A stretch of 64,000 nt of DNA. Origin: Flavobacterium dankookense (GTDB lineage Bacteria; Bacteroidota; Bacteroidia; Flavobacteriales; Flavobacteriaceae). Each line of letters opens with the position of its first letter. Position 1 is the first letter of the stretch. The stretch spans positions 248,001 through 312,000 of the forward strand of contig NZ_SNXR01000013.1 in assembly GCF_004362665.1 (NCBI RefSeq), read 5' to 3'. The notes under the pieces are model-generated. The model did no database searches and was not told the DNA's origin. It worked only from the letters and a program-made list of their open reading frames with translations. A program made the translations under genes and the position numbers. Shown here piece after piece: positions 1-64,000 of the stretch.

Positions 1-267
1 TATTTAAGTAAAATTAAGTTGAAAACGCTTAATGAAACTTAATTCCTTAATGGTTTTTATTTTTGATTTGCACTAATTAAAAAATCTTTTAATCCTAAAT
101 TCTCTTTTTTTCATGATTTTTTATTTACATGAAAAAAATAACAACTAAAAATTATTAAATCTTCAAAAAAAATCACAATTTTTTGTGAGAAATATTTTGA
201 TAATTTTTTTCTATTGTCTTATTATAAAAATATAATAAAAGTCATGTTTTTATGCATTTATCGGTTG

Positions 268-275
268 TAATTTTG
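268..275 (+). promoter_or_regulatory. -7 promoter element of ahpC
   Basis: TAATTTTG matches the Bacteroidota -7 consensus TAnnTTTG exactly, 33 bases before the ahpC ATG. I see no clear TTTG/TTG -33 box at the usual distance. The rest of bases 1-308 is very AT-rich with no gene; it holds a small hairpin at 173-188 (TCACAA, four T, TTGTGA) of unknown role. Confidence 0.6.
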
Positions 276-308
276 CGCTAGAAATTAATAACAAATAAAA
301 TAATAAAC

Positions 309-944
309 ATGTCATTAGTAGGTAAAAAATTTCCAAACATTACAGTTGATGCAATCTCTCACATGGGAGATAATTTAAGAATTAATGTGCTTGAAGAAGC
401 TACAAAAAACAATCAAAAAGTACTTTTATTTTGGTATCCAAAAGATTTCACTTTTGTTTGTCCAACTGAATTACATGCTTTCCAAACAGCTTTAACTGAT
501 TTCGAAAAAAGAAATACTATCGTTATTGGTGCTTCATGTGATACTAACGAAGTTCACTTTGCTTGGTTAAATACGCCAAAAAACAACGGTGGAATTGAAG
601 GTGTAACGTATCCACTTTTGGCTGATACTACAAGAAATTTATCAGCAGCTTTAGATATTCTTGACGCAGAATGGGTTTACGACGCAGAATTAAATGACGA
701 AATCCTTGAAGGATCAAACGTAACCTTCAGAGCGACTTATTTAATTGACGAAACGGGTAAAATTTTCCACGAAAGCGTAAACGATATGCCATTAGGAAGA
801 AACGTAAACGAGTATTTAAGATTAATCGATGCTTACACTCACGTTCAAACTAAAGGTGAAGTTTGTCCTGCAAATTGGGAAGAAGGAAAAGAAGCGATGA
901 ATGCTGATCGTTTAAGTACAGCAGCATATTTGTCTCAAAACTAA
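309..944 (+). CDS. ahpC: Peroxiredoxin (AhpC/Prx1 type, 2-Cys)
   Basis: Cytoplasmic 2-Cys peroxiredoxin that reduces hydrogen peroxide and organic hydroperoxides. The peroxidatic cysteine is Cys51 in FVCPTE and the resolving cysteine is about Cys186 in EVCPANW, so both catalytic cysteines are present. The length of 211 aa is normal for the AhpC/Prx1 group. No ahpF lies beside it; a thioredoxin gene follows 93 bp downstream and could be the electron donor (inference). The ATG start follows a TAnnTTTG promoter. Codon use and sequence look like a core, highly expressed gene. Confidence 0.95.
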   Translation: MSLVGKKFPNITVDAISHMGDNLRINVLEEATKNNQKVLLFWYPKDFTFVCPTELHAFQTALTDFEKRNTIVIGASCDTNEVHFAWLNTPKNNGGIEGVTYPLLADTTRNLSAALDILDAEWVYDAELNDEILEGSNVTFRATYLIDETGKIFHESVNDMPLGRNVNEYLRLIDAYTHVQTKGEVCPANWEEGKEAMNADRLSTAAYLSQN

Positions 945-1037
945 TATAATAACAAATTTTAATTTCAATGTCAAAAGTCAATTACAAGTTTTTAAATTGA
1001 TTTTTGACGTTGAAATTGACATTGAAATTTTAAAACT

Positions 1038-1346
1038 ATGTTAATCGAATTAAACGAAGATACATTACAAGATTTAGTAAATACCAACAATAAAGTGGTA
1101 GTTCAATATTCTGCTTCATGGTGTGGAAACTGCCGTATTATGAAACCTAAATTCAAAAAATTAGCTTCAGAGAATGAAGAAATTACCTTTGTTTTGGTTG
1201 ATGCAGAAAATGCTCCAGAGTCAAGAAAATTAGCGAATGTTTCTAATTTACCAACCTTTGCAACCTTTGTTGGAGGAAAATTATTGAACGAAACTCAAAC
1301 CAACAAAGCCGAAGTTTTGGCTGAATTGGTAGAAGAATTAGTCTAA
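1038..1346 (+). CDS. Thioredoxin family protein
   Basis: Small (102 aa) single-domain thioredoxin fold protein without a signal peptide, so cytoplasmic. The active site is WCGNC (Cys29, Cys32), with CGNC instead of the classical CGPC, and the cis-proline motif NLPTF is present. It lies between ahpC and a small conserved protein on the same strand, with no terminator until 1704, so the three are probably one operon. The likely role is reducing the neighbouring peroxiredoxin; that partner assignment is inferred from position only. Confidence 0.85.
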   Translation: MLIELNEDTLQDLVNTNNKVVVQYSASWCGNCRIMKPKFKKLASENEEITFVLVDAENAPESRKLANVSNLPTFATFVGGKLLNETQTNKAEVLAELVEELV

Positions 1347-1442
1347 TAGATTCTTAGACTAACTTATACATTTTAGATATTTATCCCTCTAAAATTGTGC
1401 AATCTAAGAAGTCTAAAATTCTAACTATCTAAAAAATCTAAA

Positions 1443-1700
1443 ATGAAATTACCCGTAATCAAACATTTGACACAATTTATTGAAGAAAATGACCAAGATT
1501 ATCTAATCGAAACCATAGAAGTTCTCGAAGCTCTAACCGAAATCCCATCACTAAAAGATGAAGAATTAGACGTAATTGGCGAGTTAATTTCCAATATGTA
1601 CGGCGCTTTAGAAGTCCACAAAATGACTAAAGAAGGCAAAGACAAAAAAGAAGCACTCAACGATTTTATGAAGCGAGTTCTTGGTTCTATCGATAAATAA
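1443..1700 (+). CDS. Small acidic conserved protein (DUF6952-like)
   Basis: An 85-residue helical, soluble protein of unknown function. I recognise it as a small Flavobacteriia protein usually found after ahpC and thioredoxin (DUF6952 as I recall it; not checked). No cysteines, signal peptide or membrane segment. It is the last gene of the ahpC operon and is followed at once by a strong terminator. The 97-bp gap before it is built of degenerate TCTAAAA-like repeats. It may work with the peroxiredoxin system, but nothing in the sequence shows how. Confidence 0.7.
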   Translation: MKLPVIKHLTQFIEENDQDYLIETIEVLEALTEIPSLKDEELDVIGELISNMYGALEVHKMTKEGKDKKEALNDFMKRVLGSIDK

Positions 1701-1703
1701 AAC

Positions 1704-1735
1704 AAAATGTCCCGAATTTCCGGGACATTTTATTT
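1704..1735 (+). terminator. Rho-independent terminator of the ahpC operon
   Basis: Perfect 11-bp stem AAAATGTCCCG / CGGGACATTTT with a 6-base loop, starting 4 bases after the stop codon and continuing into a T-rich stretch. The A-rich left arm could let it act in both directions. Confidence 0.9.
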
Positions 1736-1809
1736 AGTTTAAAAATTTAAGTCTTTGAACGAATCGTTTGGGAATTTTTGCTATCCATTTTCCTGCTTTC
1801 CGTTTCAAT

Positions 1810-1895
1810 CTGTCATTGCGAGGAACGAAGACACACGAGCGAAGCGAACTGAGCGTAAGCTAATCTCATAAACAATTTCTGGAGTCGCAATGACA
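1810..1895. repeat. Palindromic dispersed repeat (MITE/REP-like)
   Basis: An 86-bp element bounded by perfect 12-bp terminal inverted repeats CTGTCATTGCGA / TCGCAATGACAG. The inside is GC-richer than its surroundings and carries GAGGAACGAAG. It resembles a repeat that is common between genes in Bacteroidota. No ORF inside. It sits between two convergent transcription units, a tolerant place for such an insertion. Confidence 0.7.
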
Positions 1896-1949
1896 GGATT
1901 TGCACTACAATCAGGGTTAGTTGGGATATGTATTGAATTTCAAGAAACA

Positions 1950-2843
1950 TTATTTCTTCAAAAACTTTTTATAAACCAAAAACCCAACAAACCCAATCAA
2001 AAACACTGACCAAAGTTGCATCACAAAAGCAATGATTCCTTCCAAAATAAACCAACCCGTTTTCAAACTATCCCAAATTTGTAAACCAATATTTGGACGA
2101 TATTCATTCACACTTTTTTCATTTGCAATAACTTCCTGTTTCGTCGTTTCTCTTTGATATAAATACATGGTTACAGTGCTAAAATTCACTTGATCTTCCA
2201 AACTCAAATTGTTCAAGATTGTAGCATCGCTTTCAGTAGCTTTGTCCAATGCTTTATCTTCGGCAGTAGTAATATCATTCAGTTTTTTGCCTTTGGTATC
2301 AATCCCTTTTTCCAATCGAGACTGACTGTTTTTAATGCGTTTTTGCGCCAGTTTATTCGATAAAAGTTGCAACGAAACATCATCAGCTTTAATCAATCGA
2401 CTGTCCAAAAAATTAATTTCCTTAACCATCGATTTCAAAACTGTGTCCAATTGTGTATTCGGAACTCGAAACGTAATTGTGTTATCAACCGTATATTGTA
2501 TCGTTTCCAAAATACTATCCTGACTGATTTTTGTTTCCGATTTTTGATTGATGTTGCTTTTTAAATCGGTAAATGTTACAAATCCACCATGTTTTGCAAT
2601 ACTGTTCTCAATTGCATAAGTCGATTTGGCAACATCTTTTACTTTGAATTTAATATCTGCCGTTCGAACAAATTTTCGATTGGAATTTTTGGGTTCCACA
2701 GCAGCATTTGACGAAATTACAGAAGTTGAATCAGCAGATACCACACTGGCATTTGCTTCATCAGCGACATAATCAGCTTGTTTACATGCACAGGCAAATC
2801 CAAGTAGGAGTAATGCCAAACCTAATTTTGAAAGGTGTTTCAT
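1950..2843 (-). CDS. DUF4349 domain lipoprotein with C-terminal membrane anchor
   Basis: Envelope protein of 297 aa. The N-terminus is a lipoprotein signal (LLLLGFACAC). The central part begins RKFVRTADIKFKVKDV and continues through helical, Lys/Gln-rich segments, as in DUF4349 proteins, whose function is unknown. One C-terminal transmembrane helix (about residues 270-293) ends in a short basic tail. A protein with both a lipid anchor and a C-terminal helix would be held at the inner membrane facing the periplasm (inference). It is monocistronic and convergent with the ahpC operon. Confidence 0.75.
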   Translation of the reverse strand: MKHLSKLGLALLLLGFACACKQADYVADEANASVVSADSTSVISSNAAVEPKNSNRKFVRTADIKFKVKDVAKSTYAIENSIAKHGGFVTFTDLKSNINQKSETKISQDSILETIQYTVDNTITFRVPNTQLDTVLKSMVKEINFLDSRLIKADDVSLQLLSNKLAQKRIKNSQSRLEKGIDTKGKKLNDITTAEDKALDKATESDATILNNLSLEDQVNFSTVTMYLYQRETTKQEVIANEKSVNEYRPNIGLQIWDSLKTGWFILEGIIAFVMQLWSVFLIGFVGFLVYKKFLKK

Positions 2844-2994
2844 TTTTGATTTTTTTTAAATTGTTAATAATAGAGAACATTTTCTGAGCTTGGTTTTTAT
2901 CAATAAGCAAAGTGTAGTTTTCTATCAAAAGCAAAAATGAATTACAGGTTTAACATTAATTTTAAAATACTAAAAAGCGTGCCAAACTTAAGAA

Positions 2995-3026
2995 TTGCTT
3001 AAAATTATTTTTTTGTCGTAATTTTG
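2995..3026 (+). promoter_or_regulatory. Promoter of pabB
   Basis: TTG at 2995-2997, a 21-base spacer, then TAATTTTG at 3019-3026, an exact TAnnTTTG -7 box. The TTG that would open the longest pabB reading frame (3024-3026) is the end of this -7 box, so it cannot be translated from this promoter. Confidence 0.65.
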
Positions 3027-3044
3027 AACTCAAATCCAATCATC

Positions 3045-4331
3045 TTGAGAACGCATTTTTCCAAAGAAATCTCCAATCCCGAAGCCTTCAAAAACCAGTT
3101 ACTAACTTGGTCACAACAGTTTAGAGAAGTTGTTTTTTTTGATTCAAACAATTACCATCAAAAATATTCCAGCTATGATTGTGTCCTTGCTGTCGATGCT
3201 TTTACGTCTTTAAAAACTGATTTTCATAATGCTTTTGAAGAAATAAAACAGTATCAGCAGCAAACCAAAGATTGGTTGTTCGGCTATTTTTCATACGATT
3301 TAAAAAACGATACAGAAAAGTTAACTTCCAATAATTTTGACGGATTGCATTTCCCTGATTTGTTTTTCTTTCAACCTAAAAAACTTTTTTTATTGAAAGG
3401 AAATCAACTCGAAGTTCATTATTTATTACTGTGTGACGACGAATTTGAATTGGATTTTCAGGAAATTTTAAATAGTAAACATCAACCGGTAACTGGCAAC
3501 CGACAACCAAAAATAAACCAACGAATTTCCAAAGAAGATTACCTTTCCAAAGTCAATAAAATGTTAGAACACATTCAGCGTGGCGATATTTATGAAGCCA
3601 ATTTTTGCATGGAATTTTTTGCCGAAAAGGCAATTATTAATCCAGTAGAAATTTATCAAAAACTGAATACCATTTCAAAACCGCCGTTTGCTACTTTTTT
3701 CAAAAACAACAAGCACTATTTGCTCTCTGCATCGCCAGAACGTTATTTGAGAAAAGAAGGAAACAAAGTCATTTCGCAACCCATAAAAGGAACAGCCAAG
3801 CGATTTTCGGAAGAAGATTTAGACCAAAAATCAAAAACTGATTTAGCCGAAAACCCAAAAGAACGTTCTGAAAATATTATGATTGTAGATTTAGTGCGCA
3901 ATGATTTGTCCAAAACGGCTACCAAAGGTTCGGTAGAAGTAGAAGAACTTTGTTGTATTTATTCTTTTGAACAAGTCCATCAAATGATTTCTACGATAAC
4001 ATCAACCGTTGCTGAAAATCGTTCTCCAGTGGAAATTATAAAATCTACTTTTCCAATGGGAAGTATGACTGGCGCACCAAAAATTTCGGCGATGAATATT
4101 ATCGAAAATCTCGAAGAAACCAAACGCGGATTGTACAGCGGTGCAGTGGGTTATTTTTCTCCTGAAAATGATTTTGATTTTAACGTAGTCATTCGCAGTA
4201 TTTTGTATAATGCTGAAAATGAATATTTATCTTTTTCCGTTGGAAGTGCTGTTACATCAAAAGCGATTCCCGAACAAGAATATGAAGAATGCTTGTTGAA
4301 AGCCAAGGCGATGTTTTCCGTTTTACAATAA
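3045..4331 (+). CDS. pabB: Anthranilate synthase component I family / aminodeoxychorismate synthase component I
   Basis: Converts chorismate (with an amidotransferase partner) towards 4-amino-4-deoxychorismate for folate, or anthranilate; a stand-alone copy outside a trp operon favours PabB. The C-terminal chorismate-binding domain (from about residue 165) shows [45 protein letters not shown] and [11 protein letters not shown], all family hallmarks. I chose the TTG at 3045 (protein begins MRTHFSKE, 428 aa) because the upstream TTG at 3024 lies inside the -7 promoter box and because family members, as I recall them, start MRT. The bases coding [12 protein letters not shown] near 3480-3515 look like an inserted repeat. 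Confidence 0.85.
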
Positions 4332-4407
4332 TAAAAGATAGCTTTAAATAGTTTCAAAATAATACTATGAAATTTTTATATTTACATTATTCATAAATTA
4401 ACAAAAA

Positions 4408-5148
4408 ATGAGAAAATATTCAATCATTTTGCTACTTATCATTTCAAACACCTTATTTTCACAAGATAATCTAGTAAATCTTTCTAAAATAAATTTTTGT
4501 CCATTATCATTAGAGGATTTAAAAAAAATGGATACTGAAATAAAACTAGTAGCAATTGAACAAAAGGATTTTTGCGTTGATAGTTATACTGAAGATGGTA
4601 GTCCAGAAATTAAATTTGGATATAAAAGTAAATTATTCCCTGGAGTACTATTTTATGAGCCTAAAAATGCTCAAAATTTAATTGAGAAAATACATTTGAC
4701 TAAAGAATTTAAAGGTTATCTCCCAGATGGTAAATTTATGGAAATAAGAGCTTTAACTGTTGCAAATGCTTTAAAAATGTATGATTCCAAATTCATATTT
4801 ACACCAAGTAAATGCATGAATTATTTTGAGATGATGAAAGATGATGGTCAGGATATTATTTTGAAAGTTTACAAGACAAATACGCCATTAAATAAAGATT
4901 ATCATAGTAATGAGGAACAACTAGCTACGCAAGCAATTGACATACTTTTTGAGTGTTATTTTGATTCAATAGAAGAAAAAAATAAACCACTTTATATTGT
5001 TGATGGAAAAGAAATTAAAGAAAAAGAATTTTTGACAATAAATCCGGATAATATTAAGTCTTTGAACATTTTAAAAGAAAAAAATGCAGAGCTTAAATAT
5101 GGTAAAAAAGGGAAAAATGGAGTGGTAGAAGTGATACTAATCAAATAA
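4408..5148 (+). CDS. Secreted protein with TonB-plug-like C-terminal module
   Basis: A 246-aa protein with a signal peptide ending near FSQ (residues 1-19). The middle is unrecognised and holds four cysteines. The last 55 residues (PLYIVDGKEI, INPDNIKSLNILK, YGKKGKNGVVEV) match the pattern of the small plug-like domain of TonB-dependent receptors, which also occurs as a tail on other envelope proteins such as Bacteroidota BlaR1-type proteins. Without a barrel it cannot be a receptor. It lies 13 bp before tilS and may be co-transcribed with it. Function unknown. Confidence 0.65.
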   Translation: MRKYSIILLLIISNTLFSQDNLVNLSKINFCPLSLEDLKKMDTEIKLVAIEQKDFCVDSYTEDGSPEIKFGYKSKLFPGVLFYEPKNAQNLIEKIHLTKEFKGYLPDGKFMEIRALTVANALKMYDSKFIFTPSKCMNYFEMMKDDGQDIILKVYKTNTPLNKDYHSNEEQLATQAIDILFECYFDSIEEKNKPLYIVDGKEIKEKEFLTINPDNIKSLNILKEKNAELKYGKKGKNGVVEVILIK

Positions 5149-5161
5149 CAATATTTGAATT

Positions 5162-6496
5162 ATGCTTAAAAAACTCCAAAATCATATCAATACAAACTTA
5201 TCTTTTTTAAAAGAAAAGAAACTCTTGCTTGCCGTTAGCGGTGGAATTGATAGTATGGTTTTAGTGCATCTTTGTCATCATTTGCAATTGGATTTTGCAG
5301 TAGCACATTGTAATTTTCAATTGCGCGGAAATGAAAGCGATGATGATGAAAACTTCGTGAAATCACAAATAGAAAACCTGTCACCTCGAGCGCAGTCGAG
5401 AGGCAAAATTCCACTTTTCACCCAAAAATTCGAAACAGCAACCTTTGCCAAAGAGCAAAAATTATCCATTCAAGTTGTAGCGAGAAAACTGCGCTATGAC
5501 TGGTTCTATTCACTTTTAGCCAATCATAATTTTGATTTTATCCTAACAGCACATCATCTGGATGACAGTATAGAAACTTTTTTAATCAATTTTACAAGAG
5601 GTTCAGGATTGGATGGTTTAACTGGAATTCCGGAGCAAAACGATAAAAATGTTCGACCATTATTGATTTTTTCTAGAAATGAAATTGAAACTTTTGCTCA
5701 AGAAAACAATATCACTTGGCGCGAAGACAGTAGCAATGCTTCCGATAAGTATTTGCGAAATAAATTGCGACATGATGTAATTCCGATATTGAAAGAACTA
5801 AATCCCAGCCTACTTTCATCATTTGAAAACACAATAAAAAATTTAAAACAATCGCAGTCATTAGTGGACGATGCTGCAAAAATAGTTTATGAAAAAGTGG
5901 CTTCAGAAGAAGAACATCATACTGTTTTTGATTTGACAAAGCTGTTAAAATATCCTAATCATCAAGCGTATTTATTTCGTTGGTTAGCCAGTTTTGGATT
6001 TGCTGATTGGAATTCGATTTCCGATATACTAATAGCACAATCTGGAAAACAAGTACTTTCCAACACACATATTCTCCTCAAAAACAGAAATACTTTGTTA
6101 TTGTTTCCACGACAACAAACAGCAGATGAAGCCATTTTTTGGATTGAAAAAGACCAAGTGGAAGTTAAAGTTCCCTTAAATTTGACCTTTTGTAACCTAA
6201 GTGACATTTCGGTTCAATCAACTAATGTTATCTTTGTCGATGAAGAAAAGCTTCAGTTTCCGCTAACGCTTCGCAAATGGAATGAAGGCGATATTTTTTA
6301 TCCATTTGGAATGAAAGGTAAAAAGAAATTGAGTAAGTTTTTCAAGGACGAGAAGTACTCGTTGTTGGATAAATCCAATGCATGGTTGCTCTGTTCTAAT
6401 GACCAAATTGTTTGGGTTATTGGAAAACGCCAAGACGAACGATTTAAAACAACAGCAACAACAAAAAATATTTTACAAATTAACTACATCGAATAA
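5162..6496 (+). CDS. tilS: tRNA(Ile)-lysidine synthase TilS
   Basis: Essential cytoplasmic enzyme that converts C34 of tRNA-Ile(CAU) to lysidine using ATP and lysine, so the tRNA reads AUA. The N-type ATP pyrophosphatase PP-loop SGGIDS is at residues 26-31, followed by HCNFQLRGNESD and TAHHLDDSIETFLINFTRGSGLDGLTG. The C-terminal TilS domain follows (FYPFGMKGKKKLSKFFKDEK). Length 444 aa is normal. At 5377-5404 the coding sequence contains a small palindromic repeat translated in frame as SPRAQSRG within a variable loop. It ends 3 bp before dsbD, so the two are probably co-transcribed. Confidence 0.95.
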   Translation: MLKKLQNHINTNLSFLKEKKLLLAVSGGIDSMVLVHLCHHLQLDFAVAHCNFQLRGNESDDDENFVKSQIENLSPRAQSRGKIPLFTQKFETATFAKEQKLSIQVVARKLRYDWFYSLLANHNFDFILTAHHLDDSIETFLINFTRGSGLDGLTGIPEQNDKNVRPLLIFSRNEIETFAQENNITWREDSSNASDKYLRNKLRHDVIPILKELNPSLLSSFENTIKNLKQSQSLVDDAAKIVYEKVASEEEHHTVFDLTKLLKYPNHQAYLFRWLASFGFADWNSISDILIAQSGKQVLSNTHILLKNRNTLLLFPRQQTADEAIFWIEKDQVEVKVPLNLTFCNLSDISVQSTNVIFVDEEKLQFPLTLRKWNEGDIFYPFGMKGKKKLSKFFKDEKYSLLDKSNAWLLCSNDQIVWVIGKRQDERFKTTATTKNILQINYIE

Positions 6497-6499
6497 GTA

Positions 6500-8500
6500 A
6501 TGAAGAAACTACTCTTTTCACTCTTCACATTTTTGGCTTTCGCCAATGGGTTTTCTCAAATAATCAATCCAGTTAAATGGTCTTCTAAAATTGAAAAACT
6601 TTCTGATACAGAGTTTAATCTGGTTATGGAAGGAAAAATTGAAGACGAATGGCATGTGTATTCTCAATTTACTCCTGAAAATGGACCATTGCCAGCCGAA
6701 TTCAAGTTTAAAGATGGTAAAGGCAATTATGAACTGATTGGAAAAGTAAAGGAAAGTCCATATAAGAAACAATATAACGATGTTTTTGAAGTAGACGAAT
6801 ACTATTTTGAAAAGAAAGTAACGTTTACTCAAAAAGTAAAAATTACCAACCCAAAATTGACTTCAATCAAAGCTTCTATTGATTATCAGGTCTGTAAAGA
6901 AGTCTGTATCAATCAGGATTATACATTTACATTTGCTTTGCCAAAAATAGAAGTAGCAACGACAGATGCACCAGTTGTAACTACTGATACTGCTAAAGTT
7001 GATACAATACAAACAGCAAAAGAAGAACAAATAAAAGTGGTTGAAACAACGAAATCATCTGAATCTAAGCAAGAAGAAGAAAAAGGATTGTGGACGATTT
7101 TCTTTTTAGCATTTCTAGGAGGTTTTGCGGCTTTGTTAACACCTTGTGTTTTCCCAATGATACCAATGACGGTAAGTTTTTTTACTAAACAAAGTAAAAA
7201 TCCAGTACAAGGAAAACGTAACGCAATATTATATGGAATATCTATTATTGCTATTTATGTTGTTCTAGGATTAGTCATCACAGGGATTTTTGGTGCTGAT
7301 GCTTTAAATGCTTTATCAACCAATCCTTGGTTTAATATACTTTTCTTCGTTTTGTTAGTCGTATTTGCAGTATCTTTTTTAGGAGCATTTGAAATTATGT
7401 TGCCAAACTCTTGGGCAAATAAAGTAGATAGACAAGCTGATAGAGGTGGAATCATTGGAATATTATTTATGGCATTGGCATTAGCAATTGTTTCCTTTTC
7501 ATGTACTGGACCAATTGTTGGAACGCTTTTAGTAGAATCTGCATCCAAAGGTGGAATTGCACCAATTGTTGGAATGCTTGGTTTTTCATCTGCATTAGCA
7601 TTACCATTTATGTTGTTTGCTATGTTTCCGAGTTGGTTAAATTCATTACCAAAATCCGGTGGTTGGTTGAATACAGTTAAGGTTTCCCTTGGATTTTTAG
7701 AATTGGCTCTAGCCTTCAAATTTTTATCCAATGCGGATTTGGTTTTGCAATTACATTTATTAGAAAGAGAAGTCTTTTTAGCGATTTGGATTGCCATTTT
7801 CGGAGCTTGGGCTTTATATTTATTTGGCAAAATTACGACACCACATGATAGTCCATTAACCCATATTTCCGTTGGAAGATTATCATTAGCCTTATTGGTT
7901 TTGGCTTTCACCGTTTATATGTTGCCAGGATTGTTTGGTGCACCACTAAAACTAATTTCTGCTTTTCCACCGCCACAAACGTATAGCGAAAGTCCAACAG
8001 GTTTTTTTGGCAATAATTCTTCTTCTACTTCAAATGAAAAAACTTTGCCCGATGGTGCAAAGGCAGGCGAACACGGAATTATTACTTTCACTGATTATGA
8101 CAAAGGATTGGCTTATGCCAAAGAAGTTAATAAACCAATACTACTAGACTTTACGGGATTTGCATGTGTCAATTGTCGTAAAATGGAAATCAACGTTTGG
8201 TCGGATAAAGAAGTGCTAAGTGTTTTGAAAAATGATTTGGTTTTAATTTCTTTATATGTTGATGATAAACGTGAATTGCCTAAAGAAGAAAAGCACGTTT
8301 CAAAAGTAACAGGAAACGATATTGAGACAATAGGCGATAAGTGGACGGAATTTATGATTACACGTTATAAAACCAATACACAACCGTTCTATGTTTTAAC
8401 CGATGTAAAAGAGCAAAAGCTAAACGAACCAGTTAGTTATACTCCAGATAGTAAAGAATACTTAGCTTGGCTAAAAGACGGAATTTCTAAATTCAACTAA
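6500..8500 (+). CDS. dsbD: Thiol:disulfide interchange protein DsbD
   Basis: Moves reducing power from cytoplasmic thioredoxin across the inner membrane to periplasmic partners. Signal peptide at residues 1-19; periplasmic alpha-type domain to about residue 150 with the pair C-KEV-C; linker rich in T/E/K; CcdA/DsbD membrane core of about eight helices (residues 195-480) carrying [10 protein letters not shown] and [10 protein letters not shown], the two transmembrane cysteines; then a C-terminal thioredoxin-like domain with CVNC (about residues 550-666). All three redox pairs are present. Length 666 aa is typical for Bacteroidota DsbD. Confidence 0.93.
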
Positions 8501-8535
8501 TCGAATTCTAATTCAGAATAGTCAAATACTCATTT

Positions 8536-8580
8536 AAAAGGTTGCTTTTGGTAAAACAAACGCAACCTTTTCTGTTTTTT
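8536..8580 (+). terminator. Terminator after dsbD
   Basis: Perfect 10-bp stem AAAAGGTTGC / GCAACCTTTT with a 16-base loop, followed by TCTGTTTTTT. It begins 36 bases after the dsbD stop codon. Confidence 0.85.
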
Positions 8581-8613
8581 CCTATCTTTAAAATAAATAA
8601 AACCTAACCAGTT

Positions 8614-10380
8614 ATGAAAAATTCAAAAATCACCGCTTTGCTATTACTCTGCGTAATGGCTTTCTTTTCCTGTAATCCTGATGATGGCGGTTCGACCTCT
8701 GGACCAGATGACAACACTTTTACTCAAAACTTTGGAGCAATAACCAACCGAGATTTTATCGGTCAGGTAGTGGACGCAGACAATCAACCCATTCAAGGAG
8801 TAACCATTAAAATTGGTTCTTCGACTACACTAACGGATGTTAATGGTGTTTTTGTTATTAATAACGCATCAGTTTATCAGAAGTTTGCTTATATCACTGC
8901 TAAAAAATCAGGTTATATTGATGGTTCTCGTTCGTTAGTTCCAACTACAGGTAAAAATAATGTAAAAATTATGATGATACCTTTTGCTGCACAAGCAACC
9001 ATACAATCGGGTGAAGCAAGTGAAGTATCGATTTATTCGGGAACGAAAGTAAAATTTGACGGAGCTTTTCAAGACGAAAATGGAGCTGATTATACAGGTG
9101 CTGTTGAGGTAGCGATGTTTCATTTAACACCAACTGATGGTAATATTAGTCAACTAATGCCAGGAATGTTATATGCGCAAACGGAGAATAATCAAGAAGC
9201 TATTCTAGAAACTTTTGGAATGATCAACGTAGAACTTCGCGGTTCTGGAGGACAAAAATTAAATATCAAATCAGGTCATACGGCTGAAATTACGTTACGT
9301 ATTGACGATACGCAATTGGCAACAGCGCCAAATACAATTCCGCTATGGCATTTCGACGAAGTAAAAGGCTATTGGAAACAAGATGGTATTGCTACAAAAA
9401 TTGGTAATAAATATGTTGGAGAAGTATCGCATTTTTCTTGGTGGAATTGTGATGCTTTTACCGAAATGGTTCGTTTAACGGTAACGATTGTAGATAGCAA
9501 TGGTAATGAAATTTCTAATGCAGGAGTTGGATTGATAGCTAATGGAAATACATGGCCTGTAATAGGTTATACTACTGGTGACGGACAAGTATCAGGATTA
9601 ATTCCTGCGAATCAAACACTGACGTTAAATGTTTATTCGACTTACTACACTTGCAATGCCGATAATATTATTTACACCACAACCATTGGACCATTTAGCA
9701 CCGATACCGTTTTACCTGATGTTGTGGTTGCACTTTCCAGTTCAACTTTAAGCACAACGGTAGAAGGAAATCTACTAAAATGTAATGGAAGCAATGTAAC
9801 TAACGGTTATGTGTTGCTTAGTCGATATGGAACCTATTCTTTTTCGCCAGTAACGAACGGTGCTTTTAGTTTTAATGAATTGTATTGTAATAACGATACA
9901 GAATTTAAATTAAAAGGAGTTGATGTTGAAAATTTGCAAGAGACTGATTCTATTAGTTATAATTTTGTTTCACCAATAACTTCCGTTGGAAATCTTCAAG
10001 CTTGTACTGCTATTGACGAATTCATTTCGTATCAAATTGATAATGATCCGACTATTTTTATTTTGTTAGGTTTGAATGGAAGTGCAAATCAAGGTGGAAT
10101 TCCTGCTGGTATGAGTGTTAACGGATATTCAAATAATATGGGAATATATATTTGGGGAAATACAGCATTGCCTGGAACCTATACCACAGATGTTTTTCAG
10201 ATTGAAGGTAATGGAGTTGGCTATATTGGACCAGACACACCCAACACGATACAGTTTAACCTAAACCAATTTGGTGCTATTGGCGAGTATATTGATATGA
10301 CTTTCAATGGAACTTTTCAAGGTGAAAACAATGTCACCCACACTTTGACAGGTACTGTTCACGTAAAAAGAGATAATTAA
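8614..10380 (+). CDS. Large lipoprotein with carboxypeptidase-regulatory-like domain
   Basis: Outer-membrane lipoprotein of 588 aa: signal ending in AFFSC (lipid-attached Cys about residue 20), followed by an acidic NPDDGG stretch that often serves as surface export signal in Bacteroidota lipoproteins. A carboxypeptidase-regulatory-like beta-sandwich follows (about residues 48-125: GQVVDADNQPIQGVTIKIG). The next part, including TIPLWHFDEVKGYWKQDG and VSHFSWWNCD, recurs in large Bacteroidota lipoproteins. More Ig-like segments make up the rest. No catalytic motif was seen. It stands alone between two terminators. Exact role unknown; binding or adhesion is an inference. Confidence 0.65.
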   Translation: MKNSKITALLLLCVMAFFSCNPDDGGSTSGPDDNTFTQNFGAITNRDFIGQVVDADNQPIQGVTIKIGSSTTLTDVNGVFVINNASVYQKFAYITAKKSGYIDGSRSLVPTTGKNNVKIMMIPFAAQATIQSGEASEVSIYSGTKVKFDGAFQDENGADYTGAVEVAMFHLTPTDGNISQLMPGMLYAQTENNQEAILETFGMINVELRGSGGQKLNIKSGHTAEITLRIDDTQLATAPNTIPLWHFDEVKGYWKQDGIATKIGNKYVGEVSHFSWWNCDAFTEMVRLTVTIVDSNGNEISNAGVGLIANGNTWPVIGYTTGDGQVSGLIPANQTLTLNVYSTYYTCNADNIIYTTTIGPFSTDTVLPDVVVALSSSTLSTTVEGNLLKCNGSNVTNGYVLLSRYGTYSFSPVTNGAFSFNELYCNNDTEFKLKGVDVENLQETDSISYNFVSPITSVGNLQACTAIDEFISYQIDNDPTIFILLGLNGSANQGGIPAGMSVNGYSNNMGIYIWGNTALPGTYTTDVFQIEGNGVGYIGPDTPNTIQFNLNQFGAIGEYIDMTFNGTFQGENNVTHTLTGTVHVKRDN

Positions 10381-10400
10381 TCGAATAAAATTCAAATAAA

Positions 10401-10432
10401 AAAAAATGCCTCAAAATATCGAGGCATTTTTT
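10401..10432. terminator. Bidirectional terminator between lipoprotein gene and ssrA
   Basis: Perfect 12-bp stem AAAAAATGCCTC / GAGGCATTTTTT with an 8-base loop. T-runs follow in both directions, so it can end the plus-strand lipoprotein transcript and the minus-strand tmRNA precursor. Confidence 0.88.
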
Positions 10433-10435
10433 TTG

Positions 10436-10830
10436 TGGAGTCGCCGAGAGTCGAACTCGGGTCCAAACAAGGAAGCAAAGAGCTTTCTACACGTTTATTT
10501 CCTGATTAGATTTTCGATAGTTAGCTAGGTCAGAAACAACCACCAACTACTTAGCTTTATCAGTGTCAAAATGGATTTAAAGCATTACCATTTCTAGGTT
10601 TATCTTTACGGTTTACCTTAATCAAACGCCACAAACCAAGGCTTTTGAGGTAAATCTAGCTTCTCGACCTTGTCGAGACTAGGCAAATCTTACTATAATT
10701 CAGATTAAGCAGCTAAAGCGTAATTATTTTCGCCGTTTATAGGTTTGTACCTTTGGATTTACGAGCAAAAAGTACAATGCTCGACGTGCTTACTGTCCGT
10801 TTCATCTTGCTGTCAAAACCAGTCGACCCC
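10436..10830 (-). ncRNA. ssrA: tmRNA (transfer-messenger RNA)
   Basis: Rescues stalled ribosomes by trans-translation. Read on the minus strand it begins GGGGTCGACTGGTTTTGACA and ends in a T-arm (GAGTTCGACTCTCGG) and CGACTCCA. The ends form a 7-bp acceptor stem with the G3-U pair recognised by alanyl-tRNA synthetase. CCA is not encoded. The tag frame (10705-10734) reads G-E-N-N-Y-A-L-A-A-stop, with GGC as resume codon, matching Bacteroidota tags. Length about 395 nt. It was first noticed as a tRNA-like end and then resolved as tmRNA. Confidence 0.97.
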
Positions 10831-10922
10831 AAAATTGTTTAACTGAATAGCAAAAATCAGACCACAAATATAGTACACTTTTTTGAAAAATCTAACAGAT
10901 TATTCTTCTCCTTTTTGACTTT

Positions 10923-11300
10923 CTAATTAAATCGTTTTTCAATAAAGGCAACAAAGTTTTCATCGCTCATTTTGTTCGAAGTACATTCTGTAGCAATAGC
11001 GTTTTTATATTGCGGTGTTTCGGCTAGGAACTTCATGAACTGTTCTTGAACTTGACCAGTTCCTGTGAGATGAATTTGGTCAACATTGGGCATTTTACTG
11101 GCAATTTCCTTAAAGAACTTTTGCGTTAAGCTAATTTCTTGGTGGTTGGCTGCATTTTCATTGGAATTTTTATCTGGACCAGCATTGCTAACATGTCCTA
11201 AAACAATAAAATCACCATTAGCTTCTTCTTCTCTTCCTACGATGGTAGCGTTGTGCGTATCCATCCAAACTCCAAACTGTTTTTTGTTTTTTTCTGACAT
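10923..11300 (-). CDS. Small soluble protein, possibly eRF1/host-attachment-like
   Basis: A 125-aa cytoplasmic protein beginning MSEKNKKQFGVWMDTHNATIVG. The pattern of a short strand with W-x-D and a later LTGTGQVQEQFMKFL helix recalls the Rossmann-like domain of bacterial eRF1-like (baeRF/host attachment) proteins, but I am not sure. No signal peptide, no membrane segment. It lies directly upstream of ssrA on the same strand, about 90 bp away. A functional link to ribosome rescue would be attractive but is only suggested by position. Confidence 0.55.
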   Translation of the reverse strand: MSEKNKKQFGVWMDTHNATIVGREEEANGDFIVLGHVSNAGPDKNSNENAANHQEISLTQKFFKEIASKMPNVDQIHLTGTGQVQEQFMKFLAETPQYKNAIATECTSNKMSDENFVAFIEKRFN

Positions 11301-11527
11301 GACTTTAGTATTTTTTCTAAAGGTAGTCCATCGGCTGGGGGAAAAGTGTTTTTTGTGATAGGATTGTGATTAGTGGTTTTCTTTTGGGTTGTTTATTAGA
11401 TAATTGCTTTTGTTCTTAGCTACTATTTTAAAGGTCAAACTAAACTATATAACACTTCCAAGATATTTCTCATTACCCAAACCAATTTGTAGCAAACCTC
11501 TAAACCCAAAACAACAAATTAAAAAAC

Positions 11528-11557
11528 TTGCTACTGATTGATAATTGTTTAGATTTG
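11528..11557 (+). promoter_or_regulatory. Promoter of the FG-GAP protein gene
   Basis: TTG at 11528-11530, 19-base spacer, then TAGATTTG at 11550-11557: both Bacteroidota boxes at the consensus distance. The ATG is 23 bases after the -7 box. Confidence 0.7.
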
Positions 11558-11579
11558 TAAATCTTTAAAAAAGAACGCA

Positions 11580-14500
11580 ATGAAATTAAAAATTACCTTT
11601 TCAATACTATTATTTTCTATTCTATTTGCTAATGCTCAAGTAGTGTTTGAAGAACAATTGGTTATTGATAATACATTTTATATGCAGAATCCAAATGGAG
11701 TTGTGTCTGCAGATTTTGATGGAGATGGTGATCAAGATGTACTATCTTCGGCTTATTTCGGCAATAGGTTAGTATGGTTGGAAAATCTGAATGGAATAGG
11801 CACTGAAGTCCAACTTCATTTGATTTCTTCTACTATTCAAACACCTTGGGGAGTTTGTGCTGCAGATTTAGACGGTGATGGAGATTTAGATGCAGTTTCG
11901 ACTTCATTAAGCGGTAATAATGTTTCATGGTTTGAAAATACCGATGGCAACGGAACATTCGTATACAAACAAGGAATGTTTGCCACTTTGGTCAACAAAG
12001 TCATGGCTGTTGATATGGATAATGACAACGATTTGGATTTAGTATGGTCATCGTCCAGCGATAGTGAATTGCGATGGACCAAAAATAATGATGGATTAGG
12101 AACTTTTGGTAGTACTGTTATAATTGATGCTAATTCAACCAACTCACCTGGATTTTTTCCTGCTGATATTAATGGTGATGGCGCTATGGACATTATTTCT
12201 GGTTTTGGATCATCAACAGGTTCAAATGGATTAACGTGGTTCAGAAACAGTAATAATGGTTTAGGAACTTTGAGTACACGAATATTGATTTCTAATCAAG
12301 TTAGTTATCTTACTTCTGTTTATGCTGGCGATTTAGACGGTGATGGTGACATGGATGTTGTATCGGCTTCGTCGATTGATAATAAAATTGCTTGGTATGA
12401 AAACACAGATGGCATTGGTACATTTGGTACACAACAAATTTTAACCACTAATGCATTAGCAGCCATTATAGTAAGAATAGCCGATGTTGATGGCGATGGC
12501 GATAAGGACGTAGTTTTTGGTTCTAATGATGATAAAAAAATAGGATGGTTTAATAATATCGATGGTTCTGGCACGTTTAGTGAAGAGATTATCATTGCAA
12601 CACATTCTGGCGATATTAGAGATATTCACTTTTCGGATGTGGATGCTGATGGCGATTTAGATTTTCTTGCCGCTACAAACACCGATAATAATGTTACCTT
12701 ATATAAAAATACAAACGGTTTAGGTAGTTTTTCATCAGATATTCTAACAAAACACGTTGATGGTGGTCGTATTGTAGTTGCTGAGGATATAGACAATGAT
12801 GGCGATAAAGATATTTTTGCCGCATCGTATTGGGATGATAAAATTTCGTGGTTTAAAAATCTTGATGGTCAAGGAGATTTCTTTAATTCACAAACGGTTG
12901 TAAGTTTAGCAAATAATGGTATAACATCTGTTTTTGTAGGAGATGTTGATGGCGATGGATTTAAGGATTTATTGGCTACAGCTTATCTTGATGGAACCGT
13001 TTTTTGGTTTAAAAATATCGATGGTTTAGGCAACTTTGGTCCACAACAATCTATTGATACAAACTTGTATAATTCATCACGAGTTTATCTTTCTGATATT
13101 GATAATGATGGCGATATGGATGTGTTTGCTATTGGAACTTCTCGTTTTGCATGGTATGAAAATCTAGATGGATTGGGTAGTTTTGGACCACAACAAACCA
13201 TTGATAATATCAACAATTTTACTATGTTTGATGTGGATTTTGACGATTTAGATGGCGATGGCGATATCGATATTTCAGTAGCTGGAAGTTATGGAATGCT
13301 TCGCTATTTGAATACAGATGGTCAAGGTACTTTTAGCTCCAGAATAATTCTTGAAACTAGTGAATATCGTGCTGTTTCAACAGAAATTGCTGATGTTGAT
13401 GGCGATGGTGATAGTGATTTACTTTACATGGGTACAATTGGTCAAACATCTTCCAATACTTTCATAGGATGGTCTAAAAATTTGAATGGTTTGGGTAGTT
13501 TTGGACCAATTCAAATTATCACTACTTTAGTTCCTACACCAAAAGGTTTGGTTGTAGCCGATTTTGATAATGATGGCGACATAGATATAGCAAGCTCATC
13601 TCAAGGAAATGGCGGCGTTATTGCTTGGTATGAAAATACCGACGGTCAAGGAGCATTTGCCAATACACAACAAATTATTTCACAAACATCAAACAGCCCT
13701 TTTGATATTTATGCTGCAGATATTGACAATAACAATAAAATAGATATTGTATCTATCTCTAATATTGACGATAAGATTTCATGGCATAAGAATATAGGAA
13801 TCATAGACTCTAATAGCATTTCGGGCTCAATTCGTTTTGATTTACTAGGAGATGGTTGCACCGAAACAGATGCATTAATGACAGGAATTTTGGTTATTGC
13901 TACCGATTCTGCAACTACAAACGCTACTTTCACACAAGAGAATGGACAATTTCAACTTTATACTACTGAAGATGGAGTTGTAACTACAGAGGTAAGTTCG
14001 CAACTACCAACTTATTATGCTGCAAATCCACCTAGTGCCCAGTCTAATTTTATTGGCTTAGGCAATAGCAATAACATTGATTTTTGTGTTTCTCCAACGG
14101 CTGTTATCAATGAATTATCGGTTTCTGTTTATCCAACTATAAACGATCCGAGACCAGGATTTTTTACTTTTTATCGTATTGTTTATTCCAATAGAGGAAC
14201 TACTCAATTGAGTGGCGCTATTACCTATGAATTTGATGGAACAAAACTTAGTTTTGTTAGTGCTAATCAAACTACTACTTCTCAAACTAGTTCAATGGTT
14301 ACTTTTGATTACGCTAATTTAAATCCATTTGAAACACGAACTATCGATCTAGTGTTTTCCATTTTTCCACCACCAACAACTAATATCAACGAAATAATTA
14401 CAAGTACTGTAACTATAAATCCTATTACCGATGATTTTATTCCAAACAATAATGTCTATTCTCTAAATCAACTTGTCATTGGTTCTTATGACCCAAATGA

Positions 14501-15149
14501 TATTACCTGTCTTGAAGGCGACCAAGTATTGATAGAAGATGCAGATGAATATTTGCATTATCTAATTCGTTTTCAAAATACGGGAACTGCAGAGGCAATC
14601 AACGTTTGCGTTGATCATGTTTTAGACGACAAACTAGATTGGACTACTATGCAACTAGAAAGTTTAAGCCATTCTGGTCGTGTTACAATCAATAATGGTA
14701 GCGACGTAAGCTTTATTTTTAACAACATCAATTTACCTGATAGCACTAACGACGAACCGAACTCACATGGTTTTATTACCTATAAAATAAAACCAAAAAA
14801 CAATGTGGCATTAGGCGATATCATCAATGCATCGGCAGCTATTTATTTTGATTTCAATCCACCGATTATAACTAATACTGCGGCAACAGAATTTGTTGAA
14901 ACTTTAGCAACAGGTGATTTTGAAGTAGGGAAAGTGTCCGTATATCCTAATCCAACTAATGGTATTTTGAATATTGCAACTACTAGTACCATTACTGAAA
15001 TTAGTTTATACAACCAACTCGGGCAATTGGTGCTTTCGGCTAAAGATACAACTAGTATTGATGCTTCCTCTTTGCGCTCTGGCGTTTACTTACTATCGAT
15101 AAAAGACGCAACAGGTGCTACAGTTATTAAACAAATTAGTAAGCGATAA
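11580..15149 (+). CDS. FG-GAP/VCBS repeat protein secreted by T9SS
   Basis: A 1189-aa cell-surface or secreted protein. Signal peptide about residues 1-19. Residues 30-740 are more than ten repeats of the VCBS/FG-GAP type with calcium-binding DxDxDGDxD loops (for example DFDGDGDQD, DLDGDGDLD), predicted to fold as beta-propellers. Then comes a region with SYDPND and YLIRFQNTGTAEA typical of DUF7619, and a C-terminal T9SS type A sorting domain (VSVYPNPTNGIL to KQISKR). It is monocistronic with its own promoter and terminator. The role is probably adhesion or binding; no catalytic domain was seen. Confidence 0.9.
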   Translation: MKLKITFSILLFSILFANAQVVFEEQLVIDNTFYMQNPNGVVSADFDGDGDQDVLSSAYFGNRLVWLENLNGIGTEVQLHLISSTIQTPWGVCAADLDGDGDLDAVSTSLSGNNVSWFENTDGNGTFVYKQGMFATLVNKVMAVDMDNDNDLDLVWSSSSDSELRWTKNNDGLGTFGSTVIIDANSTNSPGFFPADINGDGAMDIISGFGSSTGSNGLTWFRNSNNGLGTLSTRILISNQVSYLTSVYAGDLDGDGDMDVVSASSIDNKIAWYENTDGIGTFGTQQILTTNALAAIIVRIADVDGDGDKDVVFGSNDDKKIGWFNNIDGSGTFSEEIIIATHSGDIRDIHFSDVDADGDLDFLAATNTDNNVTLYKNTNGLGSFSSDILTKHVDGGRIVVAEDIDNDGDKDIFAASYWDDKISWFKNLDGQGDFFNSQTVVSLANNGITSVFVGDVDGDGFKDLLATAYLDGTVFWFKNIDGLGNFGPQQSIDTNLYNSSRVYLSDIDNDGDMDVFAIGTSRFAWYENLDGLGSFGPQQTIDNINNFTMFDVDFDDLDGDGDIDISVAGSYGMLRYLNTDGQGTFSSRIILETSEYRAVSTEIADVDGDGDSDLLYMGTIGQTSSNTFIGWSKNLNGLGSFGPIQIITTLVPTPKGLVVADFDNDGDIDIASSSQGNGGVIAWYENTDGQGAFANTQQIISQTSNSPFDIYAADIDNNNKIDIVSISNIDDKISWHKNIGIIDSNSISGSIRFDLLGDGCTETDALMTGILVIATDSATTNATFTQENGQFQLYTTEDGVVTTEVSSQLPTYYAANPPSAQSNFIGLGNSNNIDFCVSPTAVINELSVSVYPTINDPRPGFFTFYRIVYSNRGTTQLSGAITYEFDGTKLSFVSANQTTTSQTSSMVTFDYANLNPFETRTIDLVFSIFPPPTTNINEIITSTVTINPITDDFIPNNNVYSLNQLVIGSYDPNDITCLEGDQVLIEDADEYLHYLIRFQNTGTAEAINVCVDHVLDDKLDWTTMQLESLSHSGRVTINNGSDVSFIFNNINLPDSTNDEPNSHGFITYKIKPKNNVALGDIINASAAIYFDFNPPIITNTAATEFVETLATGDFEVGKVSVYPNPTNGILNIATTSTITEISLYNQLGQLVLSAKDTTSIDASSLRSGVYLLSIKDATGATVIKQISKR

Positions 15150-15158
15150 AAAAAAGTT

Positions 15159-15206
15159 AACCTCATTTATGCTCTGGTGTTTAGAGATAAACGAGGTTGG
15201 GTTTTT
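15159..15206 (+). terminator. Terminator after the FG-GAP gene
   Basis: Stem AACCTCATTTAT / ATAAACGAGGTT (one mismatch) with an inner CTCT/AGAG stem, followed by GGGTTTTT. It starts 10 bases after the stop codon. Confidence 0.75.
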
Positions 15207-15292
15207 ATAATTTGTAATTTTATGGTTAGGAATGTTGGTTGTGCAAAGGTTTCTCTTCATTTTAACGCTTTTCTTTTCCAACCCTTCACTTA

Positions 15293-16597
15293 CTAGAAAA
15301 CATCATAAAATCGCCAATGCACAAACAACCCTATGAGAATAATGTAAATAAGATTATTTAAAGTAAATAATCCTTTGGCTAAGAAGCTCCAACTATTTTC
15401 CTTAAAAAGTCTGTAATTAATAACAGAAAAAGGAAATATAAGCACCAATAATAGAAAGGGTAGGTATGAAGTCAAACTCACAAAAACATTTGTCGGGTCT
15501 TTGTATGGCGCAGGAAAGTAGAATACGTTAACACTACCGCTCAATACAATCATATAATAAAACAAGAATAAACCATTTGGAACCAGCACCAGTGGAATAT
15601 AAGCGTACTTTAAAGTCTTTTTTCTTCTGAAATAGTGAATTAGAAAGAAAATAGAAGTCAATAAAAAAAATCCAGCAGATGCCACTATAAATAATCCAAT
15701 TGCAATACTATCCTTTGGGGTTTTGAAATGGCGCAATTTTTCAAATTCAGCATTGTGCGGAAATAAGGTTTCTATCGCAATACTATGGTCGCCTTTTTTT
15801 AATTCTTCGCTTACGTTGAATTGAACCGTTGTTTTGTAGTCGTGATAAAAATATAAGTTCACAGTCTTATTTTTTAAATCCCAAATAGAAGAGAGTAAAG
15901 TGCCATCGCCAATTTTTTTTCTACAAACGTGCATCTTGTCTGATAGCGCTGTACAATAGGCTAATGAAGTGTCAAAACCGTTCTTTAAAAAGGCTACGCC
16001 GTTTCGGTATCTATCAAGTTTATTAGCATTTTGTTCAAGAGTTATCGAAGGACAAAAATTTGAAATCACATATGTCGGTTCGTTTCCTATAGTCAAAGTA
16101 TAGGGTTCAACAATCAAATACTTCCCCGATTGGTCAACATAGATAAAAACATCTTCAATAAAATAGCTATGGTCATAGTTACTTATAAACGCTCTAACTT
16201 CTTCTACAGATTTACACGAATGAAGAATGTCTTTTAAATACTTTGTAGGGTTAGAAATGGTCTTTCTGTTTGCGAAATTTTCTTTAACAGGATGATGAGA
16301 AGCAAGTCTTTCAAAAGCCAAACCCATTTCATTCATTCCAGATTGTGGTGCATAGCCGTTGGCACCATCATATCGCGAACCTGTAAAAGCGGCACCATAT
16401 AAACCGTTGCCTTTGCCTTTTTCGAACCAAATATGTGGAGTTACTCTCCAAGCATCTTCATTGCTTCCAAGTATCGTTTTATCACCACTCGTAATTTTAT
16501 AACCACTGCAAGCACCACTTTTTTGTATAAATACAAAAGATAAAATCGTAAATAAAATAAGTTTTACGAACAGCGTTTTCTTTATTCCTCTCATCAT
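15293..16597 (-). CDS. Ntn-hydrolase-like protein (linear amide C-N hydrolase type) with C-terminal membrane domain
   Basis: A 434-aa protein. After the signal peptide the mature part appears to begin CSGYKITSGDKTILGSNEDAW, with Cys as the first residue, the arrangement used by N-terminal-nucleophile amidohydrolases of the choloylglycine/acyltransferase type; NEDAW fits the family asparagine/aspartate motif. The hydrolase-like part runs to about residue 285. About four transmembrane helices follow, which is unusual for this family. The substrate cannot be read; a lipid-linked amide or N-acyl amide near the membrane is an inference. It is the first gene of the all-minus island, and repeat module R1 supplies its promoter. 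Confidence 0.55.
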   Translation of the reverse strand: MMRGIKKTLFVKLILFTILSFVFIQKSGACSGYKITSGDKTILGSNEDAWRVTPHIWFEKGKGNGLYGAAFTGSRYDGANGYAPQSGMNEMGLAFERLASHHPVKENFANRKTISNPTKYLKDILHSCKSVEEVRAFISNYDHSYFIEDVFIYVDQSGKYLIVEPYTLTIGNEPTYVISNFCPSITLEQNANKLDRYRNGVAFLKNGFDTSLAYCTALSDKMHVCRKKIGDGTLLSSIWDLKNKTVNLYFYHDYKTTVQFNVSEELKKGDHSIAIETLFPHNAEFEKLRHFKTPKDSIAIGLFIVASAGFFLLTSIFFLIHYFRRKKTLKYAYIPLVLVPNGLFLFYYMIVLSGSVNVFYFPAPYKDPTNVFVSLTSYLPFLLLVLIFPFSVINYRLFKENSWSFLAKGLFTLNNLIYIILIGLFVHWRFYDVF

Positions 16598-16691
16598 ATA
16601 GTTTCTAAGGTGACAGTTGTTTTTTTATTGTTCGTTCAGCTTGCAGTTGTTGATCTTACTATATAACGTTAGACTTTGAAAAATAGTATAG

Positions 16692-16826
16692 TCCTTCCAC
16701 CAAATATACTAAAAACAGTTCAGACCCAACAGGTTTTTAAAACCTCTCAGGTCTTGTGTTGGTTTTATGTAATGGATTATTAGTTCAAGTTTGTGGGCAC
16801 GGATTTCAAATCCGCGCGATTTGGGA
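16692..16826 (-). repeat. Repeat module R1 with promoter box
   Basis: First of the repeat modules between minus-strand genes. On the minus strand it reads: the CGGATTTGAAATCCG hairpin, a degenerate GACCTGA/TCAGGTC hairpin, then TATATTTG (plus coordinates 16701-16708), an exact -7 box about 104 bases before the start codon of the Ntn-hydrolase-like gene. At 16664-16676 (minus GTCTAACGTTATA) the end resembles cassette junctions. Bases 16598-16939 otherwise hold only this module and the terminator at 16867. Confidence 0.75.
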
Positions 16827-16866
16827 TTGTGATTAGTGGTTTTCTTTTGAATTACAACTTCAAAAC

Positions 16867-16899
16867 AAAACCTCTTTTAATAGCTTTAAAAGAGGTTTT
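16867..16899 (-). terminator. Terminator of the propeller/T9SS gene
   Basis: Perfect 14-bp stem AAAACCTCTTTTAA / TTAAAAGAGGTTTT with a 5-base loop, 41 bases after the stop codon on the minus strand, with a T-rich tail. Confidence 0.88.
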
Positions 16900-16939
16900 A
16901 TTATAATTATTTTTGAAGGATAAAGTATCTACAATTATA

Positions 16940-18178
16940 CTATTTTTTTATAATTTTTTCAGTAGTTCTATTTCCTTGAATATCTGTAATCATTACTAGG
17001 TAAATACCAGAACTTAAATCACCCAAGTAAATTCTGTCTTCCGTAAAGTTTACATTATTTAAAACCCTGCCGTTCAAATCTGAAATATTTACTTCTTTTA
17101 AAGCTATATCACTTTTTATATTTAAAAAATCTGATGTTGGATTTGGATATAAGGATAGTTTACTTCTTGAATCATTATCAGATAATCCTAGTGTTGAATC
17201 ATTTATTATTACAACTTTGTTATCAGTAGTGTTAAAAGCGTAACATCCATTACCACATGTTATTATGTTTTTTACATTGCCAAAGGCTTGTGTGATTGAT
17301 AGACTATCAAACAGCAAGAAAGTAGTCGGGTTAAATCTTTTAAAAGTTATGTTTCCATTCCAATCATAACTTGCGTAACAAACTCTATTGTAATAATCAT
17401 CATATACAACTGGACCAGAAACGTTTGAAAATTGTCCACTTACAAAAGGAGCTGAGGACATGTCTACAACTGTTCCATTAGTTGCATATAGTGTATTGTT
17501 TTTATATACAAAATCTAAACCAAAACCAGTTAAAACACCTGCATTCACACTTGAATTAGAAACGCCACCGGCATTTACGCTTAATCGTCTTAAACCATAT
17601 TCGGTGCTTTCTGTATTATAACCTACCAAAGTAGTAGCACTTGTAAACTCAAATACATTACTGCCTGTATGGTCTGGCGTAGTGGTTGGTCGCATCACAC
17701 TATCATCATAAATGGCAACTCCACCGTGGGTTGGCGATACGTTTGGTCTTCTTCTTGACACTGCAATCGTATTTGGACTTCCAGGCATAACTTCGATATC
17801 TTGAGCATAAAAGGAACCAAAAAAGGGATCGCTACCCAAACTAAATTGAAGCCCTGCAGTTTGGTTAGCAACATCAAAACGTCTAATAGTCGATGTTCCA
17901 GTAAAACCTGCATAAACATATTGTCCATTATCAGAAATTGCAAGTACAGATGGCTCACTACCAATAAAAACGGTATTTTCTAAAGTTTTTGTAACTGGAT
18001 TTATAACGCCAATACTATTTCCATTTGCTCCATTTGCACTTGGTATACTTGCATAAATTTTATTAGTTACAGAATCATAAACTAAATCATTTACAGTTAA
18101 ATTTAGCGTTTGTACTTGTAGTTGAGCAAATGTTATAGAGTTGCTTCCAATTAGTAATAAAAATAGAATTCTTTTCAT
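16940..18178 (-). CDS. Beta-propeller protein with T9SS sorting domain
   Basis: A secreted 412-aa protein. Signal peptide at residues 1-19 (ending TFAQ). Residues 25-335 have repeated blades of the YncE/WD40-like kind (IGVINPVTKTLENTVFIGSEPSVLAISDNGQYVYAGF), predicted to form a seven-blade propeller. Residues 340-412 are a T9SS type A sorting domain (LSLYPNPTSDFLNIK to TEKIIKK). No enzymatic motif. It shares strand with the island genes, and the module remnant at 18349-18372 (CTAGTGGTGGTTTTATGAAATAG part of the repeat) lies upstream. Confidence 0.8.
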   Translation of the reverse strand: MKRILFLLLIGSNSITFAQLQVQTLNLTVNDLVYDSVTNKIYASIPSANGANGNSIGVINPVTKTLENTVFIGSEPSVLAISDNGQYVYAGFTGTSTIRRFDVANQTAGLQFSLGSDPFFGSFYAQDIEVMPGSPNTIAVSRRRPNVSPTHGGVAIYDDSVMRPTTTPDHTGSNVFEFTSATTLVGYNTESTEYGLRRLSVNAGGVSNSSVNAGVLTGFGLDFVYKNNTLYATNGTVVDMSSAPFVSGQFSNVSGPVVYDDYYNRVCYASYDWNGNITFKRFNPTTFLLFDSLSITQAFGNVKNIITCGNGCYAFNTTDNKVVIINDSTLGLSDNDSRSKLSLYPNPTSDFLNIKSDIALKEVNISDLNGRVLNNVNFTEDRIYLGDLSSGIYLVMITDIQGNRTTEKIIKK

Positions 18179-18437
18179 ATCAATTTATTAGTTATACTGT
18201 ATTTATGGTTGACAAAACTACAAAAGTTTTTTAATAGCTTACTTCTTTGTTTAGTAAAAAAACTACTTTTTTTGAATACTACGCATCAAAAAATGTATCA
18301 AACCGTTGTTTGATGCAATGCTTTAGAGCGAAACAGGTACTAGTGGTGGTTTTATGAAATAGATTTTAAATTCGGTTGATTGAGTAGAAAATAAAAGTAG
18401 CTATTGTGCCGAACCAATGTTACCTGACGTTTCTTTT

Positions 18438-19043
18438 TTAGTTTCTGTATGTTACTTTTTTTTCAACGTTCCACTTTTTAGTAATTTCTGAGTAAGAATA
18501 TGTAATTCCTTCCTCTGATAAACTATTCACTCTAACATAAACGTGAAGAGTTTTCTTTTCACTGTCTATGTAATCCGGAAAGTATAACATTTGGTGAGAT
18601 AAATATTTGTCAAGAACAAATTGTTGGTTTTCATTTTGAATGTAAAAATTATAAATTGGTCCACCGTTTCCACCTTCTTCACGTTTTATTGCGATATCTT
18701 CTTTTCCATCAAAGTTTAAGTCTGTAACTATCAAATCTCCAAAGTCATTCTCATTTGATTTTAAAAATTCATTTGCAGAATATTTTTTATTGTTAAGACA
18801 TTCTTTGAAACTTTTAGATTTCAAAATAAATTCACTTTCTATTTTTATCCTTTGGATTTTTTTTAGTTTTATTTTATCATGAATTCCAATTATTATTTCA
18901 GCCTTTCCCAAATCTTTATCGTCTTTTGATACTAACATAATATCAAAGTCATAAGTTTTAGAAAGATCGAATTCAAGACAATTTTGAGCATTACCAAAAT
19001 TGAAAATTATAAATCCAAATAATAAGAATAGTTGTTTTTTCAT
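18438..19043 (-). CDS. Secreted protein with FG-GAP-like calcium loop
   Basis: A 201-aa exported protein with a signal peptide ending GNAQ. A single VTDLNFDGKEDIAIKREEGGNGGPIYNFYIQN segment resembles an FG-GAP/XAC2610-type repeat, in which the DxNxDGxxD loop binds calcium. No other domain recognised. It is one of the cassette-like minus-strand genes: module R2 lies directly upstream, ending about 20 bases before the ATG. Function unknown. Confidence 0.6.
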   Translation of the reverse strand: MKKQLFLLFGFIIFNFGNAQNCLEFDLSKTYDFDIMLVSKDDKDLGKAEIIIGIHDKIKLKKIQRIKIESEFILKSKSFKECLNNKKYSANEFLKSNENDFGDLIVTDLNFDGKEDIAIKREEGGNGGPIYNFYIQNENQQFVLDKYLSHQMLYFPDYIDSEKKTLHVYVRVNSLSEEGITYSYSEITKKWNVEKKVTYRN

Positions 19044-19062
19044 GTCGGGTTCTTAAATGCCA

Positions 19063-19203
19063 CACAACCCCAGACTGCAAAAACCTCACACCCGAGCACT
19101 AGCGAATTGACAAAGCAATCCTTCCACCAAATATACTAAAAACAGTTCAGACCTGACAGGTTTTTAAAACCTGTCAGGTCTAGTGGTGGTTTTATTTAAA
19201 ATC
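19063..19203 (-). repeat. Repeat module R2 with promoter box
   Basis: Contains a perfect 31-bp hairpin at 19150-19180 (arms GACCTGACAGGTTTT, one-base loop) and the -7 box TATATTTG on the minus strand (19128-19135), about 85 bases before the gene at 19043. It ends on the minus strand with GCAGTCTGGGGTTGTGTGG, the junction motif shared with R3 and R4. The distal CGGATT hairpin of the full module is missing here. Confidence 0.8.
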
Positions 19204-19253
19204 TAGTTTTTTGAAGGAGTTGAGCAACATTTATAGCTGTTATAGACAGTGTC

Positions 19254-19565
19254 TTAACTATTTTCATTTTCAATTTGGGAAATCCATATTTTCAGTCTCT
19301 TTATTTGCCTCTCTTTTTTACTGATTGAATTATAATAAACAGAAATATACATCAGGGAAAACAATACAAAACATATAATTATAGAAATTTCATAAGGAAA
19401 AACTTCGATCATTTTTTTTCCTCTTAAGGGAATTGTAGGAATTAAAAACGGAAATAAAATAACGGCTGCAATTCCAAATGGTCTCATTTTTTTCAATTTG
19501 TTAATTGAATTTTCATTCTCTATAATATCAATTTTATATTTTTCAACTGTCTCTTTTTCGGTCAT
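19254..19565 (-). CDS. Small two-helix membrane protein
   Basis: A 103-aa protein of unknown function. Two predicted transmembrane helices (about residues 28-48 and 58-80) lie between a charged N-terminal segment (TEKETVEKYKIDIIENENSINKLKK) and a basic C-terminal helix (KKERQIKRLKIWISQIENENS); both soluble ends look like short coiled coils and would face the cytoplasm. It is a cassette-like island gene preceded by module R3. No homologue recognised. Confidence 0.55.
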   Translation of the reverse strand: MTEKETVEKYKIDIIENENSINKLKKMRPFGIAAVILFPFLIPTIPLRGKKMIEVFPYEISIIICFVLFSLMYISVYYNSISKKERQIKRLKIWISQIENENS

Positions 19566-19603
19566 TATATTTTCTATTTATAGAGTTTTTCAAGGACATT
19601 GCA

Positions 19604-19800
19604 CATAACCCCAGACTACAAAAACATCACACTCGAGCGCTAGCGAATTAACGAAGTAATCCTTCCACCAAATATACTAAAAACAGTTTAGACCTGACAG
19701 GTTTTTAAAACCTGTCAGGTCTAGTGGTGGTTTTATGAAATAGATTATTAGTTCAAGTTTGTGGGCTCTGATTGCAAATCCGCGCGATAGGGTTGCGAAT
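19604..19800 (-). repeat. Repeat module R3, the fullest copy
   Basis: Read on the minus strand: AACCCTATCGCGCGGATTTG at the far end, a CGGATT/AATCCG hairpin, the conserved CATAAAACCACCACTAGACC stretch, a perfect 31-bp hairpin (19692-19722), the -7 box TATATTTG (19670-19677), a variable segment, and the junction GTCTGGGGTTATGTGCAATG. The far ends are inverted relative to each other (AACCC / GGGTT). The promoter box is about 105 bases before the gene at 19565. Confidence 0.85.
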
Positions 19801-19808
19801 TTCTATTT

Positions 19809-20264
19809 TCAATGAGCAAAACGCATTAATTGTTGTAATGAGTTTTGAATATTCCGTATTTCGAGTGGCAAGTTTTTATTACAATGTTCTGCAAATTCAA
19901 TCAATTCCAAAATTCTTTCATTCAATTTTGTATTAGATTTTATGCGCTGAAACATTTGACTTTTATTTTTTGAAAAAGAAACTTCTGAAAGCAAAATGAT
20001 AATGTAATTGAGTATCTGTGAATCCATTTTCTCAAGTGTAATTTTTAGCACATCAAATGAACTTTCGGAAACATCAAAAATTGAAATATTAAAATCCTTT
20101 TTTATATTTAAATCTAAATCGATTAATTTCTTCACTAAGGTTTTCTCTCGCTTTTGAAATATCCATTCAAGAAATTCTGAAAACTTCTCAATCAACAATC
20201 CTATTGCTAAATTACCTGCTTGCATTTTATTTTTATAATTTATTCCGAGCTCGTTTTCACGCAT
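19809..20264 (-). CDS. Hypothetical helical protein
   Basis: A 151-aa all-helical, soluble protein without recognised family. It is rich in Leu/Ile/Lys with amphipathic stretches (LAIGLLIEKFSEFLEWIFQKREKTLVKKLIDLDL). The ATG lies within a few bases of the junction of module R4 (GTCTAGGGTTATAGGCAATG), so the module supplies both promoter and start region. Its stop is 8 bases from the far end of R3. This tight packing between two repeat modules is what one expects of a cassette. Confidence 0.55.
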   Translation of the reverse strand: MRENELGINYKNKMQAGNLAIGLLIEKFSEFLEWIFQKREKTLVKKLIDLDLNIKKDFNISIFDVSESSFDVLKITLEKMDSQILNYIIILLSEVSFSKNKSQMFQRIKSNTKLNERILELIEFAEHCNKNLPLEIRNIQNSLQQLMRFAH

Positions 20265-20265
20265 T

Positions 20266-20431
20266 GCCTATAACCCTAGACTGCAAAAACCTCACAATCC
20301 TTAAACCAAATATACTAAAAACTGTTCAGACCTGACAGGTTTTTAAAAGCTGTCGGGTATAGAGGTAGTTTTTTTAAATAGATTATTAGTTCAAGTTTGT
20401 GAGCACGGATTGCAAATCCGCGCGATAGGGT
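20266..20431 (-). repeat. Repeat module R4 with promoter box
   Basis: Bounded by inverted ends AACCCTA / TAGGGTT. Contains a partly decayed GACCTGACAGGTTTT hairpin, a CGGATT/AATCCG hairpin, and the -7 box TATATTTG on the minus strand (20307-20314), 43 bases before the gene at 20264. The variable segment seen in R2 and R3 is deleted here. It abuts the 21-bp array that begins at 20433. Confidence 0.8.
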
Positions 20432-20940
20432 TTATTCTGCTTTCGACATTGTCTTTTTCGATTGTGCGGAAGCTTTGTTCGCTTTAGACATTACTTTGTT
20501 TAGTTGAGACATTGTTTTGTTCAGTTCAGCCAAAGCTTTGTTCGATTCGGACATTGTCTATTCTGTTTGCGCCAATGCTTTGTTCGATTGCGCCAACGTC
20601 TTGTTCGGTTGTGCCAATGCTTTGTTCGATTGCGCCAAGGTCTTGTTCGAATGCGCCAATGCTTTGTTCGATTGCGCCAAAGCTTTGTTCGATTGTGCCA
20701 ACGTCTTGTTCGATTGTGCCAACGTCTTGTTCGATTGCGCCAAGGTCTTGTTCGATTGCGCCAATGTCTTGTTCGATTGAGCCAAGGTCTTGTTCGAATG
20801 CGCCAAAGCTTTGTTCGATTGCGCCAATGCTTTGTTCGATTGCGCCAAGGTCTTGTTCGATTTTACCAAATGTTATTCTATTTCGATAATTCGATTACTT
20901 TTTTCGGTTGCGTTTGTTGATTTTCTGCACGATTTGTCAT
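20432..20940 (-). pseudogene. Decayed heptad-repeat ORF
   Basis: On the minus strand an ATG at 20940 opens MTNRAENQQTQPKKVIELSK and stops. One frame over, heptads of the type SNKTLAQ/SNKALAQ run from 20869 to an in-frame TAG at 20558-20560. The same frame then continues in heptads (TMSESNK, ALAELNK, TMSQLNK, VMSKANK) to a TAA at 20432-20434. One frameshift near 20880 and one nonsense change would therefore restore a single product of about 168 aa built almost wholly of 7-residue repeats. It may instead be a repeat array that never coded; the open frames in other phases are by-products of the 21-bp period. Confidence 0.5.
20433..20873. repeat. 21-bp tandem array 1 (21 units)
   Basis: Twenty-one units keep exact 21-bp register across 441 bp. 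On the plus strand each unit is TTGTTCGATTGCGCC followed by six variable bases, most often AATGCT or AAGGTC. Units 1-6 (20433-20558) are more diverged; units 7-21 are nearly uniform. The first unit of each block begins TATTCT, and TATTCT recurs just after the last unit, at 20874, as if marking block ends. Confidence 0.9.
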
Positions 20941-20963
20941 TTTGAGCAATTTCCTAAAAACTA

Positions 20964-21097
20964 TCAGCTAACGTTTTGCAGCTTGGCGAAGTAGCGGACT
21001 TTGAAGCACTTACTTTCAATTTAGCACTAAATATCATTTGATAACCGAATGTTCAATTTAGCACTAAACCCGCCATTTTGCCAAACTGCTGTTAGCT
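20964..21097. repeat. attC-like imperfect hairpin element E
   Basis: Bounded by perfect 8-bp inverted ends CAGCTAAC / GTTAGCTG. Inner arms GCAGCTTGGCGAAGTAGCGG (20977-20996) and CCGCCATTTTGCCAAACTGC (21070-21089) pair at 16 of 20 positions. The loop carries two direct copies of TTCAATTTAGCACTAAA (21014-21030, 21051-21067). It shares ends and layout with element F but differs in stem sequence. No protein is encoded. The overall plan resembles integron attC sites, though the standard RYYYAAC/GTTRRRY cores are not met. Confidence 0.65.
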
Positions 21098-21265
21098 GTT
21101 GTTTTTCTTTTTCGCAATAATTGAATAAACCGTTGCAATTTTGTCTTCCAAATGTATTTTAGCTCTATTATTGCAAGATTGTCGATTTATTTCAATATAG
21201 TTGTTTTCATTATTCATTCTTTAAATGTTTATAAACAGATGATTTAAAAGTCGAATGCTTTTAAT

Positions 21266-21727
21266 TTAAATTTCTAAAATCATATCGTATCTATGCATTC
21301 CGATTTCATAGTAATCATTTGTTATTTTTGTTACTTTAAATCCGTACTTTTCAAAGAAACCATATGAATATTGTGTAGTATCAATGATTATAGGAAACTT
21401 TGGCTTGAGCAGTTTTATTTGTTCAATTCTATAGTTTAAAAGCTTTTCACCATAACCCATTTTATGAAAATCTTTATGAATTAATCCCCAAGCCAATGAT
21501 ATAATTCCATTGTTGTCTTTATCTCCAAACCCACCACAACCAATTGTTTTGTTATTATAATTAATTACATAAAATTGAGTTTTGTTATTGACGCTTTCAA
21601 GTCTTGTTAAAAAGGCTTCGAAGTATTGTATCTCTTCATTTGTGAAATACGTAGGGACATTACTCTTAAAAGCTTTTATGCAACTAAGTCTGTCTGTATT
21701 TAAATATTTTTTTATTTGTACTTCCAT
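21266..21727 (-). CDS. GNAT family N-acetyltransferase
   Basis: A 153-aa cytoplasmic acetyl-CoA-dependent acyltransferase. The GNAT core is visible: FYVINYNNKTIGCGGFG (strands 2-3), then IISLAWGLIHKDFHKMGYGEKLLNYRI, in which HKMGYG fits the acetyl-CoA pyrophosphate-binding motif (Q/R-x-x-G-x-G/A), and a C-terminal FEKYGFKVTKI strand. The acceptor substrate cannot be inferred. It lies between hairpin elements E and F, a placement like that of acetyltransferase genes in integron cassettes. The 165 bases between its stop and element E hold no feature I recognise. Confidence 0.8.
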   Translation of the reverse strand: MEVQIKKYLNTDRLSCIKAFKSNVPTYFTNEEIQYFEAFLTRLESVNNKTQFYVINYNNKTIGCGGFGDKDNNGIISLAWGLIHKDFHKMGYGEKLLNYRIEQIKLLKPKFPIIIDTTQYSYGFFEKYGFKVTKITNDYYEIGMHRYDMILEI

Positions 21728-21757
21728 TTTTTTAACAGTTTACGTTTTTCAAAATAA

Positions 21758-21890
21758 CAGCTAACGTTCTGCAGCTTGTAGCAGTAGCGTTTAAATTTAC
21801 CAAAACTTTTGATTAAAAACTAACCAATACAATTACAAAAGCGATTTTCAGTAATGCCCGAAAGCCGCTATTGCTACAAACTGTGGTTGC
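21758..21890. repeat. attC-like imperfect hairpin element F
   Basis: Left end CAGCTAACGTTCTGCAGCTTG matches element E, but the inner stem is different: GCAGCTTGTAGCAGTAGCG (21771-21789) against CGCTATTGCTACAAACTG (21866-21883), pairing with two mismatches. The right end (GTGGTTGC) has diverged from GTTAGCTG. It lies directly upstream of the GNAT gene, about 30 bases from its ATG, and 10 bases from the stop codon of the next gene. Confidence 0.6.
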
Positions 21891-21899
21891 AAGAGGTTT

Positions 21900-22466
21900 T
21901 TATTGTTTAGTTAATACCATATTGGCAGGAGTTTTGAAAGGTGTTGTGTCAAATGGATAACAATCTGCACCACCATTAAAATCTACTCTATTCCAAGTCA
22001 ATTTTTCCACACCATTGTTGTTAGAATAAGTTAAATCAACATCTCCAATAATTCTTCTTCCACAAGGATTGTCAGTTGGTTCATCAAAATATATACTATT
22101 TCTATTCGAAAACGAACCATTGTTGCTGCTAACAAATTTATCGTTGGTTACATTATAGATTTCTACACCGTTTAATTTATATTGATAAAGACCAATAATT
22201 CTATCGTTATAGATGGTAATTTTTTTATTAGCAATTGGGGTTTCTCTGTAATACGTTTGTTTATAAAATTGTATTTTAAAATAATGTGTACCATCATCAA
22301 AAACCCAAGTACCAACATATTTGTTTAAAATGTTATTAAAATCTTTAAAATAAACATGTTTATTTTCATCAGGATTAAAGAATGTCTCAAGAGGTTTTTC
22401 AACAATAGTTTGTGAAAATCCAGATAAACCAAAATATAAGAATAGTATTTTTATTAGATTTTTCAT
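21900..22466 (-). CDS. Secreted DUF6705-like protein
   Basis: An exported 188-aa protein with a signal peptide ending GFSQ. The core LNKYVGTWVFDDGTHYFKIQFYK, with repeated beta strands and a late paired Cys (NPCGRR, GGADCYPF), fits a small lipocalin-like barrel as in DUF6705 (recalled, not checked). Function unknown. It lies 24 bp downstream of the larger lipoprotein gene on the same strand, so the two probably form one transcript. Confidence 0.6.
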   Translation of the reverse strand: MKNLIKILFLYFGLSGFSQTIVEKPLETFFNPDENKHVYFKDFNNILNKYVGTWVFDDGTHYFKIQFYKQTYYRETPIANKKITIYNDRIIGLYQYKLNGVEIYNVTNDKFVSSNNGSFSNRNSIYFDEPTDNPCGRRIIGDVDLTYSNNNGVEKLTWNRVDFNGGADCYPFDTTPFKTPANMVLTKQ

Positions 22467-22490
22467 TTTGTGATTTTTAAAGTTAAACGA

Positions 22491-23933
22491 TTATTTTTTT
22501 TTCCAAGTATAATCTCCATTTGGACTTGATGGGTGAGGAGCAAAATAAAAATCAATACCCCATGCAAATCCATTAATAAATACAATTAAATTATTTAGTA
22601 ATAATTGATTAGCTTCTGCATCGCTACAAGTACCACCGCATTCATCTATTGATTTTTTTATGACTTGACTTTCATATGCTTTTTTAAATTCTTTAAAACT
22701 ACCTTGATTTATTTGATATTCATTATATAAATCTTGTAAATCGGCAACACTGCTAACTCTCAAAGCATGAACACCACTTACTGAAACTAATATTGAGCTA
22801 ATATTAGTGTTTTGTGGCGAACTAGGATTTAAATTTTGTTTTTCAAGATAAAATCTTACCATCCCTATGATATCTTCGGCACTAAATATTGGGTCTAAAC
22901 CTGTATGGTGTTTATGCATTCTTATTAGAGGATTATTCGTGCTAACCGGGGGAAATTGTATGCCATCAAAACCAGATGGCATTGGAAATGGTGTATATGT
23001 ATCATCTGAATTTAAACTAAACTCAATTCCTTCTTCAGAGCCATTATTCAAATTAGATTTCATTTGGTCAATGGTATTTCTTAAAATGTTAGTACCATTT
23101 TCGTTTTGAGTTGTAATTTTATTTAGTTCGGGTAAACTTAAATCAATTAAGTCTCCATCGGTTGTGATTGGAGTTGTTATGATTGGTGTATTTGTATTCG
23201 TACCACCTGTGTTATTACTTCCACCTCCTCCTCCGCCACCTATGTAACCTCCAGTATTACCACTTCCAGTACCTCCTGATGATGAGCCACCTCCGCCGCC
23301 TCCTACCCAAAAACAATCTTCAGCACTAAGAACCCAAGCCTCCTCATATCCAAAATTTCCGGTAAGATCTCCTTGATCAATAGGTACCATCATTAACTCC
23401 CATGTTTGGACACAAACCAATGAAGGTAAACTTTCTGTTTGATTGTTGTAAGTTGTATATTGAACATTTCGATTTGGAATTTCCTCTTTACCAAGATTTT
23501 TGATTTCATCATAAGTGATATCATAAGTAACAATTAGAGTTTCAAAATCGCCATTAGAGTTACTTTTGAAAACAATATTTTCTAGTTTATCCTCTGTGCC
23601 AGTTCTTCTTATTCTAAATGTATATGATTGACTTCCGTCTTTTTCAATAAAAACACCATTTTCATCATCAATATACAAACCATATTGTTCATTATAAATA
23701 AGTTTTGCTTGTGTATTTTGCTTGTTTTTAGACAATGCAAATTCTTTAAAATCAGAAATAGGTTTTCTTACATTTTTGTGTTCAGGCTTTTGCATAATAT
23801 CTTTGACAGATACTTTTTTGATTTTCATTTCAGATTTGTACTCAACAAAATCTTCTTGAACCTCGCAACTAAATAACATAAAAACTATGTTAAATAGTAA
23901 TAAATTTTTTAAAATTCTAATTTTTTTCTTCAT
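22491..23933 (-). CDS. Lipoprotein with Gly-rich linker and JAMM-like C-terminal motif
   Basis: A 480-aa lipoprotein (MLFSCEVQ). The N-terminal half is beta-rich and unrecognised. A glycine/serine/threonine-rich linker follows (about residues 210-250, with GGGGGGSSSGG and GGGGGGGSNN). The C-terminal part has IRMHKHHTGLDPIFSAEDI and SSILVSVSGVHALRV; the H-x-H-H-T-G...S-A-x-D order recalls a JAMM metalloprotease motif (H-x-H-x7-S-x2-D), which I have seen at the end of other Flavobacteriia lipoproteins. Catalytic activity is unproven. Candidate promoter TATATTTG on the minus strand at 24085-24092. Confidence 0.6.
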   Translation of the reverse strand: MKKKIRILKNLLLFNIVFMLFSCEVQEDFVEYKSEMKIKKVSVKDIMQKPEHKNVRKPISDFKEFALSKNKQNTQAKLIYNEQYGLYIDDENGVFIEKDGSQSYTFRIRRTGTEDKLENIVFKSNSNGDFETLIVTYDITYDEIKNLGKEEIPNRNVQYTTYNNQTESLPSLVCVQTWELMMVPIDQGDLTGNFGYEEAWVLSAEDCFWVGGGGGGSSSGGTGSGNTGGYIGGGGGGGSNNTGGTNTNTPIITTPITTDGDLIDLSLPELNKITTQNENGTNILRNTIDQMKSNLNNGSEEGIEFSLNSDDTYTPFPMPSGFDGIQFPPVSTNNPLIRMHKHHTGLDPIFSAEDIIGMVRFYLEKQNLNPSSPQNTNISSILVSVSGVHALRVSSVADLQDLYNEYQINQGSFKEFKKAYESQVIKKSIDECGGTCSDAEANQLLLNNLIVFINGFAWGIDFYFAPHPSSPNGDYTWKKK

Positions 23934-24023
23934 TTTAAACGTTGTTTTTGGTTAATGAATTTTTAGTTTTATACTACTTTTAAGCGGTATCTGGGCTAAA
24001 ATCTCTTTCAACTTGTTCATATC

Positions 24024-24037
24024 CGAAACTAGTTTCG
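24024..24037. promoter_or_regulatory. Perfect 14-bp palindrome upstream of the lipoprotein gene
   Basis: CGAAACTAGTTTCG is self-complementary, 90 bases upstream of the gene at 23933 and just downstream of the candidate -7 box at 24085-24092. It could be an operator for a dimeric regulator; no second copy was noticed in the window. Confidence 0.35.
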
Positions 24038-24197
24038 CTTTTATTCAATAAAAATGATTGCCAAGCAAATCTTTTTCAATTTCTCAAATATACAAATATC
24101 CTAATTTCCTCAACTCCGTATTTATACGTATTTTTTACAAACTTAAGATATATAAATTCCTACTCTTATTTTTACTAAAGCAAGCTTGTTTTACATT

Positions 24198-24505
24198 AAA
24201 ACACATCTGCAACAACAAAAAATCGCTTTGCAAACATCAAAAACATATCTGCACAGCTTCAAAACCTCTTTGCATGCAACGAAAACATATCTGCACAGCT
24301 CCAAAACATATCTGCACAGCATCAAAACATATCTGCACAGCATCAAAACATATCTGCACAGCGTCAAAACATATCTGCACAGCATCAAAACATATCTGCA
24401 CGGCGTCAAAACATATCTGCACAGCTCCAAAACATATCTGCACGGCATCAAAACATATCTGCACAGCATCAAAACATATCTGCACGGCTCCAAAACCTAT
24501 TTGTT
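24198..24505. repeat. 21-bp tandem array 2 (14 units plus a partial)
   Basis: Fourteen units in exact 21-bp register to 24491, then a partial unit. Each starts AAAACATATCTGCA, nearly invariant, and ends in seven variable bases (CAGCATC, CGGCGTC, CAGCTCC). Units 1, 2 and 4 are diverged (CACATCTGCAACAAC, TCGCTTTGCAAACAT, CCTCTTTGCATGCAA). Because 21 is divisible by 3 and stops are rare, several frames are open through it; none has credible coding features. Confidence 0.92.
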
Positions 24506-24596
24506 TTTTTGCATTTATGTCGAATGTTCGACACGCTATGTCGACTAGTTGCGGTAGATTGTTAAATTTTGGTATATCATACTTCTCTCTTCATAC

Positions 24597-24852
24597 CTTA
24601 AATGCTCTTCAATGCCTTATATGGTAAAAAAAACACAGTAAAACCTCGTACCTCGTACTTCAAACCTCGTACTTCAAAAAATTAACCATCCCTTTTGTCA
24701 TGTTGACGAAGGAAACATCACACACCACTTTCCCAAAACCTAAAAACACCAAACTTAAATGCCCTTCAATACCTTATATGGTTCAAATTATTTATAAAAC
24801 ATAGTAAAACCTCGTACCTCGTACTTCAAACCTCGTACTTCAAAAAATTAAC
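24597..24852. repeat. Direct repeat pair between arrays 2 and 3
   Basis: Copy 1 (24597-24687) and copy 2 (24754-24852) share CTTAAATG, CTTCAAT, CCTTATATGGT and a run containing AAACCTCGTACCTCGTACTT, CAAACCTCGTACTTC and AAAAAATTAACC. Inside each, CCTCGTACTTCAAA is itself repeated. The spacer holds nothing recognisable. Bases 23934-25200 contain no gene I can support: only array 2, this repeat pair and array 3. Confidence 0.85.
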
Positions 24853-24865
24853 CCAATCTTCCACC

Positions 24866-25096
24866 AAAAAAACGCAAACGTTCATAAAAGAAATGCAAAC
24901 GTTCACGAAAGAAACGCAAACGTTCATCAAAGAAATGCAAACGTTCATCAAAGAAATGCAAACGTTCAGCAAAGAAATGCAAACGTTCATCAAAGAAATG
25001 CAAACGTTCACAAAAGAAATGCAAACGTTCAGCAAAGAAATGCAAACGTTCAGCAAAGAAATGCGTTCTTCCAAGAAAGAAATCGCTTCTGTTTTT
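24866..25096. repeat. 21-bp tandem array 3 (11 units)
   Basis: Eleven units in exact 21-bp register. The clean ones read AAAGAAATGCAAACGTTCA plus two variable bases (TC, GC or CA); the last two have decayed. A different sequence from arrays 1 and 2 but the same period. Open frames through it (heptads of the type KEMQTFI) have no credible start region or flanking domain. Confidence 0.92.
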
Positions 25097-25200
25097 CAAT
25101 AAATTCGAAATGTTTAGAATAAAAAACGTGCTAAAACCCCAGTAAAACCAAGACTTCAACCCAAAAAGAAGAAAAATTCAAGTAAAACAACCCTCAAAAA

Positions 25201-26403
25201 CTACTCGTCGCCATCATTTTGCAACTTAAACGGATAATCCCCAAAAAGCGATGCCAATTTTTTAGACTGATACGTCTTTTTAGTGTATTTGTTAGAAAGC
25301 GTAATGATAGTTACTTTCTCTTTTCTAAGGTTGATAAAAGAAGAAGTGTTCCCATGCCACCAACCATTATGAAAATAGAACGGTTCGCCTTCTTCAAACT
25401 CCACCATTCGGATGCCCAAACCATAGTTTTTCAAACCTTTGCTTTCATAACTATAACCTTGGTAGATTTTTTTAATCAAATCAGGATTCAAAAAGAAATC
25501 AGCATAGCGCGCCGTGTCAAATTTCAGCAAATCTCTCGGAGTAGAGTAGATGTTTTTATCACCATAAACCCCGTCCAAATAATCCAATCCAATCTCCATA
25601 TTGTTGCCCTTATACGATGGTGCTACAGTGCCTTTGTGCTCCTCTATTTCAAAAACAAAAGTGTTGTCCATACCTAGTGGTTTAAAAATCATTTCGCTCA
25701 TCGCTTCCGCAAAAGTCAATCCGGTAATCTTTTCGATAATTAATGCTAAAACAGCATAATTAGTATTGTTATAACTAAAACCCGTATCGGTTTTGCGCTC
25801 CAACGGAATTTCTTTTTCAACCATCACTTTGATAATATCGGCGTTGGTCAGCGTTTTTTTCTTGTCCCAATTGTTGTTTTCAAACGTAAAATAAGCATAA
25901 TTTTTCATCCCACTACGGTGATTGAGCAACGTTTGTATCGTAACATCAGGATAAGGAAAGTTTTCGATGATAGTAGTTACTTTTTGATCCAACTTCAGCT
26001 TTTTAGCATCAACTAGCATAAGTGTAGCCGTAGCCGTGAGTACTTTACTTACTGATGCAATGTGAAGCGGTGTTTCTCTCGTAATTTTTTCGTCAGTACT
26101 TTTGTTTGCAAAACCCATGTAGTTCTCATAAATGATATGTCCGTTCTTTGCCACTAGGAAACTAACGTTATCATTCTTCTCTGACCAAATTTTATCAAAA
26201 AACAACGACGCGCCATATTTCTTGTCTTGAACAAAAGCAGCCGAAAGTTGAGGTAATTCTTCGGGTAGTGGTTGCATTATTGGAAGACCATTCTCGTTTA
26301 TTTTAATTATTCCTTCTTCGGTCTTTTCTTGCTTAGAACAAGCAACTGCGGATAGAATTAAAACTACAAACAAAGATATATAGAGAGAGAAGCGGCGTGT
26401 CAT
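25201..26403 (-). CDS. Serine hydrolase, beta-lactamase/class C family lipoprotein
   Basis: A 400-aa periplasmic or outer-membrane lipoprotein (LILSAVACSK). The penicillin-binding/beta-lactamase fold is supported by SVSK (S-x-x-K nucleophile motif in HIASVSKVLTATATLML), YNN (the Y-x-N motif in FSYNNTNYAVLALI) and HNG in place of KTG near the end (FYFHNGWWHGNTS). Class C-like esterases and DD-peptidases share this pattern; true beta-lactamase activity is not implied. I chose the ATG at 26403 over the upstream one at 26442 because a -7 box lies at 26426-26433 and because it gives a clean lipoprotein signal. Confidence 0.85.
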   Translation of the reverse strand: MTRRFSLYISLFVVLILSAVACSKQEKTEEGIIKINENGLPIMQPLPEELPQLSAAFVQDKKYGASLFFDKIWSEKNDNVSFLVAKNGHIIYENYMGFANKSTDEKITRETPLHIASVSKVLTATATLMLVDAKKLKLDQKVTTIIENFPYPDVTIQTLLNHRSGMKNYAYFTFENNNWDKKKTLTNADIIKVMVEKEIPLERKTDTGFSYNNTNYAVLALIIEKITGLTFAEAMSEMIFKPLGMDNTFVFEIEEHKGTVAPSYKGNNMEIGLDYLDGVYGDKNIYSTPRDLLKFDTARYADFFLNPDLIKKIYQGYSYESKGLKNYGLGIRMVEFEEGEPFYFHNGWWHGNTSSFINLRKEKVTIITLSNKYTKKTYQSKKLASLFGDYPFKLQNDGDE

Positions 26404-26425
26404 TTTATTAAATTTTTGTGGAAAG

Positions 26426-26433
26426 CAAATATA
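26426..26433 (-). promoter_or_regulatory. -7 promoter element of the serine hydrolase gene
   Basis: TATATTTG on the minus strand, exact TAnnTTTG, 22 bases before the chosen ATG. It excludes the upstream start at 26442. Confidence 0.6.
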
Positions 26434-26512
26434 ATTATTCAAGATTTGGATATCGAATTAATACGACAAAGCTATCAACATCTTTTTCACAATTTTATTT
26501 TTTAAAAAAAGT

Positions 26513-26543
26513 TTTGAAAACGTTTTCGTTACAACTACTTTTG
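26513..26543 (+). promoter_or_regulatory. Promoter of the AlaDH/saccharopine dehydrogenase-like gene
   Basis: TTTG at 26513-26516, 19-base spacer, TACTTTTG at 26536-26543: the textbook Bacteroidota promoter, 20 bases before the ATG. Confidence 0.8.
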
Positions 26544-26563
26544 GCACACTCAAAAAGCATGAC

Positions 26564-27766
26564 ATGAAATTTGGAATTATAAAAGAGCGAAAAAATCCTC
26601 CTGATAGACGCGTAGTATTCACCCCAGAAGAACTTGTACGACTACAAACCGAACATCCAGAGGCAATTATAAAAGTAGAATCGTCCGACATCAGGTTTTT
26701 TACGGATGAAGAATATGCTTCAAAAGGAATAACTGTAGCCGAAGACATTTCGGATTGTGATGTTTTCTTTGGTGTAAAAGAAATTCCAGTTGATTATTTA
26801 ATTCCGAATAAGAAGTACTTCTTTTTTTCGCATACGATTAAAAAACAAACCCACAATAGAAAGTTACTACAAGCCATTCTAGAAAAAAACATCGAACTCT
26901 ATGACCACGAAACGATTGTTGATGCAAATAACAAACGCTTAATCGGTTTCGGACGCTATGCAGGAATTGTTGGAGCTTACAATGGTTTCCGCGGATTTGG
27001 TATAAAATATGATTTATTTACGTTGCCAAAAGCGGAAACACTAAAAAGCAAAGATGATTTAATTGTTCGACTAAAAAGACAGCTTCTTCCACCAATAAAA
27101 ATTGTGTTAACCGGTCACGGAAAAGTTGGAATGGGAGCAAAAGAAATACTTGACGGCATGAAAGTAAAACAAGTTTCCGTTGATGACTTTCTAAACAAAA
27201 AATACAGCGAAGCGGTTTATACTCAAATCGATGTGTTAGATTATAACAAACGATTGGACGGAAAACAACTCGACAATACCGACTTTTATAAAAACCCACA
27301 AGACTATACATCCAATTTTGAGCGTTTTTCAAAGGTTGCTGATATCTTCATGGCAGGACATTTTCATGGAAATAATGCGCCTGACATACTTACTAGAGAC
27401 ATGCTCAACGCTCCAGATTGCAAAATAAAAGTAGTAGCCGATATTTCTTGCGATGTAGATGGACCAATTGCTTGTACGATCAAAGCGTCTACTATTGCCG
27501 ATCCTTTTTTTGGCTATTTACCATTTGAAAACAAAGAAGTACATCATACGCATCCTGGTTCAATCATGGTGATGTCGGTGGATAATCTTCCGTGTGAACT
27601 TCCAAAAGACGCCAGCGAAGGATTTGGGGAAATGTTTATGGAGCATGTTATTCCGGCATTTTTTAATAACGATAAGGATGGCATTTTGCAACGCGCAAAA
27701 ATCACCGAAAACGGAAAACTAACACCACGATTTGCCTATCTTCAAGACTATGTTGATGGAAAATAA
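26564..27766 (+). CDS. NAD(P)-dependent dehydrogenase, AlaDH/saccharopine dehydrogenase (lysine-forming) type
   Basis: A 400-aa cytoplasmic oxidoreductase. The N-terminal domain (MKFGIIKERKNPPDRRVVFTPEEL) is of the alanine dehydrogenase/pyridine nucleotide transhydrogenase N-terminal type: K-E-R-K...R-R-V. The second domain is a Rossmann fold with IKIVLTGHGKVGMGAKEIL. ADISCDVDGPIACT and HTHPGSIMVMSVDNLPCELPKDAS match saccharopine dehydrogenase (LYS1-like) proteins better than true alanine dehydrogenases. The physiological substrate is unproven. It has its own promoter and is divergent from the serine hydrolase. Confidence 0.8.
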   Translation: MKFGIIKERKNPPDRRVVFTPEELVRLQTEHPEAIIKVESSDIRFFTDEEYASKGITVAEDISDCDVFFGVKEIPVDYLIPNKKYFFFSHTIKKQTHNRKLLQAILEKNIELYDHETIVDANNKRLIGFGRYAGIVGAYNGFRGFGIKYDLFTLPKAETLKSKDDLIVRLKRQLLPPIKIVLTGHGKVGMGAKEILDGMKVKQVSVDDFLNKKYSEAVYTQIDVLDYNKRLDGKQLDNTDFYKNPQDYTSNFERFSKVADIFMAGHFHGNNAPDILTRDMLNAPDCKIKVVADISCDVDGPIACTIKASTIADPFFGYLPFENKEVHHTHPGSIMVMSVDNLPCELPKDASEGFGEMFMEHVIPAFFNNDKDGILQRAKITENGKLTPRFAYLQDYVDGK

Positions 27767-27799
27767 CGCATGAGTAGTTATAAAAGAAGTAAGTTTTTT

Positions 27800-27807
27800 T
27801 ATTTTTG
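27800..27807 (+). promoter_or_regulatory. -7 promoter element of regulator 1
   Basis: TATTTTTG, exact TAnnTTTG. Its last three bases are the TTG that opens the longest reading frame of the next gene, which argues for a start further down. Confidence 0.55.
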
Positions 27808-27825
27808 GATAATAATCTTCCGAAA

Positions 27826-30573
27826 GTGAAACATACAATTGCTTTTTTCTTCTTTTTACTTTGCTCTTGGGCTTCGGCGCAGGAGTTACTTCCGTTTGTG
27901 GAAAACTTTACAAAGAGCAACTATAATGGTGATAATCAGGTTTGGAGTGTAGCACAAGGAAGTGACAATGCATTTTATTTTGCCAACAATCATTATTTAT
28001 TGCGCTACAACGGCGTTCGATGGGAAAAGTACAGTTTGCCAAACAAAACCATTATTCGTTCGGTTTTTTCAGATGGTGATAAAATTTACTCAGGTTCTTA
28101 TAATGAGTTCGGCTATTGGATTAGAAAAAACGGAACGCTTCATTATACTTCGCTAACCAAAGGCAAAAATTTCTTTAGAGGTTTGTCCATCAACGAAGAA
28201 ATCTGGAAAATTTTCAAACACGACAATAAAATTTACTTTCAGTCGTTCAATGATTTGTATGTTTTAGAGAATACGACCATTCGGAAAATTAGAATTCCGT
28301 TTCAGGTTTCCTATTGTTTTTTAGTGGAAGATAAAATTTATGCCGCTTCGGTAAAAGATGGTGTGTTTTTGTTTGAAAACAATAAGTTTACCAAAATAGA
28401 GAAGTGGAATTTACTCGAAAATAATATCATTCATGCCATTGATAAAGCTAAGAACAAGATGTTTTTCTTCACGCAAAAAAATGGCGTTTATTATGAGGAG
28501 AACAATACGCTAAAACCTTGGCTTCATCCAATAAACGAATTGTTGAAAAAGGAAACGATTATTACCGCTAAAGCCATTTCAAACAATCGATTGGTTATTG
28601 GAACTGCATTTCAAGGTGTGTATGTTGTTAATTTAAATGACAATTCGTATAACAACATTTCGAGAAAGAATGCATTGAAGAATAATTCTATTTTAAGCAT
28701 TGGTACTGATAAAGAAAACGATTTGTGGCTCGGATTAGACAATGGAATTTCACATATTGAGATTAATTCGTCCTATAAAATATTTTCAGACAACACTGGG
28801 ATTTTGGGTTCGGTTTATACTATGGCACCATTAAATAATGGTTTGCTTTTGGGCTCCAATCATGGTGTTTTTAAATACCAAAATAAGGAGTTGACTTTGC
28901 TTCCCAATTCGCAAGGACAAGTTTGGGACATACTTAAAGTAAAAGATAAGTACTTAATAGGACACAATGACGGCACTTACATTTATGAAAATAATGATTT
29001 AAAGAAAGTGAATTCCATTTCTGGTGGATGGAAGTTTTTGAAAAGCAATTTTCATGACGCTTATTTTTTAGCCAACTATTCAGGAATTGTAATTTATGAA
29101 AACCCCAACGATTTTCAGAATTTTAAACGATTTTCAAACCTTACTAAACCCATAAAAAATATTATTCAGAACAAAGAAAACGAACTTTGGGCTGTGGATA
29201 ATTATAGAAGTTTGTATCGATTGCTTTTTGACGAGGATTTTAAAGTTAAAAAAGTAGAAAACATCACGCAAAAGAATAAAATCCTCAATGATTATGGTGT
29301 TAAAATGGTTAGTTTCAATAACGAAGTACTGTTTTACATCAACTCAAAATGGTATAATTACAATGCAATTTCGGATAAACTGGAGTTGAATACTTATTTT
29401 AACAACTCCTTTGCTAACATTTCAGAATTGATTTCAATTGATGATGAGAATTTTATTGTTTTAAAAGAAAAGTCACTGTTCTTAATTAATAGAGTGAACA
29501 ATAAGTTCGTTTGGAACCTAATACCTGAAAAATATTATGAAGGGAAAATCATTAATCAAGATTCTAAAGTCTTCAAAGTTGGTTCTCAAATTTTATTAAA
29601 TCTTGATGATGGTTTCTTTGCTTTTGAACTTCAAAAATCTAAGTTTAAACCAAATAAAAACAGCGTTAGAGTTGAAGCTATGGTTGATGGTGTTTTTATT
29701 GAAAGATCAGCAACTATTGGTCATAACAAATCAATAAATCTGGATATCATATCAGAATTTTATGGAAATTCTAAACAAGAGCTTTTCTACACTCTGGATG
29801 ATACTAAAGACTTTAATTCGCTCAAGAATTCGAACATTGTTTTAAATAATTTATCAAGCGGAAGTCATGAACTTGTTATTTATTATAATGATGGTGAAAA
29901 TTACGTTCAGTTATCGTCCTTCAATTTTAGAGTTGATATGCCTTGGTATATTTCTATTTGGATGATTTTAATCTATTTGTCGATAATTGGTGGTGCTTTT
30001 TATTTGTATTATAAATGGAATAAAATCAGATACATAGAAAAACTAAAACTCAAAGAAGAAGAACTCAAGCACCAAAAAGAAATTCTAAAACTTGAAATGG
30101 ATGCACAAAGCAAACTGAAATTGCAAGAGTATGAAAAACATATATTAGAAGTTCAAATTCAAGCCAAAGCATCAGAAGTTGCAGGAAAATCACTTTCTAT
30201 AGCCAAACAATCTGAAATGATTGAAAGCATCCAGAAAGCGTTGGAAACAGAGAATGATATGAGTAATTTGAAAAGCAGTATCAAGAAATCAATTAAAATA
30301 AATGCTATAAATAAAAACGAATGGCAGAGTTTTGAGAAAAACTTACTTCAAAGTAATGAAGAATTTGTGCAACGACTTACAAAAAAATATCCAGTACTAA
30401 CTTCAAAGGATATTAAGCTTTGCATTTATCTACGAATGAACCTTTCTTCTAAGGAAATTGCTCCGTTAATGAATATCTCTTTCCGAGGTGTTGAGCTACA
30501 TCGTTATCGATTAAGAAAGAAAATCGGTCTAACTGCTGATGATAGTTTATCTAAATTTATGATTAATATATAA
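27826..30573 (+). CDS. Membrane-tethered regulator: beta-propeller, Y_Y_Y, TM, coiled coil, HTH
   Basis: Regulator of glycan locus 1. From the GTG at 27826 (915 aa) it starts with a signal peptide (KHTIAFFFFLLCSWASAQ). Residues 20-620 are two propeller-like sets of sensor blades (VWSVAQGSDNAFYFANN, ENDLWLGLDNGISHIEIN), then a Y_Y_Y-like Ig domain to about 705, one transmembrane helix (WYISIWMILIYLSIIGGAFY), a coiled coil, and a C-terminal LuxR-like HTH (LTSKDIKLCIYLRMNLSSKE, then IAPLMNI and HRYRLRKKIGL). There is no histidine kinase or receiver domain, unlike hybrid two-component HTCS proteins, so the DNA-binding part stays tethered to the membrane. It precedes susC and probably activates it. 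Confidence 0.85.
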   Translation: MKHTIAFFFFLLCSWASAQELLPFVENFTKSNYNGDNQVWSVAQGSDNAFYFANNHYLLRYNGVRWEKYSLPNKTIIRSVFSDGDKIYSGSYNEFGYWIRKNGTLHYTSLTKGKNFFRGLSINEEIWKIFKHDNKIYFQSFNDLYVLENTTIRKIRIPFQVSYCFLVEDKIYAASVKDGVFLFENNKFTKIEKWNLLENNIIHAIDKAKNKMFFFTQKNGVYYEENNTLKPWLHPINELLKKETIITAKAISNNRLVIGTAFQGVYVVNLNDNSYNNISRKNALKNNSILSIGTDKENDLWLGLDNGISHIEINSSYKIFSDNTGILGSVYTMAPLNNGLLLGSNHGVFKYQNKELTLLPNSQGQVWDILKVKDKYLIGHNDGTYIYENNDLKKVNSISGGWKFLKSNFHDAYFLANYSGIVIYENPNDFQNFKRFSNLTKPIKNIIQNKENELWAVDNYRSLYRLLFDEDFKVKKVENITQKNKILNDYGVKMVSFNNEVLFYINSKWYNYNAISDKLELNTYFNNSFANISELISIDDENFIVLKEKSLFLINRVNNKFVWNLIPEKYYEGKIINQDSKVFKVGSQILLNLDDGFFAFELQKSKFKPNKNSVRVEAMVDGVFIERSATIGHNKSINLDIISEFYGNSKQELFYTLDDTKDFNSLKNSNIVLNNLSSGSHELVIYYNDGENYVQLSSFNFRVDMPWYISIWMILIYLSIIGGAFYLYYKWNKIRYIEKLKLKEEELKHQKEILKLEMDAQSKLKLQEYEKHILEVQIQAKASEVAGKSLSIAKQSEMIESIQKALETENDMSNLKSSIKKSIKINAINKNEWQSFEKNLLQSNEEFVQRLTKKYPVLTSKDIKLCIYLRMNLSSKEIAPLMNISFRGVELHRYRLRKKIGLTADDSLSKFMINI

Positions 30574-30630
30574 TTTTAGTTTATTTTTTATCAATACAAT
30601 AATTTTAATCCTATAATTTTATTAATTATT

Positions 30631-30678
30631 AACTCATCACTACTACATCATTTATGATAAGTAACGATGAGTTTTTTG
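30631..30678 (+). terminator. Terminator after regulator 1
   Basis: Stem AACTCATC / GATGAGTT with a long 27-base loop, followed by TTTTT; 58 bases after the stop codon. Confidence 0.6.
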
Positions 30679-30737
30679 TGTTAAAAAAATATTTTAAACT
30701 ATTAAAAATCAATTTAATGCATTTTTTTATATAAAAA

Positions 30738-30800
30738 ATGATGTAGTAATGTAGTAAAAATACAATGTTACTATAACGATTTAGTTCACTACATTAGCTA
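30738..30800 (+). promoter_or_regulatory. Candidate regulatory region of susC
   Basis: Contains GATGTAGTAATGTAGT (two GTAGT boxes 8 bp apart) at 30740-30755 and CACTACATTAGCTA near 30787-30800, the complement of the same box. The inverted form ACTACATCA also occurs at 30643-30651. ACATTAGCTA is shared with the operator region at 57358-57379. No exact -7 box was found. Confidence 0.4.
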
Positions 30801-30822
30801 AAACAAAATAACATACCCGAAC

Positions 30823-33792
30823 ATGAAATTTTATTTAGCTTATTTTTCATTTCTCATTACTTGTGTCTCATCTTATGGACAAGATATAAAAGGACAAGTA
30901 AAAGATGATAATGGTTTGCCATTACCAGAGGTAAACATTGTCGTAAAAAACAAAAATATATTTGCCAAAACCGATTTTGATGGAAACTTCACCATCAATG
31001 CTGAAACAGGAGATCTCATTGAATTTTCTTTCTTAGGTTATGATAATTTGACATTGCCAGCAAAACAAGGAATGATAGTAACTTTAAAAGAAAGTAATCA
31101 GCAGTTACAAGAAATTGTTGTTATTGGTTATGGAACTAAAAAAGCAGGTGCAATTACTGGTTCTGTTGTACAAATTAAAGCCAACGATATCATCAAAACT
31201 CCAGCTCAATCTGCTATTCAATCCATTCAAGGAAAAGCTGCTGGTGTTAATATTGTAACCAATGATGAGCCTGGTGCTAGTCCAACGATACAAATTAGAG
31301 GTTTAGGAACTTTATTAGGTGGTCGTACTCCTTTGTATGTTATTGATGGAGTTGAAGCCAGTAGTATTAGCAATTTAAGTCCGAATGAAATTGCAACTAT
31401 GGATATTTTGAAAGATGCTTCGTCCTTAGCTATTTATGGACAAAAAGGTGCTAACGGAGCAATTATCATTACAACCAAAAAAGGGAAAGTAGGTAAGGTA
31501 AAAATATCGTACGATTCTTATTTTGGCGTAAAACAAATCCAACGAGAAGTTGAAATGAGTGATACTAATTTTTATACTTATTACAATAATGTTGCGTTGG
31601 GTTCAACAACCTATTTTAATTCTTCTCAACCTTATAATACAAAATGGCTTGATGAAATTACCTCATTAGGACAAGTTACCAATAATTTTATTTCGTTATC
31701 AGGCGGAAATGACACAGCAAATTACTACTTAGGATATACCAATTATGCTGAAAAAGGTATTTTAGATGGCACTGAGTTTAAAAGAAATAATATCAATTCA
31801 CGAACTCAATTTAAACTTTTGGATGATAAACTAAAAATCACTCAAAGCACTAATTTAGCTTTTACTAACAGCACTCCAAAGCCTTTAAGTGCTTTTACAA
31901 ATGCTTACAAACAGTCACCAATTGTACCTGTTAAATTTCCAAATGGTCGTTGGGGCGTTCCATTACGTAATCCAGCTACAGGACAAATCGATATAAACGG
32001 AAGTGATCGATTTAATAATGTTGGAAATCCAGTAGCACAATTGTTTTATACTAATGAACAAAATAAGAGTTTTAGTTTGCTAGGTTCTATCATGGCTGAG
32101 TTAAAAGTTCATAAAGACATAACTGTTACTTCTTCATTTGGAGCAACTTATGATGTTACAAAAGGTTTTACATACACGCCATTAGCCGATATTTTCTTAT
32201 CACAAAACCCTACTAGCACTTTGGAAAGTTATGAAGCTACTTTTGGACCAAAAACGCCATTATACAATTCATTATCGCAAAGACGTTCTGAATCTTATAT
32301 CTGGAATTGGGATAATTTTGTGACTTACAATAAAGATTTTGGAAATCATTCGATAACCGTTTTAGGTGGTATGTCGAGAACAACAAAGAATAATTTTGAA
32401 AATCTTTCAGGAAATCGTTTTAATGTTCCTGAACAATCGAATTATTGGTCATTAAATTTTTCGTCAAATAATACTTTGATAGATCCATCACAAGTAGTTC
32501 AAAATTTCAGATTAACTCCAGTTGTATCCATTGCTTATTTTGCTAGAGCAGAATATGATTACAAGGATAAGTATTTATTATCTGTAGTAATGCGAAGAGA
32601 AGGAACCAGTGTTTTTCAAAATTCTAAAAAATGGGGATTATTTCCAGCAATATCAGCTGGTTGGGTGATTAGTGATGAAGATTTTTTCAAAAATATTAAG
32701 ACAATAAACAGTCTTAAATTTAGAGCAGGTTACGGTGAAGTAGGTAATAGTAATACCGGAAATGCTACAAACAATATTGTGTTTAATCCAGGTGTAAATT
32801 ACACTTTTGGTGCAGATCAAGCTATATTTCCCGGTTCAGCAGTTCCTTATGATGTAGATCCAAATTTAACTTGGGAAACGATGAGAGAATTTGATTTTGG
32901 TATTGATTTTTCTATGTTAAACAGACGTTTAACAGGTTCAATAGAATATTATAATCGTCAGTCAACTGATATAATATTGCCTGTAACTATTCCAAGAGTA
33001 CTTTCTTCTCAATCGGTTTACGTTAATTCAGGAACAGTTAGTAACATTGGTCAAGAATTAACATTACGTTGGGCAGATGAAATTAATGATAATTTTAATT
33101 ATTGGATTGGAGCCAATTTTTCAAACAATAAAAACAAATTAGAAAAAGTTGACAATTCATTCTTTGCTAATTTTATTGGTGGTGATTTAGGAAATGGTCA
33201 ATTTACTAAGCAAGTATTAGTTGGAGAAGCTTTGGGTAGTTTTTATGTGTATCAAGTAACTGGTTTTGATGGTGATGGTGCATTTACCTATAGTGACGAA
33301 AGAGTAAATGCTGGAAGTTATATCCCAACCTATACGTATGGTTTAAGTTTTGGTGGTGGATACAAACAGTTTGATTTTTCTGTCGATACTTATGGTGTTG
33401 GTGGAAACAAAATATATAACGGAAAAAAAGCACAACGTTTTGGTGGTGAAAATGTAGAAGTAGAAGTATTAGAAAACTTCTGGTTACCTAACAATACAAA
33501 TGCTACAAATCCAAAACCATTTAATAGTGTTCCAAGAGCTTCAACCTATTACATTGAAGATGGTGATTATTTTAGAATTAACAACATTACAGTAGGTTAT
33601 ACATTCAAACAATTTTATGATAAAATAGATAAAATTCGCTTGTTTGTTACAGCAATCAATCCATTTATTATTACAAAGTACTCTGGATATTCACCAGAAG
33701 TAACTGGTGATCCTCTTGGTCGTGCAGGTATTGAGTTAGATGCCTATCCAACCAACAGAACTTTCCTAATCGGATTAAATGCTTCATTTTAA
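30823..33792 (+). CDS. SusC/RagA family TonB-dependent outer-membrane transporter
   Basis: A 989-aa transporter importing oligosaccharides across the outer membrane using TonB/ExbBD energy. Signal peptide (SSYGQ), a carboxypeptidase-like N-terminal extension (DIKGQVKDDNGLPLPEVNIVV, residues 20-95), then the plug domain with LQEIVVIGYGTKKAGAITGS, VRGL-like IQIRGLGTLLGGRTPLYVIDG and DILKDASSLAIYGQKGANGAIIITTKKG, all SusC signatures, and a 22-strand barrel ending in LNASF with terminal Phe. It pairs with the SusD lipoprotein that starts 10 bp later. The substrate is presumably the glucan handled by downstream enzymes. Confidence 0.97.
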   Translation: MKFYLAYFSFLITCVSSYGQDIKGQVKDDNGLPLPEVNIVVKNKNIFAKTDFDGNFTINAETGDLIEFSFLGYDNLTLPAKQGMIVTLKESNQQLQEIVVIGYGTKKAGAITGSVVQIKANDIIKTPAQSAIQSIQGKAAGVNIVTNDEPGASPTIQIRGLGTLLGGRTPLYVIDGVEASSISNLSPNEIATMDILKDASSLAIYGQKGANGAIIITTKKGKVGKVKISYDSYFGVKQIQREVEMSDTNFYTYYNNVALGSTTYFNSSQPYNTKWLDEITSLGQVTNNFISLSGGNDTANYYLGYTNYAEKGILDGTEFKRNNINSRTQFKLLDDKLKITQSTNLAFTNSTPKPLSAFTNAYKQSPIVPVKFPNGRWGVPLRNPATGQIDINGSDRFNNVGNPVAQLFYTNEQNKSFSLLGSIMAELKVHKDITVTSSFGATYDVTKGFTYTPLADIFLSQNPTSTLESYEATFGPKTPLYNSLSQRRSESYIWNWDNFVTYNKDFGNHSITVLGGMSRTTKNNFENLSGNRFNVPEQSNYWSLNFSSNNTLIDPSQVVQNFRLTPVVSIAYFARAEYDYKDKYLLSVVMRREGTSVFQNSKKWGLFPAISAGWVISDEDFFKNIKTINSLKFRAGYGEVGNSNTGNATNNIVFNPGVNYTFGADQAIFPGSAVPYDVDPNLTWETMREFDFGIDFSMLNRRLTGSIEYYNRQSTDIILPVTIPRVLSSQSVYVNSGTVSNIGQELTLRWADEINDNFNYWIGANFSNNKNKLEKVDNSFFANFIGGDLGNGQFTKQVLVGEALGSFYVYQVTGFDGDGAFTYSDERVNAGSYIPTYTYGLSFGGGYKQFDFSVDTYGVGGNKIYNGKKAQRFGGENVEVEVLENFWLPNNTNATNPKPFNSVPRASTYYIEDGDYFRINNITVGYTFKQFYDKIDKIRLFVTAINPFIITKYSGYSPEVTGDPLGRAGIELDAYPTNRTFLIGLNASF

Positions 33793-33802
33793 TAAAAAGA
33801 AT

Positions 33803-35266
33803 ATGAAAAATATAAAATATTTTAAAGCGATTGCATTAGTAGTTTTTAGTTCAATTTTATTTTCCTCTTGTGAAGAAGATTTAAACGTTGAACCAAATGA
33901 TACTATCAATGAAATAGATTTTTTAAACAATCCAGATAATGCCATAAAACTCGTTAATGGTGTTTACAACAAACAATTGGATTTTGAAATGTATTCTTTT
34001 TCATGGATAGGTATGACTAGTATAACATCTGATGATGCCGATAAAGGTTCATCCGTTAGTGATACTGGAGCAGATAAAAATAAAATGGACAATCTTACTT
34101 TCGAGGCTAATGATATTTCATTTCGTGAAGTTTGGCAGGGAAGATATGATGGAATTGGTAGAGCGAATAATGCTTTGTTCTATTTAGAGCAACTACAAAT
34201 TGATCAAACCTTAAAAAACAGATTAATTGGTGAGGTGAAATTTTTAAGAGCCTTATTTTATTTTGACTTAGTTCGATGTTTTGGAGGAGTTCCATTAGTA
34301 ACTTCAAAAATAGATATAAACGACTCTGAATTAATCAATCAAGTAGTTTTTACCAGAAAAACAAAAGAAGAAACCTATGCACAAATAGAGGCAGATTTAT
34401 TAGATGCCATAGAACTACTTCCTCTAAAAGGACAATATAGTTTGAATGATTTGGGTAGAGCATCAAAAGGTGCTGCTGAAGCTTTATTAGCAAAAGCCTA
34501 CTTATATCAAAACAAATGGCAACAAGCATTTGACATGTCAGGAAATGTTATTGGTTCAGGTCAATATGGTTTGTTGACCAATTATCAAGATGTTTGGCGC
34601 GAAGTAGGAGAAAATAAATTAGAATCTATTTATGAAATACAATCCTCTTCTGGAAATGCACTTAGAAGTTATTCTTATGTTCAAGCACCAAGAGGAACAC
34701 CCGATTTGGGTTGGGGTTTTAATACACCATCTACTTCATTAGAAAGTGCTTATGAGCCAAATGATTTGAGAAAAAGTGCAACAATATTATATAGTGCTAA
34801 TACACTTTGGGATGGTTTTCCTGCATCTCCAGGTTGGTCAAATCCTCGCTACAACTATAAATCCTATCACAGTTCCATACAAGAAACATGGAATGGTGAC
34901 AGAGAGCAAACAGGGAAGAACTTGAGAATTTTGAAGTATAGCGATATACTATTAATAAGAGCTGAAGCCGCTTTAAATTTAGGAAATACTTCAGAAGCTT
35001 TAGAAAAAGTAAATCTTTTACGCGTTCGAGCTGGTTTAACAGAATTAACAAGCATAACAATGGATCAACTATTACACGAAAGAAGGCTAGAAATGGCAAT
35101 GGAACACGATCGTTGGTTTGACCTTGTTAGAACAGGAAAAGCAGTTTCCGCCATGGCTGCCGTTGGAAAAACATTTATTGTTGGAAAACACGAACTTTTT
35201 CCAATTCCAGAAAGTGAGATTATCCTAAGTGGAAATCGATTGATTCAAAATCCTGGCGGCTATTAA
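33803..35266 (+). CDS. SusD/RagB family glycan-binding lipoprotein
   Basis: Surface lipoprotein of 487 aa that closes over the SusC barrel and binds the glycan. Lipobox SILFSSCEEDLNVEP; TPR-like helices (IGEVKFLRALFYFDLVRCFGGVPLV, AAEALLAKAYLYQNKW); C-terminal SusD motifs ILKYSDILLIRAEAALNLG, LLHERRLEMAMEHDRWFDLVRTGKA and HELFPIPESEI. I chose the ATG at 33803, since the longer frame from 33779 would overlap the susC end and add residues before the lipoprotein signal. Confidence 0.96.
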   Translation: MKNIKYFKAIALVVFSSILFSSCEEDLNVEPNDTINEIDFLNNPDNAIKLVNGVYNKQLDFEMYSFSWIGMTSITSDDADKGSSVSDTGADKNKMDNLTFEANDISFREVWQGRYDGIGRANNALFYLEQLQIDQTLKNRLIGEVKFLRALFYFDLVRCFGGVPLVTSKIDINDSELINQVVFTRKTKEETYAQIEADLLDAIELLPLKGQYSLNDLGRASKGAAEALLAKAYLYQNKWQQAFDMSGNVIGSGQYGLLTNYQDVWREVGENKLESIYEIQSSSGNALRSYSYVQAPRGTPDLGWGFNTPSTSLESAYEPNDLRKSATILYSANTLWDGFPASPGWSNPRYNYKSYHSSIQETWNGDREQTGKNLRILKYSDILLIRAEAALNLGNTSEALEKVNLLRVRAGLTELTSITMDQLLHERRLEMAMEHDRWFDLVRTGKAVSAMAAVGKTFIVGKHELFPIPESEIILSGNRLIQNPGGY

Positions 35267-35301
35267 AAATTAGTAATTAACCTTAAATTAAATATTTTAT
35301 T

Positions 35302-36210
35302 ATGAAAACAAACAAAATTTTATTGAATTCGATGATTTTATTATCATCAGTGGCTTTCGTTGCTAGCTGTAGTGATGACGATGGACCATCTTTACCTCCA
35401 ATTGGTGGATATGATTCCGCTAATGACGTTGGTGCTGCTGATTTAGTAGCTTATTGGCCATTGAACGGAAATGGTAAAGAATCATTATCCAATACAAATC
35501 CATCTAGTAGTGTTGGAGCCACTTATGAAGCAGGTGCAAAAGGACAAGGAGTTAAGTTAGCAAATGGTTATTTGGCTTACCCTCAAATTACGGCACTTGG
35601 TTCAACTATGCAAAACGTGACTATAAGTCTTTGGGCTAAAGTAACTAATAATGGTGGACCAGGTTCAACAACAGGAAGACCAACTATGTTATTTAACCTT
35701 GACAGACAAAACGAATGGGCAGGAAATATTAACTTATTTGCTGAAACAGGATGGTACGCTTCAACAAATGATACATTGGTATTGAAAGGACTAGCGGTAA
35801 TTAAAAACTTGGATGGTTCTGCTAATTTCCAAGATGTTATTAATTCTCCAAAACCTTCTGCAGCAGATATTGCTAATGGTCATGTAGGTAACGCAAACAA
35901 AAACGGAGCGAAATGGGCTCATTATGTAGCAACATGGGAAGCAAGTACTGGAAAATTCTTGTTGTACGCTAATGGTCAAAAAATATCTAATCCAGCTTTT
36001 GAAGTAAGAGGTGGCGGAAACCCATTACCACTAAACTTTTTTACACCTACAAAACCAATAATTGGAACTTTCCAAACAGTAGTTGCTGGAAATCCAGATG
36101 CATGGCAAACTCCAGCAGAAGCTAATATAGATGAGATCCGTGTGTGGAAAAAAACATTAAATGCTGCTGACATCAATGCGCTTTATGAACTAGAAAAAGC
36201 AGGAAGATAA
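35302..36210 (+). CDS. LamG/concanavalin-like surface lipoprotein (SusE/F position)
   Basis: A 302-aa lipoprotein (VAFVASCSDDDGPS; the acidic residues after Cys fit a surface export signal). Residues 50-300 form a concanavalin A-like/LamG beta-sandwich: LVAYWPLNGNGKESL at the start, VTISLWAKV, and NIDEIRVWKKTLNAADINALYE at the end. The third gene of a SusC/SusD operon usually codes a surface glycan-binding protein, so that is the inferred role. A terminator follows directly. Confidence 0.88.
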   Translation: MKTNKILLNSMILLSSVAFVASCSDDDGPSLPPIGGYDSANDVGAADLVAYWPLNGNGKESLSNTNPSSSVGATYEAGAKGQGVKLANGYLAYPQITALGSTMQNVTISLWAKVTNNGGPGSTTGRPTMLFNLDRQNEWAGNINLFAETGWYASTNDTLVLKGLAVIKNLDGSANFQDVINSPKPSAADIANGHVGNANKNGAKWAHYVATWEASTGKFLLYANGQKISNPAFEVRGGGNPLPLNFFTPTKPIIGTFQTVVAGNPDAWQTPAEANIDEIRVWKKTLNAADINALYELEKAGR

Positions 36211-36234
36211 TTCATGTTTTAATATAAATTTTAT

Positions 36235-36265
36235 AAAAGTCTGGCGGTTAGCCGTCAGACTTTTT
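36235..36265 (+). terminator. Terminator after the susCD-LamG operon
   Basis: Stem AAAAGTCTGGCGG / CCGTCAGACTTTT (one mismatch) with a short loop and a TTTTT tail, 24 bases after the stop codon. It probably lowers, but need not block, expression of the enzyme genes beyond it. Confidence 0.85.
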
Positions 36266-36291
36266 AATTCAATTATCTTTATTCATCAATC

Positions 36292-37662
36292 ATGAGATAC
36301 TTTTCAAAAATAATAAGCCTTTTACCATTTTTATTAATGTCTTGTTCTTGTTCGGATAAGTCAAACGGTCAGCCTGAACCTGAACCAATTCCACAACTTT
36401 CTGACGAAGAGTTAATGACAAAAGCACAGCAAGATGCCTTTAAGTACTTTTGGGATTATGCTGAAACCAATTCAAAACTAGCGCGCGAACGCTATCATGT
36501 CGATGAAACTTACGTTGATGCAAATCTTGTTGCCACAGGTGGTTCGGGATTTGGATTAATGAATATCATAGTCGGTATCGAAAGAGGATTTGTGCCTAGA
36601 AGTGAGGCAATAGCAAGATTAGAAACAGCACTAACGTTTCTTGAAAATGCAGATAGATTTCATGGTGCTTGGCCACATTGGTTAAATGGAACCAACGGGA
36701 ATGTTGTTCCTTTTGGAAACGATGATGATGGTGGTGATATTGTTGAAACTTCCTTTTTATGTCAAGGATTAATTTGTATTAGAGAATATTTCAAAGATGG
36801 TACTATTCAAGAACAGGCATTAGCTCAAAAAGCCGATGACTTGTGGAAAGGCGTAGAATGGAGTTGGTACACCAAAGGTGAAAATGCAATGTATTGGCAT
36901 TGGTCACCAAATTATGAATGGATAAAAAATTTCAAATTAGAAGGTTACAACGAATGTTTGATAACTTACATAATGGGTGCAGCTTCACCAACACATCCAA
37001 TTCCATCGGAAGCCTATCATCAAGCATGGGCAAGAAATGGAAATATTGTAACCGCAGCTTCCAATTATGGGTTTCCAAAAGTATTTAATTACAACGGTTC
37101 AAGTATCGTTGGTCCAATGTTCTGGGCGCATTATTCTTATTTAGGTCTTGACCCAAGAGGTTTAACCGATCAATATGCTAATTATTGGACGTTAACTCAA
37201 AATCATACTAAAATTATGCATGCGTATTGTGTTGCTAATCCTTTAAGCTACACTGGTTATGGTGAAGATTGTTGGGGATTAACAGCTAGTTATTCAAGAA
37301 ATGGCAATGGAACAGTTGGGTATACCGACCATAAACCAGGAAATGATAGAGGTGTAATTTCACCAACAGCAGCTTTGTCATCTTTTCCATATACACCAGT
37401 TGAGTCAATGAAAGCACTTCGCTTTTTCTATGAAAATGCTGATTGGAAAGACAGACTAATCGGAGTTGCTGGACCGTATGATGCTTTTTCACCACACTTT
37501 AATTGGTTTACAAGACGCTATCTTGCTATTGATCAAGGAACCATAGCACCAATGATAGAAAATCATAGAACTGGTCTACTTTGGAATTTATTTATGCAAG
37601 CACCTGAAGTACAGCAAGGTCTTCAAAATTTAGGATTTGCTTCGGCTCAGCACGGGTTTTAA
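36292..37662 (+). CDS. GH144-type glucanase (glucoamylase-like fold), lipoprotein
   Basis: A 456-aa lipoprotein (LMSCSCSD). The (alpha/alpha)6 glucoamylase-like domain covers residues 40-450: DAFKYFWDYAETNSKLARER, TGGSGFGLMNIIVGIERGF, FHGAWPHWLNGTNG, GGDIVETSFLCQGL, WHWSPNYEW, EDCWGLTASYS and FNWFTRRYLAIDQG. These match GH144, whose characterised members (Chitinophaga, Parabacteroides) act on beta-1,2-glucan or sophoro-oligosaccharides; that knowledge is recalled, not checked. It begins the enzyme set of locus 1, just after a terminator, with TATCTTTA as a weak -7 box. Confidence 0.85.
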   Translation: MRYFSKIISLLPFLLMSCSCSDKSNGQPEPEPIPQLSDEELMTKAQQDAFKYFWDYAETNSKLARERYHVDETYVDANLVATGGSGFGLMNIIVGIERGFVPRSEAIARLETALTFLENADRFHGAWPHWLNGTNGNVVPFGNDDDGGDIVETSFLCQGLICIREYFKDGTIQEQALAQKADDLWKGVEWSWYTKGENAMYWHWSPNYEWIKNFKLEGYNECLITYIMGAASPTHPIPSEAYHQAWARNGNIVTAASNYGFPKVFNYNGSSIVGPMFWAHYSYLGLDPRGLTDQYANYWTLTQNHTKIMHAYCVANPLSYTGYGEDCWGLTASYSRNGNGTVGYTDHKPGNDRGVISPTAALSSFPYTPVESMKALRFFYENADWKDRLIGVAGPYDAFSPHFNWFTRRYLAIDQGTIAPMIENHRTGLLWNLFMQAPEVQQGLQNLGFASAQHGF

Positions 37663-37675
37663 AATTTGTTAAATC

Positions 37676-38374
37676 ATGAAAATTAAAGCAGTTCTTGTTA
37701 CTTTTTTTATAATTATGAAGTTTAGTAGCTTTTCTCAAGAAATTCAAGGTAGTTTTTCAAAAGAAATAAAAACTAAACTTGAACTTAATTACATTCTTCA
37801 ATTACCAACCAACCAAAAAGAAAAGTTTCCATTACTAATTTTTCTTCATGGTTCTGGTGAAAGAGGAACAGATGTGAACTTGGTTAAAAGCCATAGTCCT
37901 TTTACTTATCAAAATTTAATAAAATCACCTGTTGCAATACTAGCACCACAATGTCCTTCGGATGTTTGGTGGGACACAACAGCAGTATATGAGCTTATTC
38001 AAGAAACCATTTCAAAATATAATATTGATAAATCCAGAATCTATATAACTGGGCTAAGCATGGGCGGTTGGGGAACATGGAAATTAGCCACTGAACATCC
38101 AGATCTTTTTGCAGCAGTTGCCACAGTTTGTGCGCCTGTAGATGTTTTAATGCTCATTAATGCGTCTAAATTAAACATGCCAATTCGTATTTATCATGGT
38201 GCTTTAGACGATGTTGTTCTAGCAGAAGACTCGATACTAATGCATCAAGAACTAAAAAAAGAAAATAAACAATCGGAATTATTTATATTTCCAAACGACA
38301 ATCATAATAGTTGGGATTCTACTTATTCCAACCCTGAATTTTATAAGTGGTTATTCGCACAGCAAAAAAAGTAA
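37676..38374 (+). CDS. Alpha/beta hydrolase (esterase / dienelactone-hydrolase-like)
   Basis: A 232-aa secreted hydrolase with signal peptide ending FSQ. Oxyanion loop LLIFLHGSGERG; nucleophile elbow GLSMGGWGTW; acid in RIYHGALDDVVL; base in PNDNHNSWDS. This catalytic set is complete and resembles polyhydroxybutyrate-depolymerase-type or CE1-type esterases found in glycan loci, which remove acyl groups from sugars. It lies 13 bp after the GH144 gene and 6 bp before the GH3 gene, so the three form one operon. Confidence 0.85.
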   Translation: MKIKAVLVTFFIIMKFSSFSQEIQGSFSKEIKTKLELNYILQLPTNQKEKFPLLIFLHGSGERGTDVNLVKSHSPFTYQNLIKSPVAILAPQCPSDVWWDTTAVYELIQETISKYNIDKSRIYITGLSMGGWGTWKLATEHPDLFAAVATVCAPVDVLMLINASKLNMPIRIYHGALDDVVLAEDSILMHQELKKENKQSELFIFPNDNHNSWDSTYSNPEFYKWLFAQQKK

Positions 38375-38380
38375 ATTATA

Positions 38381-40681
38381 ATGAAGCCTACCAAAAACCT
38401 ATTACTATTGTTTTTGTTCCTGTCAGGAATAAGTTTGAATGCGCAAAAGAAAGCAACAAAGACAATAGCTCCAAAAGAACAATTTATAGCAGAACTAATG
38501 GCAAAAATGACTATTGATGAAAAGATAGGTCAGTTGAATTTGCCAACTTCTGGCGATATTACTACTGGACAAGCCAATAGTTCAAACGTTGCTAAAAATA
38601 TAGAACAGGGAAAAGTAGGAGGTTTATTCAATATCAAATCGGTTGCTAAAATTAAAGAAGTTCAAAAGATTGCAGTCGAAAAAAGCCGTTTGAAAATTCC
38701 ATTACTTTTTGGAATGGATGTTATTCACGGATATGAAACAACATTCCCAATTCCGCTTGGTTTGTCTTGTACTTGGGATATGAACGCTATCAAAAGAAGT
38801 GCTCAAATTGCTGCTCAAGAAGCGAGTGCTGACGGAATTAACTGGACATTTTCGCCAATGGTTGATATTTCTCGCGATCCACGTTGGGGAAGAGTTTCAG
38901 AAGGTTCAGGAGAAGATGCTTATTTAGGAAGTCAAGTCGCCAAAGCGATGGTAACTGGTTATCAAGGTGATGATTTGTCAAAAAATAACACCTTACTTTC
39001 TTGTGTAAAACACTTTGCACTTTATGGTGCGCCAGAAGCTGGTCGTGATTACAACACCGTTGACATGAGCCGAATTAGAATGTACAACGAGTATTTCCCG
39101 CCATACAAAGCGGCTATCGATGCTGGTGTTGGTTCAGTAATGGCATCATTTAACGAAATTGACGGAATTCCAGCCACTGGAAATAAATGGTTAATGACAG
39201 ATGTTTTACGAAAACAATGGGGTTTTAAAGGCTTCGTTGTCACTGATTATACTGGTATTATGGAAATGGAATATCATGGTGTTGGCGATTTGCAAACGGT
39301 TTCAGCTTTAGCACTAAAAGCAGGAATAGAAATGGATATGGTGAGTGACGGTTTTCTTGGCACATTAAAAAAATCTCTCGATGAAGGAAAAGTAACTATT
39401 CAAGAAATTGATCGTGCAGTTCGTTTAATCCTTAATGCAAAATACGATTTAGGTTTGTTTCACGATCCATACAGATATTGTGATGAAAAAAGAGCCAAAA
39501 CCGAAATCTTTACAACCTTAAATAGAAGTGAAGCTAGAAAAATTGCAGCCCAATCATTGGTTTTGTTAAAAAATGACAATCAACTACTTCCTTTAAAAAA
39601 ATCAGGAACAGTTGCTGTGATTGGACCATTGGCTGATGCCAAAGAGAATATGGCTGGAACTTGGAGTGTAGCAACTAAACAAGAAAACTCTATTTCTTTA
39701 CTAGCTGGAATACAGTCTGTCGTTGGAACATCTGCGAAAGTATTATACGCCAAAGGAAGTAATTTAGATTATGATGAACAGTTGGAAGAACGCGCAACGA
39801 TGTTTGGAAAAACGTTACATCGTGACAAACGAACTAAAGAGGAATTGCTATCAGAAGCAGTAAAAATAGCCAATCAATCCGATGTGATTATTTTAGCCAT
39901 AGGAGAATCAGCGGAATTTAGTGGCGAATCGAGTAGCAGAACAAATATTAAAATACCACAAGCACAAAAAGACTTATTAGCAGCATTACAAAAAACAGGA
40001 AAACCAATTGTATTAACCTTATTTACTGGTCGTCCTTTGGATTTAACGGATGAAAATGCAACTGTTCCTGCGATTTTAAATACGTGGTTTGCCGGAAGCG
40101 AAGCAGGTTATGCTATAGCCGATGTATTATTTGGCAACGAAAATCCATCAGGTAAATTAACCATGACTTTTCCTCGAACGATTGGTCAAATTCCGATTTA
40201 TTACGCTGCAAAAAATACAGGAAGACCTTTAGGTAACAAAGAAGGAAAATTTGAAAAGTTTAAAACTAACTATATCGATGAAAGAAACGAACCCTTATTT
40301 CCATTTGGATTTGGATTAAGTTATACTACTTTCAGCTATGGCAATCTTTCTATTTCATCTAATAAAATGGCAGCTAACGAAACAATTAAAGTATCCGTTC
40401 CTGTAACCAATTCGGGTAATTATGATGGAAAAGAAGTCGTTCAATTATACATTCGCGATGTTGTTGGTTCGGTAACAAGACCAATAAAAGAATTGAAAGG
40501 TTTTCAAAAAATTGAATTTAAAAAAGGAGAAACTAAAACCGTAACGTTCGAAATAACTATAGACGATTTAAAATTTTATAATTCTGATTTGCAATTTGTT
40601 GCAGAACCAGGAAAGTTCGAAGTATTTATCGGGACAAACTCTGATACTACTAGCAAGATAGAATTTGATTTGGTTAATTAA
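38381..40681 (+). CDS. bglX: Glycoside hydrolase family 3 beta-glucosidase
   Basis: A 766-aa periplasmic retaining beta-glucosidase. Signal peptide ending LNAQ. The GH3 N-terminal barrel carries LFGMDVIHGYETTFPIPLG, WTFSPMVDISRDPRWGR, KHFALYGAPEAGRDYN and the nucleophile Asp in GFVVTDYTG; the C-terminal domain follows (VAVIGPLADAKENMAGTWS), then a fibronectin III-like domain (PFGFGLSYTTF onward). Length equals that of E. coli BglX. It probably turns oligosaccharides released by the GH144 enzyme into glucose. Confidence 0.93.
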   Translation: MKPTKNLLLLFLFLSGISLNAQKKATKTIAPKEQFIAELMAKMTIDEKIGQLNLPTSGDITTGQANSSNVAKNIEQGKVGGLFNIKSVAKIKEVQKIAVEKSRLKIPLLFGMDVIHGYETTFPIPLGLSCTWDMNAIKRSAQIAAQEASADGINWTFSPMVDISRDPRWGRVSEGSGEDAYLGSQVAKAMVTGYQGDDLSKNNTLLSCVKHFALYGAPEAGRDYNTVDMSRIRMYNEYFPPYKAAIDAGVGSVMASFNEIDGIPATGNKWLMTDVLRKQWGFKGFVVTDYTGIMEMEYHGVGDLQTVSALALKAGIEMDMVSDGFLGTLKKSLDEGKVTIQEIDRAVRLILNAKYDLGLFHDPYRYCDEKRAKTEIFTTLNRSEARKIAAQSLVLLKNDNQLLPLKKSGTVAVIGPLADAKENMAGTWSVATKQENSISLLAGIQSVVGTSAKVLYAKGSNLDYDEQLEERATMFGKTLHRDKRTKEELLSEAVKIANQSDVIILAIGESAEFSGESSSRTNIKIPQAQKDLLAALQKTGKPIVLTLFTGRPLDLTDENATVPAILNTWFAGSEAGYAIADVLFGNENPSGKLTMTFPRTIGQIPIYYAAKNTGRPLGNKEGKFEKFKTNYIDERNEPLFPFGFGLSYTTFSYGNLSISSNKMAANETIKVSVPVTNSGNYDGKEVVQLYIRDVVGSVTRPIKELKGFQKIEFKKGETKTVTFEITIDDLKFYNSDLQFVAEPGKFEVFIGTNSDTTSKIEFDLVN

Positions 40682-40701
40682 ATTTGTTGTGCACTTCGAG
40701 G

Positions 40702-40736
40702 AAAACCCTTTGGTCATTTGCCGGAGGGTTTTTTTA
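40702..40736 (+). terminator. Terminator after the GH3 gene
   Basis: AAAACCCT / AGGGTTTT arms with a partly paired inner TTGG/CCGG, followed by a T-run. It divides the GH144-esterase-GH3 operon from GH97. Confidence 0.75.
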
Positions 40737-40778
40737 AATATTCCAAGTTATTTCTATCTTTAGCAAAAATATAACTAC

Positions 40779-42878
40779 ATGAAAAAAATATTCTTTGTCA
40801 TTTTACTTTTGTTTGCTTTTACCGTCAATGCACAAACTATTCTATCACCATCAAAACAAGTTTCACTCGACTTTAAGTTGACTGCTAATGGCATTCCAAC
40901 CTATGCTGTTACCTATAAAAATAAACCAGTGGTACTTCAAAGTTCGATGGGAATATATTTAAAAGATGGTTCCAATCTTGCTACCAATTTTTCTAGCGAA
41001 GGCAAAAAAAATATAACGTTCAACGAAAGTTGGAAACCTGTTTTAGGCGAACAATCAAGTATCGTTAATCACTATAACGAAATGACAGTTGCCTTGTCGC
41101 AAGCTGGAACGAATAGAAAAATGAATATCATTTTCAAGGTGTATGATGAAGGAGTAGCTTTTCGCTATGAATTTCCAAAACAAAAAGACTTGAATTATTT
41201 TATCATTAAAGAGGAGAAAACCGAGTTTAACTTAGCAGGAAATCATAAAGCATTTTGGATACCTGGCGATTTTGATAGTCAAGAATACGAATACAACGAA
41301 ACGCTTTTATCTGGAGTTGATACTGAAAAAATAAACCTGAACAACGGAATTGGAGTAAAATCCATTGCAGCAAAATATGCCGTTCAATCGCCATTAATGA
41401 TGAAATCTGCTGATGGTTTATACATCAATATCTTCGAAGCCGCAACAGTAAACTATCCTGTGATGCATCTTGAATTAAATCCAAAAACCTTCGGATTAAC
41501 TTCTATTTTAGCACCCAATGCTATTGGCGATAAAGCCTATTTGCAAGCACCATGCGTTTCTCCTTGGAGAACAATTATGGTTAGCGATGATGCACGAACT
41601 ATTGTGAGTTCAAAAATGACTTTAAACCTAAACGAACCTTCAAAAATTGAAGATACTTCGTGGATTAAACCAATGAAATATGTTGGTATTTGGTGGGAAA
41701 TGCACGTGGGTAAATCTACTTGGGATTATGCAGGTTCACAAAATGCACAAAATACCGAAACCAGAGAATTAATTGCCAGTGGAAAACACGGAGCAACAAC
41801 AGAAAATACCAAACGTTACATTGATTTTGCAGCAAAACACGGTTTCGACGGTGTGTTAGTTGAAGGTTGGAACGTCGGTTGGGAAGATTGGTTTGGCAAT
41901 TGGAAAGAAGATGTTTTCGATTTTGTAACACCTTATCCTGATTATAATTTAGCCGAAATCAATGCCTATGCTAAATCAAAAGGAGTGAAAATGATTATGC
42001 ACCACGAAACTTCAGGTTCTGTGGCAAATTATGAAAGACATCTTGATAGAGCTTTAGAATTGATGAAAAAATACGGTTATCCTGCCGCAAAATCAGGTTA
42101 TGTTGGTAAAATTATTCCCCGTGGCGAATTCCATGACGGACAATCGATGGTTAATCATTACAATCACGTAGCGCGTCGTTTTGCCGATTATAAATTGATG
42201 GTCAACTCACACGAAAGTTCACGCCCAACAGGTTACCACAGAACCTATCCAAACTATATCGCAGCCGAAGCCGCTCGCGGAAACGAATTCAATGCGTGGA
42301 GTAACGGAAATCCGCCAATGCACGAAACCATTTTACCATTTACACGTTTACTTGGTGGACCAATGGATTATACGCCAGGAATTTTTGAAATCAAAATGAG
42401 CGCGTACGACAAAACTAAAAAAGAGCAAGTTCACACGACTTTAGCCAAACAATTAGCACTATATGTAACCATGTATTCTCCGTTGCAAATGGCAGCCGAT
42501 TTACCCGAAAACTACGAAAAATATCCCGATGCCTTTCAGTTCATCAAAGACGTTGCAGCCGATTGGCAAGACAGCAAATACCTCGAAGCGGAACCAGGCG
42601 ATTATTTAACCGTTGCCCGAAAAGATAAAAAATCCGAAAATTGGTTTCTTGGAGCCATCACCGACGAAAATGCTAGAACTTCTGAAATCAAACTCGATTT
42701 TCTTTCGCCAAATAAAAAATACAAAGCCACCATTTATCAAGACGGAAAAACAGCCCATTGGGAGAAAAACCCAATCAACTACGAGATAAAAACGATGACC
42801 GTTACTTCAAAATCAAAATTAAAACTGGTTTTGGCAGCTGGCGGTGGAACGGCTATTAGCTTTACTCCAATCAATTAA
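40779..42878 (+). CDS. Glycoside hydrolase family 97 (SusB-like alpha-glucosidase)
   Basis: A 699-aa periplasmic enzyme with signal peptide ending VNAQ. N-terminal beta-sandwich, central barrel (MKYVGIWWEMHVGKSTWDY, GFDGVLVEGWNVGWEDW) and C-terminal beta domain. IMHHETSGSVANYERHLDRA and MVNSHESSRPTGYHRTYPN carry the two glutamates that in inverting GH97 alpha-glucosidases such as SusB act as base; retaining GH97 alpha-galactosidases have an Asp nucleophile instead. So an inverting alpha-glucosidase is predicted. It is preceded by TATCTTTA (40755-40762), a near match to a -7 box. Confidence 0.92.
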   Translation: MKKIFFVILLLFAFTVNAQTILSPSKQVSLDFKLTANGIPTYAVTYKNKPVVLQSSMGIYLKDGSNLATNFSSEGKKNITFNESWKPVLGEQSSIVNHYNEMTVALSQAGTNRKMNIIFKVYDEGVAFRYEFPKQKDLNYFIIKEEKTEFNLAGNHKAFWIPGDFDSQEYEYNETLLSGVDTEKINLNNGIGVKSIAAKYAVQSPLMMKSADGLYINIFEAATVNYPVMHLELNPKTFGLTSILAPNAIGDKAYLQAPCVSPWRTIMVSDDARTIVSSKMTLNLNEPSKIEDTSWIKPMKYVGIWWEMHVGKSTWDYAGSQNAQNTETRELIASGKHGATTENTKRYIDFAAKHGFDGVLVEGWNVGWEDWFGNWKEDVFDFVTPYPDYNLAEINAYAKSKGVKMIMHHETSGSVANYERHLDRALELMKKYGYPAAKSGYVGKIIPRGEFHDGQSMVNHYNHVARRFADYKLMVNSHESSRPTGYHRTYPNYIAAEAARGNEFNAWSNGNPPMHETILPFTRLLGGPMDYTPGIFEIKMSAYDKTKKEQVHTTLAKQLALYVTMYSPLQMAADLPENYEKYPDAFQFIKDVAADWQDSKYLEAEPGDYLTVARKDKKSENWFLGAITDENARTSEIKLDFLSPNKKYKATIYQDGKTAHWEKNPINYEIKTMTVTSKSKLKLVLAAGGGTAISFTPIN

Positions 42879-42910
42879 GAATTACGAATTACAAATTAAA
42901 AATTTGGATT

Positions 42911-44674
42911 ATGAATAGAGTTTTATTTTTGATGGTTTTACTTTTTTCGATTTTTTCGATTGGAGTTACTGCACAAAATAAAACCTATTGCAATCCAATC
43001 AATATTGACTACGGTTATTGTCCAATTCCTGATTTTGTAAAACAAGGAAAACATCGGGCTACAGCTGATCCTGTTATCACTTTTTTTAAAGGCGAATATT
43101 ATCTTTTTTCTACCAATCAATGGGGTTATTGGCATAGTAAAGATATGTCTGATTGGAAATTTATTTCTAAAAAATTCCTTCGACCAGAACATAAAGTCTA
43201 TGACGAACTTTGCGCGCCATCGTTGTCTTTTGTCAATGATACATTGCTTGTTGTTGGTTCAACCCACGGAAAGGATTTCCCACTTTGGATGAGTACCAAT
43301 CCGTCAAAAGGCGAGTGGAAAGAACTTATCCACAAATCGGAAGCTGCCGCTTGGGATCCGCAAATCTTTTGGGACAAAGACACTGACGAAGTTTATGAAT
43401 ATTATGGTTCGAGTAATTTATATCCATTGTATGGCATGAAACTCAACCGCAAAACGTTTCAACCCGAAGGCGAACGCATTCCGGTTTTAGCATTGAACGA
43501 CGACGAACACGGTTGGGAACGCTTTGGTGAAAACAACGACAATACGTTTTTACAACCGTTTACCGAAGGTGCTTTTATGACCAAACACAACGGTAAGTAT
43601 TATTTGCAATATGGCGCGCCAGGAACTGAATTCAGTGGTTATGCCGATGGCGTTTATGTTGGCAATCATCCGCTTGGACCTTTTGAATACCAATCGCACA
43701 ATCCGTTTTCCTATAAACCTGGCGGATTTGCACGCGGTGCAGGACATGGTGCTACTTTTACCGATGGTAACGATAAATATTGGCATGTTTCCACCATTGG
43801 TGTTTGTGTAAAAAATAACTTCGAACGCCGATTGGGCATTTGGCCTGCTGGTTTTGATAAAGATGATGTTTTGTATTCAAACACAGCCTATGGCGATTAT
43901 CCAACGTTTTTACCATCGGAAAACAAAGGTCATTTAAGCGAAAGCTTTGCCGGTTGGATGTTACTCAATTACAACAAACCCGTTCAGGTTTCGTCAACGC
44001 TAGGTGGTTTTCAACCCAATCTTGCTGTTGATGAAGATATCAAAACCTATTGGTCGGCAAAAACGGCTAACAAAGGCGAATATTTGATTTCTGATTTAGG
44101 CGAAAAAAGTACCATCAACGCGATACAAATCAACTATGCTGACCAAGATGCGGACATCATGGGCAAACCCGATACCACAACTGGACACAAATACATCATT
44201 TACACTTCTGACGATAACAAGAATTGGAAAATAGCAATTGATAAAAGCAAAAGCACCAAAGACGTGCCGCACGAATATATTGAGTTGCAAAAGCCACTCG
44301 TTGCTCGTTATTTGAAGTTAGAAAATATCAGTATGCCAACAGGTAAATTTGCTATTAGCGGTTTTCGTATTTTTGGAAAAGGAAGCGGCGAAAAACCATC
44401 CGAAGTAAAAGGATTTGTTCCGTTACGTTCTGGACCAGGAGTGAAAGGCGAACGCAGAAACGTTTGGTTCAAATGGCAACAAGAACCTAATGCCGATGGT
44501 TACGTAATTTACTTCGGTAAATCGGCGGACAAATTATACGGTTCGATTATGGTGTATGGCAAAACCGAATACTATTTCAACGGACTAGACCGTTCGGATG
44601 CGTATTATTTCCAAATTGAAGCGTTTAATAACAACGGAATAGGAGCGAAGAGCGAGATTAAGAAAGCAGATTAA
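42911..44674 (+). CDS. GH43-like five-blade propeller enzyme with discoidin and FnIII domains
   Basis: A 587-aa secreted protein (signal ending VTAQ). The N-terminal propeller has a GH43-type triad: Asp in RATADPVITFFKGEYYLF, Asp in AAWDPQIFWD and Glu in FTEGAFMTKHNGKYYLQYG. Residues about 345-495 are an F5/8 type C (discoidin) carbohydrate-binding domain (PVQVSSTLGGFQPNLAVDED), and the end is a fibronectin III-like module (VWFKWQQEPNADGYVIYFG). The sugar specificity cannot be read. It ends the enzyme set of locus 1. Confidence 0.85.
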   Translation: MNRVLFLMVLLFSIFSIGVTAQNKTYCNPINIDYGYCPIPDFVKQGKHRATADPVITFFKGEYYLFSTNQWGYWHSKDMSDWKFISKKFLRPEHKVYDELCAPSLSFVNDTLLVVGSTHGKDFPLWMSTNPSKGEWKELIHKSEAAAWDPQIFWDKDTDEVYEYYGSSNLYPLYGMKLNRKTFQPEGERIPVLALNDDEHGWERFGENNDNTFLQPFTEGAFMTKHNGKYYLQYGAPGTEFSGYADGVYVGNHPLGPFEYQSHNPFSYKPGGFARGAGHGATFTDGNDKYWHVSTIGVCVKNNFERRLGIWPAGFDKDDVLYSNTAYGDYPTFLPSENKGHLSESFAGWMLLNYNKPVQVSSTLGGFQPNLAVDEDIKTYWSAKTANKGEYLISDLGEKSTINAIQINYADQDADIMGKPDTTTGHKYIIYTSDDNKNWKIAIDKSKSTKDVPHEYIELQKPLVARYLKLENISMPTGKFAISGFRIFGKGSGEKPSEVKGFVPLRSGPGVKGERRNVWFKWQQEPNADGYVIYFGKSADKLYGSIMVYGKTEYYFNGLDRSDAYYFQIEAFNNNGIGAKSEIKKAD

Positions 44675-44675
44675 A

Positions 44676-44715
44676 TTAAAAATTACGAATTACGAATTAC
44701 GAATTACGAATTAAA
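44676..44715. repeat. AATTACG heptamer repeats
   Basis: Four to five copies of a 7-bp AATTACG unit between the GH43-like and MFS genes; one diverged pair also precedes the GH43-like gene (42879-42895). A simple intergenic repeat, without coding potential. Confidence 0.7.
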
Positions 44716-44750
44716 AACTATTAATTAACCACTAACCAATATAAAAAACC

Positions 44751-46187
44751 ATGAGTACAGAACAAATTAAAACCAATTGGGCACAGTTTATACCGCTAGT
44801 AACGGTCTTTTTCTTTTGGGGATTTGTTGCCGCGAGTAACGACATTTTAATCCCAGTTTTTAAAGAAGCATTCGATTTATCACAGGTGGAAAGCCAGTTG
44901 GTTTCCCTGGCATTTTATATTGCCTATACTGTTGGTTCGCTGTTATATTTATTGATTTCTTATTTGACCAAAGGCGATTTGATTAACCGTATTGGTTATA
45001 AAAATTCCTTAGCCTTAGGTTTAGGAATTTCAGCATTAGGAACATTGTTGTTTTATCCTGCGGCAAACACAGGTTCGTTTCCTTTGATGTTGTCAGGTTT
45101 GTTTATTGTGGCACTTGGTTTTTCGTTGCAACAAACGGTAGCCAATCCGTTAGCGATTGCACTTGGACCAATCACTACAGGTTCACAACGATTGACGATG
45201 GCTGGAGGAATTAACAACTTGGGTACAACGATTGGACCACTAATTGTGAGTTTCGCTATTTTTGGTTCGGCTACTTCTGGAAATACAGAAATGAGTATTG
45301 AGAGTGTAAAAATTCCGTATTTGGTTCTTGGTGCTGCTTTCTTATTAGTAGCTATTTTATTGAAATTCTCTTCCTTGCCAGACAAACCCGCTGCGATTGT
45401 AGAATCGGAAAGCGACACCAATAGCGCCAGAAGTTCGGCGTTGAAATACCCACAATTAGTATTGGGAATGATTGCCATCTTTGTATATGTTGGTGTAGAA
45501 GTTTCTACAGCTAGTAATCTTCCTGCGTATATGGAGAAAAACTTAGGGTTTTTAACCAAAGATATTGCGCCTTATATTTCCTTATACTGGGCGAGTTTGA
45601 TGATTGGTCGTTGGACTGGAGCTGTTGAAGCGTTTACCGACAATATGAGTACACAAAAGATATTGCGTTTCATTGCGCCTTATTTAGCGTTTGGTGTGTT
45701 CTTATTAGTTAACGCTATTGCCAAACACGATTTAACGCCGTTCTATGTATATGCTTTAATCATTTTAGTATTGATTGCGGCAGATATTGCCAGCAAAGGA
45801 AACCCAGCACGAATGCTATTGATTTTCTCTGGTTTGGGCATTGCCGCTTTATTAGTTGGAATGGCAACCGATGGCATGGTGAGTGTGTATGCGTTTACTA
45901 GCGTTGGTTTATTTTGCAGTACGCTTTGGCCTTGTATCTTTACTTTAGCCGTTAGCGGATTAGGAAAACACACCAGCCAAGGCAGTAGCTTTTTGATTAT
46001 GATGATTATGGGTGGTGGTTTTGTGAGCTTACTACAAGGTTACGTGGCAGATATTGCTACTATTCAATCGAGTTATATTGTTGGCGTGTTGTGTTTTGCC
46101 TATTTGGCGTTCTACGCTTGGAAAGTAAGCGGTATTCTAAAAACGCAAGGCATTACGTTTGACAAAAAAGTAAGCGGCGGACATTGA
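44751..46187 (+). CDS. Sugar MFS transporter (FucP/GlcP type)
   Basis: A 478-aa inner-membrane proton-coupled sugar permease with twelve predicted helices. TVFFFWGFVAASNDILIPVFK and PLAIALGPITTGSQRLTMAGGINNLGTTIGP match the fucose/glucose-galactose permease group of the major facilitator superfamily, as does CTLWPCIFTLAVSGLGKHTSQGSS. Given its place after glucan-degrading enzymes, glucose is the likely cargo (inference). A terminator follows. Confidence 0.92.
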   Translation: MSTEQIKTNWAQFIPLVTVFFFWGFVAASNDILIPVFKEAFDLSQVESQLVSLAFYIAYTVGSLLYLLISYLTKGDLINRIGYKNSLALGLGISALGTLLFYPAANTGSFPLMLSGLFIVALGFSLQQTVANPLAIALGPITTGSQRLTMAGGINNLGTTIGPLIVSFAIFGSATSGNTEMSIESVKIPYLVLGAAFLLVAILLKFSSLPDKPAAIVESESDTNSARSSALKYPQLVLGMIAIFVYVGVEVSTASNLPAYMEKNLGFLTKDIAPYISLYWASLMIGRWTGAVEAFTDNMSTQKILRFIAPYLAFGVFLLVNAIAKHDLTPFYVYALIILVLIAADIASKGNPARMLLIFSGLGIAALLVGMATDGMVSVYAFTSVGLFCSTLWPCIFTLAVSGLGKHTSQGSSFLIMMIMGGGFVSLLQGYVADIATIQSSYIVGVLCFAYLAFYAWKVSGILKTQGITFDKKVSGGH

Positions 46188-46237
46188 TTTTAGACTGCTT
46201 AGAATTTTAGACTTCTTAGATTTTTAGATTAATAAAG

Positions 46238-46266
46238 AAACCCTGTTAGTGATAGCAGGGTTTTTT
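46238..46266 (+). terminator. Terminator after locus 1
   Basis: Stem AAACCCTG / CAGGGTTT with a 10-base loop and T-run, 50 bases after the MFS stop codon. The preceding bases have TTAGA heptamers like those at 1350-1440 and 51760-51795. Confidence 0.85.
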
Positions 46267-46311
46267 GGTTTTTATGGTGATGTTAAGATTGTAAAGATTA
46301 CTGAGTAAGTT

Positions 46312-46875
46312 TTACATAAAATTAATTCCATTTGCTTTTAGTTCCCTTGCTGCTTCTAATATTCCTGTACTACCAATTTTGTCAACAGCTAGTTTATTAT
46401 GAATTTGGTATTTTAACTTTCTCGAACTTTTTTCAATTTCTATCCAATCCCAATCAATAACTTTTCCATTTACATGATTTTCTGTTTCTCTTGATAATGC
46501 TCCTTTCTTACTCCAACTAGTAAAAACAGATTTGGTTAGGACATTTTTATTTATTCCGCTAAATGATAATTGAATTAAACCCCAACCGCTTGTTTCATAA
46601 CGAAATGTTTTTCCGTTACAATATTTTGGGTTTAGTTCAATTTTTCTAATATTAATTTTGCCTTTATGCCTTGGTGACCAAAGAATAAAACTAACAGAAA
46701 AACTCCCACCATCAGATAAATTGAATTTATTAATTATTTCATCTATATTTTTGTATTCCTCAATCTCCTTTTCATATTCAGAAGAAAAATCAAATACTCT
46801 AAAATCAGTTTCAGCAAAAATGAATTCAAGAATTTTTATTTTATCATTTTTATCTGCAAAAAAGTGGTAACTCAT
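46312..46875 (-). CDS. Hypothetical protein
   Basis: A 187-aa soluble protein beginning MSYHFFADKNDKIKILEFIF. It is beta-rich in the middle (GGSFSVSFILWSPRH, GWGLIQLSFSG) and ends in a helix (LEAARELKANGINFM). I recall similar hypothetical proteins in other bacteria but no function. No signal peptide. Its promoter box lies within repeat module R5, as for the island genes at 15-21 kb, so it is probably another acquired single-gene unit. Confidence 0.6.
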   Translation of the reverse strand: MSYHFFADKNDKIKILEFIFAETDFRVFDFSSEYEKEIEEYKNIDEIINKFNLSDGGSFSVSFILWSPRHKGKINIRKIELNPKYCNGKTFRYETSGWGLIQLSFSGINKNVLTKSVFTSWSKKGALSRETENHVNGKVIDWDWIEIEKSSRKLKYQIHNKLAVDKIGSTGILEAARELKANGINFM

Positions 46876-46941
46876 AATTTTTGTTCTAGACTACTATTCA
46901 ATTCTATTACTAAATCATGCTTTGTAAATTTCAAAACGTTC

Positions 46942-47001
46942 TTAACAAATATAGTAAAATAGTTTTTGTGGGCACGGATTGCAAATCCGCGCTATCGGGT
47001 T
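46942..47001 (-). repeat. Repeat module R5 (short form) with promoter box
   Basis: CAAATATAGTAAAATAGTTTTT followed by GGGCACGGATTGCAAATCC and GCGCTATCGGGTTGCC: the two ends of the R3-type module with the central hairpin deleted. On the minus strand it gives TATATTTG (46946-46953), 71 bases upstream of the gene at 46875. Confidence 0.75.
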
Positions 47002-47077
47002 GCCGAAAGTCCCATTTGCAAATACTTACAATCGATTGAAAGTATTTGTTGTTATAAATATAAAAAAATTACAGTAA

Positions 47078-47446
47078 CTACTGCGTTACTTTACTTATTG
47101 CTTTATAAACAACCAGTTGGTTTTCTAATGTTTTTATTTGTTCTTCTTTTTCTAGAAGTTGGGCTTTTAGTGCTTTTTCGGCTTTGGTTTCATAGGGAAT
47201 GTTGAGTTGTTCGCCCAGTTCCATCAAGAAATTATGCTTCACCGCAAGACTAATCCGCCACAAGATGCTAAATTGAAAAGAGGATTGTTTAAAATATTGG
47301 TTGAGCGTTGTAGGTAACACGCCTAGATAGTCAGAAACAGAGCGTTTTTTGATTTTGTTTTGCTCAATATGCCATTGGATGAAATTGCCCAAATCCTTTG
47401 GATCATCATCCCGTTTTTTGTGAAATCGCCTTTGTATGTCAATCAT
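47078..47446 (-). CDS. Small HTH DNA-binding protein
   Basis: A 122-aa cytoplasmic protein with one XRE-like helix-turn-helix: GNFIQWHIEQNKIKKRSVSD (about residues 20-39), then YLGVLPTTLNQYFKQSSFQFSILWRISLAV, and a C-terminal coiled coil (KALKAQLLEKEEQIKTLENQL) likely for dimerisation. I recognise the pattern from small Bacteroidota regulators in which an HTH is followed by a leucine-rich helix. Its promoter is preceded directly by ten 22-bp iterons, so the protein probably binds them and controls its own gene (inference). No partner gene is obvious downstream. Confidence 0.7.
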   Translation of the reverse strand: MIDIQRRFHKKRDDDPKDLGNFIQWHIEQNKIKKRSVSDYLGVLPTTLNQYFKQSSFQFSILWRISLAVKHNFLMELGEQLNIPYETKAEKALKAQLLEKEEQIKTLENQLVVYKAISKVTQ

Positions 47447-47469
47447 GATTTGCTATGAAATGGTTAGAA

Positions 47470-47477
47470 CAAATATA
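47470..47477 (-). promoter_or_regulatory. -7 promoter element of the HTH gene
   Basis: TATATTTG on the minus strand, exact TAnnTTTG, 23 bases before the ATG. The region where a -33 box is expected is occupied by a degenerate first unit of the iteron array (47493-47514). Confidence 0.65.
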
Positions 47478-47514
47478 AGAAAAAATCTATTATTTGGTTT
47501 TTGTACTTAATTAA

Positions 47515-47734
47515 ATTGGTTAAAAAACATAATTCTATTGGTTAAAAAACATAATTCTATTGGTTAAAAAGCATAATTATATTGGTTAAATCGCCTAACA
47601 TTATTGGTTAAATTACCTAAGTTTATTGGTTAAATTGCATAACTCAATTGGTTAAATTGCATAACTCAATTGGTTAAATTATATAATTCTGTTGGTTAAA
47701 TTGCCTAACTCTATTGGTTATTTTAACCAAGTAA
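47515..47734. repeat. 22-bp iteron array (10 units plus a degenerate one)
   Basis: Ten units in exact 22-bp register. Each starts ATTGGTTAAA; the other 12 bases vary around TTGCATAACTCT with CTAA or ATAA conserved. The last unit contains a perfect inverted repeat TTGGTTA / TAACCAA. A degenerate eleventh unit (47493-47514) leads up to the HTH promoter. As 22 is not a multiple of 3, coding is excluded. Beyond the array, 47735-47809 has nothing recognisable. Confidence 0.93.
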
Positions 47735-47927
47735 TTGAGTTTGATACTCTTTTCAGTTCTTTTTTTGTCTTTGTAGGTAAATAAAATTTAAGAAGTATAC
47801 ATGTTTCTAAAATCCTGTCAGGTCTAGTGCTGGTTTTATGGAATGGTTTGTTTGAGTTGTTGAACAAGTATTGGAGTCTATTGTGGCGCAAAGCCTTGAG
47901 ACTATTGATAGCTTGTCTCTATAACTA

Positions 47928-48407
47928 CTATTTTTTTAAATACTTAAGTTTTACTGATTCTCTAATTTTTTTTATGGAATCAATAAATTTAATCCCAAAT
48001 CTTTTTTCTACTTCTTTATTCATTACTTTTTCATAACAGTTTTTTTCTTCTTCATTTTCTGCGGGTATGCAACCACTTCCGAAAGCATATCTGATACTAA
48101 TTTTACTATTAGCAAATCGTTCTTTCATTTCATCTGCTTCCATTGTGGTTGTAAACATATTTGAATAAAAGAAGTATTTTAATTTTCCACGCTTGATATC
48201 AGCATAGGCTTTCTTTTCATTATCGCTACAACTAGTTTTAACAAAAACTAATCTTTTGTTTTTATTTTTTGGATCAAAAATTTTTTCATCTTCTTCATAT
48301 TCATAAACTATAATTGTGTCAAGGTTATTTTTATGCTTCTGTTGTTTTTCTTTATTGCATGACAAATAGAGCGGGAAAATTAAAAGTAGTAATATTATTT
48401 TTTTCAT
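47928..48407 (-). CDS. Small lipoprotein, duplicate copy A
   Basis: A 159-aa lipoprotein (FPLYLSCNKEK) of unknown function: acidic and lysine-rich, with a TSCSDNEKKAYADIKRGKL segment and a GSGCIPAENEEEKNCYEKVM segment, giving three cysteines in the mature part besides the lipid-attached one. By eye it differs from copy B at about ten residues. Same orientation as copy B. Preceded by 346 bp without a gene that holds only AT-rich sequence, the hairpin at 48581 and the start of copy 2. Confidence 0.7.
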   Translation of the reverse strand: MKKIILLLLIFPLYLSCNKEKQQKHKNNLDTIIVYEYEEDEKIFDPKNKNKRLVFVKTSCSDNEKKAYADIKRGKLKYFFYSNMFTTTMEADEMKERFANSKISIRYAFGSGCIPAENEEEKNCYEKVMNKEVEKRFGIKFIDSIKKIRESVKLKYLKK

Positions 48408-48580
48408 ATCGGATTGTCTTATAGGCTAACCACAGATAGTTTAAAAGTACGGAAAATCAACACTAGGGATATTAGTCTTATATTCATACTACTTTCAACT
48501 ATATTCAAAAATAACCAAATAATTATAATCTAATACACATTTTTAGGTTAACCAACGTCAAGTATTTATTAAAAACAAAG

Positions 48581-48605
48581 AAACCCTGTTACTAAAACAG
48601 GGTTT
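48581..48605 (-). terminator. Hairpin between duplicated lipoprotein genes
   Basis: Stem AAACCCTGTT / AACAGGGTTT with a 5-base loop; on the minus strand it is followed by a T-rich run, so it can end the transcript of copy B. The matching hairpin after copy 2 (49406-49430) has decayed. Confidence 0.6.
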
Positions 48606-48753
48606 TGGATTTTTGGTTAGACCTAACAAGTTTTTAAATCCTGTCAGGTCTAGTGCTGGTTTTATGGAATGGTTTGTTTGAGTTGTTGAACAAGTATTGG
48701 AGTCTATTGTGGCGCAAAGCCTTGAGACTATTGATAGCTTGTCTCTATAACTA

Positions 48754-49233
48754 CTATTTTTTTAAATACTTAAGTTTTACTGATTCTCTAATTTTTTTTA
48801 TGGAATCAATAAATTTAATCCCAAATCTTTTTTCTACTTCTTTATTCATTACTTTTTCATAACAGTTTTTTTCTTCTTCATTTTCTGCGGGTATGCAACC
48901 ACTTCCAAAAGCATATCTGATATTAATTTTACTATTAGCAAATCGTTCTTTCATTTCATCTCCTTCCATTGTGGTTGTAGACATATTCATATAAAAGAAG
49001 TATATTAATTTTCCTCGCTTGATATCAGCATAGGCTTTCTTTTCATTATCAATACAACTGGTTTTAACAAAAACTAATTTTTTGTTTTTATTTTTTGGAT
49101 CAAAAATTTTTTCATCTTCTTCATATTCATAAACTATAATTGTGTCAAGGTTGTTTTTCTGCTCGTGTTGTTTTTCTTTATTGCAAGACAAATAGAGCGG
49201 GAAAATTAAAAGTAGTAATATTATTTTTTTCAT
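48754..49233 (-). CDS. Small lipoprotein, duplicate copy B
   Basis: Paralogue of the gene at 47928, also 159 aa with the same lipobox and cysteine pattern. Replacements such as S to I, K to I, S to M and A to G lie in the middle third; by eye roughly ten codon changes alter the amino acid and about five do not. Both copies remain intact, so both are probably expressed. Function unknown. Confidence 0.7.
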   Translation of the reverse strand: MKKIILLLLIFPLYLSCNKEKQHEQKNNLDTIIVYEYEEDEKIFDPKNKNKKLVFVKTSCIDNEKKAYADIKRGKLIYFFYMNMSTTTMEGDEMKERFANSKINIRYAFGSGCIPAENEEEKNCYEKVMNKEVEKRFGIKFIDSIKKIRESVKLKYLKK

Positions 49234-49397
49234 ATCGGATTGTCTTATAGGCTAACCACAGATAGTTTAAAAGTACGGAAAATCAACACTAGGGATATTA
49301 GTCTGATATTCATACTACTTTCTACTATATTTCAAATATAACCAAATAATAATAATCTAATACACATTTTTAGGTTAACCAACGTCAAGTATTCATT

Positions 49398-49438
49398 AAA
49401 ATCCAAAACCCTGTTACTAAAACAAGATTTTGGATTTT
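49398..49438 (-). terminator. Terminator of the lipoprotein gene at 49482
   Basis: Perfect 11-bp stem AAAATCCAAAA / TTTTGGATTTT, 44 bases after the stop codon on the minus strand. Confidence 0.6.
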
Positions 49439-49481
49439 AATAGAGTAATGTCAAGTTACTTCGAGCAGGAAGTTACCATGC

Positions 49482-50030
49482 TTAGCAGCCGTCATTTTTA
49501 CTCAAATCGCGTTTGTAAACTACCTTATCATTATGCTCAATAGAGTCGGCAGACAGTATCAAATAGGGATGATTATTCGAAAGTCCTGCGTTGTGGCTTT
49601 TTATAATAATCTTGTCATTTACTTTCAAGCTTTTTAAAGGCTCAAATTCCTTCGGAGTAAATTGTATCATATAGTCTTCGCCATCAATCTTTACCACCAG
49701 CCATTTTGGTGCAGTTGTTCCAGTATTTTCACGCTGAAATGTAACCGAAGTTACCACAGCTTCCATTGGGCTAAAAGACGATAGGTTCTTCTTTATTTTA
49801 TCATAACTGGCTTGTACTTTTTTCCCTTCGGGTGAAGACTTCCAGGCATTGAACTTGATACCGTCAGGCGAAGCTTCCCATTTTTTCTTTTCGGCTTCGT
49901 TGGCTTTCTTTTCCGCAATGGTCAACGTTTTTGGTGTTGGTTTTGTTTCTTTTTTAGTTTCACAACTAACGAGTGCTAATGCAATTACGACAACCAGTGG
50001 TAAGAGCAACAAACAGTTGATTTTTTTCAT
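49482..50030 (-). CDS. Lipoprotein with OB-like C-terminal domain
   Basis: A 182-aa lipoprotein (LALVSCETKK). A lysine/glutamate-rich helix follows (AEKKANEAEKKKWEASPDG, residues 35-60) with the repeated motif ASPDGIKFNAWKSSPEGKKV. The C-terminal half is beta-rich (VVTSVTFQRENTGTTAPKWLVVKI, VNDKIIIKSHNAG) and may be an OB-like fold. Function unknown. I chose the ATG at 50030 (50039 is also possible) because the longer frame from 50060 overlaps the -7 box at 50058-50065. It is divergent from the winged-helix regulator, which may control it. Confidence 0.65.
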   Translation of the reverse strand: MKKINCLLLLPLVVVIALALVSCETKKETKPTPKTLTIAEKKANEAEKKKWEASPDGIKFNAWKSSPEGKKVQASYDKIKKNLSSFSPMEAVVTSVTFQRENTGTTAPKWLVVKIDGEDYMIQFTPKEFEPLKSLKVNDKIIIKSHNAGLSNNHPYLILSADSIEHNDKVVYKRDLSKNDGC

Positions 50031-50057
50031 ATCTTTCATTTTTTTAAATTGATAAGA

Positions 50058-50065
50058 CAAATTTA
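50058..50065 (-). promoter_or_regulatory. -7 promoter element of the lipoprotein gene
   Basis: TAAATTTG on the minus strand, exact TAnnTTTG, in the intergenic region shared with the divergent regulator gene. Confidence 0.55.
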
Positions 50066-50139
50066 CATTGCTATTTTTCGGCTAGAGTGATTGCGATTGT
50101 AAATAAAAATGTAAACTTTGTAAATATATAATTGACATC

Positions 50140-51030
50140 ATGCAACTTATTCAAAATCTATTCTTTACAAAACGAAAATACGCATTTGCATTGCTATTGC
50201 TTTCGTTTGTTGTGATTATTTGTTTCGCTTTTAGTAAAACAGATGACGGCGATTTTGATAGTGCTAGGAGAGAAGTTGTACTCCGCAGGATTGGGCATGA
50301 ATTATTATTGCAGGCTGGTGACAGCATTTCTAGAGTGCTTCCGATAAAAAAAATAGCGGAAAACGAATACCAAATCAGCTTTGAAAAAGAATTTACGTTC
50401 CAACCTGATTTTCTGGTAAAAACTACGCAGCGTTTGCTGGCCAATGAACCCTTTGCTAATGATTATGTGGTGAATGTTCTCAACTGTGGCAATGGTAGTG
50501 TTGCGTATAGTTATGCTATTTCTAAAAATAAAAAAGATGATATCGTAACCTGCATTGGTAGAAAGCAACCCAAAGCGTGTTACATCATTTCCATTCGATT
50601 TAAACCAAAGGGAATTACAGCAACAGCGACCAATTATTTATTGGGCGGTTTGTCGTTTTTAGCCTTGGTTGGTTTTCTTTTTGTAAGCAAAGTTGCTCCA
50701 CGAAACAAAGCACCAAAAGAAACTACTCACGCAATCCTAACTTTTGGTTCGGTAGTATTTGATTCGCAACAACGACAGCTTCAAATAAACAATGAAACTA
50801 TCGACTTAACGGGAACAGAAACGCGCTTGCTACTCATTTTAGCATCATCGCCTAATGCAACGATAGAACGAAGCCGACTGCAAAAAGAAATTTGGGAAGA
50901 TGAAGGTGTAATCGTTGGAAGAAGTTTGGACATGTTTATTTCTAAACTTAGAAAAAAACTTGAATTGGATCCGAAGGTTAATATTGTTGTAATACGTGGC
51001 AAAGGATATAAGCTCGAGGTTAATGAATAA
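50140..51030 (+). CDS. Membrane-bound winged-helix transcriptional regulator
   Basis: A 296-aa one-component regulator. An N-terminal membrane helix (residues 14-32) is followed by a periplasmic domain of about 140 residues with two Cys (VLNCGNG, VTCIGRK), a second helix (YLLGGLSFLALVGFLFVS), then a cytoplasmic OmpR/PhoB-type winged helix (about residues 200-296: LTFGSVVFDSQQRQLQINNE, TGTETRLLLILASSP, VGRSLDMFISKLRKKL, VIRGKGYKLEV). No receiver domain. The order sensor-membrane-DNA binding is the reverse of ToxR/CadC. The likely target is the divergent lipoprotein gene or itself. Confidence 0.85.
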   Translation: MQLIQNLFFTKRKYAFALLLLSFVVIICFAFSKTDDGDFDSARREVVLRRIGHELLLQAGDSISRVLPIKKIAENEYQISFEKEFTFQPDFLVKTTQRLLANEPFANDYVVNVLNCGNGSVAYSYAISKNKKDDIVTCIGRKQPKACYIISIRFKPKGITATATNYLLGGLSFLALVGFLFVSKVAPRNKAPKETTHAILTFGSVVFDSQQRQLQINNETIDLTGTETRLLLILASSPNATIERSRLQKEIWEDEGVIVGRSLDMFISKLRKKLELDPKVNIVVIRGKGYKLEVNE

Positions 51031-51163
51031 GTTCTGAGATGATTTTTGAATGAATCGTTTATTGTCGGGAGAGTTTAGTTCTTTCAGTCTAGTGATTCTT
51101 TTATTGAACGTTTTGTCTGCTCAAGTTATTTGGCACGAATTTAAAATCCGTTATATGAAATAA

Positions 51164-51194
51164 AAAAACCTGTCAGTGTTATTGACAGGTTTTT
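51164..51194. terminator. Bidirectional terminator between convergent genes
   Basis: Perfect 12-bp stem AAAAACCTGTCA / TGACAGGTTTTT with a 7-base loop, A- and T-rich on the two sides; serves the winged-helix gene and the gene at 51201. Confidence 0.9.
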
Positions 51195-51200
51195 GGTTTA

Positions 51201-51656
51201 TTATACCATTGCAGCATCGCGCATGGACTTTACTTTGTCGTGATCGTTTTTGAGCAAAACCGCTTGTGCTCTAATCATCGATTGTTGTTCGTGAGTTAGG
51301 TTTTCTAAATCAACTTCTAAGGCTTTGGTGTAAGTATCTTTTGCCATGTCTTCGCCAAATTCGCAAGAGCTTAAAATTGTTTTGCGGTCTTTGCCTGTTA
51401 ATGCTGCTTTTACGTCCATCCAAACGCGGAAGAATTTACCCGTGGTTAATGTTCCTTCGGCAGGCAATCCACCTAGTCTGATTACCTCGATGGTTAGTGC
51501 TGTTTTGCATTGGTGACTTGTAGCGGCAAACTGGTGGAAGAGTGTTTTTAAATCGTGTTCTTCGGTTTCTTTTCCTGCGGTTTCGTAGCCTTCAATTCGG
51601 TCGTTGTTGATAGTGATTAGCGTGTTTAACACTTCAATTGTTTTTTCGTTTTCCAT
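51201..51656 (-). CDS. PA2169 family four-helix-bundle protein (DUF2383)
   Basis: A 151-aa soluble protein predicted as a ferritin-like four-helix bundle: EKTIEVLNTLITINNDRIEGYETAGKE, then HDLKTLFHQFAATSHQCKTALTIEV, VWMDVKAALTGKDRKTILSSCEFGED and THEQQSMIRAQAVLLKNDHDKVKSMRD. This matches the DUF2383/PA2169 family, of unknown biochemical role and often found near stress-response genes. Length is typical. Monocistronic, with a TACCTTTA box about 50 bases upstream. Confidence 0.88.
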   Translation of the reverse strand: MENEKTIEVLNTLITINNDRIEGYETAGKETEEHDLKTLFHQFAATSHQCKTALTIEVIRLGGLPAEGTLTTGKFFRVWMDVKAALTGKDRKTILSSCEFGEDMAKDTYTKALEVDLENLTHEQQSMIRAQAVLLKNDHDKVKSMRDAAMV

Positions 51657-51888
51657 CTTTGTTTTTTTAGAATTAGTACTTTATTTTCATGCGAAGGCAT
51701 AATTTTAAAGGTACGCTTCAATAGTAGCTGGAATGTTATAGAATTGTTGGGAAGTGTTGTATTATTATTAGATTGTTAGAATTTTAGATTGTTGGAGTTT
51801 TGTTCTTAATTAAGAAAATCACTTGAAAGGATTAGAAAAGATTGGTTTGTCATTTGAGATTTACTTTTCACTTTCATCTTATCCCTTT

Positions 51889-52119
51889 TTACTTATCCTT
51901 TTTCACTCTTTTCTTTAAGTAATCAACATTGATTAAACTCCAAAGGAAAACTAGGATAAATATAATTAGATATTTGAATTGTGCCTTTCCGTTAAGAATA
52001 TAACTCATCGTTATCAATACTATTGGCATTAAGACAGAAACAATCAGCAGTGAAGTATAGACGTTTAGCGTTGATTTCAGTTCTTTTTCAGTTTTGTTGG
52101 TGTATAGTTTATCTAACAT
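51889..52119 (-). CDS. Small two-helix membrane protein
   Basis: A 76-aa protein. Two transmembrane helices (about residues 22-43 and 50-66) lie between a charged N-terminus (MLDKLYTNKTEKELKSTLN) and a very basic end (LKKRVKKDK). No family recognised. The 230 bp upstream hold TTAGATT-like repeats (51765-51795) and nothing else clear. Confidence 0.5.
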   Translation of the reverse strand: MLDKLYTNKTEKELKSTLNVYTSLLIVSVLMPIVLITMSYILNGKAQFKYLIIFILVFLWSLINVDYLKKRVKKDK

Positions 52120-52290
52120 AGTTTTGGTTTTCTGTATTCAAATATAAAATTTATTTACGGATAGTTACGTTTGATAAAGTGGATTAAAAACGGAATCAAT
52201 TTTGTCAAATAAAAAATCCCGCTTTGTTTTGCAACGCCGCGAGATTTCTTCATCAAAAACTAACCAACCAAAACTTAATCTAAACCTAAC

Positions 52291-52911
52291 CTATTTTTTA
52301 TCGTCATCATCAGCTATTCGAGCTTTTGTACCATCGTGTCTGTAGTAGTAATAGTTATCGTCATCATCATCATTTACTGCATAATCATTGTTATAACTAG
52401 AGTTATTGTTATACGTGTAAACAAATCCTTGGTTTCTATATCCTTTAACTGTTCCATAAGTGCTAACAATGTCGCCTCTGCGATTGTAAACAATTTTCAT
52501 TCCCCCAATTTGGGTTAAACCTATTCGGTTATAACGCATATACACAGTTCCAATTCTATTCACTCTATCGTTAGCATCATAGTTGATAAACGTGTTACCA
52601 ACGCGTCGAACTCTTCCAAAACTATCGTGTTCTATTCGAGTACCATAATTTACTGGTCTTCTTGCAACAGTAGCTACTCGTTTTCCAGCGGTTCTATAGA
52701 AATAGTCACCTTGGCTGTCTTGTGGACGTGTGTTAAAATCAAAGTCACCATTTGCAAATACAAAAAACTCAATACCGCGTTCTACAAATGAGATTGGCTC
52801 ATCGAAATTGTGTCTCATTCTATTTTCAGTTGAAGTAATGTTTACTTCGGTTGCGTTTAAAATGGTTGTTGTCATCAAAACGCTTGCTACTAAAAAGGTA
52901 ATTTTTTTCAT
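52291..52911 (-). CDS. Secreted protein with short repeats and an Asp-rich tail
   Basis: A 206-aa exported protein (signal ending LNA). Middle part YGTRIEHDSFGRVRRVGNTFINYDANDRVNRIG shows short beta-hairpin repeats reminiscent of RHS/YD-type repeats. The C-terminus is Asn/Tyr/Asp-rich with clusters of acidic residues (VNDDDDDNYYYYRHDG, ADDDDKK), which could bind divalent cations. The role is unknown. Upstream lies AAATTTTAC in place of a clear -7 box. Confidence 0.6.
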   Translation of the reverse strand: MKKITFLVASVLMTTTILNATEVNITSTENRMRHNFDEPISFVERGIEFFVFANGDFDFNTRPQDSQGDYFYRTAGKRVATVARRPVNYGTRIEHDSFGRVRRVGNTFINYDANDRVNRIGTVYMRYNRIGLTQIGGMKIVYNRRGDIVSTYGTVKGYRNQGFVYTYNNNSSYNNDYAVNDDDDDNYYYYRHDGTKARIADDDDKK

Positions 52912-53141
52912 GATTGTAAAATTTATGCGTTTTGCTTACTCTTTCGATTTTCAGCTTCTTCGAACAGAAATTGTTTCCGTTGTAGAGCTTATTTCAATTG
53001 CTGTGCCAAAGTCAGTGTTTTTATTCTTAAGGTTTGATTAAGACGTATTAAAGTATTGATATATAGTTATATATAAATAAATTCGTTTTCGTCAAAATAG
53101 TATTTAGCAACTGTTTATCTACAGATGAGGTCTTTTTTTAT

Positions 53142-53149
53142 TACATTTG
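53142..53149 (+). promoter_or_regulatory. -7 promoter element of the M28 peptidase gene
   Basis: TACATTTG, exact TAnnTTTG, 23 bases before the chosen ATG at 53173 and inside the longer open frame from 53125, which it therefore argues against. Confidence 0.55.
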
Positions 53150-53172
53150 AAAAAAAATTGTTTCGCCCAAAA

Positions 53173-54351
53173 ATGAAAAACCTACTGCTTACGCTTACCT
53201 TCCTTTTTACCACATTGGCAACTACGGCTCAAGTTTATACCGAACAATACGCTACTATAGTAAACCAAGTCTCAGCAACCAACATACTCAACAACCTCAC
53301 GGAATTTGAAAACCTGGGTGTAAAAAGACGTGGCACAACGCCTTTACAAAACACTTTAAATTGGCTCAAAGCTGAATACCTATCTTATGGTTATATTGCG
53401 GCTCAAATGCAAGAGTACAGTTTTACCAATGGAAACACAACGGGCAAGAATTTAGTAGTAACCAAACTAGGAACGCTCTATCCAGATACGTTTGTTATCA
53501 TTTGCGGACATTATGATACCATCAATGGCAAAGGAACAAACGATAACGGAAGCGGTGTAGTTACCATCTTTGAAGTAGCTCGCTTGTTGCAAAACATTCC
53601 AACGGAATATTCGATAAAATTCATCAATTTTAGTGGTGAAGAAGACGGATTGATTGGCAGCCAACATTTTGTTTCGACAGTTGTAAATGCTACAACTCCT
53701 AAAATGGATATTAAATTGGTTTTCAACATAGATGAAGTAGGAGGAAGAGCAGGTTTTGTAAACGATACCATTACTTGTGAACGCGATACAGGAAGTCCAA
53801 CGTCTAACAATGCGGCATCAAACTTGATTACAAACCAACTGATGAATTGTGTTGAGTTGTATTCGCCATTAAATACTTTTCTATCCTATGCTTATGCTTC
53901 GGATTATATGCCTTTTGAAGAAAACAACGAAATCATTACCGGTTTTTTTGAAACTAACGAAACACCACATCGCCACACCGCAACTGATTTGCTAGTAAAC
54001 ATGGATCCAGAATATGTATATAACATTGCGAAAGCTGCCACAGGCGCGATGCTTCATTTTGCAGTAGCTAGCACAAGTAGTTTAGACAATCAAAATTTTA
54101 TAAAAGACCATCAAATTAGTTTCTATCCCAACCCAGCAAAGGAGTTTCTGAATATTAACTTTGGTAACCTGACTTCAGATAAAACTACTTTTACTCTAGT
54201 AGATATCAATGGTAAAAAAGTAATAGAAAACCAATTTGATACACAAAACCAACTCCAAAGAATTTCGGTAGCCAGTATTCCAAATGGTATTTATCTTGCG
54301 GTTATTGAAACCAATGATAAACGAATTACGAAGAAGATTGTTATTGATTAA
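53173..54351 (+). CDS. M28 family zinc aminopeptidase with T9SS sorting domain
   Basis: A 392-aa secreted di-zinc exopeptidase. Signal peptide ending TTAQ. Zinc ligands in order: His in ICGHYDT, Asp in GTNDNGSG, Glu pair in NFSGEEDG, Asp in VFNIDEVGG and His in TPHRHTATD, so the site is complete. A T9SS type A domain ends the protein (ISFYPNPAKEFLNINFG to ITKKIVID). It digests peptides outside the cell. I chose the ATG at 53173 over the longer frame from 53125 because it gives a proper signal peptide and follows the -7 box. Confidence 0.9.
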   Translation: MKNLLLTLTFLFTTLATTAQVYTEQYATIVNQVSATNILNNLTEFENLGVKRRGTTPLQNTLNWLKAEYLSYGYIAAQMQEYSFTNGNTTGKNLVVTKLGTLYPDTFVIICGHYDTINGKGTNDNGSGVVTIFEVARLLQNIPTEYSIKFINFSGEEDGLIGSQHFVSTVVNATTPKMDIKLVFNIDEVGGRAGFVNDTITCERDTGSPTSNNAASNLITNQLMNCVELYSPLNTFLSYAYASDYMPFEENNEIITGFFETNETPHRHTATDLLVNMDPEYVYNIAKAATGAMLHFAVASTSSLDNQNFIKDHQISFYPNPAKEFLNINFGNLTSDKTTFTLVDINGKKVIENQFDTQNQLQRISVASIPNGIYLAVIETNDKRITKKIVID

Positions 54352-54433
54352 AACAGTTCTCGATACATTTTTTGTTCCGTTGTTCTACACAAAAAATACT
54401 CGAAAAGACGATTAAGGTTTGGATTAAATCGTT

Positions 54434-57235
54434 TTATAACTTCTCTTTTAAATAAGTTCCTGTTATTGATTTTTTGTTTTTTACAATTTCCTCTGGAGTT
54501 CCAACGGCAAGGAGTTTTCCACCATTTTCGCCACCTTCTGGACCTAAATCAATTATCCAATCGGCACATTTGATTAAATCTAAGTTGTGCTCAATAACAA
54601 TTATCGAATGTCCTTTATCAATCAATGCATCGAAAGAAGCCAATAGTTTTTTGATGTCATGAAAATGCAAACCTGTTGTAGGTTCGTCAAAGATGAATAA
54701 TGCTTTGTCTTTTGTTACTCCTTTTACAAGAAAAGATGCTAGTTTTATTCGTTGCGCTTCACCACCCGAAAGCGTTGATGAGGATTGTCCTAATTGCACA
54801 TAACCCAATCCAACATCTTGTAATGGTTGTAGTTTTTGAGTTATTTTATTTTGTTTGTGTTCAGAGAAGAAAGCAATAGCTTCATCAACCGTCATGGTTA
54901 AAATGTTGTCAATGTTTTTGCCTTCAAAAGTTACTTCTAATACTTCTTTTTTAAAACGTTTTCCGCCACAGGTTTCGCAAGGCAGTTCAACATCGGCCAT
55001 GAAAACCATTTCTACATTGATGCTTCCGTCGCCTTTGCAAGTTTCGCATCGTCCGCCATCGACATTAAATGAAAAATGCTTCGCTTGATAACCTCTTATT
55101 TTGGATAATTTCTCTTTAGCATACAATTCTCGGATGTCGTCATAGGCTTTAATATACGTCACAGGATTGGAACGAGAACTTCTTCCAATTGGGTTTTGGT
55201 CAACATATTCAATGTGCTTGATATGCGAAAAACTTCCTTTTATTTCAGTGAATTGTCCAGCTTTATCGCCAATACCTTCGAGTTTCTTTTGCATTGCAGG
55301 AAAGAGAATTTTTTTGACCAATGTACTTTTTCCACTACCCGAAACACCAGTAATAACGGTTAAACTTTCTAACGGAAACGAAACATCCACGTTTTGAAGG
55401 TTGTTTTCTCTCGCACCAATAATTTCGATGGCATTTTTGGATTTTCTGCGTGTTTTGGGTACAGTTATTTCCATTTTGCCATTCAAATATTGTGAGGTAA
55501 GCGAATTGGATTTTAAGATTTCTTCAAATGTACCTTCGGCAACTAAATTTCCACCATGAGTTCCCGCTTCTGGACCGATATCAATTATTCTATCGGCAGC
55601 TTTCATAATATCTTCATCATGTTCGACCACAATAACAGTATTTCCTAAATCGCGAAGATTTTTAAGCACTTTTATCAATCGTTCAGTATCTTTTGGATGT
55701 AAACCAATACTCGGTTCATCCAAAATGTACATCGAACCTACTAGCGAACTACCAAGCGAAGTCGCCAAATTAATTCGTTGTGATTCACCACCAGAAAGTG
55801 AAGCTGAATTTCTGTTTAAAGTCAAATAATCCAAACCAACATCACTTAAAAATGCCAAACGGCTGTTGATTTCGATAAGTAAACGCTTTGCGACTTTAAA
55901 ATCATATTCTGAAAGTTCCATTTCTTTGAAAAAAGGGATCAATCTTTTGATAGGTAAATCTACCAATTCAGAAATGGTTTTGTCAGCAATTTTTATGTAA
56001 TTGGTTTCAACTCGAAGTCGTTTTCCTTTGCAAGCCGTACATTTTGTTTTACCACGATAACGAGAAAGCATTACGCGGTTTTGAATTTTATAATTTTTTT
56101 CTTCGAGTTCGCTGAAAAATGCATTCAAACCAGTAAAATACTTATTGCCATCCCAAATCAGTTGTTTTTGTTCGGCAGTAAGCTCAAAATAAGGTTTGTG
56201 AATTGGGAAATCAAATTTATAAGCGTTATTAACCAGTAAATCGCGGTACCAACTCATACTTTCGCCACGCCAAGGATAAATAGCATTTTCGTAGACAGAA
56301 AGAGCTGTATTTGGCACAACTAAATCTTCATCAATACCGATTATATTACCATAGCCTTCGCAAACAGTACAAGCTCCATAGGGATTGTTAAAACTAAAAA
56401 GATGAACGTTAGGTTCCAAGAAAGTCAATCCGTCGAGTTCAAAATTTGAACTGAACTCTATTCGTTTATTGGAATCTAATTCTTGCAGGAAACAAACTCC
56501 TTTTCCTTCAAAGAAAGCGGTTTGTATAGCGTCAGCCAAGCGATTATAGAATTCTTCTTCAGCGGAAGTGTCTGGATTAAAGACAATTCTATCAACAATT
56601 AACAGAATTTCTTTTTTGTCAAAAGATTTTTGGTCTAATTCATCTAACCGAACCATTTCATTACCCACTAAAATTCGAGCAAAACCCTGCTGAAGCAAAA
56701 CTTTTAGCTTGTCTTCTAGTTTTCGTCCTTTTTCAAGGTGAATAGGAGCGAGAAGAAGCCATTTGCTGTTTAGTTCAAATGTTTTTACTTCTTTAACAAC
56801 ATCGGAAACGGTATCTTTTTTTACTTCTTTCCCCGAAATAGGCGATATGGTTTTGCCAATACGTGCGTAAAGTAACTTTAAATAATCATAAATCTCTGTA
56901 GATGTTCCAACAGTCGAACGTGCGTTGGTTGTATTTACTTTTTGCTCTATTGCAATTGCAGGAGCAATTCCTTTGATGTATTCTACTTTTGGTTTATCTA
57001 AACGTCCAAGAAATTGTCTTGCATAAGATGATAAACTTTCAACATAACGTCGTTGTCCTTCGGCATATAAAGTATCGAATGCCAAGCTAGATTTCCCTGA
57101 ACCTGATAAACCAGTTATAACCACTAATTTATTTCTTGGAATAGCAACATCTAAATTTTTTAGATTATGGATTTGAGCACCTTTAATTAATATATTCTTC
57201 TTTGTATCAAGATTTGAAAAATCAGTTACTATCAT
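54434..57235 (-). CDS. uvrA: Excinuclease ABC subunit A
   Basis: Damage-recognition ATPase of nucleotide excision repair; a dimer loads UvrB on damaged DNA. Two ABC modules are seen: first Walker [21 protein letters not shown] and signature [12 protein letters not shown]; second Walker [14 protein letters not shown] and signature [12 protein letters not shown]. Zinc-binding cysteines appear as [16 protein letters not shown] and CETCKGDG...CETCGGKR. Length 933 aa is normal and no residue seems missing. It has its own promoter. Confidence 0.97.
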
Positions 57236-57254
57236 GGCTTATTTTTATGGTAGG

Positions 57255-57262
57255 CAAAGATA
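57255..57262 (-). promoter_or_regulatory. -7 promoter element of uvrA
   Basis: TATCTTTG on the minus strand, exact TAnnTTTG, 19 bases before the ATG. Confidence 0.65.
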
Positions 57263-57357
57263 ACTAATCTAACTCATGAGATTGACTGATGTTGTATTCA
57301 TTTTTATTTTTTTTAGAGATTAAGAAATCGATATAGTAATTAAATTATCCTATAAAA

Positions 57358-57540
57358 AACTATACATTAGCTATACAAATGTAATTTTTATTTTTTAGTT
57401 TCTATAATAAATTAAAATGTAAAATTAATGTTAATCAATAGTTTGCGCTAAAATTGTATTGTTTTTCATTAGTAATCGACTTGTATAGTTTCTTTAACAA
57501 AAAAAAGTAAGTTCGTTAAAGATTTATGATTAAATTTACA
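57358..57540 (+). promoter_or_regulatory. Operator-like repeats and promoter of the locus 2 secreted protein
   Basis: CTATACATTAGCTATACAAA lies within 57358-57379 (two CTATACA boxes 11 bp apart). CTTGTATAGTTTCT at 57480-57493 carries the same box inverted. TAAATTTACA at 57531 resembles a -7 box, 42 bases before the ATG. The same set, in the same order, lies upstream of the gene at 62209. The rest of 57236-57572 is AT-rich without other signal. Confidence 0.7.
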
Positions 57541-57572
57541 AATACTCAATTAATAATCAAAAAAACTTAATT

Positions 57573-58937
57573 ATGAAAAAAATTACTCTTTTATTATTTT
57601 TCTTTATGTCATTTTCTTGTGTTTACGCACAAGATCTTCTACTTGGTTTTGAAACCACTGAATCTGGAGGTGTAGATGGTGGACCATTTGGTAATGGACC
57701 TGCACCAGTTGTTGAAGCAGGACCTGGTTCAAATACTACTCAAGTACTAAAAATAACTGGAAATCCAGCTGGTGAGCCTTGGCAAGGAATAAATTTAAAT
57801 TTGACATCAGCAACTAATTTGACTGATACTCAGACGATGACTATGGATGTTTATTCCGATGAACCTATAACTTTTTTAGTTAAAGTGAACGGAGGTACTG
57901 GAACTCCTTCTAATCCAGCTACAGTAGCTGCTCAAGCATCTCATCCAGGTGGCGGAACTTGGCAAACAGTATCCTTTACATTTAATACAGCTTTGGACGT
58001 TCCAGCTGCATTAGCATCAGGTGTTTATAATAAATTCGTAATTCACACCTATTGGGTTGCAGGTGAAACATCATTTTTCCCAGGTGGAAACGCAATACCA
58101 AGACCAGCTAGGACTTTTTATGTAGACAATATTAAAGGTCCACTTGGTGCTGCTCCGGTTATACCAACTCCAACTACTCCAGCTCCAGTGCCAACAGCAC
58201 CAGATGCAGAGGTTTATAGTATTTACAATGATACGAATAGTTATACCACTAATTTTCCTGTTCAATACCCATTTGGTGTTTTATCTGGTGAACCAGATTT
58301 AGATGATACATCTGCAGTAAACAAAGCTTACAGATTTAATTTTGGAATTGCAGGTTGGGGACAAGGTGAAGCTAATGCTAATATAAATTCTTATGGTTTC
58401 GTTTCATTTGATTATTGGGCTCAGCCAGGTTTGCCAAATGGTTTCAGATTTGTAATGATTAGTAATAGCGGAGGAGTTACTGAACATGGTTATCAAATTG
58501 GTACTCAAGAGAATTTAGTAACAGGTGAATGGAAAAAAGTTGAAATACCTTTATCTTATTTCACTGGAATAGGTTTCGCAAGTTCAAACTTCTTTCAATG
58601 GAAAGTAAGTCCTTTTGGTGATAGCGTAGAAAATGCGGGTTATGTATATGTTGACAATATTTTGTTAACAGTTAACTCTGTTTTAAGTAATGAAACTTTT
58701 ACTGCATCACAAATAAAAATGTATCCTAACCCAGCTTCATCAGTTTTGAACATTAGTGCTGCTGATCAAGTTATCGAAAAAGTTTCAATTCTTAATGTAT
58801 TAGGACAAGAAGTTACATCACAACAACCAAATTCTAATATAACTTCTATTGACGTGGCAAGTCTTCAAACAGGAGTATATGTTGTAAAAACTATTATAAA
58901 CGGAAAAAGTTCTTCGACTAGATTCGTAAAACAATAA
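57573..58937 (+). CDS. Secreted carbohydrate-binding-like protein with T9SS sorting domain
   Basis: A 454-aa secreted protein with signal peptide ending VYAQ. Two beta-sandwich segments (about residues 22-190 and 215-365) each end in a YVDNIKG or YVDNILL motif (FYVDNIKGPLG, YVYVDNILLTVN), as in CBM-type jelly rolls found next to beta-glucanases. A proline/threonine linker (PTPTTPAPVPTAP) separates them. A T9SS type A domain ends the protein (IKMYPNPASSVLNIS to STRFVKQ). No catalytic residues recognised; a surface-exposed glycan-binding role is inferred. First gene of locus 2 with its own operator region. Confidence 0.75.
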   Translation: MKKITLLLFFFMSFSCVYAQDLLLGFETTESGGVDGGPFGNGPAPVVEAGPGSNTTQVLKITGNPAGEPWQGINLNLTSATNLTDTQTMTMDVYSDEPITFLVKVNGGTGTPSNPATVAAQASHPGGGTWQTVSFTFNTALDVPAALASGVYNKFVIHTYWVAGETSFFPGGNAIPRPARTFYVDNIKGPLGAAPVIPTPTTPAPVPTAPDAEVYSIYNDTNSYTTNFPVQYPFGVLSGEPDLDDTSAVNKAYRFNFGIAGWGQGEANANINSYGFVSFDYWAQPGLPNGFRFVMISNSGGVTEHGYQIGTQENLVTGEWKKVEIPLSYFTGIGFASSNFFQWKVSPFGDSVENAGYVYVDNILLTVNSVLSNETFTASQIKMYPNPASSVLNISAADQVIEKVSILNVLGQEVTSQQPNSNITSIDVASLQTGVYVVKTIINGKSSSTRFVKQ

Positions 58938-58957
58938 TTTTCATCATTTGATTAACT

Positions 58958-58990
58958 AAAGCACGAGATTTATTTCGTGCTTTTTTTTTA
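58958..58990 (+). terminator. Terminator after the T9SS carbohydrate-binding-like gene
   Basis: Perfect 9-bp stem AAAGCACGA / TCGTGCTTT with an 8-base loop and a long T-run, 21 bases after the stop codon. Confidence 0.9.
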
Positions 58991-58996
58991 AATAAT

Positions 58997-59018
58997 AAAA
59001 CTAAAAAAATTAGTTTTG
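58997..59018 (+). promoter_or_regulatory. Promoter with inverted repeat before regulator 2
   Basis: TAGTTTTG at 59011-59018 is an exact -7 box, 20 bases before the ATG. It overlaps a perfect inverted repeat AAAACTAA / TTAGTTTT (58997-59017), a possible operator. Confidence 0.55.
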
Positions 59019-59038
59019 AATTCGTAAAATTTTATTCT

Positions 59039-61870
59039 ATGGCGGTAAAACCCAATTTTAATTTAAAGTTTGTCTATGTTGTTGCGCTTCTATTAGCATC
59101 ACATCTTTTTTTGTATGCGCAAGATTTGCCACCAATTGTCAAATACAATTCCTCAATTTACAATGCAGGAAATCAAAATTGGATGATATCTCAGGATAAA
59201 AACAATTACATTTATTTTGCTAATAATGAAGGCTTGTTGGAATATAATGGTTCGGTTTGGACGTTATATAAATCACCAAATGAGACAATTATTCGTTCGG
59301 TAAAAGTAATTGGAAATAAAATATATACAGGTTGTTACATGGAGTTTGGATATTGGTCCAGACAAAGTAATGGAAGATTGATTTATACATCATTAAGCCA
59401 AAAAATAACATCAAAAATCATTGATGATGAACAGTTTTGGAATATTTTACAATACGATCAATGGGTTATTTTTCAGTCATTAAATAAGATATTTATTTAT
59501 GATACAAAAACAAGAAAGTTTAAAATTGTACAACCAAAAGTTAATATTTTAAAATCGTTTAAGACTTCAAATTCAATTTATTATCAGACTGTTAATAATG
59601 ATTTTTTTGAAATTGAAAACGGAACTAGTAAGTTGGTTTTAGATAATTCAACGCTAAAAGATAAAAAGATTGTAAATGTATTTGCTATCGATGAAGGTTT
59701 GTTAATTCATACTCAGTTTAATGGTTTTTTTAAACTATCAAATGGTAATTTATTTAAATTCGATACAGAAGCAGACTCTGAAATTTCAGCAAGTAGTATT
59801 TATAGTAGCCAAATGCTTTCTGATGGAAGTTTTGCAGTCGGAACTATTTCAAATGGCGTTTTCATTTTGAACAAAGACGGAAAAGTTAAATACCACATTA
59901 CTCAAAATAAAGGACTGAGCAATAATACTGTTTTATCCATTGCAGAAGACTTTGATAAGAACTTATGGATCGGATTGGACAACGGAATAAACTGTATCAA
60001 TTTACAATCTCCAATACGAAGTTTTTCGGATGAAACAGGAGTATTAGGAACAGTTTATGCCTCTGCTTTATATAAGGGAAAATTATATATTGGAACTAAT
60101 CAAGGATTGTTTTACAAAGAATATTTATATGATAATCAATTCAAATTTGTAAAAGGAACAAAAGGACAAGTTTGGTCTCTTTTTGTTCATGATGGGACAT
60201 TATTTTGTGGTCATGACTCTGGTACTTTTATTGTTGATGGTGAAAACTCAAGCCACATATTCTCACAATCAGGAACTTGGAAACTAGAAGTTGTTCCAAA
60301 CAAAGAGAACTTTCTACTTCAAGGGAATTATTACGGGATGTCAATTCTAGAGAAAATCAATAATCAATGGGTTTTTAGAAATAAAATTGCGGGATATAAT
60401 TATTCTTCAAAGCACTTTGAAATAACAAATTCTAATGAAGTATATGTAAGTCACGAATATAAAGGGATTTTCCGTTTTCAATTGGATTCTAAATTTTTCA
60501 AAGGTTCAAAATTATATACGTATACCAAACCTGTGAAAGGTAAAAATGCTGGATTGACGAAGTTTAATAATACCATTTATTATGCCTATAAAGATGGTAT
60601 ATTCAAGTTAAATCAAAAAACAAAACAGTTTGAACGAGATCCATCTTTGAGCGGTGTTTTTGATAATAATGAATATACATCTGGAAAATTAATTCTTGAT
60701 AACTCAAATAAATTGTGGATTTTTTCTAAAAGTTACATTAATTACTTTTCAGTAAATAAATTAAGTTCCGATTTAAAAAAGAATGTTATTTCTATACCAG
60801 CATCGATTTCAAATTCAATGTTGGGTTATGAAAATATTACACAATTATCAAATTCAATTTATTTGATTGGAACAACTGATGGTTATTATACATTCAATAT
60901 TAATGAGTTAAGTTTTAAAAATCACAGCGTAGCTATCTCAGATATTAGTATAAATAAACTAAATGAAAAACAAAGCAGTTTTTCAATTAGTGACAAAGGC
61001 GAGTTTAAACACGATGAGAATAACATTACCTTCAGTTATACTGTTCCAGAATACGATAAATATATTATCGCAGAATACCAATATTTATTAGAAGGTTTTC
61101 AAGATAATTGGAGTGAATGGAGTTCAAAAGCTACTATTAATTTTAAAAACCTTCCGCCTGGCGATTATACTTTTAAAGTTCGTTCAAAAGTTGTAAACTC
61201 GCAACCTGAAAATCTTGCCGTTTATTCGTTTACCATTTCAAAACCTTGGTATTTAACCAATCTAGCATTGGTTATTTATTTCCTTATGATCTGTTTATTA
61301 GCTTATTATATTAATAAAGCCTATGAGAAATACTATTATGAACAGAAGCAAAAATTAATAGAAGAGAATAATTTACTTCTGGAAATTAAAGAGCTTGAAA
61401 ACGAACAACAGTTGATGAAATTGCGTAATGAACAATTATCCATTGATGTAGATAATAAGAGTAGAGAGTTGGCTGTTTCAACGATGAGTTTGATTAAAAA
61501 GGATGAATTATTATCAGTTATCAAAGAAGATTTAAAGAAAACATCTGATGAAGCAAGTTCAAGAAGCATTAAATCAGTAATTAATACTATTAATAAGAAT
61601 ATCACTGAAGATAATGCATGGAATGTTTTCAAAGAAGCATTCGATACTGCGGATAAAGACTTTTTAAAGAAAGTTAAACAAGCTCACAACAGTTTAACTC
61701 CAAATGATTTACGACTTTGTGCCTATTTACGATTGAATTTGTCTTCAAAAGAAATTGCACCATTATTAAATATTTCTGTTCGTAGCGTAGAAATAAAACG
61801 ATACCGTTTGCGTAAAAAAATGGATTTGCCACACGAAACAGGACTTGTTGAATACATACTCTCGATTTAG
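59039..61870 (+). CDS. Membrane-tethered regulator: beta-propeller, Y_Y_Y, TM, coiled coil, HTH
   Basis: A 943-aa paralogue of the regulator at 27826. Signal or anchor segment (VVALLLASHLFLYAQ), sensor propellers (MISQDKNNYIYFANNEGLLEYNG, KNLWIGLDNGINCINLQSP), a Y_Y_Y domain (about residues 650-735, with AEYQYLLEGFQDNWSEWSS and FKNLPPGDYTFKVRSK), one membrane helix (LALVIYFLMICLLAYYI), a long coiled coil, and the HTH LTPNDLRLCAYLRLNLSSKE followed by IAPLLNISVRSVEIKRYRLRKKM. No kinase or receiver domain. It lies between two genes whose promoters share the CTATACA pattern and is the best candidate to bind it. Confidence 0.88.
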   Translation: MAVKPNFNLKFVYVVALLLASHLFLYAQDLPPIVKYNSSIYNAGNQNWMISQDKNNYIYFANNEGLLEYNGSVWTLYKSPNETIIRSVKVIGNKIYTGCYMEFGYWSRQSNGRLIYTSLSQKITSKIIDDEQFWNILQYDQWVIFQSLNKIFIYDTKTRKFKIVQPKVNILKSFKTSNSIYYQTVNNDFFEIENGTSKLVLDNSTLKDKKIVNVFAIDEGLLIHTQFNGFFKLSNGNLFKFDTEADSEISASSIYSSQMLSDGSFAVGTISNGVFILNKDGKVKYHITQNKGLSNNTVLSIAEDFDKNLWIGLDNGINCINLQSPIRSFSDETGVLGTVYASALYKGKLYIGTNQGLFYKEYLYDNQFKFVKGTKGQVWSLFVHDGTLFCGHDSGTFIVDGENSSHIFSQSGTWKLEVVPNKENFLLQGNYYGMSILEKINNQWVFRNKIAGYNYSSKHFEITNSNEVYVSHEYKGIFRFQLDSKFFKGSKLYTYTKPVKGKNAGLTKFNNTIYYAYKDGIFKLNQKTKQFERDPSLSGVFDNNEYTSGKLILDNSNKLWIFSKSYINYFSVNKLSSDLKKNVISIPASISNSMLGYENITQLSNSIYLIGTTDGYYTFNINELSFKNHSVAISDISINKLNEKQSSFSISDKGEFKHDENNITFSYTVPEYDKYIIAEYQYLLEGFQDNWSEWSSKATINFKNLPPGDYTFKVRSKVVNSQPENLAVYSFTISKPWYLTNLALVIYFLMICLLAYYINKAYEKYYYEQKQKLIEENNLLLEIKELENEQQLMKLRNEQLSIDVDNKSRELAVSTMSLIKKDELLSVIKEDLKKTSDEASSRSIKSVINTINKNITEDNAWNVFKEAFDTADKDFLKKVKQAHNSLTPNDLRLCAYLRLNLSSKEIAPLLNISVRSVEIKRYRLRKKMDLPHETGLVEYILSI

Positions 61871-61892
61871 TATTAGAAATTACAAACAAATA

Positions 61893-62065
61893 AACTATAC
61901 ATTAACTATACAAAGTTATAATGTACAAATGCATTAGAGTAGCCGTTCAAACCCGTTGAATGCCATAAAATAATGGCTCTCGAGTGATTTTTAATTTTAT
62001 TCTGTCTTGTATAGTTTCTATAGACAATTATTTATTTTTTGAATTATAAAAGATGTAAATTTACA
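61893..62065 (+). promoter_or_regulatory. Operator-like repeats and promoter of the locus 2 glycosidase
   Basis: CTATACATTAACTATACAAA lies within 61893-61914, CTTGTATAGTTTCT at 62006-62019, and TAAATTTACA at 62056-62065: the same three parts as at 57358-57540. The distance from the second to the third is 50 bases here and 51 there. The remainder of 61871-62208, including a 5' leader of about 140 bases, is AT-rich with no gene. Confidence 0.7.
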
Positions 62066-62208
62066 TATTGGTAGTTTTTATTGACATATATTATCAAAAC
62101 TTAAAAAAAACAAACCAATTTATGAATAATGAATAATTATTTATCTTTATTACTAACATTAACCATTTTCAATATTAAATTATTACAAAAAACTAACAAT
62201 TATTAAAC

Positions 62209-64000
62209 ATGAAAAAAATCGTTTTATTACTAACCTTTATCTTTTTTTCTACATCAGTTTTTTCACAAAGCAACAAAGTTGAAGTTGTGAATAATGCTAA
62301 TGGAATTAAACTCGTAGTAGATGGAAAAGATTTTATGATTAACGGTATGAACTGGGATTATTTTCCAATTGGAACCAATTATTCTTATAGTCTTTGGACT
62401 CAATCCGATCAGTTCATTCAACAAGCTCTTGACGATGAAATGGGGTTATTGAAAAACATGGGTGTAAACTCGATAAGAGTTTATTCTGGTATCCCAAAAA
62501 AATGGATTGAATACATATACGAAAATTATGGAATTTATACCATGTTAAATCACACCTTTGGTCGTTATGGTTTAACATTAAATGGCGTTTGGACACCAAA
62601 TACAGAATATTCGGAGGCAAATACTAGAGCACTTTTATTGAAAGAGGTTACTCAAATGGTTTCTGATTATAAAGATACAAAAGGTCTTTTGTTGTTTTTG
62701 CTTGGTAATGAAAATAACTATGGTTTGTTTTGGGATGGAGCAGAAACTGAAAATATTCCAATGGAAGATAGAAAATCAACAGTTCGTGCTCGTTCTATGT
62801 ACAAGTTATTCAATGAAGCAACTGTTGCGATGAAAGCGGTTAGTACTTCTCATCCAATTTCTATTTGTAATGGAGATTTACTTTTCCTAGATATCATTGC
62901 TCAAGAGTGTAAAGATGTTGATATTCTTGCAACTAACGTTTATCGTGGTGCTTCATTTGGAGATTTGTTTGAACGCGTGAAAAAAGAATATGGCAAACCA
63001 GTAATGTTTGCTGAGTTTGGTTCTGATGCATTTAATGTAATGGCTAATCAAGAAGACCAAAACGCACAGGCTTTTTACTTAAAATCAAACTGGAAGGAAA
63101 TATATGAAAACGCTGCCGGACAAGGAAAAACAGGTAACTGTCTTGGAGGTTACACGTTCCAATTCAGTGATGGTTGGTGGAAATATGGTCAAACAAGCAA
63201 TTTAGATGTTCATGATGATAATGCATCATGGTCTAATGGTGGTTATCAAAAAGACTTTACCGAAGGTCAAAATAATATGAATGAAGAATGGTTCGGAATT
63301 TGTGCAAAAGGACCAACTAATGAAAAAGGACATTATCAATTATATCCTCGTTCTGCTTATTATGTTTTAAAAGACATACACAAATTAAATCCATTTGCTG
63401 AAGGTGTTACCAGTACTTCTATAAAAAGTCATTTTGATAATGCTAATTTGATGGATGCTGCTTTACGAGCAAGAGGCGATAAAGCTGCTTTAGGTGCAAA
63501 TGACGGTGGAATATTGAAAATCAGCAATTTTAGAGCTGAGTTCACGACCTTCAACACAGGAGGAAGTTTAATTACAACACCTGAGAGTGATGATCCTGAT
63601 ACAGCAGGTTATCCAAACAGATTAGGATTTGATCACATGCAATCTTATTTTGTTGGTGTAGAAGGAAATCCAGCTCCAAATATGAAAGCAAATGTTAATT
63701 TCAATATTTTAGGTCGTGTAGCAGAAAACCCAATCAATGAAATTTTCTATGAAAATAGAGGAAGAGTACAAACAGTAAATACTCCTGATGGTCCAGTTGT
63801 TATAAATGACGCCAACAGAGTTCAAGTTTATAACGCATCATACAAGTGGAATGCAAAAGATTTTGAATTAAGAGGTTTTTACAGAACAGGTCACTATCAT
63901 TGGGGTTATGAAGGCGATTTCTTTGGTCTTTATCCAGAGGCAAATTATGGTCCTAATTTAGATATTTATAACGGTGAAACATTAGGTCTTGAAATTGATG
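62209..64000 (+). CDS. Clan GH-A glycosidase with barrel-like C-terminal region (partial, runs off the window)
   Basis: Open from ATG 62209 to the window end (597 codons, no stop). Signal peptide ending VFSQ. Residues 25-420 form a TIM-barrel glycosidase: FMINGMNWDYFPIG, MGVNSIRVYSG, FLLGNENNYG with acid/base Glu after Asn, and VMFAEFGSDAFN with the likely nucleophile Glu. The pattern is that of GH2/GH5-type enzymes of clan GH-A. After about residue 430 the sequence changes to alternating aromatic and polar strands (VQVYNASYKWNAKDFELRGF, YRTGHYHWGYEGDFFGLYPE), which looks like an outer-membrane beta-barrel. The substrate is unknown; a beta-glucan is plausible from context. Confidence 0.8.
   Translation, partial: MKKIVLLLTFIFFSTSVFSQSNKVEVVNNANGIKLVVDGKDFMINGMNWDYFPIGTNYSYSLWTQSDQFIQQALDDEMGLLKNMGVNSIRVYSGIPKKWIEYIYENYGIYTMLNHTFGRYGLTLNGVWTPNTEYSEANTRALLLKEVTQMVSDYKDTKGLLLFLLGNENNYGLFWDGAETENIPMEDRKSTVRARSMYKLFNEATVAMKAVSTSHPISICNGDLLFLDIIAQECKDVDILATNVYRGASFGDLFERVKKEYGKPVMFAEFGSDAFNVMANQEDQNAQAFYLKSNWKEIYENAAGQGKTGNCLGGYTFQFSDGWWKYGQTSNLDVHDDNASWSNGGYQKDFTEGQNNMNEEWFGICAKGPTNEKGHYQLYPRSAYYVLKDIHKLNPFAEGVTSTSIKSHFDNANLMDAALRARGDKAALGANDGGILKISNFRAEFTTFNTGGSLITTPESDDPDTAGYPNRLGFDHMQSYFVGVEGNPAPNMKANVNFNILGRVAENPINEIFYENRGRVQTVNTPDGPVVINDANRVQVYNASYKWNAKDFELRGFYRTGHYHWGYEGDFFGLYPEANYGPNLDIYNGETLGLEID

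Follow-up and report, generated by a model that had tools for sequence, protein, structure and literature searches.

Repeats at the joints of a probable integron-type cassette cluster in Flavobacterium resemble ends left behind by an insertion sequence that targets attC

Integron cassettes are usually pictured as promoterless genes served by a single promoter at the array head, with distal cassettes mostly silent. The closest described systems to the Flavobacterium arrays analyzed here are chromosomal integron arrays and CALINs, the latter being attC clusters without an integrase. The Flavobacterium arrays share with them short genes, folded sites with an AAC...GTT core and a single direction of reading and, as for CALINs, clusters occur without an intact integrase nearby. 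In contrast to these systems, the recombinase of the Flavobacterium arrays lacks the IntI-specific stretch, its gene precedes the array and is oriented like it, and many of the sites carry an outward-facing -7 box. Cassettes transcribed from non-Pc promoters, including cmlA, qnrVC, toxin-antitoxin and gene-less cassettes, are among the cases covered in PMC8876359 and PMC11014356; those promoters lie in the cassette leader or body, whereas the box considered here lies in an attC loop or in the end of an insertion sequence (IS) before the crossover. PMC11187229 includes an account of two IS1111-family elements, ISKpn4 and ISPst6, that target attC. The IS considered here is like this group in targeting cassette recombination sites and unlike it (DEDD transposase) in having a DDE transposase with DUF772, in inserting at AACG/TT and in bearing an outward -7 box at its end.

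The stretch of DNA analyzed, referred to as the window, comprises 64,000 nucleotides of a Flavobacterium dankookense contig (NZ_SNXR01000013.1), and its features are collected in Table 1. An earlier note on this DNA had described five copies of a promoter-bearing repeat, R1 to R5, each followed by a single gene that would move or recombine through it. We consider it probable that the region at ~15.3-21.9 kb is instead an integron-type cassette cluster in decay, with its reading direction along the minus strand, where R1-R4 would be leftover ends of an element, which we take to be IS1182-like, that inserts at the crossover core AACG/TT of attC-like sites. The retained end would carry an outward -7 box, TATATTTG, and the movable unit would start at the GTT after the IS end, such that site-specific recombination would act there and not through the repeat. 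Since the first base of the box lies 40-67 bases ahead of the GTT of the next cassette in R1-R4, the promoter thereby supplied to the gene behind it would stand at a nearly constant distance.

Table 1. Coordinates of repeats, attC-like sites and genes in the window.
Feature	Start	End	Strand	Description
R1	16665	16830	-	CGGATT hairpin; palindrome 16722-16754; -7 box 16701-16708; IS-like end; GTT 16665-16667
R2	19061	19246	-	palindrome 19149-19181; box 19128-19135; GTT 19066-19068; end-to-end alignment with G300 site
R3	19598	19790	-	hairpin; palindrome 19689-19722; box 19669-19676; GTT 19607-19609
R4	20267	20432	-	hairpin; palindrome 20328-20361; box 20307-20314; GTT 20272-20274
R5	46946	47000	-	CGGATT hairpin; box somewhat IS-end-like; no copy of the R1-R4 module
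R1b	18334	18373	-	partial copy without box or junction; R3-query match
Partial copy	47799	47852		without box; R3-query match
Partial copy	48617	48678		without box; R3-query match
attC-like site S1	20966	21097	-	covariance model, 104 bits
attC-like site S2	21759	21892	-	covariance model, 73 bits
434-aa gene after R1	15293	16597	-	weak, sub-cut-off similarity to the C45 acyltransferase/hydrolase family; a cassette in other genomes
201-aa gene after R2	18438	19043	-	XAC2610-related domain; presumed cassette
103-aa gene after R3	19254	19565	-	no family found; presumed cassette
151-aa gene after R4	19809	20264	-	no family found; presumed cassette
GNAT acetyltransferase gene	21266	21727	-	between S1 and S2

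A 205-base query taken around R3 recovered R2 at an E-value of 2.6e-53 and R4 and R1 at 1.3e-47 each, and by this similarity R1-R4 genuinely represent a single element in four copies. R5, counted by the earlier note as a fifth copy, has only the CGGATT hairpin in common with the query (39 bases, E 4.8e-8); the spacing between its box and that hairpin is 21 bases, versus 91 bases in R1, R3 and R4, and R5 is therefore no copy of the module. The palindrome is perfect in R2 and R3, as had been described. The CGGATT/AATCCG hairpin, also attributed to the copies, is missing from R2 and altered by one base in R3 and R1; the inverted ends AACCC/GGGTT are present at both ends in R3 and R4 and in no other copy; and the junction motif near the start codon has diverged in R1, where it reads GTCTAACGTTATATAG.

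The palindrome by itself is widespread. When 100 genomes were searched (own genome included), 46 matched some part of the query, and the matches listed outside the own genome cover query pieces of at most 54 bases. An exact 27-base pattern of the module gave no match in the genome contigs searched, the own genome possibly not being among them. Judged by their sequences, the palindrome and the CGGATT hairpin are two separate repeats, each met alone elsewhere, that are lodged in the R1-R4 remnants. The genome encodes one Y1 transposase with flanking hairpins similar, not identical, to the CGGATT hairpin, and a RAYT origin was considered.

In other species, the segment that makes up R1-R4 is one end of an IS1182-like element lying within the attC core AACG/TT, and R1-R4 look like remnants of such an end at cassette joints. 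The element is like IS1182-like elements in the domain make-up of its transposase and unlike them in its preference for the attC core and in the transposase-less ends left at cassette joints. Terminal repeats abut AACG in 14 of 16 cases, five of these right behind an attC arm. In locus L285, an open transposase frame (DUF772 + DDE_Tnp_1_6) lies between ..GGAACG/TCAGGCTGTGAAAAAAC and GTTTTTTCACAGTCTGG/CGTTAACC, with the candidate terminal inverted repeat TCAG[AG]CTGTGAAAAAAC at both ends; R1-R4, in contrast, have a diverged copy of this repeat at one end only, and contain no transposase themselves. Pfam detects the DUF772 and DDE transposase in L274 and L285, and pieces of it in L265 and L279. 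An outward TAnnTTTG just ahead of the next cassette is found in 12/16 candidate IS ends and an inward one in 0/16, as counted from a search without a box requirement, which an earlier search had included. Eleven of the 12 boxes read TATATTTG and that of L257 reads TATTTTTG; of the four box-less ends, three (L137, L269 and L278) appear to be chance matches, and the fourth, L240, has the sequence TGTATTTG.

Direct comparison of R1, R2, R3 and R4 with four IS ends gave scores of 38, 59, 57 and 50 versus shuffled maxima of 30, 27, 24 and 24, where each score is the best among the four ends tried and R3 falls below its own shuffled maximum against two of them and R1 against one. Six other boxes in the window scored at most 27 against five IS ends. 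R5 reaches 43 (shuffled maximum 27) despite having no IS terminal repeat, so part of the IS-end score stems from the box neighborhood alone. Compared with a G300 site, R2 scores 80 versus a shuffled maximum of 42; in R2 and the G300 sites alike, the left-hand portion (TAACAGCNGTARCTGTTGCACAAC) is unaccounted for by the L285 insertion.

A covariance model of attC built from 23 sites, with compensatory changes in 16/16 stem pairs, identifies two sites in the window, which flank the acetyltransferase gene beside R4, and 29 in the whole genome at E 0.001. Across ten array loci, 79/79 sites are oriented like the recombinase (two of the 79 were too short for a further comparison). R1-R4 were rejected as ordinary attC sites, with a best model match of 6.4 bits (E 4.5). 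Flavo-1 RNA was likewise rejected as the identity of the sites: Rfam thresholds return only tmRNA and Flavo-1 (1785-1922) in the window, L154, L118, L215 and L219.

The Flavobacterium recombinase has 22 unaligned residues between conserved blocks, compared with 64 in IntI4, and scores 202-215 bits against TIGR02249, for which the cut-off is 265. At E 1e-70, TIGR02249 matched 0/299 genomes of the genus and 0/14 control genomes as well, which makes the genus count uninformative. The median attC count is 10 in genomes with a recombinase homologue versus 3 in those without (149 genomes each; at most 11 candidates scored per genome), and at least one attC site is still present in 113/149 genomes without a homologue. 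In the own genome, only a truncated recombinase of this kind was found. We infer that a recombinase of this kind moved the genes.

The boundary of the gene after R1 is given by its relatives. In eight foreign loci, chosen from 50 by a GTTA pattern, a common leader starts at GTT, and mean identity is 0.28 in the 20 bases before it and 0.68 after (a separate alignment covered 14 foreign loci, 13 of which entered its identities); the window compared with the other leaders gives 0.34 before and 0.48 after. Matches to the attC model end at the GTT of the leader in L287 and L331. By sequence, the cassette of this gene begins at the GTT of R1 (16665-16667).

These boundaries bear on two other explanations of the repeats. 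In the one favored by the earlier note, repeat and gene form one mobile unit with its own promoter; the four copies, each ahead of a different gene, fit this account, as does genome G014, where a box-bearing IS end likewise precedes a 52% relative of the gene after R1. Elsewhere, however, that gene has the common piece from GTT onward with different DNA before it, and the long module was not found in the other sampled genomes, which leaves the account highly unlikely. Movable single-gene units are upheld for the acetyltransferase, between its attC-like sites, and for the gene after R1, with the same leader behind unrelated DNA, and the repeat as recombining unit is not. The mover would be an integron-like system, with a recombinase lacking the IntI-specific insert, and not the repeat; the earlier note was right in part, as to promoter boxes and movable genes. 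It is also improbable that R1-R4 are mere pile-ups of REP- or MITE-like intergenic palindromes ahead of ordinary genes, with an incidental box. The palindrome and the CGGATT hairpin do stand alone at many intergenic places, but the stretch from box to GTT is homologous to IS ends that in other species stand ahead of genes in the same way, and other genomes have the gene after R1 as a cassette.

The box itself is present in all five repeats, where TATATTTG on the minus strand has its first base at 16708, 19135, 19676, 20314 and 46953 and lies 103, 84, 103, 42 and 70 bases from the start codon (R1-R5), within the 40-105 bases first described. It points into the next gene, a placement that recurs in other species. 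The window holds TATATTTG 13 times on both strands versus 5.8 in 30 shuffles (range 2-10), and the boxes of R1-R4 are due to common descent, not to four independent events. Bacteroidota sigma-A promoters combine the -7 consensus TAnnTTTG, matched by R1-R5, with a TTG at -33 across a spacing of 17-23 bases. In ordinary attC sites, TAT[AC]TTTG is aimed at the next cassette in 97/295 loops (reversed in 0; expectation 1.6), although the model may favor box-bearing sites, since loop positions are part of it and the box is present in some of its 23 training sites. The 295 sites come from genomes other than those of the training set and remain from 298 matches after leaving out a reverse reading (L223), a site cut at the locus end (L218) and one site of <110 bases.

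That the TAT[AC]TT motif of attC loops and IS ends serves structure or recognition by the recombinase, and not as a promoter, is a doubtful reading with a real chance of being correct. Its fixed position (the box starts 60-64 bases ahead of the 3' end in 94/97 sites) and single orientation suit such a role, as do the 7/19 array loci wholly without a box. So does the failure to find a -33 element: TTG stands at 17-23 bases in 4/24 distinct box-bearing attC loops versus 2-9/24 in shifted controls. Against it, the loop around the box is otherwise diverse, the box recurs in an unrelated IS end, box-less arrays keep high-scoring attC sites, and the motif equals the sigma-A -7 box TAnnTTTG that PMC9723704 gives among its mapping results for F. 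psychrophilum. Because no -33 element was found in the attC loops, we only infer promoter activity for the boxes.

If the cassette cluster with IS remnants is taken as the setting, leftover element ends at array joints could act as a separate on-switch for every gene collected. We tentatively extend this to a relay, which may hold at somewhat less than even odds: an attC, or an IS lodged in it, would carry a promoter aimed over the crossover at the downstream neighbor and, in the excised circle, at the cassette's own gene, the recombinase being XerA-like without the IntI insert. By starting within the attC loop, transcripts would leave out half of the translation-hindering hairpin. If promoters do reside in the joints, expression could extend along the full length of long arrays in this common environmental genus, and the joint driving a given gene would depend on cassette order. 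A DDE insertion sequence that targets attC would offer a second way of arriving at promoters in joints. Searches that require the IntI insert may also miss such arrays when the recombinase lacks it.

Comparison of the island proteins with 1.5 Mb of foreign DNA (E 1e-4) returned, for the gene after R1, one full-length relative in L263, along with common sorting tails and relatives of 47928-48407 at about 30% identity. Among 20 regions upstream of alanine dehydrogenase relatives, 15 contain the neighboring beta-lactamase-family gene, and the other window genes queried (1950-25201) are absent from all 20 at E 1e-5 over >30% of length, shorter matches being filtered out; the best dehydrogenase relatives are 90% identical, so no empty site is visible. 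The island also contains two sub-threshold Rfam matches, and a terminator-like hairpin can be read from the sequence upstream of R1 (16866-16900).

With R3 as the query, R1, R2 and R4 are all matched at E 1.3e-47 or better in this genome, and R1-R4 are one family within it. An earlier note on this DNA had counted five copies of the repeat; R1-R4 are indeed homologous, whereas R5 has only the CGGATT hairpin and the box, a Bacteroidota -7 box of the type TAnnTTTG, in common with them, at a different spacing. Inspection of the module reveals a composite of a palindrome, the CGGATT hairpin and a segment running from TATATTTG to GTT, where this GTT lies 7-67 bases upstream of the next start codon. 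The palindrome also occurs alone in other species and the hairpin alone elsewhere, and only the TATATTTG-to-GTT segment is informative. Another genome of the genus holds a cluster of at least nine copies of the hairpin (locus L023, 596-1882).

A pair of sites around the acetyltransferase gene, S1 and S2, is attC-like in appearance. A covariance model of such sites was prepared from an alignment of 23; tyrosine recombinase loci in other species supplied 21 of them and this genome two. Compensatory changes are present at each of the 16 pairs in the consensus stem. The model matches both S1 and S2 (see table), and 29 sites at E 0.001 in this 3.2 Mb genome, of which the window is C3:248001-312000; a search of R1-R4 gives no significant match. 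Applied to 13 fetched loci, it locates 79 sites in ten of these, every one along the direction of the recombinase.

On contig C8 of this genome, a 120-aa C-terminal recombinase piece adjoins four attC-like sites. Of 299 genomes of the genus, 150 contain a relative of this piece at E 1e-28, and attC-like sites per genome, scored up to 11, have a median of 10 with a relative versus 3 without (n = 149 each, p = 3e-16). Zero sites are found in 5/149 genomes with a relative, and at least one in 113/149 without. Judged by its neighbourhood, the recombinase acts like an integron integrase, but it is without one defining IntI feature, with 22 residues between two matched blocks of the alignment versus 64 in IntI4. 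Three intact relatives score 202-215 bits with TIGR02249 (integron integrase), short of the cut-off of 265, and 214-232 bits with NF040815, around the cut-off of 220. Contigs of five genomes (L153, L155, L156, L157, L158) stop 0.1 to 4.8 kb past the recombinase, an effect that repetitive arrays would have in assemblies.

The box-to-GTT segment occurs twice on contig C23 of another genome, G300, followed by gene pairs of toxin-antitoxin type (HigB/HTH and DUF6364/PIN), ~30 kb downstream of a recombinase (C23:162-1199) and in the same direction (20001-21999 not included). Over its full length, R2 can be aligned with the second of the two sites at a score of 80 versus a shuffled maximum of 42; for its far half alone, 0/1000 shuffles do as well. 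Relatives of these sites continue into a transposase gene with DUF772 and DDE_Tnp_1_6 domains, that of an IS1182-like element. Locus L285, from genome G014, presents an open transposase frame inside an attC-like site, in the order ..CGGCGGAACG, then TCAGGCTGTGAAAAAAC ... GTTTTTTCACAGTCTGG, then CGTTAACC. The fetched loci together contain the terminal repeat 16 times; many of them were fetched for an attC or element match, so that AACG adjoining it in 14/16 is not a genome-wide rate; in 5 of these 14 it stands directly behind an attC arm. At the end on the transposase-start side, TAnnTTTG points outward in 12/16 candidate ends and inward in 0/16. A longer attC-like joint in L118, L134, L135 and L165 has a first half made up of TAACAGCNGTAACTGTTGCACAAC and then a terminator-like hairpin; this half is not explained by a simple L285-type insertion, and the joint looks as if the entire attC loop had been replaced.

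In the IS ends, the box lies 33-34 bases (short form) or 60 bases (long form) before the end motif, and box-to-GTT spacing is short in R1 (41) and R4 (40) and long in R2 and R3 (67 each). Against four IS ends, R1, R2, R3 and R4 reach best scores of 38, 59, 57 and 50 (shuffled maxima 30, 27, 24 and 24), and against a further end, L246, scores of 51, 42, 40 and 49; none of six further boxes in the window scores above 27 against any of the five. R5 reaches 43, a score compatible with an end in a later stage of decay or with similarity in the box neighbourhood alone. Given the match and spacing of R1-R4, the junction motif noted earlier close to the start codon is reread as IS end (AGTCTRR), attC core (GTT) and cassette start. 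On the best reading, R1-R4 are ends of an attC-targeting IS whose boxes face outward, situated where cassettes meet in a decaying integron-like cluster; the earlier observation of a repeat directing a box into the following gene is borne out for these four.

Movement of single genes, which the earlier note suggested to go through the repeat, is supported in part: the gene after R1 is found behind differing upstream DNA, but the edge is GTT and not the repeat. A search of genome contigs gave 50 relatives of this gene; in eight loci selected from these, a common leader starts at GTT, with mean pairwise identity over 20 bases of 0.28 before GTT and 0.68 after. For the window versus the other leaders, these values are 0.34 and 0.48, and identity in the gapped leader alignment is 0.60-0.68. 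Sites found with the attC model end at the leader GTT in L287 and L331, and lie just behind the relative in L287, L291 and L317. In G014, a 52% relative is preceded by an IS end with box. For the genes after R2, R3 and R4, flanking motifs are the sole sign of cassette status.

Ordinary attC sites also contain boxes. In F. psychrophilum, the sigma-A -7 box has been mapped as TAnnTTTG (PMC9723704). TAT[AC]TTTG occurs in sense in 26 of 77 usable sites of a first set and reversed in none, with 0.5 expected (maximum 3 in 200 shuffles), and in 12/49 once similar sites are removed. The second set was drawn from 18 further genomes and gives 97/295 with 0 reversed and 1.6 expected (maximum 6 in 100 shuffles), or 19/101 non-redundant with 0 reversed and 0.6 expected. 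The box starts 60-64 bases upstream of the site 3' end in 94/97. For 227/295 sites, a frame of 40 codons or more opens with ATG within 130 bases (median 28 bases). On a bolder reading, attC joints of the genus would carry promoters in general. Counting against a promoter, a -33 TTG upstream of attC-loop boxes was not found above controls (4/24 versus 2-9 in shifted controls), and 7/19 array loci are without any box. Inspection of S1 and S2 by sequence reveals no box.

Bacteroidota are among the phyla listed with integrons (PMC8618304, PMC9668308), and intI genes are reported from the Bacteroidetes/Chlorobi group (PMC2426708). Promoters within cassettes (PMC8876359, PMC11014356) and attC-targeting IS1111-type elements (PMC11187229) are known, and attC hairpins are known to hinder translation (PMC8876359). 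By word search, the main text of a taxon-specific attC model study names neither Bacteroidetes nor Flavobacterium (PMC8352920). In the open-licence PMC literature, no paper was found that deals with promoters located in attC loops, with such arrays in Flavobacterium or with an IS1182-like element targeting attC.

Four tandem arrays of the window are unrelated in sequence with a near-identical period of about two helical turns, and all lie inside or next to its two unusual-gene regions. A 159-aa gene is duplicated in tandem, with a partial module without box behind each copy.

Features of the window with their positions
Feature	Position	Strand	Detail
Flavo-1 RNA	1785-1922		61 bits, gathering score 42
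Gene after R1	15293-16597	minus	
Tandem array	20529-20862		period 21 bases, 15.9 copies
S1	20966-21097	minus	attC model, 104 bits
Acetyltransferase gene (GNAT)	21266-21727		
S2	21759-21892	minus	attC model, 73 bits
Tandem array	24235-24500		period 21 bases, 12.6 copies
Tandem array	24865-25064		period 21 bases, 9.5 copies
R5	46946-47000		
Tandem array	47504-47720		period 22 bases, 9.9 copies
159-aa gene, one copy	47928-48407		within 47799-49270
159-aa gene, other copy	48754-49233		within 47799-49270
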